From: Glutamicibacter halophytocola
GTDB taxonomy: Bacteria; Actinomycetota; Actinomycetes; Actinomycetales; Micrococcaceae
Length of the DNA stretch: 64,000 nt
Assembly: GCF_001302565.1 (NCBI RefSeq)
Contig: NZ_CP012750.1
Coordinates: forward strand, 682,001-746,000
Direction of reading: 5' to 3'
The notes beneath the pieces are model-generated. The model was not told where the DNA came from. It made no database searches and saw nothing but the letters and a program-made list of their open reading frames with translations. Position numbers and translations under genes: made by a program. Of this stretch, positions 1 to 64,000 are shown piece after piece (position 1 is the stretch's first letter; each line of letters begins with the position of its first letter).

Positions 1-1
1 C

Positions 2-280
2 GTCGGCTTTGCGGCTCGCTTCGCATCAGACAAATTGCGCACGCCGCAGCTGGTTCTGGCAGCACCGGCGGTCATGTTCCTGCTTCCAGGCCTCATGATC
101 TTCCGGGCCATGTACGGCATCGTGATCAACGTCGATGACATGGCTACAGGTCTCGTTGAGATGTTTAACGCGATGGCCATCATGCTCTCCATCGCCGGAG
201 GAGTCGTCTTCGGTGAAACCCTATGCCGCCCGCTAACCTCTAACGCCCGGCGCGAACGGCGACGCATCCGCCGCCGCTAG
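2..280 (+). CDS. ThrE-type threonine/serine exporter, C-terminal end (partial)
   Basis: An open frame enters from the left edge and stops at 280. The visible 92 residues contain two hydrophobic stretches; the first begins at a proline-rich segment (LVLAAPAVMFLLPGLMIFRA) typical of the C-terminal membrane half of the ThrE/YjjP-YjjB family, which exports threonine and serine across the cytoplasmic membrane. The tail is strongly basic (RRERRRIRRR) and presumably cytoplasmic. The family call rests on this short stretch only. The gene converges on the uracil-DNA glycosylase gene: its stop lies at 278-280 and overlaps that gene's stop by about 4 bases. Confidence 0.6.
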   Translation, partial: VGFAARFASDKLRTPQLVLAAPAVMFLLPGLMIFRAMYGIVINVDDMATGLVEMFNAMAIMLSIAGGVVFGETLCRPLTSNARRERRRIRRR

Positions 281-1050
281 GCTGGCGGCAAACTCCAGTC
301 AATCGGCTCTTGTCCCTGTGCGGACAGGAGCCGATTGGCCTCTGAAAAGGGTTTTGAGCCGAAAAATCCCCTCGAAGCCGAGAGCGGCGATGGATGGGCG
401 CTTCGCAATTGCGGCAGATTCCCCAGGGCAGGCGAGAACTTCTGTGCATGATTGCCCCAGAGAATGGCGACCGGGGGAGCGGAACGCTCGTTCAGCGCGG
501 ACAGCAGGGACGCAATGATTGGTTCCCACCCGATCTTTTGGTGTGAACCGGCCTGGCCTGCGGTGACCGAAAGCACCTGGTTGAGCAGCAGTACCCCGCG
601 TTGCTGCCAGGCACTCAAATCAGGATGCGACGCAGGGGTGATCCCCAAGTCGGCTTCGAGCTCCTTGTAGATGTTATTCAACGAGCGTGGCAAGGGGCGG
701 ACACGCTTGTTGGCCGCAAAGGCCAATCCGTTGGGATGCCCCGGTGTCGGGTAGGGGTCTTGGCCGATGATCAGGACCTTGACCTCAGCTAAAGGCAAAG
801 ATAGTGCGCGGAACATCACCTCGGGATCGGGGAGCAATGTTTCGCCTCGTGATGAACGTTCGGTTAATTCGAGGGCAAGCTGGCGAAGATTTTCATCTTG
901 CTTGCTGAGCGCAGGAACCCAATCTTGAGCAATAAATCCGTGGTCGGCCATGGATTGCGCGCCGTGGAAGAACGGGAATTCTGCTGGTTCATACACGGGT
1001 GCCGGCGGTGGCCCAGGAGCCTCGAACAGGGGTTCTTGCATTTCATCCAT
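277..1050 (-). CDS. ung: Uracil-DNA glycosylase (family 1)
   Basis: Removes uracil from DNA as the first step of base excision repair. The family-1 water-activating motif GQDPY is at residues 96-100 (catalytic Asp98), followed by PTPGHPNGLAF as in actinobacterial Ung proteins, and the DNA-intercalation motif HPSPLS has its histidine at residue 219. The length of 257 residues is slightly long because of a proline-rich N-terminus. The start used is the first of two close ATGs (MDEM); ribosome-binding sequence is weak, so a start at the internal Met4 is possible. The gene stands alone, divergent from the DUF3263 gene. Confidence 0.95.
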   Translation of the reverse strand: MDEMQEPLFEAPGPPPAPVYEPAEFPFFHGAQSMADHGFIAQDWVPALSKQDENLRQLALELTERSSRGETLLPDPEVMFRALSLPLAEVKVLIIGQDPYPTPGHPNGLAFAANKRVRPLPRSLNNIYKELEADLGITPASHPDLSAWQQRGVLLLNQVLSVTAGQAGSHQKIGWEPIIASLLSALNERSAPPVAILWGNHAQKFSPALGNLPQLRSAHPSPLSASRGFFGSKPFSEANRLLSAQGQEPIDWSLPPA

Positions 1051-1206
1051 AGACGCTATTGTTCCGTTTTTCTGGCGTGCCTGTGCCAGGCCACACGGCG
1101 ATAGCTAAAGAGATTGGTTAGAATGTCGGTGGTATGTCTACCAATGGTGGAGTACATGCATGAATGAAATGCGCAAAAACTGAGCCGAGGACAGAGGTGA
1201 GAACGG

Positions 1207-1497
1207 ATGGCTGAGAAAGAGTTGTTGGTGGATTTTGTGATGAACCCAGACTCGGAACTCGACGAACGTTCGCAACAGATCCTGAGCTTGGAAAAATTGT
1301 GGTGGAAGTATGCCGGAGCCAAGGAACAAGCGATTACCAAGCAGTTCTCCATGTCTCCAACCAATTACTATCAGCTGCTGAACCAGCTGATTGAGACGGA
1401 TGCGGCGATGGCCTACGACCCGATGCTGGTTAAGCGACTGCGCAGAACACGTTCAACAAAACGTCGTGTGGGCGGTAAGGTCGGCTCGGGACGATAA
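1207..1497 (+). CDS. DUF3263 domain protein
   Basis: A 96-residue protein matching the actinobacterial DUF3263 family: an N-terminal segment (ILSLEKLWWKYAGAKEQAI) followed by a helix-turn-helix-like region around residues 45-75 (MSPTNYYQLLNQLI) and a very basic tail. The layout suggests a small DNA-binding protein, but no function is established for the family. It is followed after about 40 bases by a LytR_C membrane protein, a neighbour pair that is common in Actinobacteria and suggests co-transcription. Confidence 0.8.
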   Translation: MAEKELLVDFVMNPDSELDERSQQILSLEKLWWKYAGAKEQAITKQFSMSPTNYYQLLNQLIETDAAMAYDPMLVKRLRRTRSTKRRVGGKVGSGR

Positions 1498-1539
1498 CCC
1501 AGCCTGCCGTGACCAGTCAGACCTCGAGCAAGGACAAGA

Positions 1540-2151
1540 ATGACCAACTACCCGCGTGACGAATTTGATCGCGTTCCGGAGTTCAACACCCGTGTCGGTT
1601 CACACCATGCGCACGGATGGGCGCAGTCCGCGGCCTCAAAGTCAACCGGTGGCAAATTGCTGTGGGTAGTGCTGACGGCCGTGATCGTCCTGGCCATCGG
1701 CGTAGCATCCTTCATCTTCGGCCCCCAGCTCAAAGACAGCCTCGCGGGCCCTTCCAGCGATGAGAGCTTGCAGTCCCAAGGCGGCGGGGAGTCTGCCGAT
1801 AGTTCTCAGGAGGCTTCACCGAGCGAATCCGCATCGCCATCCAGCACCATTGATGAAGCAGACGTGCTCTTTGGCCAGAAGATCGGCGTGTACAACGGCG
1901 CAAATGTTGCCGGCGTCGCGGGTGCTGGCGAAGAGGCCATGGCAGAAGCCGGGTTCACCAACATCGTCGCCGATAACTGGAGCAAGCCGGCGGATGTTTC
2001 CGCTGTGTACTACATGTCAGAGGCCTACCGCACCACCGCGGAAAAAGCTGCTGAAGTCCTTAATATTGACGAAGTTCTGCAGACCAACAACATTCCCGAT
2101 CGGGTCAGCGTCGTGCTGGGCACCGATGACCCGCTGGGGCTGAACGAATAA
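1540..2151 (+). CDS. Membrane-anchored LytR C-terminal domain protein
   Basis: 203 residues with a short cytoplasmic N-terminus, one membrane helix at about residues 39-61, a Ser/Glu/Pro-rich linker to about residue 105 and a LytR_C domain to the end (starting near the GVYNGANVAGVAG stretch). LytR_C domains occur at the end of LytR-CpsA-Psr wall-polymer ligases and as stand-alone extracytoplasmic proteins such as this one, where they are thought to act at the cell wall. There is no LCP catalytic domain, so it is not itself a ligase. It lies just upstream of the groEL control region but reads through no visible terminator. Confidence 0.8.
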   Translation: MTNYPRDEFDRVPEFNTRVGSHHAHGWAQSAASKSTGGKLLWVVLTAVIVLAIGVASFIFGPQLKDSLAGPSSDESLQSQGGGESADSSQEASPSESASPSSTIDEADVLFGQKIGVYNGANVAGVAGAGEEAMAEAGFTNIVADNWSKPADVSAVYYMSEAYRTTAEKAAEVLNIDEVLQTNNIPDRVSVVLGTDDPLGLNE

Positions 2152-2187
2152 TTCGTTCATAAATTCCCTTCGCTCAGAGCCGACCGG

Positions 2188-2214
2188 CTTGCACTCGCCA
2201 TGCGAGAGTGCCAA
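2188..2214. promoter_or_regulatory. CIRCE-like operator 1 (HrcA site)
   Basis: Two 9-base arms separated by exactly 9 bases, as in CIRCE: left arm at 2188-2196 (CTTGCACTC) and right arm at 2206-2214 (GAGTGCCAA). It differs from the TTAGCACTC/GAGTGCTAA consensus at two left positions and one right position. It lies 8 bases upstream of a second, better copy. Confidence 0.75.
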
Positions 2215-2222
2215 TATTTGTA

Positions 2223-2249
2223 TTAGCACTCTTACGCTGTGACTGCTAA
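2223..2249. promoter_or_regulatory. CIRCE operator 2 (HrcA site) upstream of groEL
   Basis: The left arm TTAGCACTC (2223-2231) is a perfect consensus match; after 9 bases the right arm GACTGCTAA (2241-2249) differs at one position. HrcA binds CIRCE and represses chaperonin genes until heat shock. The site is about 200 bases upstream of the groEL start, so a long 5' leader is implied. Confidence 0.9.
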
Positions 2250-2345
2250 CGCCGGTCGGTTTTTGCGTTCCCTGCGGAACGCGAGCGCACCGGTTAGCGC
2301 CATGGCGGATGGAGCGTGGAAAATACCTCAGATAGCGAGAGTTGA

Positions 2346-4085
<1,740 letters not shown>

Positions 4086-4116
4086 GCCCTCCATGCTGAT
4101 CTAGTGCATCACCTGC

Positions 4117-4154
4117 GCTGATGGCCTGGTACCTTCGGGTACCAGGCCATCAGC
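4117..4154. terminator. Hairpin terminator after groEL
   Basis: A 17-bp perfect stem closed by a TTCG loop (arms 4117-4133 and 4138-4154) between groEL and the convergent HD-domain gene. There is no strong T-run, so it probably serves as a bidirectional barrier. Confidence 0.8.
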
Positions 4155-4175
4155 AGTTAACGTGGCGAATACGGG

Positions 4176-5066
4176 CTAGAGCATCCAGCTCTGCAGATGC
4201 TCCAGCTCTCGACCCAAGTTGGTCCGCGCAGCCGATTCCCACCGTTCGCGCCCAGCTGCCGTAGCGTAAATCGAGACCTTGGCCAGCAGGGCCGAGAGTA
4301 TCTTGCTGCGACCTTCAGCCAAAACGTGGCGGGGAAGGTGGGCATACTCTTGATAGATCGCATGGGCATAACGTTGATAGGCCGGTTCGGGGCGGGCCAA
4401 TACTTCCAGGTCCGCATCGCACAAGATCCGTCCCAGGCGGTCCGTTTCGCCCGGGTTATGTCCCGCGGTCAGCAAGATCAGGTCGCTGATCGCGCCAACA
4501 GCAGCCGGAGAGAGCACCCCGTCTAGTCTTTCACGTGCCAGCACTGCAGATTTGAATTCATCCTCGCTGGTCCCTTCATATACCGCGTCGTGGAACCACG
4601 CCGCCAGCTGTACCAGCAGGAGTTCTCCAGGTGAAAGCTTTTCACCGAGGCGATCCACCGCTTCGAGCACCGAAAGCAGATGGACGCGGTCATGATAATA
4701 ACGGTGGTCCTGGGACCACATCTCGAGCAGCTCCTGGCCTAGCTGCGGCTCGGTCGGCAACGTCCGCGACCACCGCCGGCGCAATATGGCGTTGAGCTTT
4801 TCAGGGCGGTATTTGGCAGGGATTCGCAAGCCCGAGGCGATCAGCGCGCGCACCAGCTCGCCGCCGGTGACTTCCTTCGCACCGGCCTGGACAAACTGTT
4901 CATAGCGTTCTGCAGGGACGTCGTAGTGGTCCTTGTCGAACGCCCGCGGCGAGATTTCCTGCTGTGCGGCGAATTGATGGAGTTCCTCCAGGGAGGTGTC
5001 CGAGACCAAATGGGCAAAGACGGTGCCATGCGCAGGCCAACGCGGCGGGTCGATCAGAATGCTCAT
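4176..5066 (-). CDS. DUF4031 + HD-superfamily metal-dependent phosphohydrolase
   Basis: 296 residues in two parts. Residues 1 to about 90 match DUF4031 (begins MSILIDPPRWPAHGTVFAHL). The C-terminal part is a predicted HD phosphohydrolase: a histidine-bearing YYHDRVH segment, then LAAWFHDAVY carrying the His-Asp pair, and a later conserved aspartate in CDADLEVLA. Such proteins are annotated as metal-dependent HD hydrolases of unknown substrate. It is transcribed towards groEL and follows the WXG100-like gene on the same strand after about 40 bases. Confidence 0.8.
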   Translation of the reverse strand: MSILIDPPRWPAHGTVFAHLVSDTSLEELHQFAAQQEISPRAFDKDHYDVPAERYEQFVQAGAKEVTGGELVRALIASGLRIPAKYRPEKLNAILRRRWSRTLPTEPQLGQELLEMWSQDHRYYHDRVHLLSVLEAVDRLGEKLSPGELLLVQLAAWFHDAVYEGTSEDEFKSAVLARERLDGVLSPAAVGAISDLILLTAGHNPGETDRLGRILCDADLEVLARPEPAYQRYAHAIYQEYAHLPRHVLAEGRSKILSALLAKVSIYATAAGRERWESAARTNLGRELEHLQSWML

Positions 5067-5108
5067 GAGCCAAGCCTACTGATCAACCAGCCGCAGCGCA
5101 GTTGCCGA

Positions 5109-5399
5109 TCAGTATCGGAACAGCGACGTGTTGACCTGTTCAACTTCCTCGTACTGCATCGAGGCATGATTCAAGGCGCTGGCGATGCTGCTGAGCGCCT
5201 CTTCGATCTGCACGTGCGTGGAACGCCATTCGGCAACGATGGACTGGAATGAAGCGGCTGCTGAACCTTGCCAGGTGCTTTGCAATTGGTCCAGATTCAT
5301 CTGCATGGTCGAGACCTCGTGGCGCAATCGATCAATGGTATTCATGACTGCCTGGGACTTAACCTGCATCTCGCCGGTATTAGTGGAGAACGTGCTCAC
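5109..5399 (-). CDS. WXG100-family small protein (ESAT-6-like)
   Basis: 96 residues, the standard WXG100 size, all helical in appearance with the central Trp-Gln-Gly turn (TWQGSAAASFQ) at the hairpin position. WXG100 proteins are dimeric substrates of type VII (ESX) secretion. The GTG start at 5399 is chosen because AAGGAAAGGACC precedes it at good spacing; an upstream in-frame ATG at 5444 would give 111 residues. No EccC, EccD or partner WXG gene lies nearby, so it is an orphan here. Confidence 0.75.
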   Translation of the reverse strand: MSTFSTNTGEMQVKSQAVMNTIDRLRHEVSTMQMNLDQLQSTWQGSAAASFQSIVAEWRSTHVQIEEALSSIASALNHASMQYEEVEQVNTSLFRY

Positions 5400-5523
5400 G
5401 GACCTGGTCCTTTCCTTGGTGGCTGTATCGAAAGCTCGATGCAACCAATCTAGAAAGCCGTCCAGCGCCGTCGAGGGAAGCGAGCGCTGAATGTGGATAA
5501 CACCGCGCGGTGCGGCCCGGCGC

Positions 5524-7053
5524 TCAGTCTTCGATCTCCGGCTCTGGCCGTTCGATCAGTGGCACGTATGGCAGGGAAATGGACATGGTGGCACCGCCAC
5601 CGGCAGTTTCAGCCAAGGCGACCGATCCGCCATGCTGCTGGACGATGGCAGCAACGATGGCCAGCCCGAGGCCCGAGCCGCCGGTTTCCCGCTGGCGGGA
5701 GCTATCTGCGCGGTAGAAGCGCTCAAAGATCCGCTTGGCATCTTCTTCTGGGATGCCGGGCCCGTGGTCCCTGATCTCGATGACCGCGTCCATGGCGCCG
5801 GCCACCAGCGAACGCACCCCGACGGCAATCTCCAGGGGCGTGCCCTCGGGAGTGTAGCGCAGCGCATTGGTCAGGAGATTGGCGATGATCTGGCGGATCC
5901 GAGCGTCATCGCCCACGGTGCTTGCCGGGCTGGGGCGATCGCTGGTCAAACCGACGAGCTTGACGGCACGGTCTGGCGCCCGCACCTTGGTGTCTTCCAC
6001 GGCGTCCTGGCCCAGGACCAGCAGATCCACCGGCTGCTTCTCCATTGGGCGCTGCTCATCCAGGCGGGCAAGCATGAGCAGGTCCTCAACCAGGCGGGCC
6101 ATGCGCTTGGATTCGGCTTCGATGCGCCCCATGGCCGAGTCCATGGCTTCGGGGTCCGCCAGGCCGCCGTAGCGGTAGAACTCGGAGTATCCCTGGATGG
6201 TGACCAGGGGAGTGCGCAGTTCATGCGAGGCATCCTGGATGAAGCGGCGCATCTTGCGTTCAGAGGCCTCCCGGTCATGGAAGGCCTTTTCAATCTGGGC
6301 CAGCATGGCGTTCAGCGAACGGGAGAGCCGGCCGACCTCGGTCTCCGAAGGATAGTCCTTCACACGCTGGGACAGGTCACCAGCGGCAATCATCGAGGCG
6401 GTGCGCTCCACGTTGTTCAACGGCTGCAGCGACCTGCCGGTAAGGCCGTAGGCGATCATGGACATGACCAGTGCGGCGAGCAACCCGGTAGAAAGCACCA
6501 GCACTGCGGTCTGGCGCACCGTGGAGTTCACGGTATCCAGCGGCAGAGCCAGGAACAGGTTGAGGTTGCTGCTTTCCAGCGGCACCATCATGGTTCGCCA
6601 GCCGGAGGACGTGGGGAAGCTGCCGGGCACGGTGGAAGGAACCAGGGGGGTGGCTGCCAGCTGCTCGATTTGCTGGGGATTGAGCAGCGGCAGATCCGAG
6701 GTGCTGCTGGGGCTCACCCGCGAACGCGGCATGATGTAGACGATCTTGCCTTCTTCATCACGGATGTCGGCGTAGGAGCTATTGAGGCCCAGCAAAGTCG
6801 GGTCGAAGTCCCCGTTCCCGTCGGAGCCGTCGTTGTCATCGAGGGAATTCACGTAGGCCTTGTTAAGCCCGTAGGCCATCGTGGGCCATGAAGCATTGAG
6901 CTGGTCATCGATCTGGTTGGTCATCGAGATCTTCAGCGTATGCGAAGAACTGAGCGCGGTCGCGAAGATCGCGATGATCATCAGCCCGAGCATGACGGTG
7001 ACGAGCTTGGTCCTCATAGAGGTTCGGCGCCATTTGGCTCGAATCGACTTCAT
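5524..7053 (-). CDS. Two-component sensor histidine kinase (PhoR/TcrY-like)
   Basis: 509 residues: membrane helix 1 at about 15-36, an extracytoplasmic sensor region of about 145 residues, membrane helix 2 at about 182-203, a HAMP domain, then HisKA with the phospho-acceptor His277 in DASHELRTPL, and a HATPase_c domain with N-box (ANLLTNALRYTPEG), G1-box (DHGPGIPEE) and G2-box (GGSGLGLA). It autophosphorylates and passes phosphate to the response regulator encoded 40 bases upstream on the same strand. The sensor region is Asp/Asn/Ser rich, but its ligand cannot be read from sequence. Confidence 0.93.
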   Translation of the reverse strand: MKSIRAKWRRTSMRTKLVTVMLGLMIIAIFATALSSSHTLKISMTNQIDDQLNASWPTMAYGLNKAYVNSLDDNDGSDGNGDFDPTLLGLNSSYADIRDEEGKIVYIMPRSRVSPSSTSDLPLLNPQQIEQLAATPLVPSTVPGSFPTSSGWRTMMVPLESSNLNLFLALPLDTVNSTVRQTAVLVLSTGLLAALVMSMIAYGLTGRSLQPLNNVERTASMIAAGDLSQRVKDYPSETEVGRLSRSLNAMLAQIEKAFHDREASERKMRRFIQDASHELRTPLVTIQGYSEFYRYGGLADPEAMDSAMGRIEAESKRMARLVEDLLMLARLDEQRPMEKQPVDLLVLGQDAVEDTKVRAPDRAVKLVGLTSDRPSPASTVGDDARIRQIIANLLTNALRYTPEGTPLEIAVGVRSLVAGAMDAVIEIRDHGPGIPEEDAKRIFERFYRADSSRQRETGGSGLGLAIVAAIVQQHGGSVALAETAGGGATMSISLPYVPLIERPEPEIED

Positions 7054-7093
7054 ATGCAGACTTTACAAGGCCTTCGTGTTCCTCCGTGAATTA

Positions 7094-7801
7094 CTAGCGG
7101 CGATCCGGGGTGCGCATCAGGTAGCCGACACCGCGCTTGGTCTGGATCAAGGCCGGCCATTCCGGACGGTCCACCTTGCGGCGCAGGTAGGAGATGTAGG
7201 ACTCGACGATCGACGCGTCGCCGTTGAAGTCGTATTCCCACACATGATCCAGGATCTGCGACTTGGAGAGCACCCGGTTGGGGTTCATCATCAGGTAGCG
7301 AAGCAGCTTGAACTCCGTGGGGGACAGATCGATGATCTCTCCGGCACGGCGCACCTCATGGGCATCGTCATCCAGCTCAAGATCGGCGACGACGATCGTG
7401 GCATTCTCCTCTTCGCCGCTCGCGGTGCGACGCAGAACGGCACGGATGCGCGCCACAACCTCGTCGAGGCTGAATGGCTTGGTGACGTAGTCATCGCCGC
7501 CGACGGTCAGGCCGGTGACCTTGTCGCTGGTGTCATCACGCGCGGTGAGGAACAGAACCGGGAAATGGCGGCCTGCCGCGCGGAGCTTGCGGGTAATGGT
7601 GAAGCCATCCATGTCCGGGAGCATGACATCCAGGACCGCCAGATCCGGTTCGTCTGCTTCGACCGCGGCCAGTGCCTCGCGTCCGTTGGCAGCTGCAACA
7701 ACCTCGAAGCCGGCGAAACGCAGCGACGTGGAGAGCAATTCGCGGATATTCGGTTCGTCGTCAACAACGAGAAGTTTTGCTTCAGTGGGTTTTGCACTCA
7801 T
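7094..7801 (-). CDS. OmpR/PhoP-family response regulator
   Basis: 235 residues: receiver domain with acidic pocket (LVVDDEP), phospho-acceptor Asp58 (LAVLDVMLPD) and the conserved lysine in VTKPFS, then a winged-helix DNA-binding domain (ELDDDAHEV...GVGYLMRTP). It is closest in appearance to mycobacterial PhoP and TcrX. The start at 7801 (MSAKPTEAK) is preferred to one six codons earlier because it fits the family N-terminus. It forms an operon with the sensor kinase downstream; the DNA targets are unknown. Confidence 0.93.
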   Translation of the reverse strand: MSAKPTEAKLLVVDDEPNIRELLSTSLRFAGFEVVAAANGREALAAVEADEPDLAVLDVMLPDMDGFTITRKLRAAGRHFPVLFLTARDDTSDKVTGLTVGGDDYVTKPFSLDEVVARIRAVLRRTASGEEENATIVVADLELDDDAHEVRRAGEIIDLSPTEFKLLRYLMMNPNRVLSKSQILDHVWEYDFNGDASIVESYISYLRRKVDRPEWPALIQTKRGVGYLMRTPDRR

Positions 7802-7860
7802 GAACCCCAGTCTGCACAAGAAGTCTGGGAGTCTGCTGAATGATTGCTGATTCTGGTTCT

Positions 7861-8079
7861 TCAGGTGTTGCGGCGCTTGGCGATGTTGCTGATGACAACG
7901 GCCGCGGCGAGGATAAAGGCCACCGGAAGTCCCCAGACAGCAAAGGCCATGACCACTGGCGGAATTGTGATGTTCTGGAAGTAGAGAACCAGCGTGGCAA
8001 TCAAAGCGAGAGCCGAAATGACGGCAATGATGATTGCCAACCGGGAAATAACGGTCATGGTTTTTGATGTTGTGCTCAC
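7861..8079 (-). CDS. Small two-helix membrane protein
   Basis: 72 residues with two clear membrane helices (about 8-32 and 38-62) and a basic C-terminal end (NIAKRRNT). No family is recognised. It lies 60 bases upstream of the response regulator on the same strand and could be co-transcribed with the two-component system. Confidence 0.6.
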   Translation of the reverse strand: MSTTSKTMTVISRLAIIIAVISALALIATLVLYFQNITIPPVVMAFAVWGLPVAFILAAAVVISNIAKRRNT

Positions 8080-8332
8080 GGCTTCTAGCTTAGCCTCGAC
8101 CAGGGGTGCCCAGAGTGCCTTGCCGACCCTCGGTGCGCAAAGATGAATTCAGTGCTTCAGGGATGACATAATCTTAGGTAAACGACTTGAAGCGATTTCG
8201 TACGTTGAGTACCCGGCAAGAAGCTAAGAAGAACCCCGGCTGTGACTCCGCGAAATCGTACATATGAATATGCATCGCGCTGAGCAGGCCTCGGCGGTGC
8301 ATTGGGCTAAAGAACGAACGAGGTAAATGATC

Positions 8333-8716
8333 ATGCCTAGCGGCAAGGTTAAATGGTACGAAAAGGCCAAGGGCTTCGGTTTTATTACCGCAGAGGATGG
8401 CAAAGAGATCTACGTCAATGCGGCTGCGCTGCCCGAGGGCGTTCATGATTTGCGCCCTGGCACCAGATTGGAATTTGGTGTCGCTGAAGGCCGCCGTGGA
8501 CCCCAGGCACTGAGTTTGCGCCTGCTGGAACAAGCTCCTTCGGTGGCGCGCGCCAAGCGCAAAAAGCCCGAAGCCGAAGCAGTTCTCATTGAAGATCTCA
8601 TCAAGTTACTCGACAACGTTTCCAATAGCTTGCACAAGGGGCGTTATCCTGAACAGGCATATGGCAAGAAGGTAGCTACCGTGCTTCGTGCGGTAGCCGA
8701 CGATCTGGACGCATAA
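8333..8716 (+). CDS. Cold-shock domain protein with C-terminal extension
   Basis: 127 residues. Residues 1-67 form a cold-shock domain with the RNP1 motif KGFGFI; the RNP2-like segment IYVNAAAL is diverged from the usual VFVH form. The remainder is a basic linker (RAKRKKPEAEA) and a helical tail. It binds single-stranded RNA/DNA. The ATG at 8333 is chosen over 8327 because cold-shock proteins of this group start MPSGKVKWYEK, and an AGG sequence precedes it. Only three bases separate it from the DUF3027 gene. Confidence 0.92.
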   Translation: MPSGKVKWYEKAKGFGFITAEDGKEIYVNAAALPEGVHDLRPGTRLEFGVAEGRRGPQALSLRLLEQAPSVARAKRKKPEAEAVLIEDLIKLLDNVSNSLHKGRYPEQAYGKKVATVLRAVADDLDA

Positions 8717-8719
8717 ATA

Positions 8720-9340
8720 ATGGCCCGTAAACCCAAGTTGGACACCATCCTCGCCGACGCAGTGGACGCTGCACGCGGCGCGCTCGCCGATATTGCCAGC
8801 GCGCAAGAAATCGGCGACCACCTCGGGGTCATGGCGGAAGGTGAGCGACTTGTCACCCATCGTTTTGTCTCCCATAAAAAGGGGTATCAAGGATGGACCT
8901 GGTTCGCTACCCTCGCACGGGTTCCTCGGGCCAAGGTAAAGGATCTCACCGTCTGCGAAGTCGGCATCATTGCTGGTGACGATTCGCTTTTGGCTCCTGC
9001 CTGGGTGCCGTGGGCAGACCGGCTGGCCAAGGAAGAAATCGAAGCTGCCAAGGCCGCGGAAGCTGCCGAGGAATCCGGCGAGTCCGAAACCGACCAGCCG
9101 CAGGACGCCGGTTCGGACTCGGATTCCGAATCCGGCCAAGCCGCCGATGATGCATCGCCAGCCCCGGAGCAAGACGCCGAAGAGCTGGATGACGCCGATG
9201 AGCCGGATGACGCCGAATCGGAGGACGCACCGCACAAGTCGCCGGCACGACGTCAAGTTCGACGCCGTCGCACCGCTCAGCGCACCGCGGCCCGTCGGCG
9301 GGCAGCGCAGCGCAACCGCACGCGCAAAGAAAACCAATAG
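8720..9340 (+). CDS. DUF3027 domain protein
   Basis: 206 residues. The first 110 or so match DUF3027 (VTHRFVSHKKGYQGWTWFA, then LLAPAWVPWADRL); the rest is an acidic low-complexity segment (repeated Asp-Glu-Ser) ending in a very basic tail (RRQVRRRRTAQRTAARRRAA). Function is unknown. It is closely coupled to the cold-shock gene, an arrangement that recurs across Actinobacteria and suggests a nucleic-acid-related role. Confidence 0.85.
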   Translation: MARKPKLDTILADAVDAARGALADIASAQEIGDHLGVMAEGERLVTHRFVSHKKGYQGWTWFATLARVPRAKVKDLTVCEVGIIAGDDSLLAPAWVPWADRLAKEEIEAAKAAEAAEESGESETDQPQDAGSDSDSESGQAADDASPAPEQDAEELDDADEPDDAESEDAPHKSPARRQVRRRRTAQRTAARRRAAQRNRTRKENQ

Positions 9341-9343
9341 CTT

Positions 9344-9399
9344 AAACAGCGGGAGGGGCTCCGGAGAACATCTGTTCTCCGGAGCCCCTCCCGCTGTTT
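9344..9399. terminator. Bidirectional terminator, DUF3027/serC
   Basis: A perfect 27-bp inverted repeat with a 2-base loop (arms 9344-9370 and 9373-9399), ending in TTTT on the plus strand and in a T-run on the minus strand. It sits between convergent genes and would stop transcription from both sides. Confidence 0.92.
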
Positions 9400-9405
9400 T
9401 ACGAG

Positions 9406-10527
9406 CTAGAGCTGTTCGATGACAAAGTCGATGCACTTGAGCAGCGCAGCAACATCGCTTGGCTCGATGGCCACAAAGGTGGCAATGCGCAGCTGGTTGC
9501 GTCCCAGCTTGCGGTACGGTTCTACGTCCACCACGCCATTGGCGCGCAGGGCCTTGGCAATCGCCGAAGCATCGACCGAGTCATTGAAATCCACCGTGGA
9601 AATGACGTTGGAGCGGTGAGCCGGGTTGGCTACATAGGGCGAGGCGATCGAGGAGGCTTCTGCCCAGGCCTGAATCAGGCCTGCGGACTGTGCGGTGCGA
9701 TCCGCAGCCCACTTCAGGCCGCCGTTGGAATTGATCCACTTGATCTGGGCGTCCAGGCCAACCAGAGTCGTCAACGACGGAGTGTTGTACGTCTGGTTTT
9801 TCAGCGAGTTATCCAGAGCCGTCTTCAAGTTCAAGAAGTCTGGGATCCAGCGGTCGGTAGCGGCAATTTCCTCAATGCGCGCGATGGCTGCCGGGGAAAC
9901 GAAAGCCAGCCACAGGCCTCCGTCCGATGCGAAGTTCTTCTGCGGAGCGAAGTAGTAAACGTCGGTCTCGGCTAGATCCACGTCGAGGCCGCCTGCTGCG
10001 CTGGTGGCGTCAATGACGATCAGGGCATCTTCGCTGGCTCCGGCAACACGCGTGATCGGTGCCGCGGCACCGGTCGAGGTCTCGTTGTGCGGCCAGGCGT
10101 ACACATCGACGCCGGCTTCAGCGACCGGTTCCGGAACGGTGCCGGGCTCGCCAACGATAATCGTGGAAGATTCCAAGAATGGAGCCTTGTCGGTGGCCTT
10201 GGCGAACTTCGAGCCAAATTCACCGAATGACAGGTGCTGCGCCTTGGAGCGGACCAGGCTGAATGCTGCTGCATCCCAGAATGCGGTGGAGCCGCCAACG
10301 CCCAACAGGACTTCGTAGCCCTCAGGCGCGTTGAACATTTCCTTGAGGCCGTCCTGAACCGAAGCTACGAGGTTTTTGACCGGTGCCTGGCGGTGGGAGG
10401 TGCCCAGCAACTTGGATCCGGCGTCGGCGATGGCCTGAACCTGTTCTGCGCGTACCTTGGAAGGTCCCGCACCGAATCGACCGTCGGCGGGCAGAAGGTT
10501 TTGTGGAATTTTGATGTCCGTGCTCAT
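9406..10527 (-). CDS. serC: Phosphoserine aminotransferase
   Basis: 373 residues, matching the actinobacterial SerC form. It transfers an amino group from glutamate to 3-phosphohydroxypyruvate in serine synthesis, and also serves pyridoxal phosphate synthesis in some bacteria. The PLP lysine is in YYFAPQKNFAS, preceded by the cofactor aspartate region VIDATSAAGG. The start at 10527 (MSTDIKIPQ) follows an AAGAGGAG ribosome-binding sequence at ideal spacing; an earlier in-frame ATG at 10581 lacks one. It is divergent from dtxR. Confidence 0.95.
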   Translation of the reverse strand: MSTDIKIPQNLLPADGRFGAGPSKVRAEQVQAIADAGSKLLGTSHRQAPVKNLVASVQDGLKEMFNAPEGYEVLLGVGGSTAFWDAAAFSLVRSKAQHLSFGEFGSKFAKATDKAPFLESSTIIVGEPGTVPEPVAEAGVDVYAWPHNETSTGAAAPITRVAGASEDALIVIDATSAAGGLDVDLAETDVYYFAPQKNFASDGGLWLAFVSPAAIARIEEIAATDRWIPDFLNLKTALDNSLKNQTYNTPSLTTLVGLDAQIKWINSNGGLKWAADRTAQSAGLIQAWAEASSIASPYVANPAHRSNVISTVDFNDSVDASAIAKALRANGVVDVEPYRKLGRNQLRIATFVAIEPSDVAALLKCIDFVIEQL

Positions 10528-10788
10528 CGCGCTCCTCTTGTAGCGATAGATTGAAGTGCCTAACAGGCCACCGATGCCCATGGTTCGGAATATTCAAGGG
10601 TGGCCGTGGCGTTTCAATAAACATCTTTGCAAATAGCAAGGGCACGTGAGAAAAACGCGACCGTCGGTTACGAAATCTGCTGGGCGGGTTACATCCGCTT
10701 TCTGTCCGATAAACCAAGTAGAGTGGGGTATCGACGCCACGTATTATTCGAGCGAACTTAACTGTTGTGACTTCCAGGAGCGGCTGCT

Positions 10789-11487
10789 GTGTCTGATCTT
10801 ATTGATACAACTGAGATGTATCTGCGTACCATTCTTGAACTTCAAGAAGAGGAGATCGTGGCTTTGCGCGCCAGAATTGCAGAACGTCTTGGCCACTCGG
10901 GTCCAACGGTGTCCCAGACCGTAGCCCGCATGGAACGCGATGGCTTGGTGGTCGTGTCTTCAGATCGCCATCTTGCGCTGACTGAAAAAGGTCACGAATT
11001 GGCAACGAGCGTGATGCGTAAGCATCGGTTGGCGGAGCGCTTGCTCTCGGACATGATCGGCTTGGACTGGGAGTATGTTCATGACGAGGCTTGCCGCTGG
11101 GAGCACGTCATGAGCGAGCGTGTGGAGCGCCGTCTCTACGACCTGCTGGGCAAGCCGACGGTGTCTCCTTATGGCAACCCGATCCCGGGCCTGGAGGTCC
11201 TCGGCGGACCGAGTGTGGCTGAAATCTCATATGAAGTCCAGAATCTGGATGACGCGCTGCTCGCGGGAAATATTGGCCCGGTGGCCATTGAGCGCTTGGC
11301 TGAGCCGATCCAAACAGACCCAATCCTGCTCGGACAACTGAACGAAGGCGGAATTCGGCCTGGAGCAATTGTCACTTTGGAACGAGCAGATGATTACGTA
11401 GTGGTCCGCGTGCAGGGTATCGAGGGCGCCTTGGAGCTGCCAGTCGAGGTTAGCGGACATGTATTTGTGCGGGCGCAAAAAAGATAA
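10789..11487 (+). CDS. DtxR/IdeR-family metal-dependent transcriptional regulator
   Basis: 232 residues with the three-part DtxR layout: N-terminal winged helix (SGPTVSQTVARMERDGLV), metal-binding dimerisation domain (HRLAERLLSDMIGL, WEHVMSERVERRL) and a C-terminal SH3-like FeoA domain. It starts at GTG 10789 after CCAGGAG. It most resembles the iron regulator group and is the likely repressor for the iron-box candidates near 52.85 kb. The metal (Fe or Mn) cannot be settled from sequence alone. Confidence 0.93.
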   Translation: MSDLIDTTEMYLRTILELQEEEIVALRARIAERLGHSGPTVSQTVARMERDGLVVVSSDRHLALTEKGHELATSVMRKHRLAERLLSDMIGLDWEYVHDEACRWEHVMSERVERRLYDLLGKPTVSPYGNPIPGLEVLGGPSVAEISYEVQNLDDALLAGNIGPVAIERLAEPIQTDPILLGQLNEGGIRPGAIVTLERADDYVVVRVQGIEGALELPVEVSGHVFVRAQKR

Positions 11488-11569
11488 CGAAATTGTAACT
11501 TTCCCGGATGACCGGTAACGTTAGTGACTGATGCCGTCGATCTGACCGGCATCGCCCGACTCCGTCGCG

Positions 11570-11730
11570 ACCGCCTAGTGTTGCCCTGCGCCGGAAGTCG
11601 GTTACCAGTATTTGAGGGCAACAACGGGGGACCCACTACTTCGGCGTGCAAGCGCCTTGGGGTGAAGCTCTGCTTTATGCAGGCCGGTTCATTCTCCAGA
11701 ACCGAACCCGACAGCTAACTTCGTAGGCGC
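11570..11730 (+). promoter_or_regulatory. ydaO/yuaA-type c-di-AMP riboswitch, copy 1
   Basis: The leader of the M23 peptidase gene carries the conserved blocks of the ydaO class in order: a GTTGCCCT/AGGGCAAC stem (from 11580), CGGGGGACCC (near 11625), TTGGGGTGAAG (11657-11667) and the strongly conserved ACCCGACAGCTAAC (11706-11719) followed by TCGTAGGCG, which pairs back with CGCCTA at about 11572. In Actinobacteria this class typically sits upstream of cell-wall hydrolase genes and reduces their expression when c-di-AMP is bound. Boundaries are approximate. Confidence 0.92.
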
Positions 11731-11748
11731 AACAGTGAGAGGAATGTT

Positions 11749-12795
11749 TTGGTAGAAACCAAGACTGCGGGACGACGTCGCGCTGCTGGCACCGAGGCTG
11801 ATGTGATCACCGAGATCGCTGCTTCGGCAACCCAGCGCACGAGTGGACGCCGCGCATCACGCGCCGCTGAAGCCGTCCCAACTATTAGCCCGGCTAAGCC
11901 GGTTCATGCAGATTTCGTGGGTCGACGTTTCGACTCAATTCAGCGCTACGGTGTTGCACCAACCCAAAAAGAGCTGGCGCATAAGGCCGCGGACAGCAAT
12001 GTTGTCGCTCTGCCTGGCGCTGTAGAGGTCCAGGCTTCCAGCCCGGCTCCGGTCCAGGCATCCAGCAACGTTGAATTCATCTCCAGCGTCAAGGCTAAAG
12101 TCCGCAAGACCAGCCGCCTTGGGTTTACCCACAAGGTCGCTGCGGTCGCTGCGGTTTCCGGTTTGGCCTTGGCTGCTGTTGCACCACAGCTGTCAGGCAA
12201 TACTGGTGAAGAAGACAAGGCAGTTGCCGCCGCTGAGCGCACTGCGACCTCGGCCGTTGTTGACGTGAAGGCTCCGGGCAACGCTGCGGAGCTGTCCGTG
12301 GAACGTGCCGCGTTGTCCTCGAAGCTGAGCCCAGAGGTCAAGAGCGAAGAGAAGTTCTCGGACATCATGACTGCCTCGGGTGGCGACATCACGAGCATCA
12401 AGGAAACTGCTGGTTTGCTTTCCGCACCGGTGACCACTCAGCGAATTACCTCATCCTTCGGGCATCGCAAGAACCCAACCGGGGCTGGGTACATGATCCA
12501 CAGCGGTACCGACTACGGTGTTCCCAGCGGAACCAAGGTCTACGCTGCAGCAGATGGTGTTGTTGAAGTTGCTGGTTGGGCTGGACATTCGGGCAACCGA
12601 GTCACCCTGGATCACGGAAGTGGACTAGAGACCGGCTACAGCCACAACAGCAAGGTACTGGTTAAGGTTGGCGACCACGTTAAGCGTGGTGACGTCATTG
12701 CGTTGGCCGGCACCACGGGAAACTCAACCGGGCCCCACGTGCACTTTGAAGTGATCGTCGACGGGCAGTTCAAAGACCCAGCCGGATGGTTATAA
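11749..12795 (+). CDS. M23-family peptidoglycan endopeptidase
   Basis: 348 residues: a long basic, Ala-rich N-terminus, one hydrophobic segment at about 128-148 (export signal or anchor) and a C-terminal LytM/M23 domain with zinc ligands His251 and Asp255 (HSGTD) and the HVH pair at 330-332. It cleaves peptide cross-links in peptidoglycan outside the membrane. The start is TTG 11749 after GAGAGGAAT, 18 bases beyond the c-di-AMP riboswitch, which presumably controls it. Confidence 0.92.
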   Translation: MVETKTAGRRRAAGTEADVITEIAASATQRTSGRRASRAAEAVPTISPAKPVHADFVGRRFDSIQRYGVAPTQKELAHKAADSNVVALPGAVEVQASSPAPVQASSNVEFISSVKAKVRKTSRLGFTHKVAAVAAVSGLALAAVAPQLSGNTGEEDKAVAAAERTATSAVVDVKAPGNAAELSVERAALSSKLSPEVKSEEKFSDIMTASGGDITSIKETAGLLSAPVTTQRITSSFGHRKNPTGAGYMIHSGTDYGVPSGTKVYAAADGVVEVAGWAGHSGNRVTLDHGSGLETGYSHNSKVLVKVGDHVKRGDVIALAGTTGNSTGPHVHFEVIVDGQFKDPAGWL

Positions 12796-12887
12796 CGACG
12801 TTCGTCACTATTCCGTGATCAAAACGTGACATTTCAAAAATCATCCTATAGGCTTATATCCGTGCCATGGGAAACCCTGGGCAACTT

Positions 12888-13076
12888 TGCGTGAGAACCG
12901 AGCACTGCCAACACGCAATGAGCAGTTATACACAACTCGTACGGCAGTGGCGGGGGAACCATCATCGGGTCTTTAGCTTTGGCTAATAACCCTAGGGGTG
13001 AAGTGGATAGAGAAGGAAACTTCGAATCCACCGAGGTAACTCCACTTCGAACCCGACAGCTTACCTCGTAGGTATC
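12888..13076 (+). promoter_or_regulatory. ydaO/yuaA-type c-di-AMP riboswitch, copy 2
   Basis: This has the same ordered blocks as copy 1: an ACTGCC/GGCAGT stem (12903-12908 with 12943-12948), GGCGGGGGAACC (12949-12960), CCTAGGGGTGAAG (12991-13003) and the conserved ACCCGACAGCTTACC near 13050-13064 followed by TCGTAGGT. A long extra hairpin (GTGGAT...ATCCAC) replaces the shorter one in copy 1. It precedes the NlpC/P60 gene by about 20 bases. The 5' boundary is uncertain. Confidence 0.92.
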
Positions 13077-13093
13077 AAGGAGAGGCAATAATA

Positions 13094-13924
13094 GTGACCA
13101 AGAGTCATACTCATGGGCGTCGCCGTGCTGACGTACCACGCACTAACTCGCTAGAGGCGATTTCGCAGGCTGTATCTTCGAACGCTGGTTCAGTGGGCCG
13201 TCAGGCAGCAGTAGTTGCTGCAGCATCGGGTTTGATCGTTGCCCTGGGTGTTCCAGGTCAGGCTTCTGCCCCACGCGATGTTTCGGCATCGCCAGTTGAC
13301 ACCATCAACCCCGAGCGCGTTGCAGTCAAGTCGGTTAGCGTTGCTGCCGGCAAGGACGCTTCGGTCGACATTGAGCGCGCAAGCTTCACCGCTAAGGAGA
13401 AGCCAAAGCCAGTCGTCATCGCCGTGGCCAATGACGTTGAGCCAACCACCAGCAGCGACTCCGCTACTGCGGACCCGATGGCTCCTATGACCCGCGATAG
13501 CCGCGCCGGCCGTACCCAGCCAAGCGAAGCAGCTCAGCCAAAGGCCGAGGTGAAAACCGAAACTCCGGTACAGACCTCGAACCTTTCCGGCATCGCAGCA
13601 ACTGCTGCCAAGTATGTCGGCGTTCCATACGTTTGGGGCGGCAACACTCCTGGCGGCTGGGACTGCTCCGGCTTCGTCAAGTATGTATACGCGCAGCACG
13701 GCATCAACATTGCCCGCGGAACTTCGGCCATCCTTGGATCCGGCCAGTTCAAGCGCACCAGCAACCCTAAGCCAGGCGACCTGGTCTTCCAGAACGGTGG
13801 CGGCCACGTCGGCATCTACCTGGGCGGCGGCCAGATGATCGGCGCGCAGAACCCAACCGTGGACACCATTGTCGGTTCGGTAACCCGCAACCCGCTGTAC
13901 GGCTACTACACCTTGGCTGGCTAA
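13094..13924 (+). CDS. NlpC/P60 (C40) peptidoglycan endopeptidase
   Basis: 276 residues: N-terminal hydrophobic export segment at about 34-58, a Ser/Pro/Lys-rich linker and a C-terminal NlpC/P60 domain with the nucleophile Cys191 (WDCSGF) and His238 (GGHVGIY). It cleaves peptidoglycan stem peptides in the wall, as RipA and Rpf-associated hydrolases do. The start is GTG 13094 after AAGGAGAGG. It is under its own c-di-AMP riboswitch and lies directly after the M23 gene, giving two hydrolases with parallel control. Confidence 0.93.
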   Translation: MTKSHTHGRRRADVPRTNSLEAISQAVSSNAGSVGRQAAVVAAASGLIVALGVPGQASAPRDVSASPVDTINPERVAVKSVSVAAGKDASVDIERASFTAKEKPKPVVIAVANDVEPTTSSDSATADPMAPMTRDSRAGRTQPSEAAQPKAEVKTETPVQTSNLSGIAATAAKYVGVPYVWGGNTPGGWDCSGFVKYVYAQHGINIARGTSAILGSGQFKRTSNPKPGDLVFQNGGGHVGIYLGGGQMIGAQNPTVDTIVGSVTRNPLYGYYTLAG

Positions 13925-13938
13925 TTTTCACAGCTTTT

Positions 13939-13977
13939 CATAGGCCATCGAACGAATCAATCGTTCGGTGGCCTATG
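13939..13977 (+). terminator. Hairpin terminator after NlpC/P60 gene
   Basis: Arms 13939-13955 and 13961-13977 form a 17-bp stem with one G-T pair and a 5-base loop, 14 bases beyond the stop codon. Confidence 0.8.
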
Positions 13978-14163
13978 TTCGTTTAAACGTCAAAACAGGT
14001 GAACTGCACAAGGCAGGGAAGTGAAAAACGCTTGATTTCTTTCTCGGATGCGCACTAACTAGCAAAGTAATCGAATAGGCTAGCGAGTAGAGACACTCCG
14101 ATTAGAACGCGAGCTCCATCAATGCCAGATGGTAGCTATCGGTTCAAGAAGGAAGTACCAAGC

Positions 14164-14658
14164 ATGCGAACACTGGTTTTAAACGCAGGATACGAGCCCT
14201 TAGCCGTCGTGACTTTCCGACGAGCACTTTTGATGGTCATGGCCGACAAGGCGACCATCGTTCTCCAGGATGAAGGCTCGCCTGTTCGCAGCTCACACGG
14301 ACAGTTACCCAGACCAACCGTCATTGTCTTAAAACGCTATGTGCGACGCCCCTACCGCGACATGCTTCATGTCACGCGTAGGGGCGTTTTGCGTCGTGAT
14401 GCCTACACCTGTGCCTACTGCGGAAAATCCGCTAATACGATCGACCATGTCATTCCACGGAGCAGGGGAGGCAAGAACACTTGGGAGAACCTCGTCGCTG
14501 CATGCCTGCACTGCAACAGCCGCAAGGCTGACAAGATGCTCTCCCAGCTGGGCTGGCAGTTGCGCATTACACCGCATCGGCCGCGGATGGGCGGCCATCT
14601 CGTATCTGGGCTCCAGCATATCGATGCCGCGTGGGACGAATTCCTGCAAGCAAGCTAG
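14164..14658 (+). CDS. HNH endonuclease family protein
   Basis: 164 residues. The second half is an HNH fold with two zinc-knuckle CxxC motifs (CAYCGK and CLHCNS) flanking the catalytic-type IDHVIPRSRGG and WENL segments. The N-terminus (LNAGYEPLAVVTFRRAL) is typical of a conserved chromosomal actinobacterial HNH family with no known target. The start at ATG 14164 fits that family; an upstream in-frame ATG at 14122 is less likely. Nothing suggests it is mobile. Confidence 0.85.
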   Translation: MRTLVLNAGYEPLAVVTFRRALLMVMADKATIVLQDEGSPVRSSHGQLPRPTVIVLKRYVRRPYRDMLHVTRRGVLRRDAYTCAYCGKSANTIDHVIPRSRGGKNTWENLVAACLHCNSRKADKMLSQLGWQLRITPHRPRMGGHLVSGLQHIDAAWDEFLQAS

Positions 14659-14700
14659 AGCCGTCGGGCCACATGCTGTAGGGACAGAACGCGCCGTTGA

Positions 14701-15144
14701 TCAGCTGCTGGCTTTCTTGATGAGCTGGGGGAGTACGTGCTCACGCAGCAGAGGTGCCAAATCATCTCGCTTCATGGCATCTTCGGGCATGATCCACAAC
14801 AGTTCTTCGAGCTCCGCTAGCGGCGACAGCGTGCCGTCGTAGTGCGCAGTAAATAACGATGCGTGAATAGAGGTCTGATCCTCATTGGCCGCCGGGCCAA
14901 CCCAGACGCCGTTGAAGTCCAGATCCTCGGCTGCAAATTGGATGCCCAGCTCTTCATGAATTTCTCGAATGACAGTTTGTAACGGCGATTCTCCAAACTC
15001 CGGTTTTCCGCCAGGCTGCATGAATTTCGAGGTGCCACGTTTCCGCACCAAGAGGATTTGTCCTTGGTTGTTGATTAAACATACCGCTGATATCGTCAAA
15101 TTTTTCTTCACCAAAACACAATATCGTGTGTATCCAAACGACAT
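14701..15144 (-). CDS. NUDIX hydrolase
   Basis: About 147 residues with an intact Nudix box (GX5EX7REUXEEXGU) in the segment beginning GGKPEFGESP and ending HEELGI. Nudix proteins hydrolyse nucleoside diphosphates linked to other groups; the substrate cannot be predicted here. The start is uncertain: ATG 15144, an upstream TTG at 15174 and a downstream GTG at 15111 are all in frame and none has a clear ribosome-binding sequence. It is divergent from the ROK regulator. Confidence 0.85.
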   Translation of the reverse strand: MSFGYTRYCVLVKKNLTISAVCLINNQGQILLVRKRGTSKFMQPGGKPEFGESPLQTVIREIHEELGIQFAAEDLDFNGVWVGPAANEDQTSIHASLFTAHYDGTLSPLAELEELLWIMPEDAMKRDDLAPLLREHVLPQLIKKASS

Positions 15145-15298
15145 TGGTGGTAACGTGCTTAAATGGATCTCCAACGTTTTTAGTTGTAGTTTATGGGCGG
15201 TCGCCTTACTCGCAGTAATTAGACCACAGGCTCATAGCTACCAAGAATATTGGAACAGGAAGATCGATCCATCTAATTTACAGAACAATGGAGCAATA

Positions 15299-16528
15299 AT
15301 GCGACGGGGTACAAATCTAGGCCGTTTGGGAGACTTCAACCAAGCGGTCATTCTTGAATCGATTCGACGCGCGCCTGAGGGAATCAGCCGTGTCGAGCTG
15401 GCAGGATCTACCGGTCTGTCTCCACAGACTATTTCGAACGTTGTGCGACGTCTGCTGGATGACGGAATCGTTCGAGAAGACCGCACGATTGTATCCGGCC
15501 CAGGTAAGCCTCGCACCGTTCTGGAGCTTGAAGGCAACCGGTTGGTCTCCATTGGCATCCACCTTGACCCCAGTGTTCTGAGCTTCGTAGCAATGAACCT
15601 CCGCGGCGAGGTCTTGCGCGAACGCCGCATCGAAGTTCCCAACTTGGAAGTTGCAGCGGAAACGATCCAGCTGATGGCCACCACGGTCAAGGAACTGATC
15701 GCTGAAATCCGCATTCCAAAGAAGCACATTGTTGGCGTCGGCATCGCCGTGCCAGGTCCAGTCAACGTCGAAGACGGCGTGGTTCTCAACCCGCCTCTGC
15801 TGGACGGTTGGGCCGACGTTGAACTGGTCAACCCGCTGCGCAAGCTTCTGCGTTTGCAGGTCATCATCGAAAAGGACACCATTGCATCGGCCGTGGGCGA
15901 GCTGTGGCAGTCCAAGGAAGAGAAGAACAACGACTTCGTCTTCATCTACTGCGGCCATGGCTTTGGCGCTGGCCTTGTCTTGAACAACGACGTGCACCAC
16001 GGAGCCAGCAACAACGCCGGTGAAATCGGGCACTACTCCACCGGCCACAAATCGTTCACGTGTGAAGAATGCGGTGCTGATGACTGCTTGGCAGCAGGCA
16101 CTTCGTACGAATACATTTCCAACCAGGCCAAGGAACGCGGTCTGGAACTGCCAACATACGAAATCGTTGGCCCGGAACAGCGCGCTGAAGGCATGAACCG
16201 CCTGTACGAATTGGCCCATGAAGGCAACAAGGTCGCCAAGGAACTGGTTTCTGAAACCATGACCATGGTTGCCGAAGTTGCAGGACAGCTTGCCAATTCG
16301 CTCGATGTCCGCGAAGTCGTTTTCGGTGGCCCGCAGTGGGACAAGGTACGCGAACTAGTCGAGGACGAGGTCCGGGAGGCTATCGAGCGTCGCTTTGCGC
16401 TACGAGGAGTTCACGAGATTGAGACTCGCACCTCCGAACTTCGTTCGAATGTTGGTGCCGTCGGTGGCGCTTGCGTAGTTATGGATGCTTCGTTGTCGCC
16501 AAAGGCAACTGCATTGCTACTTCGCTAA
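15299..16528 (+). CDS. ROK-family transcriptional regulator
   Basis: 409 residues: an N-terminal winged helix (VELAGSTGLSPQTISNVVRR) followed by a ROK sugar-kinase-like domain with a glycine-rich GHGFGAGLV segment and a cysteine/histidine zinc site ending CEECGADDCLAAG. ROK repressors sense sugars or sugar phosphates and commonly control carbohydrate genes. The start at ATG 15299 follows GGAG at 6-base spacing; the frame is open further upstream without family similarity. No sugar genes adjoin it, so its target is not evident. Confidence 0.9.
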   Translation: MRRGTNLGRLGDFNQAVILESIRRAPEGISRVELAGSTGLSPQTISNVVRRLLDDGIVREDRTIVSGPGKPRTVLELEGNRLVSIGIHLDPSVLSFVAMNLRGEVLRERRIEVPNLEVAAETIQLMATTVKELIAEIRIPKKHIVGVGIAVPGPVNVEDGVVLNPPLLDGWADVELVNPLRKLLRLQVIIEKDTIASAVGELWQSKEEKNNDFVFIYCGHGFGAGLVLNNDVHHGASNNAGEIGHYSTGHKSFTCEECGADDCLAAGTSYEYISNQAKERGLELPTYEIVGPEQRAEGMNRLYELAHEGNKVAKELVSETMTMVAEVAGQLANSLDVREVVFGGPQWDKVRELVEDEVREAIERRFALRGVHEIETRTSELRSNVGAVGGACVVMDASLSPKATALLLR

Positions 16529-16548
16529 ACCGCTTAGCTATAACCAAG

Positions 16549-16579
16549 TAAGGGTACGTTCTTATCGGACGTGCCCTTA
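16549..16579 (+). terminator. Hairpin terminator after ROK gene
   Basis: Arms 16549-16559 and 16569-16579 form an 11-bp stem with one G-T pair, followed by a short T-rich stretch. Confidence 0.7.
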
Positions 16580-16624
16580 TTTGCTGTCACGAGCGAGTAG
16601 CGAAAAAGTATGGAGATACCAAAA

Positions 16625-16661
16625 GAGCTTTGCTGCCAGAATAAATCTGGTAGCAAAGCTC
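16625..16661 (-). terminator. Former tRNA-Arg terminator, displaced by the island
   Basis: Arms 16625-16640 and 16646-16661 form a 16-bp stem with one G-T pair and a 5-base loop. On the minus strand it is followed by TTTT, so it points the same way as the tRNA. It lies just past the left att copy and is best explained as the original terminator of the tRNA-Arg transcript before integration. Confidence 0.8.
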
Positions 16662-16665
16662 CATT

Positions 16666-16709
16666 TGTGCCCCTGGCCGGAATCGAACCGACGGCCTACC
16701 CTTTAGGAG
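16666..16709 (-). repeat. att direct repeat, left copy (tRNA-Arg 3' fragment)
   Basis: 44 bases identical to 23819-23862: tRNA-Arg sequence from the first base of the anticodon loop to the discriminator base plus two further bases. After one mismatch (16710) five more bases also match. This copy lacks the 5' half of the tRNA and cannot encode one. Confidence 0.95.
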
Positions 16710-16754
16710 GGGGTCTGTAGATCCTTTATAAACATTGGCTAAGGGCTAGATGGA

Positions 16755-16771
16755 TTACGAAAAAGTTACGA
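16755..16771. repeat. 17-bp arm-type repeat, left end of element
   Basis: The sequence TTACGAAAAAGTTACGA occurs exactly here and at 23673-23689 near the other end, with a shorter related copy (AAGTTACGAAAG) at about 17979-17990 just upstream of the integrase start. The location suggests accessory binding sites of the integrase or excisionase. Confidence 0.7.
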
Positions 16772-16777
16772 AGATCT

Positions 16778-17962
16778 CTAGGCCTTACGCGCCAATGCCT
16801 CGAAAACTTTGTTGATTCGCGCGGCGCTATCGTGCTTATCAGCGTCAAAGAGTCCGGCGTAAGTATTCAAGGTAACCGTAGCGTCTTGGTGCCCGGCAAT
16901 TTCCTGCACTACTTTCACGTTAGACCCAGCACTAATGTGAAGCGATACAGCCGTGTGTCGTAAGTCGTGGAACGTGAGATTAGGAAACGGATCATCTACA
17001 GGTGCTGCGGCTATCGCCGCGCCTTTGGCCTTAGCAAACCTGCTGCCCGCTTTCGTGAAAGATCCATGACGGATGAAGCCACCATTAGGAGCATCCCACA
17101 CACGGGCCTCTGCGGGCCTATCGGCAATACGCAGGGCCAGCATATCGGCCAAAGCCTTAGGGAGCGGTACGGAGCGCTCTACGCCCGTCTTAGTGGTGCC
17201 TAGGGTAACCGTGCCCCTAACGTCGGAATACGCCCGGCAGACGCGTAGCTGTGGCTGCCTGCCTAGCTGGACATCCTGAACTTGCAGAGCAGTGACCTCA
17301 CCAAAGCGCAGGCCGCAAAGGCCTGCTGTGAGGATCATATCGGTGTAGCCGTCGCAGTTGTCGGCGAGCGCTCGGAGCTGGGCCATGGTCAGATAGACAT
17401 GCTCTTTCGCCGTCTTAGGGCGGGGGATGTAATCAGCGCGGCCCACGGCATCCTTGGCCGGGTTATATTGAATGTACTGCTTGCGGACAGCGTGATCCAT
17501 GAGTGTTCGAAATTTCTTGGCGACCTCTTGGCGCAGCGAGGGGGAGGCGGGGCCTCCGGTCACGCCCTGTAGCGTGCTAATCCAATCCTCCACATCGTTG
17601 TAATGAATGTTGCCCAATGGGGCGGTGCCCCATTTGGGCGCAATGTAGTTCTTATAGATGGCGTCGTAGCTGCTCATGGTCTTAGGGCTGGAGGGGCTAC
17701 CGCCCCTAGCTCCACCCGCTAGCAGACGCTCGCGAAACTCTGGCCACAGCATTGAAACAGTGGTGCGCTGGCCCTCTTTGAAATCAACAGTTACCCCGGC
17801 GCGCTTCTCCGCGAGACGCTTACTGTGCCAAGTCTCCGCCGCCTCTTTGGTGTCGAAGCGTTCCGTTATCCGCTTGCCCGCTTTGGTTGTGTAGTCGGCA
17901 CTCCAGCGTTTGCCGCGCTGCTCGGCTTTGGGGACTCCCTTGAATCTGTCTTTGACTGCCAT
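16778..17962 (-). CDS. int: Tyrosine-type site-specific integrase
   Basis: 394 residues: N-terminal arm-binding region, core-binding SAM-like domain at about 65-165 and a catalytic domain with the full residue set Arg219, His332, Arg335, His358 and Tyr368. It integrates and excises the element at the tRNA-Arg anticodon loop. The start at ATG 17962 (MAVKDRFKG) is preferred; an in-frame upstream ATG at 18127 would add 55 residues without family resemblance. The gene's stop is about 70 bases from the left att copy, on the strand opposite to the rest of the element. Confidence 0.95.
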   Translation of the reverse strand: MAVKDRFKGVPKAEQRGKRWSADYTTKAGKRITERFDTKEAAETWHSKRLAEKRAGVTVDFKEGQRTTVSMLWPEFRERLLAGGARGGSPSSPKTMSSYDAIYKNYIAPKWGTAPLGNIHYNDVEDWISTLQGVTGGPASPSLRQEVAKKFRTLMDHAVRKQYIQYNPAKDAVGRADYIPRPKTAKEHVYLTMAQLRALADNCDGYTDMILTAGLCGLRFGEVTALQVQDVQLGRQPQLRVCRAYSDVRGTVTLGTTKTGVERSVPLPKALADMLALRIADRPAEARVWDAPNGGFIRHGSFTKAGSRFAKAKGAAIAAAPVDDPFPNLTFHDLRHTAVSLHISAGSNVKVVQEIAGHQDATVTLNTYAGLFDADKHDSAARINKVFEALARKA

Positions 17963-18177
17963 ATTTGAAGTATCCCATAAGTTACGAAAGAGGGTAGGTA
18001 CTCGCGCCGGGGGCGCGAGTCCATGAGATAGGTGAGCTAATTGAATTGGATGATTATTAGCCAGTGGGCTTGGGGGTTCACTTATGCTTGGGTGCTGTTG
18101 GTCACAAGGCCATGCAATTTCTAACAATGCGACAGTCTTGTAGAAGTGAGGCAGGGTTTACCGCTGCCTACTACGGT

Positions 18178-18206
18178 TTGACAAAGGTTTCTGCGTCAAC
18201 TAACAA
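18178..18206 (+). promoter_or_regulatory. Putative promoter of the xis operon
   Basis: TTGACA at 18178-18183, a 17-base spacer, then TAACAA at 18201-18206. It lies in the divergent region between int and the excisionase-like gene, about 150 bases upstream of the latter. A small GGCAG...CTGCC dyad just upstream may be an operator. Confidence 0.5.
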
Positions 18207-18355
18207 TTGTCCTTGTGTTACCTGAACGGTAGCACCTGCATCAAGAAGCGGCGAGAGATAGCACTCTGTGACCCGCTGGCAATCCGAGGCCCAATGGCCC
18301 ACGGTGCCCCTCTGCTATTGGATGCGCCCCCGTTTTTGTAGGAGGAAAAACCACT

Positions 18356-18583
18356 ATGACCATAGGTCTATCTGAATCCCAACCCATGACGGCAGCTGAA
18401 GCTCGGAAGCTAAGCGGCAACACGTGGCTTAGCCGCCGCGAAGCGGCTAAGTATCTGGGCATCGGTGAACAGACGCTAGCAAACAACAAGGCTAGTGGCC
18501 CCAAGCTTTATAAGGCCTTCGGGCAGGTTCGCCATAAGCTGGCGGATCTGGATCTCTGGATGGAGCAGCGCCTTGCCAGCTAA
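18356..18583 (+). CDS. Excisionase-like helix-turn-helix protein
   Basis: 75 residues with an excisionase/MerR-type helix-turn-helix (WLSRREAAKYLGIGEQTLAN, then GPKLYKAFGQVRH). Such proteins direct excision by tyrosine integrases or act as element regulators. A strong TAGGAGG ribosome-binding sequence precedes the ATG. It is the first gene of the rightward operon and is divergent from int, which is the usual place for xis. Confidence 0.8.
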   Translation: MTIGLSESQPMTAAEARKLSGNTWLSRREAAKYLGIGEQTLANNKASGPKLYKAFGQVRHKLADLDLWMEQRLAS

Positions 18584-18806
18584 CGCGCTCAGTCTTTCCA
18601 AGCATCAGAGGCTAGCGCTCAAGGCTCTAGAGGCCCTTGTTCCACCGGGCGGAGGCCCGGTGTCGAGGCGGGATCTGAGCAGAGTCACAGGACTAAAGCA
18701 CGGGCCAGCTGGCCTAGCAATGTGCGATCTGGAATCCATGGGGCTAATCGAGATTGAGCGCTACCACATTCAAGGCATGGCTAATCGTGTGACGCTGTGC
18801 CGTTAG
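18573..18806 (+). CDS. Small winged-helix protein, coupled to xis
   Basis: 77 residues if started at TTG 18573, which has GGAG 7 bases upstream and overlaps the end of the excisionase gene by 11 bases. The sequence from about residue 8 on looks like a winged-helix domain (ALKALEALVPPGGGPVSRRD, then AMCDLESMGLIEIERYHI). A longer reading from ATG 18495 overlaps the upstream gene much more and is unlikely. The function is unknown, probably an element regulator. Confidence 0.6.
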   Translation: MPANALSLSKHQRLALKALEALVPPGGGPVSRRDLSRVTGLKHGPAGLAMCDLESMGLIEIERYHIQGMANRVTLCR

Positions 18807-19027
18807 CAGGTGACCGGCGAGCAGGTGGAGGCCTCACTCCGTGGGCCTCGCTGGCAGGGCCGGCAGAGCCTGTGCGACGGTGCGCAGGAGGGGCTAAACC
18901 CATAGTAGTCACCTCCGTTATTTTCGGTAGCCCGATCGGCGTACATCCCGCCACTTATACCGGGGATCCGTGGATCTCTCTTACTTATTCCACAGAAAAA
19001 TCCTCTACACGCAAGGAGGTGTAAATT

Positions 19028-19660
19028 ATGCCCAAAATGATCACATGCCCAGAGTGTGGGAGGCGCAAGGAACACCGCGCCAGAGGGCTGTGTCCAACGT
19101 GTTACCAACGCTGGCGAAGGGCGCAACCCGCGTGCATGACTGAGGGATGCAAGCGGGTGGCCCTTGGTCACGGACGTTGCCGCCCGCACGAAGGGTTGGC
19201 CCTGACCGAGGGTGTCACGGAGGAACGACAGCAGAAGTGGCTAACATCGTTCCGTTCCAAGATTGAGCCTAACGATAAGACCGGGTGTTGGCTATGGGTG
19301 GGGTCTAAGCACGACGGCTACGGCATGGCATGGGCGGCTAAGGGTAGTTGGTATGCCCATCGATATAGCTACGTCTGGTTTTATGGTGGCCATGATCAAG
19401 GCAAGCAGCTCGATCACATGTGCAACACGACAGACTGTGTGAGGCCCGATCATCTGTGGCCCATCACTGGCACCGATAACAAATCGCTTCAGCACCAACG
19501 TGCTCTAGCGGGGGATCTTGACTATTGGCAACACACCGTTCTCATTAGATCCAACCCGCGAATTGATAGTTGGGCGCAGGCCGAGGGCCTGCCCTATGGC
19601 AAGGCTCACCGCGTCAAGCTATCGAACCTACGCGCACAAGCGCACCTAAACAACAATTAG
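19028..19660 (+). CDS. Zinc-finger HNH endonuclease family protein
   Basis: 210 residues. The N-terminus has a zinc ribbon (CPECGRRKE, then GLCPTCYQRW) and a further Cys/His cluster (CKRVALGHGRCRPH). The central part, WLWVGSKHDGYGMAW through LDHMCNTTDCVRPDHLWPIT, matches phage-type HNH (HNH_3) nucleases with the expected His-Asn/His residues. An AAGGAGGTG ribosome-binding sequence precedes the ATG. Such genes are common in actinophages and their satellites, acting as free-standing nucleases or packaging helpers. Confidence 0.85.
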   Translation: MPKMITCPECGRRKEHRARGLCPTCYQRWRRAQPACMTEGCKRVALGHGRCRPHEGLALTEGVTEERQQKWLTSFRSKIEPNDKTGCWLWVGSKHDGYGMAWAAKGSWYAHRYSYVWFYGGHDQGKQLDHMCNTTDCVRPDHLWPITGTDNKSLQHQRALAGDLDYWQHTVLIRSNPRIDSWAQAEGLPYGKAHRVKLSNLRAQAHLNNN

Positions 19661-19675
19661 CCAGGAGGCTACAAC

Positions 19676-20458
19676 ATGACTGAACTACGCAACACCGAAG
19701 CAATCCGCAAGCACATCAATGAGCTTGAGGGGATCAAAGCTAAGCGTCAAACCGAGCTGGCCGACCACGCTGCAAAGAGTGAACGCCTAGCGCTCGCCGT
19801 GACCACCAAGGAACAGCGCGAGGGGGCCGACGAACACGGGCTAGCTCTAGCGGCTCAAAGTGCCATCAAGCAGATCAACAATCAAATGGCCAATCTACAG
19901 GCCGAGTTGGTCTATGCTCTGGCCCGCGACCTCAAGGCCGAAGCGGTGGAGGCCGTCAAGGGAAAGCCTGACTTTGAGACACGGGCTAAGGCTATCGCGG
20001 CTAAGGCATTTGCCGAGATGGAAGAGCTCAAGGCTGAGGATGACGCTTACAACGAGGCTATTGATTCAACGGCCCGAAAGGCTCAGCAGTTTGAGAAGAC
20101 CCACGACATCGCGCCTCTGGCTGCTGCTGGCCTAGCTGGGCAGGCTGATCACCTAGGTGCACGCGTCTCCATCGACGGTGCTACGCACCGGGCTATGTGG
20201 GCAGGTGAAACTGCCAAGATTCTTAGCCGCTATATCGACAAGGTGGACTTGGAACTCGCCGTGAAAGCCAGCGATGCTAAGTACGAGGAGCAGATGCGGC
20301 AAAGGATCGCGGAGGCTGCGCAGGTGGCGGCAGAAGCTCCGGCAGTGTCGATGTGGGCGCAGCCCACAGAGGCCGATCTGGAGGCGGCAAAGGCAGAGCG
20401 TGAGCGTGAGGAGCGAGAGATTATTACCCGCTCCGCTATGAGCCTCGTAGCGGCTTAG
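19676..20458 (+). CDS. Coiled-coil protein of the element, unknown function
   Basis: 260 residues, Ala/Glu/Lys rich. Long helical segments (residues 1-75, 95-140 and the C-terminal AAKAEREREEREIITR) look coiled-coil. No enzymatic motif or recognised family. It follows the HNH gene by 15 bases with an AGGAGG ribosome-binding sequence and is certainly translated with it. Codon use (many GCTAAG and CTA triplets) matches the element backbone and not the cargo gene downstream. Confidence 0.7.
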   Translation: MTELRNTEAIRKHINELEGIKAKRQTELADHAAKSERLALAVTTKEQREGADEHGLALAAQSAIKQINNQMANLQAELVYALARDLKAEAVEAVKGKPDFETRAKAIAAKAFAEMEELKAEDDAYNEAIDSTARKAQQFEKTHDIAPLAAAGLAGQADHLGARVSIDGATHRAMWAGETAKILSRYIDKVDLELAVKASDAKYEEQMRQRIAEAAQVAAEAPAVSMWAQPTEADLEAAKAEREREEREIITRSAMSLVAA

Positions 20459-20753
20459 GGCGGTAGGCGGCGGTGGCCGAAGGGGGCGGGGAAATCCGCC
20501 CCCAAAGTCACTCCGCGCATTGCCTGCAACTTCGCCGCGAACAAAGGGATGCATAGGTGTTTTATCTCCTAGAAAACCCTTGAATCCGTCCGTATGAAAA
20601 ATGGGTAACACCCTCCGGGCTGCCTTTGCGCGCAAATGGGTGCCCCCCGGTAGGGTGCTGGGTAATTAGCTGAAATGTACTCGGAACTTGTATTGAGTTG
20701 CCGTAAGTTCTAGTTAGTACACGAATATCAGTGCCTAGTTAGTAAGGAACACA
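20459..20753. other. Non-coding stretch upstream of the cargo gene
   Basis: 295 bases without a convincing ORF. The first part is G-rich on the plus strand. The second part holds two exact copies of CTAGTTAGTA (20710-20719 and 20735-20744, 25 bases apart) and a loose dyad between GTACTCGGAACTT and AAGTTCTAGTTAGTAC, which may form the operator region of the DUF262 gene. No origin or RNA could be identified. Confidence 0.5.
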
Positions 20754-22538
20754 TTGGTTGAAGCAACGGAATTAACCGTCCAGGGTCAGAGCTTACAGTC
20801 GCTCTATACGCAATACGCAAAAGACACTTTTCTCGTCAATCGACGGTATCAGCGGAAACTTGTTTGGGCTGTTGATGAGAAAGAACGTTTGATTGACTCG
20901 ATTATTGCCCAGCTTCCAATCCCGCTCATTCTATTGGCTGAGCATCAGGAGGATCGGTCTTCTTCCTTTGAGATTATCGACGGTCTTCAGCGGCTTAATG
21001 CGATATTCGCATTCATTGAAAATGAGTTCTCATATGAGGGGGCCTACTTCGATCTTGAGTCCTTGGCAGATACAAAGTATTTACGTGACTCAAATCTTCT
21101 CGTCCAGAAGACGCCAACCTTGCCACGCAGCACCTGCTTGGCAATAGTGAATTATCAACTGCCGATATCCATATATAGGTCGGCGACCGAATCGTCTGTG
21201 GATGAAGTATTTCGACGTATCAACTCTTCTGGGCGTAAGTTGAGTCTTCAGGAAATCCGTCAAGCGGGTGTTACCTCGAGCTTGGCTAACTTGGTACGTC
21301 GCCTAAGCGCCGGAGTAAGGGGGGATGCCACTCTCACGGACATACTTCCATTGAAGGAAATGCCGAAAATTAGTATCACTAGCCGTAACTTACCTTATGG
21401 AATCGCAGATGATTCCATATTTTGGGTCAAGAATGGAATTCTCGATAAAGATTCTGTGAGGGAATCTAGGGATGAGGAGCTAGTTCTAGATCTGCTCCTG
21501 GATATTCTTATTCGCCCGTTGCCTGTCACAGGAAGTGTTTATCGAAATGCTGCATACGGAAGAGACGTAAGCTCTGCCACTTCGTTGCCTGCTGTGGAAT
21601 CAAGGATTAAGTCGGTGGGTATCGAGACTATCTCTAATAGGTTCGTTGAAACACTTGATATTATTCGAAAAGTCGTTGATTTGTCCGGTTCAAGTCTGGC
21701 CACTTGGATGATCACTCAGTCTAATCCGCGAGGAATCCCACGCTATTTTCACGCACTATTCATCGCGCTACATGACATTCAATTTCAGAAAAACATGGTA
21801 GTCGATGATTTTCCAGGCCTGACAGACGCTTTGCACGGATTTTGGGACAGAGAATTAACTATAACGGGAGGCGGAGGGAACTGGAGCGGTAAGCGTAAAG
21901 AGGGGCTGAATAGCTCGGTAATAGCGCAGCTGGAAAAGTTCTTTAAGCGCAAGGACGATGCTGTATCTGTGAGAAAGCAAGAACTCTCGTTGCAGTTTGA
22001 AATGGAAATGAACATGGCGCTTACGGAGAGCGCCATGTTCGAACTGAAACAGGGCTTTACTCGGATGGATGCGACAGGTGCCCTAGATGAAACGTCGTTT
22101 GCAAAGGTTTTGAGAACGGCCAGTGCAATGGCCAACCGAAAACCTGGTGTAACGGGCTACATATTTTTCGGTGTAGCCGATCAAGCTGCTGATGCGCAAC
22201 GCATTGAACAGTTGTACGGTATCTCGGGGCACAAGTTGAACCAATTTATCGTCACCGGAACCCAGCATGAAATGGACCTCCTAGATAGATCCGTCGACGA
22301 TCACTATCGATGGTTGGTTCAGCAAATCCGAAACTCTGACTTGGAGCAGGATTTCGCTAACTCGCTGGCTGAAAGCCTTCAGCCGTTTCACTACAGGGAT
22401 TACTTGCTATGGTCCATGAACCCAGTAGCGATGGATCACCCCACGTCATTTGGAGGTGACTTCTATTATCGACGTGGTAATTCAACGGAGATTGCTAAGG
22501 GACCGGAAGTCGTGGAGATATTCAAACGGTTCAGTTAA
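20754..22538 (+). CDS. DUF262-AlbA_2 (Schlafen-type) fusion, candidate defence protein
   Basis: 594 residues. Residues 25-170 are a DUF262 (ParB/Srx-like) domain: YQRK at 32-35, DGLQR at 76-80 (the DGQQR-type motif linked to NTP use in SspE and GmrS) and INSSGRKL at 156-163. The middle is helical. From about residue 424 an AlbA_2 (Schlafen) domain follows: ESAMFELK at 425-432, GYIFFGVAD at 468-476, and a terminal YYRRGNSTE. DUF262 proteins restrict modified phage DNA; Schlafen AlbA domains cleave RNA or bind ATP/DNA. The TTG start has AAGGAA upstream. A line counted by hand (21421-21480) is 43% G+C against 67% for pcrA (24781-24840), so it is foreign cargo. Confidence 0.8.
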   Translation: MVEATELTVQGQSLQSLYTQYAKDTFLVNRRYQRKLVWAVDEKERLIDSIIAQLPIPLILLAEHQEDRSSSFEIIDGLQRLNAIFAFIENEFSYEGAYFDLESLADTKYLRDSNLLVQKTPTLPRSTCLAIVNYQLPISIYRSATESSVDEVFRRINSSGRKLSLQEIRQAGVTSSLANLVRRLSAGVRGDATLTDILPLKEMPKISITSRNLPYGIADDSIFWVKNGILDKDSVRESRDEELVLDLLLDILIRPLPVTGSVYRNAAYGRDVSSATSLPAVESRIKSVGIETISNRFVETLDIIRKVVDLSGSSLATWMITQSNPRGIPRYFHALFIALHDIQFQKNMVVDDFPGLTDALHGFWDRELTITGGGGNWSGKRKEGLNSSVIAQLEKFFKRKDDAVSVRKQELSLQFEMEMNMALTESAMFELKQGFTRMDATGALDETSFAKVLRTASAMANRKPGVTGYIFFGVADQAADAQRIEQLYGISGHKLNQFIVTGTQHEMDLLDRSVDDHYRWLVQQIRNSDLEQDFANSLAESLQPFHYRDYLLWSMNPVAMDHPTSFGGDFYYRRGNSTEIAKGPEVVEIFKRFS

Positions 22539-22603
22539 ATGTCCAGGTGGGCTGCTTAGATCCTTCTTTCCAGAAAGATATAAGAACTAACAAATCCGAT
22601 CGG

Positions 22604-22717
22604 TTGCGTTATGTTTCTAGCGTTATGGCTGGCCGCACGGAAACAAGCGGATCTGACATAACGCAACACCATAACGAAACTGTGTGTTACGTTTGATGTA
22701 AGCATCATCGGTTTTGT
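22604..22717. promoter_or_regulatory. Probable res site of the serine recombinase
   Basis: The 180 bases between the cargo gene and the recombinase contain repeated CGTTATG motifs: TTGCGTTATG at 22604-22613 with its inverse CATAACGCAA at 22657-22666, GCGTTATGG at 22620-22628 with inverse CCATAACG at 22669-22676, and a further TTGTTATGG at about 22714. Clustered inverted sites next to a resolvase gene are typical of res/crossover regions and also of resolvase autoregulation. Confidence 0.65.
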
Positions 22718-22739
22718 TATGGATGAGGAGATCCAACTT

Positions 22740-23333
22740 TTGACTTCCAAGCTCATTGGATATGCACGTGTCTCTACTGGCTCACAGGATACGGAACGGC
22801 AGCAGGCCGACCTGCTGGCGGCTGGCGTACTGCCTTCGGATCTATTCGTGGACAACGGCGTTAGCGGTGCTAAGGCTAGCCGCCCCGCATTGGATCAAGC
22901 GCGGGCCATGCTGCGCAGCGGCGACACTTTGGTGATTACTACGCTTGACCGGCTAGGTCGGTCGACCGAGGCCATGCTCGCGCTGGCTACTGAGCTTCAG
23001 GATAGCGCTGTCAATCTGCGCGTCTTGAATCTAGGGGGCGGCGACGTTGACACGTCTAGCCCCATGGGCAAGATGATGTTTACCGTTATGGCAGCGCTGG
23101 CACAGATGGAACTAGAGGTGAAGCGTGAACGCACTCGCGACAGTGTGGCTAAGCGTCGCGCTAAGGGTGGCGACCTGGGCGGTCGCCGTGTGAAGCTGAC
23201 AGATGATCAGGTGCACGGCGCTATCGCTGAGATCGCTACAGGCGTGAGTGCTGCGGCTGCGGCTGAGGCACGCGGCGTAAGCTACCAAACGCTATGGCGC
23301 AGGGCTAAGGCGCTAGGTGTGGATCTGCGCTAG
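22740..23333 (+). CDS. Serine recombinase (resolvase/invertase family)
   Basis: 197 residues from TTG 22740, which has GAGGAG upstream at workable spacing; an in-frame ATG at 22719 has none. Resolvase domain: catalytic Ser12 in YARVSTGSQD, the arginine-bearing TTLDRLGRS, and the E-helix region MAALAQMELEVKRERT. The C-terminal helix-turn-helix is AAAAEARGVSYQTLWRR. It is a small resolvase/invertase, not a large serine integrase. Its codon style matches int and xis, so it is part of the element backbone. It likely resolves multimers or inverts a segment at the adjacent repeats. Confidence 0.92.
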   Translation: MTSKLIGYARVSTGSQDTERQQADLLAAGVLPSDLFVDNGVSGAKASRPALDQARAMLRSGDTLVITTLDRLGRSTEAMLALATELQDSAVNLRVLNLGGGDVDTSSPMGKMMFTVMAALAQMELEVKRERTRDSVAKRRAKGGDLGGRRVKLTDDQVHGAIAEIATGVSAAAAAEARGVSYQTLWRRAKALGVDLR

Positions 23334-23375
23334 ACAGTAAGAGGGGCCCGGCTAACGCCGGGCCCCTCTTACTGT
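23334..23375. terminator. Bidirectional terminator after the serine recombinase
   Basis: A perfect 19-bp stem with a 4-base loop (arms 23334-23352 and 23357-23375) directly after the recombinase stop codon. Confidence 0.9.
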
Positions 23376-23383
23376 ATCTGGGG

Positions 23384-23590
23384 TTAGTTGACTGGCGGTG
23401 TCCAGTCCAGCGGTGTTAGCTTTTTGCGTGGCTCTGGTGGCAACTGATGGGCTGCTGCGGTGGCTGCTGCTATTAGGATCTCGTCGTCAGTTGCTTCGGT
23501 GTGCATGGTGCTGGCGTATAGGGTGCCGTCGATTAGTGCGATGGCTAGCTCTGGCGTATCTAACAACAGTTCAAAGGACTCATTAGTCAT
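23384..23590 (-). CDS. Small hypothetical protein of the element
   Basis: 68 residues, acidic N-terminal half (FELLLDTPELAIALIDGTLY) and a Pro-rich end. No recognised family. The composition is protein-like and it faces the recombinase with a terminator between them, but no good ribosome-binding sequence precedes the ATG, so it may be spurious or start elsewhere. A short perfect hairpin (23615-23635) lies just upstream. Confidence 0.4.
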   Translation of the reverse strand: MTNESFELLLDTPELAIALIDGTLYASTMHTEATDDEILIAAATAAAHQLPPEPRKKLTPLDWTPPVN

Positions 23591-23672
23591 GGAGGTTGAC
23601 CCTAGTGTTAGTGCCAGCCCGGCGAGGCCGGGCTGATTAGTGCGAACATTGCCAGCTTGGCCACTCGGGAAC

Positions 23673-23689
23673 TTACGAAAAAGTTACGA
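23673..23689. repeat. 17-bp arm-type repeat, right end of element
   Basis: Exact copy of the 17 bases at 16755-16771, in the same orientation, about 130 bases inside the right att copy. Confidence 0.7.
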
Positions 23690-23770
23690 TAAGGCTTTCA
23701 AAAGCCGGTAAGACACGGGTAAGCACACGACTCAAAAACAATCAAGCGACAAACCATCTTAGGTACAGCA

Positions 23771-23811
23771 AAGGCCCTGCATCCCTTATATTTACTGGGA
23801 TGCAGGGCCTT
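23771..23811. terminator. Terminator supplied by the element for tRNA-Arg
   Basis: A perfect 15-bp stem (arms 23771-23785 and 23797-23811) located 10 bases beyond the 3' end of the restored tRNA, in the element. It takes the place of the original terminator now at 16625-16661. Confidence 0.8.
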
Positions 23812-23818
23812 TTCTTGC

Positions 23819-23862
23819 TGTGCCCCTGGCCGGAATCGAACCGACGGCCTACCCTTTAGGAG
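23819..23862 (-). repeat. att direct repeat, right copy (within the intact tRNA-Arg)
   Basis: 44 bases identical to 16666-16709. The match begins exactly at the 5' base of the anticodon loop, so strand exchange occurred in or 3' of the loop and the element supplied the 3' part of the present tRNA. Confidence 0.95.
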
Positions 23863-23894
23863 AGGGTCGCTCTATCCTACTGAGCTACAGAGGC
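23821..23894 (-). tRNA. tRNA-Arg (anticodon CCT)
   Basis: The minus strand folds as a cloverleaf: acceptor GCCTCTG/CAGGGGC with one G-T pair, D-stem GCTC/GAGC, anticodon stem ACCCT/AGGGT with loop CTCCTAA (anticodon CCT, reads AGG), and T-arm GTCGG-TTCGATT-CCGGC. The discriminator is A; CCA is not encoded. The gene hosts the attachment site of the element and remains intact. Confidence 0.95.
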
Positions 23895-23959
23895 ATGGGC
23901 GTGAAAACACCAACAACACTATCCTACAAGGATGCTGAGGGTAAATTTCACGTAGCCGC

Positions 23960-24631
23960 CTAGCTAGTGCCCTCACGAATTGCCAGCATCTTGCGCTTCA
24001 GCCCTCGATTCGCTCGGACAGCACCCAGCCCGACGACCAGACCAGCGGTAATAATCAGCAGTGCCCAGCGGACCGTAGTCAAAATTGAAGCGAGCAGGAC
24101 TGCACCTGCGCTGAGATCATGGTTGAACAGTGCATCGATGGCGAAGTTCTCCCAAATATCAGCAACAGCGAAGCCTAGTGGAGCCAACCACGCCAGCCAA
24201 CGCGTTTGTCGATTAGGAATCCAGCGGATGAACAGCAGCATCGAGAAGACAGCCGTGAACATCGGAAAGAGGAAACCTGCGGTCTTGTGCAGGTAATTCA
24301 ACTGCCCGACGGCATCCGAATCCATGGCACCTCGCAGCGCCTCGATATCTGCCACGGTGTATCCGAAGATCCGCTGATCAGGCATGGGCAACGCATCACT
24401 CAGATCCTTCATCTGGAACATGGTGAGCAAGTGGTAGTACGTGAAGAGCGCCAAACAGACAACCAGACCAACCGAGATGAGAATCATCGGGTTCGACTTG
24501 TTTTCCTGTGAGTCAATCTTGGTCGTGGGTCGCGCCACTGCAGCGTCGGACGATGCGGGCTGCTGGTTATTGAAGTGACCAGGCTTGCGATACTCTTTGG
24601 TTTTTTTGACCTGCTTTGCCATATAGTCCAT
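23960..24631 (-). CDS. Four-helix membrane protein, unknown
   Basis: About 223 residues: hydrophilic N-terminus of about 50 residues, then four hydrophobic segments (LISVGLVVCLALFTYY; FLFPMFTAVFSMLLFI; WLAWLAPLGFAVADIW; WALLIITAGLVVGLGA). No recognised family. The start is uncertain between ATG 24631 and 24622, with ATG 24664 also in frame; none has a clear ribosome-binding sequence. It is divergent from pcrA. Confidence 0.65.
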   Translation of the reverse strand: MDYMAKQVKKTKEYRKPGHFNNQQPASSDAAVARPTTKIDSQENKSNPMILISVGLVVCLALFTYYHLLTMFQMKDLSDALPMPDQRIFGYTVADIEALRGAMDSDAVGQLNYLHKTAGFLFPMFTAVFSMLLFIRWIPNRQTRWLAWLAPLGFAVADIWENFAIDALFNHDLSAGAVLLASILTTVRWALLIITAGLVVGLGAVRANRGLKRKMLAIREGTS

Positions 24632-24705
24632 TATGCCTGTGCCTGGACCGGTACTTTTCTGCAAGCACTGAAAGTGTCTGCAGCGCCACGTAGACTGGCT
24701 ACATC

Positions 24706-27084
24706 ATGGATTTTCTTTTTGATGATTTCGCCACCGACACCACACCGCAGGTAATGCCCAGTGCAGAAGACCTACTGCAGGGCATGAATCCGCAGCAGGA
24801 AGAAGCCGTCCGCTACGCCGGCGGCCCCTTGCTGATCGTGGCAGGAGCCGGATCGGGGAAAACCCGTGTTCTCACGCACCGTATTGCCTATCTATTGGCC
24901 ACGGGTCGTGCGCGCCCCCATGAGATCCTGGCAATTACCTTCACCAACAAGGCCGCCGCAGAAATGCGCGAGCGAGCTGCGGAGCTGATCGGGGAAGAGC
25001 AAGCAAAAAAAATGTGGATCTCAACCTTCCACTCTTCGTGCGTTCGCATCCTTCGTCGTGAAGCCGCAACCATTGGCCTTAAATCGAACTTTTCCATCTA
25101 TGATTCAACCGATTCCCTCCGGTTGATCACCCTGGTGGCCAAGTCCTTGGAAATCGACCCGAAGCGATTCACTCCCAAGGCCATAGCGCACAAAATTTCC
25201 TCGTTGAAGAACGAACTCATCGACGACGAAGATTATGCATCGACCATTAACACCAACGACCCGTTTTCTCGGGCCGTCGCCGAGGTCTACCGCGGCTACA
25301 CCCGGCGGATGCGTTCGGCCAATGCGCTCGATTTCGATGACCTAATCGGCCAGGTGGTCTTCATGTTCAGGGCCTTCCCAAGGGTCGCCGACAAATACCG
25401 GCGTCGATTCCGCCACGTGCTGATCGACGAATACCAAGATACAAACCACGCCCAGTATTCGCTGATCCGCGAGCTGACCGGCATCGAAGGGGAGACGACA
25501 CCTGGTGAGCTGACGGTAGTTGGTGACTCTGACCAGTCCATTTACGCATTCCGTGGCGCAGATATCCGCAACATCATCGAATTTGAAAAAGACTATCCCA
25601 ACGCGGCGACGATTAAGCTGGAGCAAAATTACCGCTCTACGCAGACGATCCTCTCCGCGGCCAACGAAGTCATCAAGCGCAATCCGGACCGCAACGACAA
25701 GCGGCTGTGGACTGCGAGCGGCGACGGCGAACAGATCACGGGATACGTCGGCGAATCGGAATCCGACGAGGCACGGTGGATTGCTGAGGAGATCCTGCGG
25801 CTCAACGACGAAAACGACGTTCGCCCCGGCGACGTGGCGATCTTCTACCGCACCAACGCCCAATCGCGCGCGTTGGAGGAACAACTGATGCGCGTTGACC
25901 TCAAATACCGCGTTGTTGGCGGAACAAGGTTCTACGACCGCAAGGAAATCAAGGATGCGCTGGCCTACCTGCGCGTTTTGGTGAACCCGGAGGACGACAT
26001 TAACGTCCGGCGTATCCTCAACGAGCCGAAGCGTGGCATCGGGGATCGCGCTGAAGGCGCCGTTGCAGCGCTGGCGGACCGGGAACGCATTTCCTTTATG
26101 GAGGCCCTGCGCCGTTCGGATGAAGCTCCTGGCTTGGGGACCCGCGGCATCAAGATGACCGCTGCATTTGTTTCGCTGATCGATGACCTGCAAACCGTTG
26201 CCGAAGGATCCGGCCCGGCTGAAGCGCTCGAAGCGGTGCTGGAACAGACCGGCTACCTGGAGAACCTGCGGTTGTCGACAGACCCCCAGGATGAATCCCG
26301 GGTCGAGAACTTGGCCGAGCTGGTCGCCGTGGTTCGGGACTTCGTCAATGAAGATCCTGAAGGCGGACTGGCTGGATTCCTGGAACGTGTGGCTCTGGTC
26401 GCCGACGCTGATCAGATTCCCGAGGCTCCGAGCGATGACGAAGGCGCTGCCATGGCCGCGCAAGAAGGCATGGTCACGTTGATGACCCTGCATACAGCCA
26501 AGGGCTTGGAATTCCCTGTCGTATTCCTGACCGGTATGGAGCACGGTGTATTCCCGCATCAGCGTTCGATGACCGATGAAAAGGAACTGGCAGAAGAGCG
26601 CCGCCTGGCCTATGTGGGGCTGACCCGTGCCCGCGAACGCCTGTACCTGACCCGCGCAGAACAGCGCAGCCTCTGGGGGCAGGCCCAGTACAACCCTGCG
26701 AGCCAGTTCCTAGAAGAGGTTCCGAGCGAGCTGATCGACTGGAAACGTGAAGGATCTGGCGGCGGAATGGGCTTCGGCTTTGGTAACGCAGCGGTGAATT
26801 TCGCCACGAGCAGATATGAGCGTGGAAGTCACTGGGGCGCCGGAACTTCTGGCAGCACGCCACAGCGCGGGCATAACGCGGCCCCAGTATCCAAGCAACG
26901 CGTGGTGCAAAATAAGGACATCACCGTTCCGAAGGTCGGCCAATCGGTCAAGCATTCCGCCTTTGGCTTGGGAACTGTTATTGCTTTGGAAGGTGCCGGC
27001 GACAAGACCGTGGCCAAGGTCCAGTTCCCTGATTCTGAAAAGCGTTTGCTGCTGCGCTACGCGCCACTTGAAATCGTCGAGTAG
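24706..27084 (+). CDS. pcrA: ATP-dependent DNA helicase PcrA/UvrD
   Basis: 792 residues, full-length superfamily-1A helicase. Walker A GAGSGKT is at residues 47-53; the DEYQDTN Walker B, the GDSDQSIYAFRGAD motif III, QNYRST motif IV, and TLHTAKGLEFPVV and VGLTRARERLYL motifs V-VI follow in order. The C-terminal tail (VPKVGQSVKHSAFGLGTVIA) is the Tudor-like PcrA domain that binds RNA polymerase. It unwinds DNA 3' to 5' in nucleotide excision repair and clears replication-transcription conflicts. Single-gene unit. Confidence 0.97.
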   Translation: MDFLFDDFATDTTPQVMPSAEDLLQGMNPQQEEAVRYAGGPLLIVAGAGSGKTRVLTHRIAYLLATGRARPHEILAITFTNKAAAEMRERAAELIGEEQAKKMWISTFHSSCVRILRREAATIGLKSNFSIYDSTDSLRLITLVAKSLEIDPKRFTPKAIAHKISSLKNELIDDEDYASTINTNDPFSRAVAEVYRGYTRRMRSANALDFDDLIGQVVFMFRAFPRVADKYRRRFRHVLIDEYQDTNHAQYSLIRELTGIEGETTPGELTVVGDSDQSIYAFRGADIRNIIEFEKDYPNAATIKLEQNYRSTQTILSAANEVIKRNPDRNDKRLWTASGDGEQITGYVGESESDEARWIAEEILRLNDENDVRPGDVAIFYRTNAQSRALEEQLMRVDLKYRVVGGTRFYDRKEIKDALAYLRVLVNPEDDINVRRILNEPKRGIGDRAEGAVAALADRERISFMEALRRSDEAPGLGTRGIKMTAAFVSLIDDLQTVAEGSGPAEALEAVLEQTGYLENLRLSTDPQDESRVENLAELVAVVRDFVNEDPEGGLAGFLERVALVADADQIPEAPSDDEGAAMAAQEGMVTLMTLHTAKGLEFPVVFLTGMEHGVFPHQRSMTDEKELAEERRLAYVGLTRARERLYLTRAEQRSLWGQAQYNPASQFLEEVPSELIDWKREGSGGGMGFGFGNAAVNFATSRYERGSHWGAGTSGSTPQRGHNAAPVSKQRVVQNKDITVPKVGQSVKHSAFGLGTVIALEGAGDKTVAKVQFPDSEKRLLLRYAPLEIVE

Positions 27085-27325
27085 TCAACCGGAAGACCGA
27101 GTTTTCTTCGTCACATTTCCTTGGTTCTCGGCGTAATCCCGCGGTTTCTCTACGTGTTGTAAAAGTGGGAACTTTGCGGAAGTCGGGATAGTCTGAGAGG
27201 TGCGCACGGGCTACGGCGCCTTATGACGTCCGTTTGTTGCGGTGCGCTCTCTTAGGTATGGGATGGATTTCGGTCCATGGCCATGCCGCGAGTCAGCATG
27301 AACTTCGAACGAAGGACACAAACCC

Positions 27326-28498
27326 GTGGACCTGTATGAGTACCAGGCGCGCGATCTATTCGAGGCACACGGCGTTCCCGTGCTTGCCGGTATCGTCGCT
27401 TACACCCCGGAAGAAGCCAAAGCCGCAGCTGAGAAGATCGGCGGCGTTGTTGTAGTAAAGGCACAGGTCAAGGTCGGTGGCCGTGGCAAGGCTGGCGGCG
27501 TTAAGGTCGCTAAGACCGCCGATGAGGCTTTTGAGCACGCATCCAACATTCTCGGTATGGACATCAAGGGCCACACCGTTAACAAGGTCATGATTGCTCA
27601 GGGCGCCGACATCGCTGAGGAGTTCTACTTCTCGGTGCTGCTGGACCGCGCGAACCGCAACTACCTTGCAATGTGCTCGGTTGAAGGCGGCATGGAGATC
27701 GAGGTGCTCGCAGTTGAGCGCCCAGAGGCTCTGGCCAAGGTCGCAGTGGACCCAATCGTTGGCATCGACGCAGCCAAGGCTGCCGAGATCGTTGAGACCG
27801 CAAACTTCCCAGAAGAACTGCGTGCCAAGGTTGCAGAAACCATCCAGAAGCTTTGGGTTGTTTTCAAGGAAGAAGACGCAACCCTCGTTGAGGTCAACCC
27901 ACTGGTGAAGACCGGCGCCGGCGACATCGTTGCGCTGGACGGCAAGGTCTCCCTGGATGACAACGCTTCCGAGGTTCGCCACCCAGCTCACGAAGAGCTG
28001 GAAGACAAGGGCGCAGCCGATCCACTGGAAGCCAAGGCAAAGGCCGCTGGCCTGAACTACGTCAAGCTGGACGGCGAAGTAGGCATCATCGGTAACGGTG
28101 CTGGCCTGGTTATGTCCACCCTGGACGTCGTTGCCTACGCTGGCGAGAACCACGGTTCGGTCAAGCCTGCAAACTTCCTTGACATCGGTGGTGGAGCTTC
28201 GGCTGAGGTCATGGCCAACGGCCTGGACGTCATCCTGAACGACCCACAGGTCAAGTCGGTCTTCGTCAACGTCTTCGGCGGCATCACCGCTTGTGACGCT
28301 GTCGCAAACGGCATCGTTGGCGCGCTGAACACCCTGGGCGACTCGGCGAACAAGCCACTGGTTGTCCGCCTGGACGGCAACAACGTTGAAGAGGGTCGTG
28401 CCATCTTGGCCCAGGCCAACCACCCGTTGGTCACCCTGGCAGCAACCATGGATGAGGGCGCCGACAAGGCTGCCGAGCTCGCCAACGCAGCGAAGTAA
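27326..28498 (+). CDS. sucC: Succinyl-CoA synthetase, beta subunit
   Basis: 390 residues, ATP-grasp beta subunit of the ADP-forming enzyme of the citric acid cycle (succinyl-CoA + ADP + Pi to succinate + ATP + CoA). It starts [20 protein letters not shown], with the nucleotide-grasp region [18 protein letters not shown] and the C-terminal [16 protein letters not shown] segment. The start is GTG 27326 after GAAGGACA. SucD follows after 16 bases, forming the usual operon. Confidence 0.97.
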
Positions 28499-28514
28499 GA
28501 GGGATAAGCGAACA

Positions 28515-29417
28515 ATGAGCATTTACCTGAACAAGGACTCCAAGGTCATCGTCCAGGGCATCACCGGCGGCGAAGGCACCAAGCACACCGCCCTGATGCT
28601 CAAGGCTGGCACCAACATTGTTGGCGGCGTTAACGCCCGCAAGGCTGGCACCACCGTCACCCACGGTGACCAGGACATCAAGGTGTTCGGCACCGTGGCA
28701 GAAGCCAAGGCCGAGACCGGCGCTGACGTATCGATCGTCTTCGTGCCACCAAAGTTCACCAAGGACGCAGTCGTTGAGGCTATCGAGGCTGAAATCGGTC
28801 TCGTTGTTGTCATCACCGAAGGTGTTCCAGTACAGGACTCCGCTGAGTTCTGGGCTCTGGCGCAGTCGAAGGTTGACGCCGACGGCAACCAGATCACCCG
28901 CATCATCGGTCCTAACTGCCCAGGTATCATCACCCCAGGTGAAGCACTGGTCGGCATCACCCCGAACAACATCACCGGCAAGGGCCCAATCGGCTTGGTT
29001 TCCAAGTCCGGCACCCTGACCTACCAGATGATGTACGAACTGCGCGATCTGGGCTTCTCGACCGCAATCGGCATCGGCGGTGACCCAGTGATCGGCACCA
29101 CCCACATCGACGCACTGGCCGCTTTCGAAGCTGACCCAGAGACCAAGGCCATCGTCATGATCGGTGAAATCGGTGGCGACGCTGAAGAGCGCGCAGCTGA
29201 TTACATCAAGGCCAACGTCACCAAGCCAGTTGTTGGCTACGTGGCTGGCTTCACCGCTCCTGAGGGCAAGACCATGGGCCATGCAGGCGCCATCGTTTCC
29301 GGCTCGGCTGGCACCGCCCAGGCCAAGAAGGAAGCATTGGAAGCTGCTGGCGTGAAGGTCGGCAAGACTCCTTCGGAGACTGCTGTGCTGCTGCGCGAAG
29401 TTTTCGCTGCTCTCTAA
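28515..29417 (+). CDS. sucD: Succinyl-CoA synthetase, alpha subunit
   Basis: 300 residues. A Rossmann CoA-binding domain ([11 protein letters not shown]) and ligase domain with the phospho-histidine in GHAGAIVSG, plus [12 protein letters not shown]. It partners SucC in the citric acid cycle. The start at ATG 28515 follows GAGGGAT; the frame is open upstream inside sucC but lacks similarity there. Confidence 0.97.
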
Positions 29418-29440
29418 GCTGACGCTGAGCTAGAAGTTCT

Positions 29441-29463
29441 GCCCCGGGTCCTTGACCCGGGGC
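29441..29463 (+). terminator. Terminator of sucCD
   Basis: A 10-bp G/C-rich stem (29441-29450 with 29454-29463) and 3-base loop, followed by TCTTCTTT. Confidence 0.85.
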
Positions 29464-29515
29464 TCTTCTTTACCCATATGGCGTCATCGACGGCCAGCGG
29501 GCCTGAGAGCGCAGA

Positions 29516-29552
29516 AAAGGGGAAGTCCGCCGGACTGGCGGACTTCCCCTTT
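29516..29552. terminator. Hairpin terminator, minus-strand transporter side
   Basis: A 16-bp stem (29516-29531 with 29537-29552) with A-run on one side and T-run on the other, downstream of the transporter gene on the minus strand; it can act both ways. Confidence 0.85.
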
Positions 29553-29625
29553 GCTATCCAGTAAGCGACGCCCGCAGGCGCAGCATTGCCGAAGCAGGGA
29601 TAGCGTGCAGGGTCTCGAAGGCGCT

Positions 29626-31176
29626 CTACGGCTGCGCCGACAAGTCCTTGCCGGATTTGCCCTGCTCAGTCAATTCCAGCTGGTAGCTTTCCTCAAGGGC
29701 TGGAACCTGCTCGAACAGCTCCTCAACATCAAGATCAGGATTCTCCTCCTGGGTCTTGACCAGTTCAATCGCTTCTTCTTCGGTGGCAACCGAAGGCAGC
29801 GAACCCGGCAGCGGCTTGCGCGCAGATTCCTTGAGGAAGCACACCGCGATGAACCCGGCTACTGACGTGCCCATCACCCAGAATGCCGGTGCCAGCGACG
29901 ACGAGGTCACAGTCACCAAAGCCTGCATGATAAATGGAGCAAAACCGCCAAAGATCGCTACTGCGAAGTTGTACGAGATGCCCATTCCACCGTAGCGCGA
30001 AGCGGTTGGGAACAAGGCCGGCAGCGACGAGGCAAGGTTAGCCACGTAGAAGGTCACAGGGAACGCCAGCAGGGACAGGCCAACCAACGTGGACCAGATA
30101 GCGCCGTGCATCATGAACAAGAAGGCAGGGATCGCCAGAACGATCGCGGAGACCGAACCAATGAATAGCACTTTGCGGCGGCCAATGCTATCTGAGAGCT
30201 TGCCGCCCAGCGGGATGCACAAGGACATGCCCACAAGGATCGGCAGGGTCAGAAGGTTACCGTGGACCGGGTCATAATGAAGGGTCTCGGTCAGGTAGGT
30301 CGGCATGTAGCTGGTCAAAGCGTAGCCAGCAGTGTTAGCTGCGGAAACCAGGACGAAGCCGGTCAGAAGCTCACGCCAATAGGACTTGACCAAGGCGATG
30401 ACACCCTTGGGAGCATCAGGCGAGTTCTTGGCATCTTCGCTGGCGCGGTTGGCTGCTTCCTGGGCTTCCTTGAACGCGGGGGTATCCTCGATCTTGGAAC
30501 GGAACCACAAGGCGATGACGCCCAGCGGCAAGGCGACCAGGAATGGGATGCGCCAGGCGAATCCTTCCATGACATCTTCGGCCAAGGTGAGCTGCAGGAT
30601 CGATACAAAGGCCGCACCCAACGCGAAGCCCATGTAGGAGCCAAGGTCCAAAAGCGAGGCAAAAAAACCGCGTCGCTTGTCAGGCGCATATTCGGTAATG
30701 AACGTAGTAGCACCCGCGTACTCGCCGCCGGTGGAGAAACCCTGGATGAGCTTCAACGCGACGAGCAGAATTGGTGCTGCTACGCCCCATACCGAGTAAT
30801 CCGGAAGGATGCCGATGCCGAACGTGGCCAGGGCCATCATGAGCAAGGTGAAAACCAGAATTTTCTGGCGGCCAACGCGATCTCCTAGTTGTCCAAGAAT
30901 CACGCCGCCCAGTGGGCGCGCAACGAAGGTTACGGCGAATACGCCGAGACTGAACAATGTCTGGATTGCGGGGTCAACGGTGTCCGGCATGAACAACTTG
31001 CCGATAATGACGGCCAAGTAGCCATAGACACCAACGTCGTACCATTCCATGAGGTTACCGACGACAGTTCCGCCGATAGCCTTCTTCAGCATTGAGTTGT
31101 CAACAACGTTGACATCTTCTACTTTCAGGCGACGTTTTCTAAAGAACAGTTGTTTACGTGGATTTGCTGCTTCCAT
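29626..31176 (-). CDS. MFS transporter, metabolite:H+ symporter (ProP/ShiA-like)
   Basis: 516 residues with about 12 membrane helices. The MHS-family signatures are present: NLMEWYDVGVYGYLAVI at the start of helix 1, GDRVGRQK in loop 2-3 and GFSTGGEYAGATTFI in helix 4. This family imports osmolytes, organic acids or shikimate-like compounds by proton symport; substrate not predictable. The start at ATG 31176 follows GAGGAG. The long C-terminal acidic tail (EEEAIELVKTQEENPDLDVE) resembles the cytoplasmic tail of ProP-type osmosensors. A 6-bp dyad (GCGAGT...ACTCGC, 31240-31259) lies upstream. Confidence 0.9.
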   Translation of the reverse strand: MEAANPRKQLFFRKRRLKVEDVNVVDNSMLKKAIGGTVVGNLMEWYDVGVYGYLAVIIGKLFMPDTVDPAIQTLFSLGVFAVTFVARPLGGVILGQLGDRVGRQKILVFTLLMMALATFGIGILPDYSVWGVAAPILLVALKLIQGFSTGGEYAGATTFITEYAPDKRRGFFASLLDLGSYMGFALGAAFVSILQLTLAEDVMEGFAWRIPFLVALPLGVIALWFRSKIEDTPAFKEAQEAANRASEDAKNSPDAPKGVIALVKSYWRELLTGFVLVSAANTAGYALTSYMPTYLTETLHYDPVHGNLLTLPILVGMSLCIPLGGKLSDSIGRRKVLFIGSVSAIVLAIPAFLFMMHGAIWSTLVGLSLLAFPVTFYVANLASSLPALFPTASRYGGMGISYNFAVAIFGGFAPFIMQALVTVTSSSLAPAFWVMGTSVAGFIAVCFLKESARKPLPGSLPSVATEEEAIELVKTQEENPDLDVEELFEQVPALEESYQLELTEQGKSGKDLSAQP

Positions 31177-31746
31177 AGTTTCACTCCTCGTATCTTTCTT
31201 GATCTTGTCGTGGAACCGGCGCCCTCCATGTCGTGGCAGGCGAGTCAAAAATTACTCGCTAAAGTCACGTTTGGACGCCGGGCGACTCATCGAAATCGAT
31301 AGATTCCTACTCGAAAAACCGCCTAATTACGGGACTCGAGTGATGAAACGCTTGAGCGGATAGTTATCTAGTCTAGCAAAAAAATGACCACTTCCCCCAA
31401 AGTTGGCCTGCCTCCACGTTTCGTGCGGGGCGTTTGCAGCGCTCTTGAAGAGGTAAGCGCAACGGCTGAAACAGTTGAAGGCAATAGGCATCGAGAAGAA
31501 TCCATGGGGACTTCCAAGTGTGGTGTTGAAGCGATAAAAGTGTGGCGAAGGACTCTATGCGACACGGCGGGAAATCTGTGGAAACGCAATAAACTAGCTC
31601 GACACAGTGGTGCCTTGAGAAGGGTTTTGCTTCGCGGAACGCCAGGCGGCGATGTGTCCATCCCACCGATTAGTGCATTGGAGCAGATACAAGAACGCCC
31701 CAAGGCTGCCGGTGGGGCATCTTGGGGCATCTATTTTGCGCGATTG
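31177..31746. other. Intergenic region without a convincing gene
   Basis: About 570 bases. Long frames exist on both strands (for example 31384-31758 plus and 31368-31730 minus), but their residue make-up is not protein-like and neither has a ribosome-binding sequence. The region holds the transporter promoter side and, at 31697-31728, a hairpin that probably ends the minus-strand gene to the right. Nothing else is recognised. Confidence 0.5.
31697..31728 (-). terminator. Hairpin terminator after the 94-residue gene
   Basis: Arms GCCCCAAG (31697-31704) and CTTGGGGC (31721-31728), with an internal GCC/GGC extension, located just past the stop of the gene at 31747. Confidence 0.6.
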
Positions 31747-32031
31747 CTAGTTTCGTAGGCCGACAGTCGCTTCTGCATCGATTCGCAGGAACGAAGAACC
31801 GATGACGGCAAAAGCTCCAGGAATCAAAAGCATCCTGTGCTTGGGGTTGTAAAAAATCTCTTCGAGCGGAGATGCCAGGACCCGGTGGACTTTTTCCAGC
31901 AGGCGGTCGTTCTCCAAGGACAAGCGTTGCTGCCCAGTTTCGATGACCACACGATCTTTTTCCGTACTAACCGATGCACGCATCCAGTCGTCATCGGGGG
32001 TACTGATAGTCTCCGACTTAATCAGGGACAC
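31747..32031 (-). CDS. Small hypothetical protein
   Basis: 94 residues from GTG 32031, with AAAGGCGG as a possible ribosome-binding sequence. An acidic/polar first half and a hydrophobic C-terminal patch (MLLIPGAFAVIGSSFLRI) that is too short for a reliable membrane helix. No family recognised. It is followed by a hairpin terminator. Confidence 0.55.
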   Translation of the reverse strand: MSLIKSETISTPDDDWMRASVSTEKDRVVIETGQQRLSLENDRLLEKVHRVLASPLEEIFYNPKHRMLLIPGAFAVIGSSFLRIDAEATVGLRN

Positions 32032-32193
32032 GGTTATTACCGCCTTTATCGTTCGTTTCGCCTCAGCGAGGATCCGCTCAGGCCAGTGACCGATGGGCGC
32101 ACTATGTGTGGATTAGCGCATACCAACTGACATATTGAATATATCGCGTCTGGCCAGCAGTCGTCTCTTATTCCCAGAGAATTAATCAACCTG

Positions 32194-35100
32194 TTACTCG
32201 AGAAGTCCTCGGATGTCTTGTGCAGTGAGCGCCTTAGAGAACCCATCAGCTTCGTCCATAACGGTCGAGATCAGCTTGCGCTTGCTTTCCTGCAGCGCAA
32301 CAACCTTTTCCTCGATGGTGCCCTGGGAGATCATCCGGTAAACCATCACCTGACGAGTTTGGCCGATACGGTGCGTGCGGTCAATAGCCTGCGCCTCAAC
32401 TGCAGGATTCCACCAGGGGTCGAGCAGGAAGCAGTAATCTGCTTCAGTCAGGTTCAATCCGAAGCCGCCAGCCTTCAGCGAGATCAAGAACAGCGGAGCT
32501 TCGCCTTCCTTGAACTGCTCGATGACCTTGGAACGATTACGCGTATTTCCGTCGAGATACACGAAATTCACGCCTCGCTCGGTCAGCTTCTCGGCCAGCA
32601 CTTTCAGATAGGAAGTGAATTGGCTGAAGACCAGAGCGCGGTGGCCCTCGCCCAGAACATCATCAAGCTGATCAAATAAGGCTTCCAGTTTCGAACCCGG
32701 AACATCCGATAGCTCGGGATCGACCAGCGAAGGCTCCAGCGCAAGCATGCGCAGATGCGTCAGGGACTGGAAAATCGTAAAGCGGTTGCGATCCAAGTCC
32801 TCCACCAGGTGCAGGATCTTCTGGCGTTCACGGTTCAGATGGGTGTCATAAACATGCTGATGCTCATCGGAGAGCCGGACGAGCAATTGCTGTTCCTGCT
32901 TGGCTGGCAGATCGAGCACCACCGATTCCTTGGTGCGTCGCAGCATAAACGGCTTGATCCGGCGCTGGAGCAACGCCAGGGTTTCCTTGTCGCCCAGGAC
33001 TTCAATAGGGCGGGCGAATTGGCGGTTGAAACGGCTCGTGTTCAAGAACAGGGCCGGTGCCACCAGCGACAACAGCGCACCGAGTTCAGAGAGATTGTTC
33101 TCCATCGGGGTACCGGTAACGGCCAGCTTGAAGTTGGTCTGCAGGTTCACAGCAGTGCGGTGGGCCTTGGTGGAGCGGTTCTTCACGAACTGGGCCTCAT
33201 CAAGGATCAGGCCAGCAAAGCGCTGCGCCTCATAAATCTCATCATTCAGGCGCAACAGCGTGTAGGTGGTGAGGATGACGTCGTAGTTTTCCGCCAGCTC
33301 GCTGAGCTGCCGCGGTGAACTCAGCGTTCCTTCAATGCTGGTCACGCGCAAGCTTGGAGCGAATCGCTTGACTTCGGTTTCCCAGTTCGAGACGACCGAG
33401 CTTGGCGCAACCACAAGGAATGGGGCAGCAGTGCGCTGGGCTGCCGGAAGCTTGGCGCAAGCCTCGCTGTCATTCCACAGCCCGTGCGCATGCAGGATCA
33501 ATGCGATGGTCTGCAGGGTTTTGCCCAAGCCCATATCGTCGGCCAAGATGCCGCCAAAGCCGCCCTGATACAGCCGGCTCAGCCAGCGGAAGCCGTCAAC
33601 CTGATAAGGGCGCAATTGCGCGTTCAGCGTTTCAGGCACGGACGCCTGCTCGCCTTCAGCGACCTTCAGCAGGGAACGCATTCGCGCAATGAACAAATCT
33701 GCGCCGTCGATGCCTTCGGCGAGCTCATCGAGCTCCTCGAAAATGGAAATCTGGAAAACCGTAAGCTTCAGATCGCCTTCTTTTGGCTTGTCGTTGAGTG
33801 CTTGGGCTTCATCAACAAGGGCCTTGAGCTTGGCGAACAGCGGCTGGTTCAAGGAGAACCACGTATTGTCCGGGAGCTTGATCTTCATCTGGCCATTGCT
33901 CATGGCCTCAACGATTTGTGAAAAAGGAACCTCGTGGTCGCCAACGGTGATCAGCAATCCCAGATCCAGCCAGTCAGTGCGCTCGTGGTTGACCGCGTTG
34001 ATCTTCAGCTGGGGAAGCTCGCGCAGTTGCCGGAATACCGGCCGGGTGCCCTTTTCGCTCAGCTTCACTATTGGCAGGCTCTCGATGGCAGGCAAGATTT
34101 CAGAGACAAAGGTAATGACGCTTTCGCCCGAGTAGAACTTGGGTGAAAGATCGGGATTCCCCGTTTCTGTAGTCTGCAGGAAGACCTCATCAATAGCTGC
34201 GCGAAGCTGTTCTTCGATTTCACGATCGTAGACTTCGTGCTGATCCGGAACCCCGGGATAGCGGATCTGGAATTCCAAGGTTGCCGAGTCATTCGGCTCG
34301 CCCTTGTCATTCACATCGCGCTTGTAGGTGACCGTAGCCTGCACATATGGGGGCTTCAAGTCCGGGAGCACCAGTTCCTCGCTGGCACTGCGCAGATCAA
34401 AGCGGCGCGCTAGACGCGGATAGACCGAATCGAAGAAGCTGTCGATTTCCGCGACCGGAATGGCCACCGGGCGACGGTCAACGTACCAGCGGCGGTGCGC
34501 CTCTGCCACGGGTTCCTTGCTCGGAGCCAACCAGATCTCGTCAGGCTGGCCCAACTGCGCATAGAACCCATGATCTGCAATAACGCCGCTAGGCGACTCG
34601 GAATCAAGCACCAGGTCCTGGCCGTCGACATGCAAAATGCCGCTCAGCTGCATCAACTGGTCATCGAGCGTCGCCTGCATGCTGAAGCTGGCCGGGTCAA
34701 CGATTCGAATGCGCTGTTCGGAGCGTGTGGAGATGAGCTCAATGCCCAGCTCCTGAGCCTGCTGAAGCAGTGGCCACAGCAGGTCGGAAGCGTATTCGTC
34801 CATGAATAGCCAGTCTTCATCCACCTTGAATTGCAACTGGGTATCGCTGCGGGCCATGGACGCAAAACGGGTGAACCAGTGGTGCTGCGAGCGCAACAAA
34901 TTCCAGCCATAGGTCTTGAAGCCCAGGGTGGTCCAGCGCAGCTGCCCGCGAACCCAGCGGCCTTCGGTATTGCGGACCATCGGCCGCACGCCCAGGCGGA
35001 ATCGCTTATTGCGGGTGGGATGCGGAATGGTGCCGGTCGGCATCCACTGTTGTTGCTGCGTGGTGTTCTTCGCATCGAAGAGCATGAATTGCAAACCCAT

Positions 35101-35541
35101 GGCTACCACGGGGTCGTGCTGCGAGCCGAGCAGCCCGTCGGCTGGGCCAGGTTCAGAGGGCTGGAACCACGAGTCGATTTGCTGGGCCCATGCGGCCGAG
35201 CTTTTTTCTTCCGGCACGGCCACAAGGCGCGGCTGCGAAGCAATCTTGTTCGAGACGATGGCCAAGGCGGCAATGTGCGCGCAGATGCCGGGCTTGTCGC
35301 ACGTGCACTCGCAAAGCTCGATTTGCCAGTCGTCGCCGGCCATTTGAACCTGGATCATCGGCGAAAATTCTTCGCCGTTAGCACGCACGGTGCCTTCGAT
35401 CTGCCGGGTGGATTCATCAAATTCCACGTCAACCACAGAATTTTCTTCAGCTGCTATGTTCTTTCCGTAAAAGAAAGGGACATCGCCCAGATAGCGCAGC
35501 AAGTGGCGCGCGTCGATGGTTGGGGGAACAGAATCACTCAT
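32194..35541 (-). CDS. SWIM zinc-finger SNF2-family helicase
   Basis: 1115 residues. An N-terminal SWIM zinc finger (CECTCDKPGICAH near residue 80), a large middle region (SNF2-associated bacterial domain) and a C-terminal SNF2/Rad54-type ATPase: Walker A in DDMGLGKT, DEAQ box in LILDEAQFVKN, motif III VTGTPMENN, and helicase C-terminal motifs (LKAGGFGLNLTEADY, DRTHRIGQTRQV). Bacterial SNF2 proteins of this layout (RapA/HepA relatives) remodel nucleic-acid-protein complexes; a specific role is unknown. It stands alone. SNF2 genes also occur in defence systems, but no such partners are next to it. Confidence 0.92.
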   Translation of the reverse strand: MSDSVPPTIDARHLLRYLGDVPFFYGKNIAAEENSVVDVEFDESTRQIEGTVRANGEEFSPMIQVQMAGDDWQIELCECTCDKPGICAHIAALAIVSNKIASQPRLVAVPEEKSSAAWAQQIDSWFQPSEPGPADGLLGSQHDPVVAMGLQFMLFDAKNTTQQQQWMPTGTIPHPTRNKRFRLGVRPMVRNTEGRWVRGQLRWTTLGFKTYGWNLLRSQHHWFTRFASMARSDTQLQFKVDEDWLFMDEYASDLLWPLLQQAQELGIELISTRSEQRIRIVDPASFSMQATLDDQLMQLSGILHVDGQDLVLDSESPSGVIADHGFYAQLGQPDEIWLAPSKEPVAEAHRRWYVDRRPVAIPVAEIDSFFDSVYPRLARRFDLRSASEELVLPDLKPPYVQATVTYKRDVNDKGEPNDSATLEFQIRYPGVPDQHEVYDREIEEQLRAAIDEVFLQTTETGNPDLSPKFYSGESVITFVSEILPAIESLPIVKLSEKGTRPVFRQLRELPQLKINAVNHERTDWLDLGLLITVGDHEVPFSQIVEAMSNGQMKIKLPDNTWFSLNQPLFAKLKALVDEAQALNDKPKEGDLKLTVFQISIFEELDELAEGIDGADLFIARMRSLLKVAEGEQASVPETLNAQLRPYQVDGFRWLSRLYQGGFGGILADDMGLGKTLQTIALILHAHGLWNDSEACAKLPAAQRTAAPFLVVAPSSVVSNWETEVKRFAPSLRVTSIEGTLSSPRQLSELAENYDVILTTYTLLRLNDEIYEAQRFAGLILDEAQFVKNRSTKAHRTAVNLQTNFKLAVTGTPMENNLSELGALLSLVAPALFLNTSRFNRQFARPIEVLGDKETLALLQRRIKPFMLRRTKESVVLDLPAKQEQQLLVRLSDEHQHVYDTHLNRERQKILHLVEDLDRNRFTIFQSLTHLRMLALEPSLVDPELSDVPGSKLEALFDQLDDVLGEGHRALVFSQFTSYLKVLAEKLTERGVNFVYLDGNTRNRSKVIEQFKEGEAPLFLISLKAGGFGLNLTEADYCFLLDPWWNPAVEAQAIDRTHRIGQTRQVMVYRMISQGTIEEKVVALQESKRKLISTVMDEADGFSKALTAQDIRGLLE

Positions 35542-35627
35542 CCTCTCATCGTTTCACGTTCCGGCCCGCGGTGAAAGTTCAAGGGCCTGTCTGTGAATAA
35601 TCACTATCTATGACGTAGCGTTGACGC

Positions 35628-36806
35628 ATGTCGCACATCTGGCCTTATCTACCGGCGAGGGCAGTGAATATCACCTCGCTCGTCGAGTTTGATCGCTTGG
35701 CTTCCGACGCGCTTTCCTCCCTCCACCCCCGCGGATTCAGCTGGCGCGTGCATCGGGTTGATCTGCGTGAACGGGACTCCGTCCTTCGCTCCCTGGACCT
35801 GTCGGAAGCGATCTTCATCGATTGCCAATACTCGCAGCATGGGCGGGAACTGGTTCAGGCGACCGGTGGCCTGTGCATGAGCTCTGGCGAAGAACTGCCC
35901 TTCACCACGGGGGAACGCAGCTTGTATACCCCGGAAGAACTCTATGAAGGGATCCGCGCGCAGGGCTACGAACAGGTCCCGGATGCGAAGATCTACGCCT
36001 ATTCGCAACAGCACACCGCACCGGCTGCGCTGAATCCCGAAGATGCGATGGCCAGGACCCTGCATGATCACCACGTTGGGCAGGCTTTGATTTCGGAAGT
36101 CTATGAGGGCGTGTTCAAGGATTCCCCGCTCATCGGGGTTATGGGCGGCCATGCGATGCGCCGCGGTTCACGCGAGTACGCGCAAACAGTGGAACTGGGC
36201 CAATTGATTACCCGGGCCGGCTATGGCGTGGCCACTGGCGGGGGACCGGGAGCCATGGAAGCTGCCAATGCCGGGGCATGGCTGGCAGGCTACCAGCAAA
36301 AGGATCTCAACCTTGCCCTGGAAATGCTCGCCGAACAGCCCGACGCCATTCACCAGCGCACCGGATGGGCCAGGACCGCGCTCGCCGTCAAGGATCGTTT
36401 CCCCAGCTCGCAGCAGTCATTGGGGGTGCCTACATGGTTTTACGGCCACGAACCGCCAAATCTTTTTGCCACGAAGATCGCAAAGTTCTTCGCCAACTCC
36501 ATCCGCGAGGCAATTCTCCTGGAGCAGTCCAATGGCGGGCTGATTGTCTTGCCCGGATCCGCCGGCACGGTTCAGGAGATCTTCCAGGATGCCTGCGAAA
36601 ACTACTATGCCACCGGCGCCCGGGTGGTTCCCATGGTCCTGTTCGGCCGTGAATACTGGACCAGGACCCTGCCGGTGTGGCCGCTGCTCCAGGCGCTAGC
36701 CGCCGATCGGGTGATGGGAGAAAAGATTGCCCTGGTGGACACCGCGGCCGAGGCGATGGAGTTCATCAGCTCCATGAGCACGCTGCGCCGGCGCACACGC
36801 TGGTAG
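35628..36806 (+). CDS. LOG-family Rossmann-fold nucleotide-binding protein
   Basis: 392 residues. The C-terminal two-thirds is a LOG/TIGR00725-type Rossmann domain with VMGGHAMRRGS, the GGGPGAMEAAN motif and PGSAGTVQE, where the usual PGGxGTxxE has a Gly-to-Ser change. LOG enzymes hydrolyse nucleoside 5'-monophosphates (cytokinin riboside phosphates in the best-studied cases). The N-terminal 150 residues resemble the extension seen in other actinobacterial members. Substrate is unknown. Confidence 0.8.
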   Translation: MSHIWPYLPARAVNITSLVEFDRLASDALSSLHPRGFSWRVHRVDLRERDSVLRSLDLSEAIFIDCQYSQHGRELVQATGGLCMSSGEELPFTTGERSLYTPEELYEGIRAQGYEQVPDAKIYAYSQQHTAPAALNPEDAMARTLHDHHVGQALISEVYEGVFKDSPLIGVMGGHAMRRGSREYAQTVELGQLITRAGYGVATGGGPGAMEAANAGAWLAGYQQKDLNLALEMLAEQPDAIHQRTGWARTALAVKDRFPSSQQSLGVPTWFYGHEPPNLFATKIAKFFANSIREAILLEQSNGGLIVLPGSAGTVQEIFQDACENYYATGARVVPMVLFGREYWTRTLPVWPLLQALAADRVMGEKIALVDTAAEAMEFISSMSTLRRRTRW

Positions 36807-36819
36807 CGCCCCCAAGCAA

Positions 36820-36855
36820 ATGACCCCGCGGCATCAGATGATGCCGCGGGGTCAT
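36820..36855. terminator. Bidirectional terminator, LOG/VIT genes
   Basis: A perfect 17-bp stem (36820-36836 with 36839-36855) and 2-base loop between convergent genes. Confidence 0.85.
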
Positions 36856-36883
36856 GGGCGATTGAAGCCGAGCCAACAGCCGG

Positions 36884-37987
36884 TCATGCCACCTGCACGT
36901 CGAAGAGCAGGCCCAGGCAGTAGGTGACCGCTGCGGCGCCCCATCCAATGGCCAGCTGGCGCAGGCCGCGCTTGAGCGGCGAGGCTCCGGAGAGCAGGCC
37001 GACGATGGCTCCGGTGATCATCAAGGCGATCCCCACCAGGATCACGGAGATGGCCACGGCCGCCAAGCCGCCGAGACCGAAGATATAGGGCAGGATCGGG
37101 ATGATGGCGCCGGAAGCGAAGAGGCAGAAGGAAGTGGCTGCCGCGCCGGTGGCCGAGCCGAGCTCTTCGTGTTCGTTTTCCAATTCCTCTGCGCGTTCCT
37201 CGGGGTTCAGCGAGAAGGCGGGGTTGCAATCACAGGTGAAAAGCCCCATGCGTTCTGCGGCGCGGTGTTCGGCATCTTCATCGCTCATGCCGCGGGCCTT
37301 GTAGATCAGCACCAGCTCGTTGGACGCCAAATCGAGGTTGGGTGCTGCCGTCAGCGTCACCTGGGTGGGCCGTGAAGCGGTGAGAAGCTCGCGCTGGGAC
37401 CGCACGGAGACGAATTCGCCGGCCGCCATGGATAGCGCTCCGGCCAAGAGCCCGGCGATGCCGGAAAAGAGCACGAAGGTGGAGGATACCCCGGTGGCGC
37501 CGATGCCCATGATCAGGGCGAGGTTGGAGACCAGGCCGTCATTCGCGCCAAAAACCGCGGCGCGGAAGTTGCCCGAGAGCTGAGCCCGGCCGGCGGTGGC
37601 CAGTGCGCGGACTACTTCTTCATGCACCTGTTCGTCGGCGGCCATTTGCGCGGTCGCGTCCTTGTCGTCGCGGTACGGCGAATTGCTCTCGGAGCGCTGT
37701 GCCATGGCCAGCACGAAGACCGAGCCGAAATTGCGGGCCAAGAAGCGCAAGATCGTGCGGCGCAATGATGGGCGGACCGGCTTGGCGTGTTCGCCCAGCT
37801 TGGCCCGCCAGTGCGCCTCATGCCGCGCTTCGGCTTCGGCGAGTCCCAGCAGGATCTGCCTTTCCTGCCCGGATTTCTTCTGGGCCAGGGTGCGGTAGAT
37901 GGCGCCTTCGGCGACTTCATCGGCCAGGTATTTTCGCCAGCGCTGGACTTGGGCACGGGTAGGTTCGGTTGCTGACTGGTTCGACAT
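36884..37987 (-). CDS. Ferritin-like/VIT1 fusion, Fe/Mn transporter
   Basis: 367 residues: an N-terminal ferritin-like (rubrerythrin) helical domain at about 12-140 with Glu/His metal-ligand pairs (ADEVAEGAIYRTLAQ, EAEARHEAHW, DEQVHEEVVRALA), then a CCC1/VIT1 domain with the NDGLVSNLALIMG signature and five membrane helices. VIT1 proteins move Fe2+ or Mn2+ across the membrane; the ferritin-like part probably binds the metal. The start at ATG 37987 follows AGAGAG at longish spacing; upstream in-frame codons are not conserved-looking. Confidence 0.9.
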   Translation of the reverse strand: MSNQSATEPTRAQVQRWRKYLADEVAEGAIYRTLAQKKSGQERQILLGLAEAEARHEAHWRAKLGEHAKPVRPSLRRTILRFLARNFGSVFVLAMAQRSESNSPYRDDKDATAQMAADEQVHEEVVRALATAGRAQLSGNFRAAVFGANDGLVSNLALIMGIGATGVSSTFVLFSGIAGLLAGALSMAAGEFVSVRSQRELLTASRPTQVTLTAAPNLDLASNELVLIYKARGMSDEDAEHRAAERMGLFTCDCNPAFSLNPEERAEELENEHEELGSATGAAATSFCLFASGAIIPILPYIFGLGGLAAVAISVILVGIALMITGAIVGLLSGASPLKRGLRQLAIGWGAAAVTYCLGLLFDVQVA

Positions 37988-38042
37988 CACGAAAACAGCT
38001 CTCTTGGCAGGTCGAATTTCTTGTCGAAACTCGGTGAACGGG

Positions 38043-38309
38043 TCAGCTACCGATTTTAGTAAGGGGATGGGGCGTTGGGAATTTGGCAAGGCTAAAAGCG
38101 GCGTTGCGCCCCTGCGGTTCCCCTGCGGCGGCAACGCCCAGGAGCAGCTGGGAAGTTTCCGGATCGAAGACCGGGCGGCGTGCGCAGCGGGCCAGGAGCT
38201 GTTCGAGCAGAATTGGATCGCCGACGTAGCAGATATGCCAGAGTCCGTGGACCTTGAATTGCACTTGGCCGGTTCGGCGGTCGACGATGGGCAGGACGGA
38301 ATAGGCCAT
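38043..38309 (-). CDS. Small hypothetical protein
   Basis: 88 residues from ATG 38309 (MAYSVLPIVDRRTGQVQFKV), with GAGAG about 9 bases upstream; longer readings from 38369 or 38441 are possible. The first 60 residues look like a real globular domain (HGLWHICYVGDPILLEQLLA); the tail is less convincing. No family recognised. It lies just upstream of the VIT gene on the same strand. Confidence 0.45.
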   Translation of the reverse strand: MAYSVLPIVDRRTGQVQFKVHGLWHICYVGDPILLEQLLARCARRPVFDPETSQLLLGVAAAGEPQGRNAAFSLAKFPTPHPLTKIGS

Positions 38310-38507
38310 GTGATGCGCTCTCGCTGTGTTCTTGCCCGAGCACAGTGTGTGAACGGACCGCTTCTTCATCCGAACCACCCATGAATCTGGGGTTGGTGCA
38401 CGGCCAGTCGGAGCTTGGCGCCGTGTCTCGTGAAGCAACACTTGTGATGCTACCGCCTGCGCTGTCCGCGATGAAGGCCTGTTCCGTAATATGACCTGGG
38501 CTCCTGG

Positions 38508-39092
38508 CTACTGGTGGTCATCACCGATGGCGAGGCGGTTGATCGATTCGAACTGCTGGGCCCATTGCGCTGCGGAATAGTCCGGGAGGTTGGGCGCTTC
38601 GGGGCGCAAGCCGGTGAAGCCATCAAGCTGTTCGCGCACGATGTCGAGGTGGCCGGCGTGCCGGGAGGTTTCCGCGATCATGTGCACCATGAGATGTTCC
38701 AGCGTGGTGTGCCGGCGGCGGATCCACCAGGGCACTTCGACGGGAGCGCTGAGCGGCAAAGCCCTGATGCCAGCATCCGAGAAGGCGGTTGACTCCCGGT
38801 ACAGCTCGATAATCCCGCTGGCGCTGAAGCGGGCCGGCGGCAGGAAGTCGGCCTGCGGGTCATCGGCATCCAGAAGCTCTTGGATATAGGGGTCATCCAC
38901 TGTGCGGCCGAGGCATTGGGCAAAATACCCGTACTCGGTGATGGCCAGGTGGTGGACGACGCCGAGGATGTGCGTTCCGGTGGGCGTCAGCGGTTTGCGT
39001 GCCAGCTGTGCGCTCAGCCCCTGGGCCTTGTAGATGACTGCGTCGCGCGCGTCGGAGAGATATTCCTGGAGCAGTTCCTTGCTGTGATCCAT
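38508..39092 (-). CDS. DinB/DUF664 family protein
   Basis: 194 residues forming a DinB-like four-helix bundle with the three metal-ligand histidines in their usual places: GVVHHLAITEYGYF, the HLMVHMIAETSRHAGHLDIV segment. In Actinobacteria such proteins often act as thiol (mycothiol/bacillithiol)-dependent S-transferases in detoxification. The substrate is not predictable. Divergent from the XRE-cupin regulator. Confidence 0.88.
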   Translation of the reverse strand: MDHSKELLQEYLSDARDAVIYKAQGLSAQLARKPLTPTGTHILGVVHHLAITEYGYFAQCLGRTVDDPYIQELLDADDPQADFLPPARFSASGIIELYRESTAFSDAGIRALPLSAPVEVPWWIRRRHTTLEHLMVHMIAETSRHAGHLDIVREQLDGFTGLRPEAPNLPDYSAAQWAQQFESINRLAIGDDHQ

Positions 39093-39175
39093 GATCAGAG
39101 TCTAGCCAGCGTGTGGGGATCTGGAGCGCGGAACGTGTGGGACACGGCATATTTGCAGGACTCGCGCTATGCTCT

Positions 39176-39192
39176 GTTTACTATTGGTAAAC
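39176..39192. promoter_or_regulatory. Palindrome upstream of the XRE-cupin gene
   Basis: GTTTAC (39176-39181), 5 bases, GTAAAC (39187-39192): a perfect 6-bp dyad in the divergent region between the DinB and XRE-cupin genes. It could be the regulator's own operator. Confidence 0.4.
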
Positions 39193-39267
39193 TTGCCGCC
39201 GCAGCCTTTTCGGAGCGCCCCTTTGGCTGCTGGCGTGCCGCAACAAGCGAAGTGATGGAGCGAAAGC

Positions 39268-39831
39268 ATGAAGACCCTGCCCGTGGAATCAAGCGGTGCC
39301 GCGATCAATATCGGTTCGCGGTTGCGCGGGGTGCGCCAGCGGCAGCGAATGACCATCGACCAGGTCGCTGAGCTGTCTGGGCTGACCAAGGGCTTCCTCT
39401 CGCGTGTTGAGCGAGATCTCACCAGCCCCTCGGTCTCCACGCTGCTGAAATTGTGCGAGGTGCTCGGCATCGAGGTGGGCACGCTATTTGAAGTGCCCGA
39501 AACCATGCTGGTGCGGCTGGAAGAAGCGCCGCGGGTGTCGCTGGGCGGGGAGGGGATCACCGAGCAGCTGGTGACGCCGCGCAGCGAGAAGCGCGTGCAG
39601 ATGATCCGAGCCGAAATCGCTCCCAAGGGCTCCGGCGAAGCCGAGCTGTATTCGGTGGACTGCGAGTTGGAAGTGCTCCATGTGATCGCCGGGAAATTCA
39701 CCCTCGTGCTGCCCGAGCAGCGTGTTGAGCTCCAGGCCGGGGACACCATGACCTTTCCCGGGCGCGAGCCGCACAGCTGGGAAAACGAGTCCGATGAGGC
39801 AGCCCTGGTGACCTGGACCTTGATCCTCTAG
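39268..39831 (+). CDS. XRE-type regulator with cupin sensor domain
   Basis: 187 residues: XRE helix-turn-helix at about 15-70 (TIDQVAELSGLTKGFLSRVE) and a C-terminal cupin at about 110-185 (GKFTLVLPEQRVELQAGDTM). This layout and length match PuuR-type repressors, which control amine and amino-acid catabolism. It may control the ureohydrolase genes about 0.8 kb downstream, whose promoter region has a palindrome, but the two palindromes differ in sequence. Confidence 0.9.
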   Translation: MKTLPVESSGAAINIGSRLRGVRQRQRMTIDQVAELSGLTKGFLSRVERDLTSPSVSTLLKLCEVLGIEVGTLFEVPETMLVRLEEAPRVSLGGEGITEQLVTPRSEKRVQMIRAEIAPKGSGEAELYSVDCELEVLHVIAGKFTLVLPEQRVELQAGDTMTFPGREPHSWENESDEAALVTWTLIL

Positions 39832-39927
39832 CTTCAAGCGCTCCTTTTCGTTGCGGTGCTGTGGAGCGCGTATTCTAAAAAGGTGTGCTCGGCGTGCGCA
39901 CACAGTGCGGTGATCGATGGGAGTGGC

Positions 39928-40344
39928 GTGAGGACTAGCGAGGATACTGGCGCACGGGATCAGCTTCGCTGCATCAGCTGGTGGGCTTCGGTGCTTGTCG
40001 GACTTCTTGCCGGCACGACCCTGACGTGGATCCGCACGCAGCGCAATTTCTTTTTCATCGGGGCGGTTATTATCGCGGTGGTGATTGTGGTGCTCGGCCT
40101 GCGGACCATTCGGCGCAGGGCCCGCTTCCCGCAAATGGCGCAGGCCCGCGTTTCGTGGCTATATGCCTTCTGGGCGATCATTCTCATGATCCTGGTCGGG
40201 CCCCTGCAACTGGTCTACGTAGCCGATGACCTCTCCGAGCTCATGCTCAAGTCCCTGATCCTCTCCGCCGGGTTCTGCGTGGCGATCCATGAAATCGATC
40301 GTTCGCTGGTTAATGCCAGCACGAAGAACTTCCGCGGCGCCTAG
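39928..40344 (+). CDS. Four-helix membrane protein, unknown
   Basis: 138 residues from GTG 39928, preceded by GGGAG. Four membrane helices (WWASVLVGLLAGTTLTWI; FFFIGAVIIAVVIVVLGL; WLYAFWAIILMILVG; LILSAGFCVAIHEI). It resembles the DUF3180-like small membrane proteins of Actinobacteria only in layout; no firm family call. A longer reading from ATG 39856 is open but lacks a ribosome-binding sequence. Confidence 0.6.
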   Translation: MRTSEDTGARDQLRCISWWASVLVGLLAGTTLTWIRTQRNFFFIGAVIIAVVIVVLGLRTIRRRARFPQMAQARVSWLYAFWAIILMILVGPLQLVYVADDLSELMLKSLILSAGFCVAIHEIDRSLVNASTKNFRGA

Positions 40345-40649
40345 TCTTCCGGCGATCATGCCGCTGCGCCAGCCAACTGGCCCAGCGATCCAGCTCCTTT
40401 CTTGCACCGGCCCCCGGGCCATCACTCACGCTGCTCCTCCCCGGATAGGACCGCGTGCCAATTGCCGCAGCGCTGAACCCTGCCCCCGCATGCCCTGGCG
40501 GCGGCATTCTGCCCTTTTGCGCGCCCCAGCTCCCGGATCCATGGCTTAAGCCTTGACGTGACCGCGCCAACAAAATAGCATAATAGGAAACTGAAGTTTC
40601 ATATTGGGCAACTACGGTGAAAGCCGTGAAACGCCGGGAGGGCAAGAAC
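40345..40649. other. Intergenic region before the ureohydrolase gene
   Basis: About 300 bases. The left two-thirds hold no convincing ORF on either strand. The right end holds a promoter-like TTGACG at 40553-40558 and a CATAAT/TAGCAT region at about 40576-40584, then a perfect palindrome at 40587-40600. Confidence 0.5.
40587..40600. promoter_or_regulatory. Palindromic operator upstream of the ureohydrolase operon
   Basis: GAAACT-GA-AGTTTC, a perfect 6-2-6 dyad immediately downstream of a promoter-like -10 region and 50 bases before the ureohydrolase start; a natural repressor-binding position. Confidence 0.5.
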
Positions 40650-41636
40650 ATGAAAGAAGTCCGCATTGAGGAAAACGGCCATCTGGGTCCGATCAACGCA
40701 GCGGTCATCCCGCGCTATGCGGGGGCCGGAACCTATGCCCGGCTGCCCCGCCTGGACCAGGTCCAGAACGCGGATATCAAGATCATCGGCGTGCCTTTTG
40801 ACACCGGTGTCTCCTACCGGCCCGGGGCGCGCTTCGGCGCCAACCACGTGCGCGAATCCTCGCGCCTGATCCGCCCGTACAACCCTGCCACCGACACCTC
40901 GCCGTTTGCGCAGAGCCAGGTGGTGGACGCAGGCGACCTCGCGGTGAACCCGTTCAACATCAACGAAGCCATCGAGACCATCGAGCACGAGGCGCTGGAG
41001 CTGACCGCGGACGGTTCGAGCCTGGTCACCATCGGCGGCGACCACACCATTGCGCTGCCACTGCTGCGCGCGGCATCCCAGCGCGCTGGCGCCCCGGTCG
41101 CCATGCTGCACTTCGACGCCCACCTGGACACCTGGGACACCTACTTCGGCGCCGAATACACCCACGGCACCCCCTTCCGCCGCGCGGTGGAAGAAGGCAT
41201 CCTGGACACCGAGGCCATCTGCCATGTGGGAACCCGCGGCCCGCTGTACGGCAAGAAGGACCTGGAAGACGACAAGCGCTTCGGCTTCGGCATCGTGACC
41301 AGCTCGGATGTCTACTACCAGGGCGTGCGTGAAATCGTGGACAAGCTGCGGATGCGCATCGGCAACCGCCCGCTGTACATCTCGGTGGACATCGACGTGC
41401 TGGATCCGGCCCACGCCCCGGGCACCGGCACCCCCGAGGCCGGCGGCATCACCAGCCGCGAACTGCTTGAGATCCTGCGCGGCCTGCGCGGGCTGAACAT
41501 CGTGGGCGCCGACATCGTCGAGGTCGCTCCGGCCTATGACCACGCGGAGCTGACCGGCGTGGCTGCCAGCCATGTCACCTACGACCTGATCAGCTTGATC
41601 AGCGACTTCCGGGCTAACCAGGGGCTGAACAAGTAA
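40650..41636 (+). CDS. Agmatinase/guanidinobutyrase-type ureohydrolase
   Basis: 328 residues, arginase-superfamily fold with all binuclear Mn ligands: [14 protein letters not shown] and SVDIDVLDP followed by the GTGTPEAGG stretch. The enzyme hydrolyses a guanidino group to urea and an amine; agmatine, 4-guanidinobutyrate or 3-guanidinopropionate are possible substrates. Overlap with a ThDP decarboxylase-like gene favours 4-guanidinobutyrate. The start at ATG 40650 has GGGAGGGC upstream; an in-frame GTG at 40617 is possible. It shares one base with the next gene (TAATG), so translation is coupled. Confidence 0.88.
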
Positions 41637-43279
41637 TGAGCGAACAGCCTCAACGCAACGGCGGCGACCTGGTCATTGAGACCCTCACCGCGCTGGGCGC
41701 CAAAACCGTGTTCGGCATTCCCGGACAGCACGCCTTGGGGCTGTTCGACGCGCTCTCACGTTCCACCTTGGAGTTTGTCTCCTCGCGCGTGGAAAACAAC
41801 TCCGCCTTCGCGGCCGACGGCTACTCCCGCGCCACCGGAGAGGTGGGCGTGCTCTTCCTGTCCACCGGTCCCGGGGCGCTGACCTCGCTGGCCGGGCTGC
41901 AGGAAGCCTACGCCACCGGCGTGCCCATGGTCGTCATCGCCAGCCAGATTCCGCTCGACGGCCTGGGTGCGCGCCGCAAGGGCATGCTGCACCAGCTCGA
42001 TGACCAGAAGGCCTCGGCCGCCAACGTCACCAAGTTCCAGCAGACCGTGCACCATGCCTCGGGCATTCCCTCGGCCATTCAGGATGCCTGGGCACGCGCC
42101 ATCACCGTGCCCATGGGCCCGGTCTGGGTGGAAGTCCCGCAGGATGTGCTCTTGGCCCAGGTGATGGTCCCGCCGGTGCAGGATGCCTTGGCCGAAGCCT
42201 ATGAGCACCCGCCGCGCGAGGAATTGATCCGCGAAGCGGTCAATTGGCTTTCCCTCGCAGACCGCCCGGCGATTATCGCCGGTGGCGGGGTGCGTCGTGC
42301 CGGCGGCCAGGCCGAATTGCTCGCGGTGGCCGAAACCCTGCAGGCACCGGTGCTCTCCAGCCCCGGCGGCAATGGAGCGTTCCCCTGGAACCACGAATTG
42401 TCCTTGCAATCGTGGGTTGAGGATCGCCACGCCACTCAGATTATGGAAGATGCAGACGTCTTGCTGGTCATCGGCTCGGCCCTGGGGGAAGTGACCAGCA
42501 ATTACTTCACCCTGGAACCGCGCGGCAAGATGATCCAGATCGACGCCGAGCCTCGAGTGCTGGAATCCAATACCCCGGCCCTGGGAATCCGCGCCGATGC
42601 CCGCGAAGCCTTGAAATTCCTTGATCGCCAGTTGCACGCCGCCGGTTTCGCCCCGCGGGCCTCCTGGCATGGCCAGAGCCCAGTGCAGGTGGTGGCGCAG
42701 ACCCTGGAGAAGATCCAGGCTCGTCTTGACGGGCAGGATTTGGCCAAGGAGCGAAAGTTCATGGCCGATATCCGTGCAGCGGTTCCGGCCCGGATGCAGA
42801 CCTTCTGGGACATGACCATCGCGGCCTATTGGGGCTGGAGCTGCTGGGATGCGAAGGAGGGCCAGTTCCACTCGGCACAGGGTGCCGGCGGCCTGGGCTT
42901 CGGCTTCCCCTCGGCCATTGGCGGGGCCATCGGCACCGGCCAGCGAGTGCTCGCGGTGAGCGGCGATGGCTCATCGATGTATTCGATCGCCGAGCTGGCT
43001 ACCGCCAAGCAGCATCAGGCCCCGGTGACCTGGCTGATCGTTGACGACGGCGGCTACGGCATCCTGCGCGAATATATGGAAGGCGCTTTTGGCAAGGCGA
43101 CGGCCACCGAACTGGCGCGGCCCGATTTTGTGGCGCTGGCCCAATCCTTTGGCGTTCCTGCCCGCGAGGTGGCCGTCGAGCAGATTGGCGACGCCCTCGA
43201 AGAAGCGCTGGCCGGGCAAGGGCCGAATGTCATCGTGGTCAAAACTCTGCTCAAGATGTTCGCCCCAACGCACCTGTAA
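41636..43279 (+). CDS. ThDP-dependent decarboxylase-like enzyme (acetolactate synthase family)
   Basis: 547 residues, three-domain ThDP enzyme. The cofactor-activating Glu53 is in SRVENNSAFAADGYSR; the diphosphate-binding GDG at 443-445 is followed at 470-471 by Asp-Asp (IVDDGGYG) where most relatives have Asn-Asn. Annotated relatives include acetolactate synthase and the 2-ketoarginine decarboxylase AruI. No small regulatory subunit follows, and branched-chain genes are absent, so acetolactate synthesis is unlikely. Coupling to a ureohydrolase points to a 2-keto acid decarboxylase acting on a guanidino compound (inference). Confidence 0.85.
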   Translation: MSEQPQRNGGDLVIETLTALGAKTVFGIPGQHALGLFDALSRSTLEFVSSRVENNSAFAADGYSRATGEVGVLFLSTGPGALTSLAGLQEAYATGVPMVVIASQIPLDGLGARRKGMLHQLDDQKASAANVTKFQQTVHHASGIPSAIQDAWARAITVPMGPVWVEVPQDVLLAQVMVPPVQDALAEAYEHPPREELIREAVNWLSLADRPAIIAGGGVRRAGGQAELLAVAETLQAPVLSSPGGNGAFPWNHELSLQSWVEDRHATQIMEDADVLLVIGSALGEVTSNYFTLEPRGKMIQIDAEPRVLESNTPALGIRADAREALKFLDRQLHAAGFAPRASWHGQSPVQVVAQTLEKIQARLDGQDLAKERKFMADIRAAVPARMQTFWDMTIAAYWGWSCWDAKEGQFHSAQGAGGLGFGFPSAIGGAIGTGQRVLAVSGDGSSMYSIAELATAKQHQAPVTWLIVDDGGYGILREYMEGAFGKATATELARPDFVALAQSFGVPAREVAVEQIGDALEEALAGQGPNVIVVKTLLKMFAPTHL

Positions 43280-43309
43280 AGGCAGTGCCGAGTGCCGGCA
43301 AAAATATGG

Positions 43310-43348
43310 TGGCCTCGGAACGTTGGCAAGTGCCAGCGTCCGGGGCCA
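43310..43348. terminator. Imperfect hairpin terminator
   Basis: Arms 43310-43328 and 43331-43348 pair over about 17 bp with a few mismatches, between convergent genes. Confidence 0.6.
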
Positions 43349-43373
43349 CAGCCTTATCCAGAACCGTCAGCGG

Positions 43374-43586
43374 CTAATGCGTGAAGTGGTAGACCACGCC
43401 AAAGAGCACTGCGGAAACGCCCATGCTGATTCCGATGAGCAGTGGCTCCCAATCCAAGGACTGGGCTGCCAACATCACTGCGAAGGCACCGAAGAGAACT
43501 ATCGCTCCGATACCTCCCAGGATCACTCCTCCGCCTCCATGGTGCCGCACGGCGGAGTGTGCGGTCCGGTGGAATAGTGTTTCCAT
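43374..43586 (-). CDS. Small membrane protein
   Basis: 70 residues with a His/Gly-rich N-terminus (HRTAHSAVRHHGGGG) and two hydrophobic segments (VILGGIGAIVLFGAFAVML; LLIGISMGVSAVLFGVV). The start at ATG 43586 is preferred to 43742, which would add 52 residues of non-protein-like sequence. No family is recognised. Confidence 0.55.
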   Translation of the reverse strand: METLFHRTAHSAVRHHGGGGVILGGIGAIVLFGAFAVMLAAQSLDWEPLLIGISMGVSAVLFGVVYHFTH

Positions 43587-43656
43587 GCCGCCATGATACG
43601 TCCGATTCGACGCGGATCCGAGGTCCTGGGCAAGATTCTGGATATTGTCAGACTTC

Positions 43657-44523
43657 TTAAGCGTCCGTGCCGGTGCGCAGCTCATGGATTTTCTGCGCCG
43701 CCACGTGCAGCGAGCGGTAGTCCGCTCCCGGTCCCTGGGCAATGAATCCGGGGCATTCGTGATCTGCCAGGCCCTCTTGCCCGTAAGCTAAGCCGCGGAA
43801 GGTCCCGTGGGCCATGCGCACCAGGTGGGCTCCGGCGGCCACATCCCACACCTTGGTGTCAAAACCGATGGTGGCATCGCACCAGCCGGCGGCCACATGG
43901 GCCAAGGCCAGCGCGGCGCTGACCTTGCGCCGCACGGTGGCGAAGTCCTGGATCCACTGGCCGAAGAGCTGCAGTGCCAGATCCCCGTCGTGCACCAGGG
44001 ATTCTGCACCGGGATAGTCGGTCATCAAATTGGCACGGGCTTGTTCGGGGCGCCGCGCGGGGTTCAGGACTGCGCCGTTGAGCAGCGCTGATTCGGCATT
44101 GGCGGTGAATTCGTCGCCGGCAATGGGATCGATGATCACCGCTGCGGCCAGCTGGCCATCGATGGCGGCGGCAATGGAAATGCAGAAGAATGCGATGCCG
44201 TGGACAAAGTTGCTGGTTCCGTCAATGGGGTCGACAATCCATTGGACTGAGCCTGGCGCGGCGTTGCCCGATTGCGTGGAAATGTTCTCCTCGCCGAGCA
44301 CCCACGAACCAGGAACCGCGGCCAACAAGGACTCGGTGATAATTTGCTGGCTGCGCCGGTCAATCTCGGTCACCAGATCGTGGGCGTTGGTCTTGATCTC
44401 GGCATCCACCGAGGTGCGGAAGGTGGCACGCAGCAGGCTCGCAGCGCTGCGCGCCGCGTCCAGGGCGGCCACGCGCAGTTCTTCGGCGCGGGTTTTTTCA
44501 CAGATTGCTGTTTGCTCGCTCAC
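43657..44523 (-). CDS. Inositol monophosphatase family protein
   Basis: 288 residues with the lithium-sensitive phosphatase motifs: GEEN (metal-binding Glu), DPIDGTSNFVHG and the C-terminal WDVAAGAHLV. Members hydrolyse inositol-1-phosphate, histidinol phosphate or fructose bisphosphate; in mycothiol- and inositol-using Actinobacteria inositol phosphate is a likely substrate, but this cannot be settled here. Divergent from the GntR gene. Confidence 0.9.
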   Translation of the reverse strand: MSEQTAICEKTRAEELRVAALDAARSAASLLRATFRTSVDAEIKTNAHDLVTEIDRRSQQIITESLLAAVPGSWVLGEENISTQSGNAAPGSVQWIVDPIDGTSNFVHGIAFFCISIAAAIDGQLAAAVIIDPIAGDEFTANAESALLNGAVLNPARRPEQARANLMTDYPGAESLVHDGDLALQLFGQWIQDFATVRRKVSAALALAHVAAGWCDATIGFDTKVWDVAAGAHLVRMAHGTFRGLAYGQEGLADHECPGFIAQGPGADYRSLHVAAQKIHELRTGTDA

Positions 44524-44632
44524 CGTGCCAGCTTATCGTGCGGCCGGTGCCCGCCGGGGGAAGTTCTGCGGCGCAGCTCGATTCGAGTGGCTATCGGGTG
44601 CCGCGAGTGCGAATCAGGATAAGCTTCTGCAC

Positions 44633-45352
44633 ATGAGCAGCATGCAACCGATCGCGCCCAAGGCCTCGTTGACCGAGCAGGTCACGACGATGATTCGGGC
44701 GGCCATCGTTGCAGGCGAGATGGAACCCGGGCAGCACTATTCGGCCATCGGCATTTCCGAGAAGCTCGGCGTCTCGCGCACCCCGGTGCGCGAAGCGCTG
44801 CAGCTGCTGGAAAAAGAAGGCATCGTGACCGTCGCCAAGAACCGCGGCGTCCGGGTCAACCAGATTTCCCTGGAAGACATCGTCGAGGTTTTCCAGCTGC
44901 GGCTGGCCATTGAACCGCCTGCAGCGGCCCGCGGGGTCATCAACGCCAGCGACGCCGACCGTGCCCGGCTGGTGCAGCTGCACGAGCAATTGCTGCAGGC
45001 CGGGCAAACTGGCGATGGGCGCGCGACCCTGGAAGCCGATAAGGAATTCCACTTGTACCTGCTGGGGCTGGCCAGCAACAAGAAGCTTGACTCCGTGGTG
45101 GGGGAGCTGCGCAACCTGGTGCTCGCGCATGGGCAGACAACGGTGCCCTATGCCCGCAGCAGCCAGGAATTGGCGGGGGACCGCGAAGAACTCATGGCCG
45201 CGATTCTCGCCGAGGATGCGCCCGCGGCGGCCACGGCGGTGCGGGGCCACATCATGCGCACCGCACAGATGCTGATTCGCTCCATCTGTTCGCGGACCGA
45301 GGCGCTGGTGGCCCAGCCCTTCCTGGACCGTCTTGACGACCTGATTTCCTAG
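44633..45352 (+). CDS. GntR/FadR-type transcriptional regulator (FCD domain)
   Basis: 239 residues: winged helix at about 10-75 (ISEKLGVSRTPVREALQLLE) and a helical FCD effector domain with the expected metal-binding residues. FCD regulators respond to organic acids and often repress the adjacent catabolic operon. It lies 108 bases upstream of the CoA transferase gene and is the likely regulator of the glutarate block. ATG 44633 is used; ATG 44642 is also in frame. Confidence 0.92.
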   Translation: MSSMQPIAPKASLTEQVTTMIRAAIVAGEMEPGQHYSAIGISEKLGVSRTPVREALQLLEKEGIVTVAKNRGVRVNQISLEDIVEVFQLRLAIEPPAAARGVINASDADRARLVQLHEQLLQAGQTGDGRATLEADKEFHLYLLGLASNKKLDSVVGELRNLVLAHGQTTVPYARSSQELAGDREELMAAILAEDAPAAATAVRGHIMRTAQMLIRSICSRTEALVAQPFLDRLDDLIS

Positions 45353-45460
45353 CGGAGCCCGGATCCTTTTCACCGGGTCTTGCCATGAGTGAGCTGCGCA
45401 ACATAGAGTAGCATGCAACATGTAACTAACTCAGCTGGGAATGACAACGAGGTGGCAAAG

Positions 45461-46606
45461 ATGGGCCAACCGCTGGACGGGATCAAAGTCGTCGACCTCT
45501 CGCGCATTCTTGCCGGTCCGCTATGCACCATGACCTTGGCCGACTTCGGCGCCCAGGTGCTGAAAGTGGAAAGCAAGGCCGGGGATGAAACCCGCGGGTG
45601 GACCCCGCCGGTCAATGCCCAGGGCGTGAGCACCTACTACTGGTCGGTGAACCGGAACAAGCAGGCGGTCATCGCCGACTTCGGCAATCCCGAACACCTG
45701 GCGAGGCTTCTGGAATTGATCCAGGACGCTGATGTTCTGGTGGAAAATTTCCGGCCCGGTGTCCTGGCCAAATTCGGACTGGACTACTCCCGGTTGAAAG
45801 AGCTGAACCCGGAACTGGTCTATTGCTCCATTTCAGGATTCGGCGAACAGCAAGGCGCAGCTTTCCCCGGCTTTGACCTCCTGGTCCAAGCGGTGGGCGG
45901 ACTGATGAGCATTACCGGGGAACCCGATGGCGCCCCCAGCAAGGTGGGGGTTGCACTGGTTGACGTGCTCGCTGCGCACAACGCCGCCACCGGGATCCTG
46001 CTGGCCCTTCGGGAAAGGGAGAGCAGCGGCCTGGGGCAGCGGGTGAGCGTCAACCTGCTTTCTTCGGTGCTGGCCGGAATGACCAACCAGACAAGCAGCA
46101 CCCTGGCGACCGGAACATCACCGGCGCGCCTGGGCAACGCCCATCCGAGCATCGCGCCCTACGAAACCTTTAATACCGGCGACGGCGTCATCGCGATCGC
46201 GGTAGGCAACGACCGGCAATTTGCCGCGCTATGCCGGCAACTGGGCGATCCCGCGCTCGCCGAGGACCCCCGGTTCGTCACCAACACCGACCGGGTCGCG
46301 CACCGTGCCGAGCTCAAGGCGCTGATTGAAGCGGCCGCCGCTGAACGCAGCGCGGCCAGCTGGGCCGGCTGCCTGATGGAGTCCGGGGTGCCCGCGGGCA
46401 AGGTCAACACCATCGCGCAAGCCATTGGCTTTGCCCAGGAGCTGGGCCTGGATCCGGTGGCGGTCATCAACGATCCCGGCACCGGCGAAACAGCCACGCA
46501 CCTTGCCAGCCCCATTGGGCTCTCCCGCACGCCAGCTCAATACCGGAGCAACCCGCCGGCCCACGGCCAGCATCAAGAACTCTTCGAACAAGCAGCTCGC
46601 GCTTAG
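45461..46606 (+). CDS. CaiB/BaiF family CoA transferase (likely glutarate CoA-transferase)
   Basis: 381 residues, class III CoA transferase: N-terminus DGIKVVDLSRILAGPLCTM, catalytic-type Asp in the PGFDLLVQAVGGLMSITGEP region, and NRNKQAVIADF. These enzymes transfer CoA between carboxylates, typically from succinyl-CoA. The gene next to it encodes glutaryl-CoA dehydrogenase, as for mammalian SUGCT homologues, so glutarate is the likely acceptor. The start at ATG 45461 follows GAGGTG; an in-frame ATG at 45413 would add 16 residues. Confidence 0.88.
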   Translation: MGQPLDGIKVVDLSRILAGPLCTMTLADFGAQVLKVESKAGDETRGWTPPVNAQGVSTYYWSVNRNKQAVIADFGNPEHLARLLELIQDADVLVENFRPGVLAKFGLDYSRLKELNPELVYCSISGFGEQQGAAFPGFDLLVQAVGGLMSITGEPDGAPSKVGVALVDVLAAHNAATGILLALRERESSGLGQRVSVNLLSSVLAGMTNQTSSTLATGTSPARLGNAHPSIAPYETFNTGDGVIAIAVGNDRQFAALCRQLGDPALAEDPRFVTNTDRVAHRAELKALIEAAAAERSAASWAGCLMESGVPAGKVNTIAQAIGFAQELGLDPVAVINDPGTGETATHLASPIGLSRTPAQYRSNPPAHGQHQELFEQAARA

Positions 46607-46655
46607 CCGGCCAGCGCGCGAACCCGCCAACCAACGCAACCTCCAAGGAGCGACT

Positions 46656-47834
46656 ATGGACACCACTGAACACATCCTCGACCCCGCCGATCTGATGAAC
46701 TTCGATTCGCTGCTTGGCAGTGAAGAATTGGCCCTGCGCGATACCGTGCGCGCCTTCGTTAGAGAACACATCAAACCGAATATTGCCCAGTGGTACAACG
46801 ACGCGGTCTTCCCGCTGGAGATCGTCCCGGAAATGGCCAAGCTGGGCCTGTTGGGCATGCACCTGAACGGTTATGGCTGTGCTGGCCGCTCCGCGGTGGA
46901 ATACGGCATCGCCGGAGCAGAATTGGAAGCCGGCGACTCGGGACTGCGCACCTTTGTTTCCGTGCAGGGCTCCCTGGCGATGAGCGCCATCCACAAGCAC
47001 GGTTCCGAAGAGCAGAAACAGGAATGGCTGCCGAAAATGGCCGCCGGCCAGGCCATCGGATGCTTCGGGCTGACCGAGCCAACGGCCGGATCCGACCCGT
47101 CAAGCATGAAAACCTTCGCCCGCCGCGACGGTGATGACTGGCTGATCAACGGGTCCAAGCGCTGGATCGGCCTGGCCAATGTGGCACAGGTAGCAGTCAT
47201 CTGGGCGCAAACCGAAGAGGGGATCCGCGGTTTTGTAGTACCGGCTAACACCCCGGGATTCACCGCAACCCCGATCGAGCAGAAGCTGTCCATGCGTGCT
47301 TCCATCCAGTGCGACATCGAGATGGTTGATGTGCGCTTGCCGGGTACGGCCGTACTGCCAAACGCCAGGGGATTGAAGGGGCCATTTTCCTGCCTGAACG
47401 AAGCACGCTACGGAATTCTCTGGGGCTCCATGGGCGCAGCCCGCGATGCATTTGAAGACGCCTTGGCCTACGCGCAGCAACGTCTTCAGTTCGACAAGCC
47501 GCTGGCCGGCTACCAGATGACACAGCAGAAGCTGGTGGACATGGCTCTGGAGATCAACAAGGGTTTCCTGCTGGCCCTGCACATCGGCCGGCTCAAAGAT
47601 GCAGGAAATCTGGATCTGCACATGATCTCGGCGGGCAAGCTGAACAACTGCCGCGAGGCCATCAAGATCTGCCGCGAGGCGCGGACTATCCTTGGCGGCA
47701 ACGGCATCACCCTGGACTACTCGCCACTGCGCCACGCCAACAACTTGGAGTCAGTGCGCACCTATGAAGGCACTGATGAAGTCCACACCCTGATCTTGGG
47801 CCATAAGCTCACCGGCGTCCCCGCCTTCCGCTAA
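46656..47834 (+). CDS. gcdH: Glutaryl-CoA dehydrogenase
   Basis: 392 residues, the usual GcdH length. Acyl-CoA dehydrogenase fold with FAD-binding GCFGLTEPTAGSDPSS, the GcdH-type NGSKRWIGLANVAQ and the catalytic base Glu in VRTYEGTDEVH. It oxidises and decarboxylates glutaryl-CoA to crotonyl-CoA and CO2. AAGGAG precedes the ATG, 46 bases after the CoA transferase stop. The GcdH-specific residues make this call firmer than a generic acyl-CoA dehydrogenase. Confidence 0.9.
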   Translation: MDTTEHILDPADLMNFDSLLGSEELALRDTVRAFVREHIKPNIAQWYNDAVFPLEIVPEMAKLGLLGMHLNGYGCAGRSAVEYGIAGAELEAGDSGLRTFVSVQGSLAMSAIHKHGSEEQKQEWLPKMAAGQAIGCFGLTEPTAGSDPSSMKTFARRDGDDWLINGSKRWIGLANVAQVAVIWAQTEEGIRGFVVPANTPGFTATPIEQKLSMRASIQCDIEMVDVRLPGTAVLPNARGLKGPFSCLNEARYGILWGSMGAARDAFEDALAYAQQRLQFDKPLAGYQMTQQKLVDMALEINKGFLLALHIGRLKDAGNLDLHMISAGKLNNCREAIKICREARTILGGNGITLDYSPLRHANNLESVRTYEGTDEVHTLILGHKLTGVPAFR

Positions 47835-47864
47835 ACCGCGCAACGCAAAAGAATCCAGAGGAAC

Positions 47865-49328
47865 ATGATGATGGACTTGGCTTCCACCCCGGTGGCCCTG
47901 CACCAGTACCTTAACGGCACGTGGGCCGAGGGCCAGGGACGCGAAATCGATTCGAGAGCTGCCGCTGATAACTCGCAGGTACTTGCCCGGGGCCGCGCAG
48001 CCAGTGAAGAGCAAGTCGATGCAGCTTTCGCCGCCGCCCACCAGGCGAAGAAAAGCTGGGCGGCCACCCCGATGGCTGCACGCGCAGCCTACCTGATCGC
48101 GGCCGCAAGCTACCTCAAGGAGCACGCTGAGCAGTTCGGAGAGGAACTGGCCGGCGAAGAAGGCAAAACTCGGGCCGAAGGAATTGGCGAAGTACTGCGA
48201 GCAGCCCAAATTTTCACCTATTACGCAGGCGAAGCGGAACGCGCTGCCGGGACGGTATTCCGGTCTCCTCGCGCCGGAGAGCAGATCCTGGTGACCAGCA
48301 AGCCGCTGGGCGTGGTGGGCATTATTACGCCGTTCAACTTTCCCATCGGCATTCCAGCGTGGAAAATCGCGCCGGCACTTGTCTTCGGAAATACCGTCGT
48401 TTTCAAGCCAGCCAGCCTGGTTCCGATTCTGGCGCTGCGCCTTGTCCAGGCCTTGGAATATGCCGGACTGCCCGCAGGAGTGCTCAACCTCGTCATTGGC
48501 CCAGGGGCGCTGGGAGACCGATTCATTGCCAATGAGCACCTCAACGGCCTGTCCTTCACCGGATCAACCGCGGTAGGCCGCCGGCTCTGTGCCGCCGGCG
48601 CTGCGCGCGGTGTTCCGGTCCAGGCCGAGATGGGAGGCAAGAACGCCGCGGTGGTGCTGGCCGATGCCGACCTGGATCTAGCCAGCGAACAAGTGCTTTT
48701 CGGAGCCTTCCGCTCTACCGGGCAGAAGTGCACTGCAACCAGTCGGCTCATCCTGGACGACGGGATTGCCGAGGATTTCCTGGCCAGACTCATCACGCGC
48801 CTGGAACAGTGGACTACCGGCAACCCGCTGGATCCCAAAGTCCACATGGGACCACTAGTTGATGCCAAAGCAGCGGCCTCGGCGCGCGAAGGAATTGACC
48901 GTGCCCTGGGCCAAGGAGCGCTGCTGCGCTTCCAAGGCAAGGCTCCAGAAACGGGAAGCTATCTGGCGCCCACCATCTTGGAGCTGCCAACAGGTGAAGC
49001 CGGCCGGGAGAACTGTGCCTGGCGCGAGGAATTTTTTGCCCCGATTCTTGCGGTGTGCACCGTCAGCGGCACAGATCAGGCTTTTGAAGCAGCCGAAGAC
49101 TCGGAGTTCGGGCTGAGCCTGGCCCTGTTCACCAGCAATCTTTCCGTGGCACTAGCTGCTGAACAAGCACTGGATGTTGGCATATTGCATGTAAATTCGG
49201 AGTCAGCAGGCGCGGATCCCCACGTGCCATTTGGAGGTGTCAAGGCATCTGGCTATGGGCCGAAGGAACAAGGAGCAGCGGCCCGCGAGTTCTACACGCA
49301 CACGACCACCACTTATTTGCGGGGCTGA
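47865..49328 (+). CDS. NAD(P)-dependent aldehyde dehydrogenase
   Basis: 487 residues, complete ALDH fold: the cofactor segment ITPFNFPIGIP, NTVVFKPAS, general-base Glu in EMGGKNAA and nucleophile Cys in STGQKCTATS. Closest in style to 2-oxoglutarate semialdehyde/succinate semialdehyde dehydrogenases. In this operon it may oxidise glutarate semialdehyde (from 5-aminovalerate) to glutarate; this is inferred from neighbours. It starts ATG 47865 after AGAGGAAC, 30 bases past gcdH. Confidence 0.9.
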   Translation: MMMDLASTPVALHQYLNGTWAEGQGREIDSRAAADNSQVLARGRAASEEQVDAAFAAAHQAKKSWAATPMAARAAYLIAAASYLKEHAEQFGEELAGEEGKTRAEGIGEVLRAAQIFTYYAGEAERAAGTVFRSPRAGEQILVTSKPLGVVGIITPFNFPIGIPAWKIAPALVFGNTVVFKPASLVPILALRLVQALEYAGLPAGVLNLVIGPGALGDRFIANEHLNGLSFTGSTAVGRRLCAAGAARGVPVQAEMGGKNAAVVLADADLDLASEQVLFGAFRSTGQKCTATSRLILDDGIAEDFLARLITRLEQWTTGNPLDPKVHMGPLVDAKAAASAREGIDRALGQGALLRFQGKAPETGSYLAPTILELPTGEAGRENCAWREEFFAPILAVCTVSGTDQAFEAAEDSEFGLSLALFTSNLSVALAAEQALDVGILHVNSESAGADPHVPFGGVKASGYGPKEQGAAAREFYTHTTTTYLRG

Positions 49329-49363
49329 TTGCTCCAGCTCAAGTGCCGAAGAAGGAAAGATCA

Positions 49364-50221
49364 ATGATGATTGAACGTATTTTGGTTATCGGCGCCGGAA
49401 CCATGGGCCGGCAAATCGCCATGAGCTGCGCCTTGAGCGGCTACGAGACTCTCCTGCAAGACATCTCTGAGCAGGCCTTGACCGCTGCGCGCACAGACCT
49501 CGAAGCGTGGGCCGCGTCCAGGGTTTCCAAGGGCAAATTGGAACAGTCGGACGCGGACACGGCCTTGAACCGGCTGGCCCAGAGCACGGATCTGGCAGCT
49601 AGCGCCAGTACGGCCGATCTGGTGATCGAAGCAGCCGTGGAGCGGCTGGATATCAAGGAGCAGATCTTCGCCACCTTGGGTGAACATGCCCCAGCCCACG
49701 CGATCCTTGCCACCAATTCCTCGACCTTGCCCTCATCGCGCGTGGCCGCGGCCAGTGGGCGCCCCCAGCAGGTATGCAATATGCACTTCTTCAACCCTGC
49801 ACTGGTGATGAAGTGCGTTGAAGTGGTCCGCAATGAGCAGACCAGCGATGAAACGGTTGAAGCCGTGACGGCCGTGGCCACGCGGCTGGGCAAGCAGCCG
49901 GTGCTGGTGAACAAGGAGATCCCGGGATTCATCGCGAACCGCATGATGGGAGCTATCAACGCCGAGGCATTGAACCTGGCCCACGCAGGAATCGCCAGCA
50001 TCGAAGATATCGACACCACCGCCAAAACAGCACTCGGGCACCCGATGGGCCCCTTCGAGCTGATGGACATGGTTGGCCTGGACGTCATCGATTTCATCGC
50101 CCAGGCAACCTTCGCCGAAACGGGCAATGAAGCCGATAAGCCGCATCCGCTCATTACCGAAAAGGTCCAAGCAGGTCTCCTGGGCCGAAAGAGCGGTGAA
50201 GGGTTCTACCCTTACTCGTAG
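49364..50221 (+). CDS. 3-hydroxyacyl-CoA dehydrogenase (3-hydroxybutyryl-CoA type)
   Basis: 285 residues, short monofunctional form: NAD-binding GAGTMGRQIAMSCALSGYE, catalytic His in NMHFFNPALVMK, and NKEIPGFIANRM, then HPMGPFELMDMVGLDV. It oxidises 3-hydroxybutyryl-CoA to acetoacetyl-CoA, the step after hydration of crotonyl-CoA. No crotonase or thiolase gene is in the block. The start at ATG 49364 follows GAAGGAAAG. Last gene of the operon. Confidence 0.92.
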   Translation: MMIERILVIGAGTMGRQIAMSCALSGYETLLQDISEQALTAARTDLEAWAASRVSKGKLEQSDADTALNRLAQSTDLAASASTADLVIEAAVERLDIKEQIFATLGEHAPAHAILATNSSTLPSSRVAAASGRPQQVCNMHFFNPALVMKCVEVVRNEQTSDETVEAVTAVATRLGKQPVLVNKEIPGFIANRMMGAINAEALNLAHAGIASIEDIDTTAKTALGHPMGPFELMDMVGLDVIDFIAQATFAETGNEADKPHPLITEKVQAGLLGRKSGEGFYPYS

Positions 50222-50312
50222 CCACTCCGCGGGCCTGGAGGTTGAATCGCGTGCAGGGCTTCGCATGCCAGTCGTTTTCCAGGGTTCGGCGAGAACATGA
50301 AAGACTGTGAGC

Positions 50313-51386
50313 ATGAGTCACATTTCGACTGATCAACGAGCTCGCCACGTTGCTTCGCGGGTGGAAGACAAATTCCACAACTGGCGTGCCAAGCGGGCAC
50401 AAGCCAAGGGGCAAGGGGCGGTCATCCTGCCTTACACCGGCTACGGTTCGACCGGACCCGAAGGGGGCTGGATTCGCGTACTAGCGCGAGTCGTGCTCGC
50501 CGGCCCCGGAGCCTTCGAATTCGGCCAGCATCAGGCGCAGGTGATCGCCGACGGGATCAGGGGTTTTCGAAATTTCATTTCACCGATCCTTCCATTTGGC
50601 AAGGTCAGCATCGTCGTAGGAGAGCAGCGCTTCGAGGTGCAAGCGGACCGCGGCGGCGTCATAGATGCAAAGCTGGCCGTTGACCTGCCGGCGGGCTGGA
50701 ACGAGATACACCTTCAAGCCCACGACGGCGACGAGGCGACAGCCCGAGTCATGGTCATTGACCAGGCTCAGAAGTTCGGCGTGATCAGCGACGTGGACGA
50801 TACCGTGGTGGTCACGGCACTGCCGCGACCCTTGCTGGCGGCATGGAACTCATTTGTGCTCTCAGAGCACGCACGCGTTGCAACTCCGGGCATGGCTGTC
50901 ATGTTGCAGCAAGCGCGGCAAGAGCACCCCGGTGGACCGATGGTCTACCTTTCCACGGGGGCATGGAATGTTGCGCAAACTCTGCAGCGCTTCATCTCCC
51001 GCAACCTTTATCCCGAAGGCCCGTTGTTGCTCACGGACTGGGGACCCACGGACCGTTCCTGGTTCCGCAGCGGCATGCAGCACAAGGTGGACCAGCTGCG
51101 GCGGCTGGCTCAGGAGTTTCCACATATCTCCTGGATCCTGGTCGGCGACGATGGCCAGCACGACCCGGCGATCTACGCAGAATTCGCGCGACGCTATCCA
51201 GAGCTGGTCCGGGCGATAGTGATCCGGCAGCTGACGCCGTCCGAGGCTGTGCTGGCTGGCGGACGCTCCAACGAGTTGCGGCGCACGACCCCGGGCGTGC
51301 GCTGGGTCTATGAGCCTGATGGCGCGCGAATCCTCGACCAGCTGGTGAAGCTTGGCCTGGTTGATGCTGACGCGAAGAATTTGTAG
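50313..51386 (+). CDS. APP1-type phosphatase (DUF2183)
   Basis: 357 residues with an APP1 catalytic domain of the HAD type: nucleophile motif GVISDVDDTVVV, the VYLSTGAWN segment and GDDGQHDPAIY. The yeast namesake is a phosphatidate phosphatase; bacterial members have no confirmed substrate. The N-terminal 150 residues resemble a beta-rich lead domain common in actinobacterial members. GTG 50307 and ATG 50313 are both in frame; the ATG is used. A thioesterase gene follows after 14 bases. Confidence 0.85.
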   Translation: MSHISTDQRARHVASRVEDKFHNWRAKRAQAKGQGAVILPYTGYGSTGPEGGWIRVLARVVLAGPGAFEFGQHQAQVIADGIRGFRNFISPILPFGKVSIVVGEQRFEVQADRGGVIDAKLAVDLPAGWNEIHLQAHDGDEATARVMVIDQAQKFGVISDVDDTVVVTALPRPLLAAWNSFVLSEHARVATPGMAVMLQQARQEHPGGPMVYLSTGAWNVAQTLQRFISRNLYPEGPLLLTDWGPTDRSWFRSGMQHKVDQLRRLAQEFPHISWILVGDDGQHDPAIYAEFARRYPELVRAIVIRQLTPSEAVLAGGRSNELRRTTPGVRWVYEPDGARILDQLVKLGLVDADAKNL

Positions 51387-51400
51387 AGGAAAGAACGGTA

Positions 51401-51868
51401 ATGGCTGAATCAATGCTTCGTGTGCAGGTGCCCATGCGCTGGGGCGACATGGATGCCTACGGGCATGTCAATAATGTCAACCTGATCAGGCTGATGGAAG
51501 AAGCGCGTATTGCTGGCTTTGGAGTTCCTGGCGGAACCGGTGCTCCCGGAGTTGAACCGCAGGCAGATATTTTTTCCGCGGTGCCGCCAGGAATCCAGAT
51601 CCTGGTCGTTGAGCATCGCGTGCGGTACTCCAGGCCTTTGGAATACCGCAATGTTCCGGTGAATGTGGATTTGTGGGTGGCAAACATCAAGCCAGCCAGT
51701 TTTGAAATCTGCTACGAATTCCGGGACCCAATTGAGGATTACCTATGCGTCAAGGCGGCCACCACGCTGGCGTATTTTGACCCGGTTACTTCGCGAGTTC
51801 AAAGGCTGAGCCCTGAAGAACGCGAGGGACTGAGCGCTTTCGATGGTGCATCAACCTTCCCGAAGTAA
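51401..51868 (+). CDS. Acyl-CoA thioesterase (YbgC/4HBT hot-dog family)
   Basis: 155 residues. Hot-dog fold with the active-site segment MRWGDMDAYGHVNNV (catalytic-type Asp and His). It hydrolyses acyl-CoA or aromatic acyl-CoA thioesters. It follows the APP1 gene closely, with a GAGGAAAG ribosome-binding sequence, and is probably in the same operon. Confidence 0.9.
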   Translation: MAESMLRVQVPMRWGDMDAYGHVNNVNLIRLMEEARIAGFGVPGGTGAPGVEPQADIFSAVPPGIQILVVEHRVRYSRPLEYRNVPVNVDLWVANIKPASFEICYEFRDPIEDYLCVKAATTLAYFDPVTSRVQRLSPEEREGLSAFDGASTFPK

Positions 51869-51931
51869 GCTCTGGCCTTTCTGTCAATTAGGATTGATCT
51901 ATCTACTCTTATTCAGACAGGAAGTGATGTT

Positions 51932-52786
51932 ATGTCTCAGCCAGCTGGCGGACGTCTGCAAACCGAGGCTCGACCTGCACGACCTCAAGTTGTCTTGCAG
52001 GTGCTCAAGCGCGAGCATATTGCTCCGCATTTGGTGCGGCTGACTCTCGGCGGTCCTGGGTTCGATAACTTTGTCGACAAGGACGTGACGGACCGTTACG
52101 TCAAATTCTTGTTTGCCAAGCCGGAGCTTGGCCTGGAAATGCCTTACGACATGGAGGAGCTGCGCAGCAAGCTGGCCCCCGAAGACATGCCGGTGCGCCG
52201 CACCTACACCGTGCGCCGCAGCGATCTTGAAGCTCGAACGATCGAAATTGATTTTGTCGTTCACGGCGATGAGGGATTGGCCGGCAAATGGGCACGCGAT
52301 ACCGAGATCGGTTCCTCGATCTGCTTCGCTGGGCCTGCCGGGCTGTTCGTGCCGCGCGAAGAATTCGATTTCCATTTCTTTGCCGGTGATGAGACAGCTA
52401 TTCCTGCCATATCCGCGGCTTTGGAGGCCATGTCCCCGCAAATGAAGGGGCTGGCCGTCATCGAGGTCGCCGACGGAGCCGATGAACTGGAGCTTGTGCA
52501 CCCAGAGGGTGTTGAAGTTCGATGGCTGCACCGCAACGCACCCTTCACCCCGCAGAACACTGTTCTGGAAAACGCCGTGCGCGAGTACCCATGGCCCGGT
52601 GGCCGAGTGCAGGTCTTTGCCCATGGCGAGCGCGAAGTCATGAAGCGGCTTCGCCTCTACTTCTACGATGAGCGCGGGGTCGATCGCCGCGATATGTCAT
52701 TGTCCGCCTACTGGGCGTTTGGCCGGGCAGAAGATGCGTTCCAAGCCGAAAAGCGCACCGAGGTTGGCAAGATCTTCGCTGACTGA
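51932..52786 (+). CDS. Siderophore-interacting protein (ferric-siderophore reductase)
   Basis: 284 residues, SIP family: FAD-binding domain with RRTYTVRR, DFVVHGDEGLAGKWA, then an NAD(P)H-binding half with FFAGDETAIPAIS. It reduces Fe3+-siderophore complexes in the cytoplasm to release iron. ACAGGAAGTG precedes the ATG. Only a weak iron-box-like sequence (11 of 19 positions) is seen upstream at about 51887, so control by DtxR is possible but not clear. Confidence 0.92.
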   Translation: MSQPAGGRLQTEARPARPQVVLQVLKREHIAPHLVRLTLGGPGFDNFVDKDVTDRYVKFLFAKPELGLEMPYDMEELRSKLAPEDMPVRRTYTVRRSDLEARTIEIDFVVHGDEGLAGKWARDTEIGSSICFAGPAGLFVPREEFDFHFFAGDETAIPAISAALEAMSPQMKGLAVIEVADGADELELVHPEGVEVRWLHRNAPFTPQNTVLENAVREYPWPGGRVQVFAHGEREVMKRLRLYFYDERGVDRRDMSLSAYWAFGRAEDAFQAEKRTEVGKIFAD

Positions 52787-52844
52787 AGCGGGCCCGTCGC
52801 CATTATTCGGGGCGCTCATTGAGTGTTGCGGGCGGCCCAGCAAC

Positions 52845-52863
52845 CTAAGTTAGACGTACCTAA
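52845..52863. promoter_or_regulatory. Candidate DtxR/IdeR iron box
   Basis: Nineteen bases matching the palindromic TTAGGTTAGGCTAACCTAA consensus at 14 positions, including an intact ACCTAA half. It lies between the siderophore gene and the putative small RNA promoter. Confidence 0.55.
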
Positions 52864-52894
52864 TAAAAAATTCAGAATATTAGGTGATTAGGGC

Positions 52895-52932
52895 TTGACG
52901 TTATTAGGGCTAGTTAGGTTATGCTTATTCCA
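52895..52932 (+). promoter_or_regulatory. Putative promoter and second iron-box-like site of the small RNA
   Basis: TTGACG at 52895-52900 and TTATGC/TATGCT at 52919-52925 (spacing 18-19). A TTAGGTTA-led sequence at 52914-52932 matches the iron-box consensus at 13 of 19 positions and covers the -10 region, where a repressor would block transcription. Confidence 0.45.
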
Positions 52933-53140
52933 GAGCTTCTCCCGTGTGTGGTCGGGAGAAGCGACTAACTTGACCGATATCATCGGCCAGTTCACTACGG
53001 TTCGAGGTTGCTCACCTCGACCTAGTGGTCGGCTTAGCCGGCTTGAATAAGGGGAATAGGGAATCGGGTGGCCTGCTCAGTCATCCGGATCGCAGAAAAA
53101 GGAACTTGCCAGGATTGCACACCTTGGCAAGTTCCTTTTT
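52932..53140 (+). ncRNA. Putative structured small RNA, probably iron-regulated
   Basis: About 210 bases between a promoter-like sequence and a strong terminator, with no ORF. It can fold into successive hairpins: GCTTCTCCCG with CGGGAGAAGC (52935-52962), AACTTGACCGAT with ATCGGCCAGTT (about 52967-52993), CGAGGT with ACCTCG (53003-53019), and the terminator. Iron-box-like sites at its promoter suggest a DtxR-controlled RNA comparable in logic to mycobacterial MrsI. It does not match a known RNA family that I recognise. Confidence 0.5.
53096..53140. terminator. Rho-independent terminator of the small RNA
   Basis: A perfect 16-bp stem (53096-53111 with 53125-53140) ending in TTTTT on the plus strand and A-run/T-run on the minus strand; the last base is shared with the AlkA gene's stop codon. 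Confidence 0.93.
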
Positions 53141-53991
53141 CATTGCTCGCGATGCTCGGAGTCATAAGCCCATAAGAGCAGTGTGGCCAGGTATCCCGCG
53201 CCGGCGGGAAGCGATTCCCTGATGGCCGGGGGAATGCTTGAATTCTTGAGCGCGCGCCTGACGACAAGATCAGAATCCAGGAAGATCTGTGAATCCCGTA
53301 GCCCGCGCAGTGCCATATAGTCCCTGGTCCAAGGTCCTACTCCGCGTAAAGACAGCAGTTGCGCCAGGAATTCGGTTGGCCGGTGAACCAGGGATTCCCC
53401 GGACTCCATATACCACTGCGACACGGCATGCAGTGTTGCTGCTCGCGCCAATGGGCACCGGATGATGGATTGAATTTCGGGCGCGCTCAGTGCTGACGTT
53501 GCTTCGGCAGTCGGAAACGCGCGAAGCCCTGATGCGTGCGCCTCGCCCAGGTGTTCGACATACCTTCCAGCGAGCGTTCGCGCGGCGGCCAGGGAAACCT
53601 GCTGGCCAATGACCGTAGTCGCCAGAGCCTCGAACCGGTCCGGGTAGCTGATGAGCCTCAGATTCGGAAATGACGCAGCCATCGCGTCGAGCCCCGGCAT
53701 CTTCGCAAGGGATTCATAGGCTGGAGAGGTGTCTTGCTGCAATCCGAACCAGTGATTGATGATGGTTTGCAGGCTGGGGACTAATATGGCAGGCGCATCA
53801 TGCTCTACGGATATTCCTGACGGGTCCAATGCCAGGTGGACATCGATGAGGTGTCCGCCAACGCGCAGGATCCGGCGAACTTCCGCGGTGGACGGCTCGA
53901 TTCTTTCCTGGGCTGGAAGGGAATGGAGCCGCAACACGGACAAAGCATGTACGATGTCCAGTGTTCCGGCTGCCTCCAGGCGCAATGCCAT
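53140..53991 (-). CDS. AlkA-type DNA-3-methyladenine glycosylase 2
   Basis: 283 residues, HhH-GPD superfamily. The helix-hairpin-helix LLSLRGVGPWTRDYMALRG is followed by the catalytic Asp in FLDSDLVVRRAL; TTVIGQQVSLAAARTLAGRY is the usual upstream helix. It removes alkylated purines from DNA. The E. coli Ada-type N-terminal domain is absent. The start overlaps the end of the Tag gene region, 5 bases after its stop, so the two glycosylases form one operon. Confidence 0.9.
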   Translation of the reverse strand: MALRLEAAGTLDIVHALSVLRLHSLPAQERIEPSTAEVRRILRVGGHLIDVHLALDPSGISVEHDAPAILVPSLQTIINHWFGLQQDTSPAYESLAKMPGLDAMAASFPNLRLISYPDRFEALATTVIGQQVSLAAARTLAGRYVEHLGEAHASGLRAFPTAEATSALSAPEIQSIIRCPLARAATLHAVSQWYMESGESLVHRPTEFLAQLLSLRGVGPWTRDYMALRGLRDSQIFLDSDLVVRRALKNSSIPPAIRESLPAGAGYLATLLLWAYDSEHREQ

Positions 53992-53996
53992 GGGCT

Positions 53997-54590
53997 TCAG
54001 GCCCAGATTCCTGAGCTGCCTCGGCGATGGGATCCCACCAAATGGGTATCGACCATGCCGATGGCTTCCATGAGCGCGAACATTGTCGTGGGCCCCACAA
54101 ATTTGAACCCGCGTTTCTTCAATTCCTTGGCCAGCTCCTTGGATTCGGCGCTCTGGGTCGGGATTTCTGCCGCGATCCGCGGGGCTGGAGTTTGCTCTGG
54201 CTTGAAGGACCAGATGAAATCGGCCAGCCCTCCCTCTTCGCGCATCATGAGCGTGGCTTCCGCGTTGGCGATGGTGGCGCGAATTTTCAGTTTATTGCGC
54301 ACGATGGCGGGGTTGTCCATGAGGCTATCAAAGTCATTCTCGGTGAACAGCGCAACCTTTTCAGGGTCGAAGTTGGCAAACGCCTCCCGGAAGGCTTCCC
54401 GCTTGGAGAGAATGATGGCCCATGAGAGCCCGGATTGGAAGCATTCCAGGCTCAACCGTTCGAAGACTCCTGCTTCGGTGTTCACCGGCATGCCCCACTC
54501 GGAATCGTAATAGGTGCGGAGCATATCGCTGGTGGCAGCCCATTGCGGGCGGGCAAGGCCATCTTCGCCGATAACAAGATCTTCAGTCAT
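53997..54590 (-). CDS. tag: Tag-type DNA-3-methyladenine glycosylase I
   Basis: 197 residues with Tag family motifs: YYDSEWGMPV, FERLSLECFQSGLSWAIILS, VRNKLKIRATIANA and FVGPTTMFALMEAIGMVDTHLVG. It excises 3-methyladenine. The four zinc ligands of E. coli Tag (two Cys, two His) are mostly not conserved: the N-terminal Cys and His are replaced (Tyr in YYDSEWG) and the C-terminal Cys is missing, leaving one His. This places it in the zinc-less type. It is followed directly by the AlkA gene. Confidence 0.9.
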   Translation of the reverse strand: MTEDLVIGEDGLARPQWAATSDMLRTYYDSEWGMPVNTEAGVFERLSLECFQSGLSWAIILSKREAFREAFANFDPEKVALFTENDFDSLMDNPAIVRNKLKIRATIANAEATLMMREEGGLADFIWSFKPEQTPAPRIAAEIPTQSAESKELAKELKKRGFKFVGPTTMFALMEAIGMVDTHLVGSHRRGSSGIWA

Positions 54591-54895
54591 GAATCTATCT
54601 TCGCATTATATGAGGTCAAGGGCATGTACTGAAGAAATGCTTCAGAATTTAGTAAATCCCCGGTGGTGCTTGGGCAGCCGCGCACGGGCCACGTCCTGGG
54701 CGTCCCATCCTTGAATTTCCACCGCTGGGGAAGAGTGCCGACGAGGTGAAAAAGTTGCGTCTTCGCGGTCAGCATATGCGTGGCCTGCCGGGGCGTGCGC
54801 GTAACAATCGGAAGTTGCCAGGCGCTCAGCTGGCGCAGTTAATGCCCTGGCCCTGATTGGCTTTCACAAGGGGTTCAATTTTCCAGTTCAACCGT

Positions 54896-54921
54896 CTATC
54901 ATCGTTATATGGCGATGATAG
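54896..54921. promoter_or_regulatory. ArsR-family operator over the start codon
   Basis: CTATCATCG (54896-54904), 8 bases, CGATGATAG (54913-54921): a perfect 9-bp inverted repeat covering the annotated ATG of the ArsR gene. Typical size and position for a SmtB/CzrA-type operator. Its overlap with the ATG suggests a leaderless mRNA or a slightly later start. Confidence 0.75.
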
Positions 54922-55280
54922 AGTCTAGAAGCGATGATTTGCTGGATCGCGACGGCAAGATGCGGCAAGCTGCGCTCTTCCATGCCCTCGCTGACCCGAC
55001 AAGGTTGCTGATCCTTGAACATCTGAAAACCGGTGAGCACAAGGTCAGGGAACTGACCGATCATCTAGGGCTGGCCCAGAGCACGGTCAGTGCCCATCTT
55101 GCCTGCCTTCGGGATACTGATTTGGTCACTGTCCGGAGCCAGGGGCGGGCGAGCATCTACGCACTGGGGCAGGCCGAGTACTTGGACCAGCTGCTCACCT
55201 TGGCACAGCTAATCGTCCCAAACCAATCGCAGGCGCATCACTGGCAAGAAGCGCACTCAAGCCAGCAAGTAGAGGTGTAG
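54909..55280 (+). CDS. ArsR/SmtB-family metal-sensing repressor
   Basis: 123 residues, winged helix (VRELTDHLGLAQSTVSAHLA, then VRSQGRASIYAL). A C-terminal His cluster (QAHHWQEAHSS) is consistent with the alpha-5 Zn site of CzrA/SmtB-type sensors. It probably represses the CDF efflux gene two bases downstream until Zn2+, Co2+ or a similar ion binds. ATG 54909 or 54915 has no ribosome-binding sequence; a later ATG at 54960 is possible. Confidence 0.9.
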   Translation: MAMIESRSDDLLDRDGKMRQAALFHALADPTRLLILEHLKTGEHKVRELTDHLGLAQSTVSAHLACLRDTDLVTVRSQGRASIYALGQAEYLDQLLTLAQLIVPNQSQAHHWQEAHSSQQVEV

Positions 55281-55282
55281 CC

Positions 55283-56209
55283 ATGGGCCACGATCATTCG
55301 CACGGCCACTCCCACGATCATTCGGAGGCCAACCGCTCTCGACTTGCCTGGGCCTTTGGCATCACGGCAGCCATTCTCATTGCCGAAATCATCGGGGCCA
55401 TTGTCACTAGCTCGTTGGCCTTGCTCGTCGACGCGGCACACATGCTGACCGATACCCTCGGGCTGCTGCTGGCGCTCACCGCGGCCAATTTGATTGCGCG
55501 CAAGCCCACCACCAAGCGAACCTGGGGATTCCGGCGCGCCGAAGTGCTCTCGGCAACACTGCAATCAGCGCTGCTGCTCGCAGTCGGCATCTACGCCGCC
55601 ATCGATGCCGTTCGCCGGCTGTTCACGCCAACAGAAATCCAGCCAACAGGCCTGCTCGTTTTTGGCGTGATCGGTTTGCTGGGAAATGTCATTTCCATGT
55701 GGATCATCTCCGCGGGACGCAAGAACAACCTGAACATGCGCGCAGCGTTCCTTGAAGTTGTCAATGACGCATTGGGCTCGGTGGCAGTTATCGTTGCCGC
55801 CGTTGTCATCGCAACTACCGGATGGATGGCAGCAGACTCGATTGCTGCCCTGGTCATCAGCGCCCTGATCGTTCCACGTGCCATGAAGCTGTTGAGCGAA
55901 ACGACTCATATTCTGCTGGAATCCACGCCGCGAGGGCTGGATCTCATTGCGGTGCGCGAGCACCTGGAGAACCAGCCCGGTGTCATTGCCGTGCATGACC
56001 TGCACGCTAGCCAGATAGCCTCGAACCTGCCGGTGCTCACCGCCCATGTGGTCGTCGAGGATTCGATGTTCTCGGCTGGAGTCGCGGGAGACTTGCTGAA
56101 GAACCTGCAAAATTGCGTGGCCGACCACTTCCCGATCAGCATTGAGCATTCGACGTTCCAGATCGAGCCATCCTCGCATCAAAGCACCGAGCACCAGCAC
56201 GGCTGCTAG
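55283..56209 (+). CDS. Cation diffusion facilitator (CzcD-like Zn/Co/Cd efflux)
   Basis: 308 residues, six membrane helices and a cytoplasmic C-terminal domain. A His-rich N-terminus (HDHSHGHSHDHS) precedes TM1; the Zn site residues are in LVDAAHMLTDT (TM2) and TM5 (DALGSVAVI region), with a His-rich end (HQSTEHQHGC). It exports divalent metal by proton antiport. It forms a two-gene operon with the ArsR repressor; start ATG 55283 after AGAGGTG. Confidence 0.93.
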   Translation: MGHDHSHGHSHDHSEANRSRLAWAFGITAAILIAEIIGAIVTSSLALLVDAAHMLTDTLGLLLALTAANLIARKPTTKRTWGFRRAEVLSATLQSALLLAVGIYAAIDAVRRLFTPTEIQPTGLLVFGVIGLLGNVISMWIISAGRKNNLNMRAAFLEVVNDALGSVAVIVAAVVIATTGWMAADSIAALVISALIVPRAMKLLSETTHILLESTPRGLDLIAVREHLENQPGVIAVHDLHASQIASNLPVLTAHVVVEDSMFSAGVAGDLLKNLQNCVADHFPISIEHSTFQIEPSSHQSTEHQHGC

Positions 56210-56351
56210 CAAGGGCGGCTGGAAAACCCGGCGGATAACCTGTGGTTTAGTTTTGCCGGGGCTGGGTCATACCTGAGTATGATGCGCTGCCTAATCAAGT
56301 CAAGCCTGTTGGTGGATGCCCATCTGGCTAGGGAATTTATATTCTTTTGGT

Positions 56352-57101
56352 ATGACTTCTGAAACCCTGCCAAAAACTGACCATGCGGTCGCCGCTCGTG
56401 GGCTGACCAAAACCTACGGACATGACACCACCCGGGTTGAGGCTCTTCGCAGCGTCGATGTCTCGTTCGCACGTTCTCGTTTCACTGCCATCATGGGTCC
56501 TTCCGGATCCGGCAAATCAACCCTGATGCATTGCCTGGCTGGCCTGGACTCGGCAGACAGCGGCGAAATCATCATCGGCGGCAAGAACTTGCTCTCGCTC
56601 AGCGACGATCAGCTCACCGAGATGCGCCGCGAACAGATTGGTTTCGTTTTCCAGTCGTTCAACTTGGTCCCCACCATCAACGCGCAAGACAACATCTTGC
56701 TGCCCCTGTCCCTGGCTGGCAAGAAGCACGACAAGGCCTGGTTCGACACGGTCATCAATGCCTTGGGCTTGCGCGACCGCCTGACCCACAAGCCACATGA
56801 ACTCTCCGGTGGGCAGCAGCAGCGCGTGGCCGTAGCCCGTGCGCTGCTCACCCGCCCTGAGGTTGTCTTTGGCGATGAGCCAACTGGCAACTTGGATTCC
56901 CGAACCGGCGCCGAAGTCCTGTCGCTGATGCGTACTTCCACTCGCGAAATGGGACAGACCATCATCATGGTGACCCACGATCCCGTGGCAGCATCCTACG
57001 CAGACACCGTGCTGCTCATGAAAGACGGCGCGATCGTCGGAACCATCGAGGAGCCAACCGTGGCTACCGTGTCCGAGGCACTCGCCTCATTGGCGGAGTA
57101 A
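56352..57101 (+). CDS. ABC transporter ATP-binding protein (MacB/LolD type)
   Basis: 249 residues: Walker A GPSGSGKST, Q-loop FVFQSFNLVPT, signature LSGGQQQRVAVARAL, Walker B VVFGDEPTGNLDSRTG and H-loop in MVTHDP. It partners the FtsX-type permease three bases downstream. ATG 56352 has no ribosome-binding sequence but lies 8 bases after a TATATT -10 element (56338-56343), which fits a leaderless mRNA. An earlier in-frame ATG at 56316 is open but less likely. Confidence 0.92.
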   Translation: MTSETLPKTDHAVAARGLTKTYGHDTTRVEALRSVDVSFARSRFTAIMGPSGSGKSTLMHCLAGLDSADSGEIIIGGKNLLSLSDDQLTEMRREQIGFVFQSFNLVPTINAQDNILLPLSLAGKKHDKAWFDTVINALGLRDRLTHKPHELSGGQQQRVAVARALLTRPEVVFGDEPTGNLDSRTGAEVLSLMRTSTREMGQTIIMVTHDPVAASYADTVLLMKDGAIVGTIEEPTVATVSEALASLAE

Positions 57102-57104
57102 ACG

Positions 57105-59600
57105 ATGCTGCACGTAGCACTTTCCAATATCAAGACCTACGCCCGGCGCTATATCGCCGTCGTGCTTGCCGTGGCCATCGGCACCGCGTTCCTCGCGGCA
57201 ACGCTGGCAGTGAATTCGTCAACACAGGCGACCTTGAAGAATTCCTTGGGGGATTCTTACAAGTCCGCCGACTTGGTGGCCTACTGGGATCCAAGCCCAA
57301 GCGCCGACCCCGACCAGACAACTGAGCTCACCGCCAAAGAAATCGATGGCGTTCGCAATCTCCCAGGAGTGTCTACCGCCTATGGCTTGGGCTATGCCTA
57401 TGGCCAATTGCATACCGCGGATAATGGATACACCATTCAGATCCAGCCGGTCGACCCGAATCAGGGGCTGGGTGGAATGGAACTTCTCGAAGGCCGCGCT
57501 CCGCTGGCCAACAACGAGATGATCATCGATGATTCCCATGCCAAGGACATGGGCATCTCCGTCGGAGATGTTGTGGCCCTGAGCGACGACCAGGGGAAGA
57601 CCCAGAACATCAACATCGTCGGTATTCAGCGTTCCTCGGCTAACCCGCAGACTTCCGCCTACGCCTTGGGCGGCATGAGCGAAAAGGCATGGAGCCACTT
57701 CGCCGGCGACAGCGCCATATTCCGCGACATCGTCATCAATAGCGATGGTTCCATTGAGGCTGTTCGGCAGGACCTGCAAGACTACTTTGCAGACCAGAAG
57801 AAAATTGACGTCGCAGTGGTCACCGCGGATCAAAAGGTTATTGACGAAGTGGCCCAGATGACCGGTGGCACCGACCAGCTGAGCATAATCCTGATTATTT
57901 TCGCTTTGATCGCGCTCGTAGTTACCGGCCTGGTTGTAGTCAACACGTTCTCCGTGGTGATTGCACAGCGAACCCGGGAATTGGCGCTGCTTCGCACCCT
58001 GGGCGCCAAGCGCAAGCAGATCCGCAGCTCGGTACTGATTGAAGCCCTCGTGATTGGCATCGTGGCATCGGTGATTGGCGTCTTGCTGGCCATCGCGTTG
58101 ATGGCTGGTTTGATCCAGCTGCTGCACACCCTGGTCCCTGCCATGTCATACGCAACGCTCTCGATGACCCCTGTCGGTCTCGCGGTTCCAATTGCTGTCG
58201 GCATCTTGATGACGGTTGTTGCTGCAAGCTTGCCTGCTCGCCGGGCCATGAAGCTGGCGCCGCTGGCCGCTCTGCGCCCGTTTGACGCTGCGAGCGTGAA
58301 GAACCGCGCGGGCATTGTGCGCATCGTCTTTGGAGCGGTGTTGGCCCTCATCGGTGTTGGCCTGCTGGTCTTCGGCGCAGTCAAGGGGAATCTGGTCGTA
58401 GCCTTCCTGGGCGGCTTGGTGTCCTTCCCGGGGATCTTGATGCTCGCCTCGCTGTTCGTACCGAGCAGCGTCGCCGGTATTGGCAAGGCGATTGCCGGCA
58501 AGTCGACCTCCCGCCGCCTGGCTGCATTGAACGCGGTGCGCAATCCAGGGCGCACCACGGCCACGGCGACTGCCTTGCTGATCGGCGTGACGCTGGTTTC
58601 GATGATCATGGTTGGCGGCCAGACCGCCAAGGCCAGCCTGAACAATTCGGTTGCTGCCGAGTACCCCGTGGACATGATGGTCTCGTTCTACGACGGAGCG
58701 ACCAGCAAAGCCAAAGCGGAAGAGCTGGCCAAGACGATCGATGGCGTTGACGGCGTCAGCGCCACCTCGACTTTCACCAGCTCGTATGCCGATGCGGATC
58801 TGGACATGGGCGAACCGGTCAACATCCAGCTGATTGCTGTTGATCCGCAGGAGTACGCCAAGACGGTTCTGGACCAGAAGGTCGTGCCCGAGAATGGCGA
58901 ACTGATCTTGTCCCAGTGGGAGACCGACCAGAAATCCATCGAGGTCGCTGGACAGTCGCTCAAGGTCAAAGAATCAGGCGCGCTGCTCTCAGGAAACCTG
59001 ATCACCAATGAGACCCTCAAAACCTTGGAGATCAAGGATCCGAGTTCATACCCCGGAATCATCGTCAAGGTGGATTCCAGTATCGCAGGCTCGCAGATCA
59101 ATGAACTGGTGACCGAAATTTCGGACATCACCGGCGTTGAATCCTCGATGATTGACGGCGGCGTGGTCATGAAGTCGATGTTCACGCAGATCATTGATGT
59201 GCTTCTGACCATTGTTTCGGCGCTCCTTGCCGTCGCGGTGCTCATCGCATTGATTGGCGTCGCCAATACGCTCAGCCTCTCGGTGCTTGAACGGACCCGC
59301 GAGAACTCGCTGCTTCGGGCCTTGGGCCTGAAGAAGAAGCAGCTGCAAAGCATGCTGGCCACCGAAGCGGTCCTTATCGGTGGTGTCGCGGCCTTGCTCG
59401 GCATGGTCCTCGGAGTTGCCTACGGCTTGCTGGGTGCCCAGTCGGCATTGGCATCCATGGGAACCTTGACCTACTCCATCCCGTGGTGGCAGCTGGCAGC
59501 AGTCCTTGCCGTGAGCGTGATCGCTGCGCTCCTGGCATCCATCACCCCAGGGCGACGGGCTGCAAGGCTTTCACCAGTAGAAGGCTTGGCAACCGAGTAA
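57105..59600 (+). CDS. ABC transporter permease, FtsX/MacB type (two FtsX domains)
   Basis: 831 residues with the actinobacterial double-FtsX layout: TM helix at about 17-40, a large MacB-like extracytoplasmic domain, three helices at about 260-385, then further helices (about 405-440), a second extracytoplasmic domain and three final helices (about 700-825). The recurring RTRELALLRTLGAKRKQIRS and RTRENSLLRALGLKKKQLQS loops are the FtsX coupling segments. Substrates of this type include lipids, peptides and antibiotics; the present one is unknown. Confidence 0.92.
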   Translation: MLHVALSNIKTYARRYIAVVLAVAIGTAFLAATLAVNSSTQATLKNSLGDSYKSADLVAYWDPSPSADPDQTTELTAKEIDGVRNLPGVSTAYGLGYAYGQLHTADNGYTIQIQPVDPNQGLGGMELLEGRAPLANNEMIIDDSHAKDMGISVGDVVALSDDQGKTQNINIVGIQRSSANPQTSAYALGGMSEKAWSHFAGDSAIFRDIVINSDGSIEAVRQDLQDYFADQKKIDVAVVTADQKVIDEVAQMTGGTDQLSIILIIFALIALVVTGLVVVNTFSVVIAQRTRELALLRTLGAKRKQIRSSVLIEALVIGIVASVIGVLLAIALMAGLIQLLHTLVPAMSYATLSMTPVGLAVPIAVGILMTVVAASLPARRAMKLAPLAALRPFDAASVKNRAGIVRIVFGAVLALIGVGLLVFGAVKGNLVVAFLGGLVSFPGILMLASLFVPSSVAGIGKAIAGKSTSRRLAALNAVRNPGRTTATATALLIGVTLVSMIMVGGQTAKASLNNSVAAEYPVDMMVSFYDGATSKAKAEELAKTIDGVDGVSATSTFTSSYADADLDMGEPVNIQLIAVDPQEYAKTVLDQKVVPENGELILSQWETDQKSIEVAGQSLKVKESGALLSGNLITNETLKTLEIKDPSSYPGIIVKVDSSIAGSQINELVTEISDITGVESSMIDGGVVMKSMFTQIIDVLLTIVSALLAVAVLIALIGVANTLSLSVLERTRENSLLRALGLKKKQLQSMLATEAVLIGGVAALLGMVLGVAYGLLGAQSALASMGTLTYSIPWWQLAAVLAVSVIAALLASITPGRRAARLSPVEGLATE

Positions 59601-59617
59601 TAGCCGCGTAGTGCTCA

Positions 59618-59665
59618 AGGCCGGGCCCGGAATAACAGCGATCCTGTTCTCCGGGCTCGGCCTTT
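59618..59665 (+). terminator. Terminator of the ABC transporter operon
   Basis: Near-perfect stem of about 21 bp with a 4-base loop (arms 59618-59639 and 59644-59664), followed by TTTT. Confidence 0.85.
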
Positions 59666-59701
59666 TCGCTGCAATTGCAGTTGCAGATATAGATTGGCCC
59701 C

Positions 59702-60046
59702 ATGAACATAGAACTCACCCGGTTCCGGGTGCTTCCCGGAAAGACTGCCTCGGTCAACGAATGGATGGAACTGCTTAACTCCAGCTTGCCTGCGGTCCTT
59801 GAGACCCTGGAGCAAGAAAAGATGTACGTCGAAACGATCTTTAGCGAAAGCATCGACGGGGTCGAGTACCTGTACTGGTACAGCATCCAAGGCGAGAACG
59901 GTGTCGAGGTCAAGGACTCGAATCACGAGATCGACAAGGCCCACTTGAGGTATTGGAAAGAATGCATTGACCCCGACTACGCACCGCAGGATCTGCGCCC
60001 TCGAGTGAATATGATCCCTGAACGCATTCAGTCCCTCATGAAGTGA
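59702..60046 (+). CDS. DUF6176 family protein
   Basis: 114 residues matching DUF6176 (ELTRFRVLPGKTASVNEWME; LYWYSIQGENG; HEIDKAHLRYWKECI), a small dimeric alpha-beta barrel-like family with no known reaction. It has its own region between two terminators and converges on the jetC gene. Confidence 0.8.
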   Translation: MNIELTRFRVLPGKTASVNEWMELLNSSLPAVLETLEQEKMYVETIFSESIDGVEYLYWYSIQGENGVEVKDSNHEIDKAHLRYWKECIDPDYAPQDLRPRVNMIPERIQSLMK

Positions 60047-60058
60047 ATGCAGCACCGC

Positions 60059-60102
60059 GACATTAAAGGTCCACTTCACAGGGGAACTGGACCTTTAATG
60101 TC
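60059..60102. terminator. Bidirectional terminator, DUF6176/jetC
   Basis: A perfect 15-bp stem (60059-60073 with 60088-60102) between the convergent DUF6176 and jetC genes, overlapping neither. Confidence 0.85.
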
Positions 60103-60112
60103 GGGTGGGGCG

Positions 60113-63100
60113 CTAGCTGCGCAGCGTGATGGTGGTGGCCATGGCCGGTGAACGGCCGGTGGTCACGAAGCCAGAGATATTGGATCCCGGGTGCTTGATG
60201 ATGTCGGTAATCGACCCCAGATGCCGGCTCAGGTCGATCTTGTCTTCCGGCGCGGCAAGCACGAGGTGGAAGCCGAATTCCTGCAGTGCGCGTATACCGG
60301 CGGCCGCATACTCCGAATTGGCCTGAATGAACGCTTCATCGATCATCACCGTGCCGAAGGAAGTGAAGCCCGCCGAAGCGAAGCCAAGCTGGTAGGCCAA
60401 AGCAGCACCCATGATGAAGGAAGTAAAGCGCTGGCCCTCGCCACCGGAAAGGGTTCCAGGTTCCAAGCCGGTTTCGATTTCACCATTGGTCTTGTGCTCA
60501 TTGCAGCTGATGACCACGTGTTGACGAACATCCAGCACCGTGGAGCGCCACGCGTTGAGTGAAGGATCGCTCAAGGCGGTAACGAGGGATTCCAGCGCCT
60601 GGTAGGACGTGGCCAAGGTCGTTTCATCCTTGGTCGTGTAGGCCTCCTGCAAGGCATCCTTCAACTCCTTGCGGAAGTTCCCGGCCTCCACCGGAATCGA
60701 ATTCTCGACCTCCAGGCGCAGGATGGATCCATGCTCGAACGTCACCTCGGCCAGAATCTGGTTCAATGGCTTGATGCGTTCGGAGATCATGCGACGCTCT
60801 TCATCAAGCAATTGCAACAGATCGCTGAAGCGCTCGTAGGAGCGGTTGGCGAAGTATTCACGGAATTGCGCTTCGTGGTGCGGCAGGCCATCGGCAACAA
60901 TCTGATCGTGCAGCTGTGTGTAGTGCTCGGCTGCCTCCGCGGAGGTACCGTGGGTCTGGGCGTGCGAGGTGCCGAAATCACGGGCAAAGCGACGGAAAGT
61001 TTCACTCAGGGCGCTGCCAATTTCCTGGTGCTGGCTGTTCAGCGAGTTCATCTGGCTTCCCAGCTGCAGCTTGACCTCGGCGAAGGCCTCGCTGATTTGC
61101 TCACTGGGTGGGCACTTGCCTGAAATGGCCTGGTCAAGGACCGGACCGAGCAACTGATGCTGGCGCAATGGCGCCGGAATCGATTGCTCCCAATCGCCAG
61201 CCGGCTCCTGTGCCGTGGCCAGGACCTGCTGAGCACGTTCTACCTGGAGCTGCAGGTCCCGGATGCGGGAACGGACCAGTGCAAGGTCGCCGACAAGCTT
61301 TTCCGCTTCGGCCTTGGCTGCTTCAATCTGCTGGCGCACTCGCGAGGAATCACCCGAGAGCGACAGGGCATCGCCAAGCTTCTGCTCGCCACGCCGCAAC
61401 GCTTCCAAAGCCGGGGAAGAATCCAATTGGCTGAAGCTGCGCTCGTCGGCAATGATCGCCTTGAGCAGCAGCGACTTGGCAACCACCTTGTTCTTGGCGG
61501 CGCTGCGTTCATCGGCAGACGCTTGTGCCTGGGCGATTTTTTCCTCCAAGCGCACAGCCTTTGACTGCAGCTCGGAAATCTTTGATTCGTTGGTGAAGCC
61601 GAGCAAGTATTCGGAGGCCGGAAGTCCGCGAGTATCGCGTTCGAAGGTTCCGGCACCGGTTTTCATGGTGCCTGCAGGGGTGATGGCTTTGGGATGCACA
61701 TGCATGGCGGCATCGTTATCCACGCAAGCCAGCGGATAATCCGCGGTGATCTTCGACTTTAGCCAATTGCCCGCATCGCCTGGGGCAAAGTCGAGTTTGG
61801 TGACCAGATCTGCCGGGCCCGCCGTACCCTCCTTGGGTTGCTGGGAAATATCGATCCATCGAACACGTCCCAGGCCATCAAGCTGGTCGATAGCATGGGT
61901 CACCTGCCCCAGCAGGTCGCCCGGCACCAGCAGGGTGCGGGCCAAGGAATGCAGGGCCTTCTCCGCGGCCAGGCGCCAGGTCGAGGAATCAGCGGAAACA
62001 TCCATCAGCTCGCCGGCAAAAGGCAGCTGGTCTTCGCTCAGCGAGCACGCCGAAGCGATTGCCCGGCGTGCTGCGATGGACCGGTCATCAATATTGCTGG
62101 CGCGGCGTTGATAGGAGCGGATCTGCTCGGCCAGCGTCTCGGCGCGCTTGCGCAAATTGACCAGCGATGCCATGGCTTCATATTCCACGGTTTGCGCGTC
62201 GTGGGTGATCGAAGACAGCTGCTGCAAAGTGCGGGCCGCATTGGCACGCAACTCATCCAAGCCGGTGGCGGAGAACTCAAAGCTCAAACCAGCATCTGTC
62301 GCCTGTTGCTGCAGGGCGCGAAGGGCATTTTCCTTTTCGCTCAGCGCCTTTCGAGCAACGTCGGCCTCGCGCTCCAGAAGCATGAGCGAGGCGGAACCGG
62401 CCGAATCGTGCGCCGCTTCCAAGGACTGCAACTGGTCATCGAGCTGCTCCTTGCGCGCTCGAAGTTCCCCTTCTTCGATCTGCAGGGCAGCTAGTTCGCT
62501 CTGGTGGGAGGAGAGATCATTGCGCATCACCAGCTGGCGGACCTGGGCTTCCAGGGCCTGCACGTCGCTGTCCAGCAGGTGGCGGGTTTCGGCGATTTTC
62601 TTGGCCAACTGGCGGTAGGCCAGATCCTGCTGGGGAACCTCGGCCAGCGCGTCACGCTGGGCACGGGCGGTGTCCAATTGGCGATAGATGCCGCGAAGGT
62701 GCGCGAAGTCCTCAACTGCCGCCGCGGCGGCTTTGAGTGTTGCCGGTTCTTCGAGAACTTCATGGCGGAAGAACTGGTTGACGCCTTTGGCCAGGCCCTT
62801 GCCGTTCTGCAGGGTGCGCAACAAGGCAAAGGCCTTATCGCTTTCCACCCCGAGGCGGCGGCGAAGACGCTCAATAAACGCCTTGTGGGTATCGAAGGCT
62901 TCGGTGGGTGCTAGCGCCTTGGATAGCGAGGAAACGGTGAAGCGGCGCGGCCCGTGGTTCTCCAGCTCAGCAATATCCACCTTGCCTTCGCACAACAGGT
63001 AGTGCTTGGAAACTTGGCCTTCCAGCCCAGCATCGGGCAGATCAAAAACGGCCCCGGCAGTCACCGTATTGCCCATGCCGTCCTCGTAGCTGAGGATGAT

Positions 63101-63439
63101 GGCGCTCCAGGTGGCGCCCGGACGCTGGTAAACGGTGCCTTCGCTGGTCTTGAATTGGCGTCCGCGCATATAGGAGAAGGTGGTGCGCCGGTCTTCGCGG
63201 GTGGCCGCGTCGTTAGCTGATTCATTGAGGCGGGGAGTCGCGAAAAATACGTGGCCCATGGCGTCGAACAGGGTGGATTTGCCAACACCGGGGTGCCCGG
63301 TGACCAGTGTCCCGGCCCGGTCCACGGACAGGTCGTGCAGCCCGTGGAAGGTACCCCAGTTAACGATCTGCACCCGGCTGAGGCGATGCTGGCCGGGGTT
63401 GATCGCGCCGCCCAGCGGAAGAGTCATTTCAATGCTCAT
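60113..63439 (-). CDS. Wadjet JetC/MksB-type SMC ATPase
   Basis: 1108 residues, SMC-like: Walker A GHPGVGKST in the N-terminal head after RVQIVNWGTFHGLHDLSV, a long coiled coil with a hinge near the middle, then the C-terminal head with LSGGEGQRF signature and Walker B VMIDEAF. The JetC family (MksB relatives) extrudes DNA loops and, with JetA, JetB and the nuclease JetD, degrades plasmids. It starts 3 bases after the JetB-type gene ends. No JetD follows it; the next gene is convergent. Confidence 0.88.
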   Translation of the reverse strand: MSIEMTLPLGGAINPGQHRLSRVQIVNWGTFHGLHDLSVDRAGTLVTGHPGVGKSTLFDAMGHVFFATPRLNESANDAATREDRRTTFSYMRGRQFKTSEGTVYQRPGATWSAIILSYEDGMGNTVTAGAVFDLPDAGLEGQVSKHYLLCEGKVDIAELENHGPRRFTVSSLSKALAPTEAFDTHKAFIERLRRRLGVESDKAFALLRTLQNGKGLAKGVNQFFRHEVLEEPATLKAAAAAVEDFAHLRGIYRQLDTARAQRDALAEVPQQDLAYRQLAKKIAETRHLLDSDVQALEAQVRQLVMRNDLSSHQSELAALQIEEGELRARKEQLDDQLQSLEAAHDSAGSASLMLLEREADVARKALSEKENALRALQQQATDAGLSFEFSATGLDELRANAARTLQQLSSITHDAQTVEYEAMASLVNLRKRAETLAEQIRSYQRRASNIDDRSIAARRAIASACSLSEDQLPFAGELMDVSADSSTWRLAAEKALHSLARTLLVPGDLLGQVTHAIDQLDGLGRVRWIDISQQPKEGTAGPADLVTKLDFAPGDAGNWLKSKITADYPLACVDNDAAMHVHPKAITPAGTMKTGAGTFERDTRGLPASEYLLGFTNESKISELQSKAVRLEEKIAQAQASADERSAAKNKVVAKSLLLKAIIADERSFSQLDSSPALEALRRGEQKLGDALSLSGDSSRVRQQIEAAKAEAEKLVGDLALVRSRIRDLQLQVERAQQVLATAQEPAGDWEQSIPAPLRQHQLLGPVLDQAISGKCPPSEQISEAFAEVKLQLGSQMNSLNSQHQEIGSALSETFRRFARDFGTSHAQTHGTSAEAAEHYTQLHDQIVADGLPHHEAQFREYFANRSYERFSDLLQLLDEERRMISERIKPLNQILAEVTFEHGSILRLEVENSIPVEAGNFRKELKDALQEAYTTKDETTLATSYQALESLVTALSDPSLNAWRSTVLDVRQHVVISCNEHKTNGEIETGLEPGTLSGGEGQRFTSFIMGAALAYQLGFASAGFTSFGTVMIDEAFIQANSEYAAAGIRALQEFGFHLVLAAPEDKIDLSRHLGSITDIIKHPGSNISGFVTTGRSPAMATTITLRS

Positions 63440-63442
63440 CGG

Positions 63443-64000
63443 TTACTCCTGCACCAACTCGGGGGACTGTTCAGCAAGTTCATCGTTGTCGTCGGGCGAA
63501 AGGTTAAAAGCCGGCTCGTTGGCATCAATCGCCGCGATGTAGCGCGGAATGTCTTGAATGCTGCTTAGCGGCAGTGCCATGGCCAACGCCGGAGAGATGC
63601 GGAATTCGTTCTCCAGCTCGGTGCTGGTCAGCAATCGCAGGGATTGCAGACGGGAGATGGCGGCATCACAGGATTCGGCAAATCGCTTGTCATCACGGTC
63701 AGCGGCCTGACGGTGCTCGGCCAGGATCTCGTGCATGGTGGCCCGTGAGGCCACCGCGTCGCTGCCGTTGCCGGAGTTCTGCTCCAGCAAAAGCCGAAGG
63801 CGCAGGGCCAAGAGGGTTTCATCGCGTTTCAGCGGACGGCGAGGCGCGATCGGCGCGGTGTGGACCTGGTCAATCTGGACCGGGGACAGCATCGCAATTT
63901 TGCGGTCCATATCCATGGTCAACGCCAAGAAGATCTCCGAGAAGTAATCGGTGATCGTCTGCTGCTGATCAAGCAAGAGCTGCCATGCGGAGGCATCCAC
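63443..64000 (-). CDS. DUF4194 protein, JetB/MksE-type subunit (partial)
   Basis: 185 residues visible, cut by the right edge. Matches the DUF4194 JetB/MksE family (MDMDRKIAMLSPVQIDQVHT, then LKRDETLLALRLRLLLEQN), the kite subunit that binds the JetC and JetA/MksF proteins. The acidic tail (LSPDDNDELAEQSPEL) is at the C-terminus. It lies immediately upstream of the jetC gene and is presumably preceded by jetA outside the window. Confidence 0.85.
   Translation of the reverse strand: MDASAWQLLLDQQQTITDYFSEIFLALTMDMDRKIAMLSPVQIDQVHTAPIAPRRPLKRDETLLALRLRLLLEQNSGNGSDAVASRATMHEILAEHRQAADRDDKRFAESCDAAISRLQSLRLLTSTELENEFRISPALAMALPLSSIQDIPRYIAAIDANEPAFNLSPDDNDELAEQSPELVQE

What the first reader, a model, noticed from the sequence alone, without database searches (positions are those of the whole stretch)
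20754..22538. DUF262 fused to a Schlafen AlbA_2 domain as island cargo: candidate single-gene defence system
Seen: an N-terminal ParB/Srx-like DUF262 with QR and DGLQR motifs, a C-terminal AlbA_2 domain (ESAMFELK, GYIFFGVAD, YYRRGNSTE), and much lower G+C than its neighbours and than the element's own backbone. Known: DUF262 is the nucleotide-using or nuclease part of SspE, GmrSD and BrxU; Schlafen AlbA domains occur in RNA-cleaving and regulatory proteins. Inferred: the fusion could couple sensing of modified or foreign DNA to an RNA-directed or NTP-dependent effector. It sits in the cargo slot of a tRNA-integrated element, where such genes collect. I know of no described defence system with this exact pairing, but cannot search.
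Basis: partly seen in the sequence, partly recalled or inferred. Interest (0 to 1): 0.82.

Follow-up and report, generated by a model that had tools for sequence, protein, structure and literature searches.

The report
Mobile GmrS–Schlafen fusion, probable phage defence
A single gene carried on a small DNA element inserted in a tRNA gene joins a sensor-type domain of restriction enzymes to an RNA-cutting-type Schlafen domain; its relatives ride on phages and plasmids, some in a known phage-defence slot, so it is probably a little-studied one-gene antiviral defence.

Summary
Window 20754-22538 (+) encodes 594 aa with GmrSD_N (DUF262) at 17-171 and SLFN_AlbA_2 at 429-580. An AlphaFold2 model (pLDDT 85) matches BrxU/ParB with its N part and AlbA_2/Schlafen folds with its C part, the latter with modest scores. 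The gene is low-GC cargo of a 7,153-bp element (16666-23818) in tRNA-Arg(CCT), bounded by 44-nt repeats; 17 of 17 other genomes of the genus lack the insertion. It belongs to a coherent ~590-aa family (PHROG 26759, no function), rare in Actinomycetota, known from proviral contigs and plasmids. In 10 of 32 viral-contig loci (5 sequence groups) it lies between gpA and gpQ, the described anti-phage hotspot of P2-like phages. GmrS motifs are kept in 30 of 30 members; the Schlafen carboxylate triad (E425, E430, D476) is acidic in 30 of 30, and D476E appears in three clades, each on a D430 background. Best reading: a one-protein anti-phage system, a GmrS-like nucleotide-driven sensor gating a Schlafen-type RNase. 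Defence is likely; trigger and RNA substrate are inferred; nothing was assayed. New variant of a known kind. A 2025 preprint on bacterial Schlafens could not be read.

The parts
20754..22538 (+). DUF262-Schlafen fusion gene (594 aa)
   Evidence: Pfam; PHROG 26759 matched at 5-593, E 1.2e-82
20802..21266 (+). GmrSD_N / DUF262 (ParB/Srx-like) domain, aa 17-171
   Evidence: BrxU 7p9k is the best PDB fold match of the whole model, E 2.5e-4
20850..20855 (+). QR motif (aa 33-34), 30 of 30 in A2
20979..20993 (+). DG[LM]QR motif (aa 76-80); D76, G77, Q79, R80 30 of 30
21210..21224 (+). FxxxN motif (FRRIN, aa 153-157), F and N 30 of 30
   Evidence: motif name from PMC12137116
21321..21977 (+). mostly helical middle region, aa 190-408, no Pfam match in the window protein
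21987..22535 (+). C-terminal Schlafen AlbA_2-type domain, about aa 412-594 (Pfam 429-580)
   Evidence: (pLDDT 93.4)
22026..22028 (+). E425 codon, first acidic residue of the Schlafen-type triad
   Evidence: E in 30 of 30
22041..22043 (+). E430 codon, second acidic residue
   Evidence: E 24, D 6 of 30
22179..22181 (+). D476 codon, third acidic residue
   Evidence: D 26, E 4 of 30
16666..16709 (.). attachment-site copy at the left end of the element (44 nt identical to the tRNA-Arg 3' end)
23819..23862 (.). attachment-site copy at the right end, overlapping tRNA-Arg
23820..23894 (-). tRNA-Arg (CCT), integration target
16778..18127 (-). tyrosine integrase of the element
   Evidence: PF00589 E 4e-14; phrog_1 E 4.5e-57
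18495..18806 (+). small ORF (103 aa), only a sub-threshold LexA-type DNA-binding match
   Evidence: E 0.1; no match at 1e-4
19028..19660 (+). HNH-type endonuclease ORF
   Evidence: phrog_3593 E 6e-23
19676..20458 (+). 260-aa ORF of unknown function; no match at E <= 0.001 in 196 other genomes searched
22719..23333 (+). small serine recombinase (invertase/resolvase type)
   Evidence: PF00239 E 1e-38; phrog_125

Best explanation
A stand-alone anti-phage protein carried as cargo by mobile elements. The N-terminal GmrS/DUF262 module acts as the nucleotide-driven sensor or switch, as in BrxU and SspE; the helical middle passes the signal on; the C-terminal Schlafen-type domain, with its carboxylate triad E425/E430/D476, is the effector, a metal-dependent endoribonuclease whose cleavage of tRNA or another structured RNA stops translation and so phage growth. 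In effect it is a GmrSD-family architecture in which the HNH DNA nuclease (DUF1524) is replaced by a Schlafen RNase. Shown here: domain order, predicted folds, conserved motifs, mobility, and occupation of a described defence hotspot by relatives. Inferred: defence activity, NTP use, the trigger (modified phage DNA or another cue), RNase activity and its substrate.
For: Both domains above Pfam cut-offs and across the family (GmrSD_N 30 of 30, AlbA_2 28 of 30). AlphaFold2: whole protein pLDDT 84.9, pTM 0.81; C domain alone pLDDT 93.4, pTM 0.88. PDB fold search of the whole model: BrxU first (E 2.5e-4), then Noc/ParB, DIP2311 and Schlafens. C domain alone: ranks 1-16 are DIP2311, a RecG-related N domain, Schlafens 14, 13, 12, 11, 5, and three rows of two entries titled only 'DNA/RNA binding protein' (that DIP2311 and 2kyy are AlbA_2 proteins is recalled). 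QR, DGxQR, FxxxN motifs 30 of 30; triad positions acidic 30 of 30, with the spacing E-5-E-46-D against E205-5-E210-38-D248 of rat SLFN13, where mutating any of the three diminished cleavage (PMC5862951, passages). E476 is seen only with D430 (4 of 4 in A2) and on the tree in three clades, each beside a D430/D476 relative (one of the three clades has support 94/87 only), as expected if both carboxylates share one site. Location: 10 of 32 full-span viral-contig loci, forming 5 groups at 85% DNA identity, lie between gpA and gpQ, a hotspot where anti-phage systems were validated (PMC9122126, passages). The gene has lower G+C than the rest of its locus in 39 of 39 loci and is lower than every same-length window of its locus in 26 of 40.
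Against: No assay of any kind. The acidic triad belongs to the general AlbA_2 motif as I recall it, and many AlbA_2 proteins are thought to be DNA-binding regulators (recalled); no control set of non-nuclease AlbA_2 proteins was compared. The link to Schlafens themselves is modest: SLFN11 E 0.037 with the C-domain profile; fold matches to SLFNs E 0.028 or worse with query TM-scores 0.33-0.40, DIP2311 0.46-0.51. IMG/VR and PLSDB hold mobile DNA by design, so their counts do not show enrichment. None of 50,697 phage records holds a copy covering 80% of the query. Of 8 actinobacterial loci, 4 (L021, L022, L142, L143) show no mobile gene among the ORFs scanned. Defence-gene matches beside it are few, mostly weak candidates. 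In 14 of 40 loci other stretches are as low in G+C.
Confidence: 0.5

Rival explanations
1. A DNA-directed defence protein: the DUF262 part recognises modified or foreign DNA and nicks it or uses NTPs, and the AlbA_2 domain only binds nucleic acid or serves oligomerisation.
For: DUF262 is part of DNA-cutting type IV systems (PMC10952713, passages). RefSeq calls the detached E. coli C half 'RNA-binding domain-containing protein' in some records. The best C-domain fold hit is DIP2311, of which no nuclease activity is known to me.
Against: No other nuclease domain is found by Pfam; triad positions are acidic in 30 of 30 with D430-linked D476E changes, which mere binding would not obviously require.
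Confidence: 0.2
2. An inter-element weapon or stability gene: it acts against competing plasmids or prophages, or as a plasmid addiction factor, rather than against lytic phages.
For: Most E. coli places are on plasmids (862 of 918), beside pemIK in the three IncF records looked at. PFLU4242, a DUF262+DUF1524 protein, is implicated in plasmid fitness cost (PMC8544851, one passage).
Against: No antitoxin partner is evident: the gene stands alone in the window, in P2 prophages and on the Azotobacter plasmid. The gpA-gpQ slot is a phage-defence slot.
Confidence: 0.2
3. A regulatory or housekeeping gene of the host with no role in conflict.
For: The nearest relatives (57-60%) are single chromosomal genes; for L021 and L022 no integrase was found among the ORFs scanned.
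Against: Absent with its element from 17 of 17 congeners, found in 4 of 396 genomes of the order sample, lower in G+C than the rest of its locus in 39 of 39 loci, present on viral contigs and plasmids of unrelated hosts.
Confidence: 0.06

Closest known systems
GmrSD family type IV restriction enzymes (GmrSD, BrxU, SspE, GrwA)
   Same: N-terminal DUF262 with QR, DGxQR, FxxxN; one polypeptide; helical middle; C-terminal effector. Best PDB fold match is BrxU.
   Different: No DUF1524/HNH domain; the effector position holds a Schlafen AlbA_2 domain. Motif reads DG[LM]QR, not DGQQR.
NsnA and PD-T4-2_A, DUF262 proteins of other anti-phage systems (that NsnA is the Menshen protein is recalled)
   Same: Best PADLOC matches of the N domain, 30 of 30 members. 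Menshen, Dazbog and PD-T4-2 have DUF262 without DUF1524 according to PMC10952713 (passages).
   Different: In the window protein the models match only aa 12-186 and 16-184; window neighbours are recombinases, an HNH ORF and unknown ORFs.
Schlafen RNases (SLFN11-14; bacterial Schlafens of a 2025 preprint)
   Same: Fold class, acidic triad and roughly its spacing.
   Different: Fused behind DUF262; one AlbA_2 unit of about 185 aa rather than the two-lobed Schlafen N' domain (N-lobe and C-lobe, PMC5862951). The preprint (doi 10.1101/2025.07.24.666596, seen only as a reference in PMC12839542) could not be read.
Defence cargo of the gpA-gpQ hotspot of P2-like phages (Rousset et al. 2022, PMC9122126, passages)
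   Same: 10 of 32 full-span viral-contig loci sit in this slot.
   Different: DUF262 does not occur in the main text of that paper (count 0 in the listing); its supplementary tables were not open to me.
CoCoNuTs, type IV restriction systems predicted to target RNA (PMC11090510, title and start of abstract in the listing)
   Same: Idea of a type IV-like system that turns to RNA.
   Different: A branch of McrBC systems, not DUF262-based as far as the abstract start says; no homology tested.

Membership tests
GmrSD / BrxU / SspE type IV restriction family | N-terminal DUF262 with QR, DGxQR and FxxxN motifs | tested here: met
GmrSD / BrxU / SspE type IV restriction family | C-terminal DUF1524 His-Me/HNH nuclease | tested here: not met
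   No such Pfam match in 30 members scanned at E <= 0.01; the C domain folds as AlbA_2
GmrSD / BrxU / SspE type IV restriction family | NTP-dependent cleavage of modified DNA | not testable with these tools
   needs biochemistry
Schlafen / AlbA_2 superfamily | AlbA_2 domain by profile | tested here: met
   PF04326 above cut-off; 28 of 30 members at E <= 0.01
Schlafen / AlbA_2 superfamily | AlbA_2 fold | tested here: met
   query TM-score 0.46-0.51 to DIP2311, 0.33-0.40 to Schlafens
Schlafen RNase | Three acidic active-site residues, E-x4-E and a later D | tested here: met
   acidic at all three in 30 of 30; paper residues
Schlafen RNase | tRNA/rRNA cleavage | not testable with these tools
   needs biochemistry
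Menshen or PD-T4-2 | DUF262 gene with its partner gene(s) | tested here: inconclusive
   N domain matches NsnA and PD-T4-2_A in 30 of 30. Window neighbours were given to Pfam and PHROGs, not to PADLOC
Anti-phage system | Recurrent location in mobile or defence loci | tested here: met
   exceptions
Anti-phage system | Protection against phage | not tested
   experiment

The most novel reading that the evidence does not exclude
A type IV-like restriction protein that answers foreign or modified DNA by cutting RNA: a GmrS-type nucleotide-switch sensor directly fused to a Schlafen tRNase, spread as a one-gene cassette by P2-like prophages, plasmids and tRNA-integrated elements across Actinomycetota and Pseudomonadota, with the same effector fold as animal antiviral Schlafens.
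Probability: 0.33. Interest if true: 0.82.

Novelty: new variant of a known kind. Interest (0 to 1): 0.62.

Why it matters
If true, it joins two immune traditions in one protein: the GmrSD sensor of bacterial type IV restriction and the tRNA-cutting Schlafen effector known from animal antiviral immunity. It would show that the sensor module can be wired to an RNA effector, and give a function to a PHROG family that has none and to a gene present, mostly interrupted, on many E. coli plasmids. It is one gene with predicted catalytic residues, so the idea can be tested directly.

Tried and rejected
Looked for and not found: other copies in the same genome (one copy); copies covering 80% of the query in phage records (0 of 50,697; three partial DUF262 matches in Vibrio phages); the element's 260-aa ORF in relatives (0 of 196 others). 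The integrase has relatives in 3 of 196 others at E <= 1e-60; their cargo was not followed. Rejected: a frameshift or assembly fusion of two genes, because the same two-domain length recurs in independent genomes (most full-span members 587-600 aa). Rejected: chance coincidence of two weak profile matches. Promoter- and terminator-like sites were no more than in the shuffles. Calling it a GmrSD member fails on DUF1524. The HNH ORF 19028-19660 as a missing nuclease partner was considered; no HNH gene is listed beside the gene on the Azotobacter plasmid or directly beside it in the P2 prophages, but this was not searched for systematically. An unbiased rate outside Actinomycetota was not obtained.

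Counts and drops: 'full-span' viral loci are those whose tblastn pieces run from query residue <= 12 to >= 540: 32 of 58 viral loci. Three of the 32 (L078, L080, L083) have broken frames and L075 a 541-aa frame; all stay in the slot count, and L078, L080, L083 were left out of the G+C counts. The 10 hotspot loci are 5 groups at 85% DNA identity (L060, L062, L063, L080, L082 at 93.5% or more; L055 with L076; L057; L067; L068). A2 holds 30 chosen members; left out were the duplicates L051, L063, L082, the odd-start L055, the partial or broken L065, L075, L077, L078, L080, L083, L084, and the plasmid rows; A2 still holds the close pairs L060/L062 and L050/L081. Nine rows including plasmid copies (A1) were checked apart. 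One search compares 39 loci with the rest of each locus; one search compares 40 loci with same-length windows and prints the 14 where other windows are as low. Genome samples overlap and include the window's genome. Paper lists showed 20 of 40 and 10 of 17 papers.

Full report
Observation. The ORF at 20754-22538 (+), 594 aa from a TTG start, is real; the stretch before the start holds an AAGGA box (sequence printed). Pfam finds GmrSD_N (DUF262) at 17-171, E 2.2e-22, and SLFN_AlbA_2 at 429-580, E 1.3e-6, both above the curated cut-offs. G+C is 47.0%, against 56.7-60.0% for the five other ORFs of the element that I named, 56.1% for the left flank and 58.2% for the right flank.

Element. tRNA-Arg(CCT) lies at 23820-23894 (-). 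Its 3' end is repeated exactly over 44 nt at 16666-16709 and 23819-23862, which bounds an element of 7,153 bp with a tyrosine integrase (16778-18127, -), an HNH ORF, ORFs of unknown function, the fusion gene and a small serine recombinase. In 17 of 17 other genomes of the genus the left and right flanks lie next to each other: in 11 the alignments overlap at the tRNA end, in 6 they stop within about 250 nt of each other. The insertion is therefore an accessory element. The genome holds one copy of the gene.

Family. Close relatives: Microbacterium L021 60% and L022 58%, Actinoplanes L023 57%, G363 51%. Viral contigs gave 58 loci, of which 32 span the protein, at 27-43% identity in the best segment. 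PLSDB has 145 records where one place covers at least 80% of the query; those opened are an Azotobacter plasmid, a Citrobacter IncC plasmid and E. coli IncF plasmids, besides a chromosome filed there as a plasmid. PHROG 26759, unknown function, matches at aa 5-593 with E 1.2e-82. Most full-span members are 587-600 aa. In Actinomycetota it is rare: full-length in 2 of 197 relatives, 2 of 396 genomes of the phylum sample and 4 of 396 of the order sample; these samples overlap and include the window's own genome.

Folds. AlphaFold2 on 30 members gives pLDDT 84.9 and pTM 0.81. A PDB search with the whole model ranks BrxU first (E 2.5e-4, the only row at E <= 0.001), then Noc/ParB domains, DIP2311 and Schlafens 13, 5, 12, 14, 11. 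The C domain alone (pLDDT 93.4, pTM 0.88) has in ranks 1-16 DIP2311, a RecG-related N domain, Schlafens 14, 13, 12, 11 and 5, and three rows of two entries titled only 'DNA/RNA binding protein'; only three DIP2311 rows reach E <= 0.001. Query TM-scores are 0.46-0.51 for DIP2311 and 0.33-0.40 for Schlafens, E 0.028 or worse for the latter, so the superfamily is clear and the special tie to Schlafens is modest. A sequence profile of the C domain reaches pig SLFN11 at E 0.037 (not significant alone; an unrelated photoreceptor scores as well) and there pairs the E-x4-E-x-K motif and the GVxD strand end.

Motifs. In 30 members Q33, R34, D76, G77, Q79, R80, F153 and N157 never vary; these are the QR, DGQQR and FxxxN motifs of the GmrSD family as named in PMC12137116 (passages), where R81A of GrwA abolished activity. 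E425 is E in 30 of 30, E430 is E in 24 and D in 6, D476 is D in 26 and E in 4; all three are acidic in 30 of 30. Spacing is 5 and 46 residues; rat SLFN13 has E205, E210, D248 (5 and 38), and mutating any of the three diminished its activity (PMC5862951, passages). E476 occurs only with D430: L050, L081, L052, L057. On the tree these fall in three clades, next to L024 (D/D), L027 (D/D) and L053 (D/D) respectively, with support 100/98, 100/100 and 94/87, so D476E seems to have followed E430D three times. That is what two carboxylates of one metal site would do. This is an inference from few events.

Contexts. In 10 of the 32 viral loci (L055, L057, L060, L062, L063, L067, L068, L076, L080, L082) the gene lies between gpA and the portal gene gpQ, within about 65 nt of gpQ in nine and about 0.5 kb in L057 (Pfam checks of the portal in L055, L057, L060, L068 and of gpA in L055 and L057; the rest by tblastn). 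They form 5 groups at 85% DNA identity. This region is the anti-phage hotspot of P2-like phages described in PMC9122126 (passages). L052 and three E. coli chromosomal copies (L108, L109, L110; 3 of the 56 chromosomal places) sit instead between baseplate gene V and the gene-S-like morphogenesis gene, on the other strand from these late genes. Other viral loci have an integrase (L079), a large serine recombinase (L056), a lambda-type terminase (L054) or a ParA-type gene (L059) beside it. G363 carries the gene in a second tRNA-Arg-bounded element: 109-nt repeats 14,254 bp apart, tRNA-Arg(CCG), an integrase and a GntR regulator. L023 has an integrase about 5 kb downstream, and G157 has serine-recombinase-like DNA with stop codons close by. 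For L021, L022, L142 and L143 I found no mobile gene among the ORFs given to the searches, which speaks against a strictly mobile life. PADLOC candidate matches lie beside L021 (E 1.2e-7), L023 (1.7e-12) and L143 (8.1e-14), and a D12 DNA methyltransferase beside L070; 15 other neighbours of the 19 given (one of them twice examined by Pfam) had none.

Composition. The gene is lower in G+C than the rest of its locus in 39 of 39 loci, mean 12 points, near-identical loci included. As a control, it is lower than every same-length window of its locus in 26 of 40 loci; in 14 some other windows are as low, up to 29% of them.

Transfer and loss. The tree puts the actinobacterial G157 and G633 copies (together 100/99) inside a clade otherwise of viral-contig copies (100/100), and the E. 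coli IncF copy next to the P2-prophage copies. In E. coli 824 of 5,426 genomes hold homologous DNA, but only 133 a place covering at least 80%. In 45 of the 60 rows sampled there the match ends at nt 1284 of 1770 or begins at nt 1276, that is at the start of the AlbA_2 domain, a 9-nt overlap. In the one such record opened an IS1 remnant and resistance genes follow. L109 has a separate IS1 interruption. Intact copies exist; I describe the broken ones only.

Mechanism and novelty. The simplest reading is a one-protein defence in which a GmrS-like sensor controls a Schlafen-type RNase. DUF262 proteins without DUF1524 are already known in defence (Menshen, Dazbog, PD-T4-2; PMC10952713, passages), and Schlafens are discussed as back-up effectors beside BREX (PMC12839542, passages), so both halves have defence precedents. 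I found the fusion in no paper: 'DUF262 + AlbA_2' gave 0 papers, 'GmrSD + Schlafen' one paper, which treats them as separate proteins in the passages I saw, and the lists shown hold none that describes it in title or abstract start. PMC3710099 mentions DUF262 and Schlafen in separate fusions with HEPN domains (passages). The library holds open-licence papers only and no preprints; the bacterial Schlafen preprint could not be read and may cover it. Defence role: about 0.7 by my judgement; RNase effector given defence: about 0.7; together the best explanation gets 0.5.

Noticed in passing
E. coli plasmids (locus L111): In 45 of 60 sampled E. coli rows the homologue is cut at the start of its AlbA_2 domain (ends at nt 1284 or starts at nt 1276 of 1770); in the record opened an IS1 remnant and resistance genes lie beside it. 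It looks like one old insertion that spread.
   Followed up: partly
L109 12001-14553; viral loci L078, L080, L083: Further broken copies in prophages and viral contigs (IS1 in L109, broken frames in the others), hinting that the gene is repeatedly lost.
   Followed up: partly
window 22603-22667: 12-nt perfect inverted repeat (41 nt apart) just upstream of the serine recombinase gene, a possible recombination or operator site.
   Followed up: no
window 23334-23375: 19-nt perfect hairpin with a 4-nt loop directly after the serine recombinase gene.
   Followed up: no
L108, L110, L052: A second accessory-gene slot in P2-like prophages, between baseplate gene V and the gene-S-like gene, carries this family in E. 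coli; it is different from the gpA-gpQ hotspot.
   Followed up: partly
window 19676-20458: 260-aa ORF of the element with no match in 196 other related genomes, no PHROG match and no significant Pfam match.
   Followed up: partly
   Followed up: yes
Vibrio phage records PQ189375, PQ189381, PQ189377: The only matches among 50,697 phage records are partial DUF262 matches in three Vibrio phages, in genes annotated as hypothetical.
   Followed up: no
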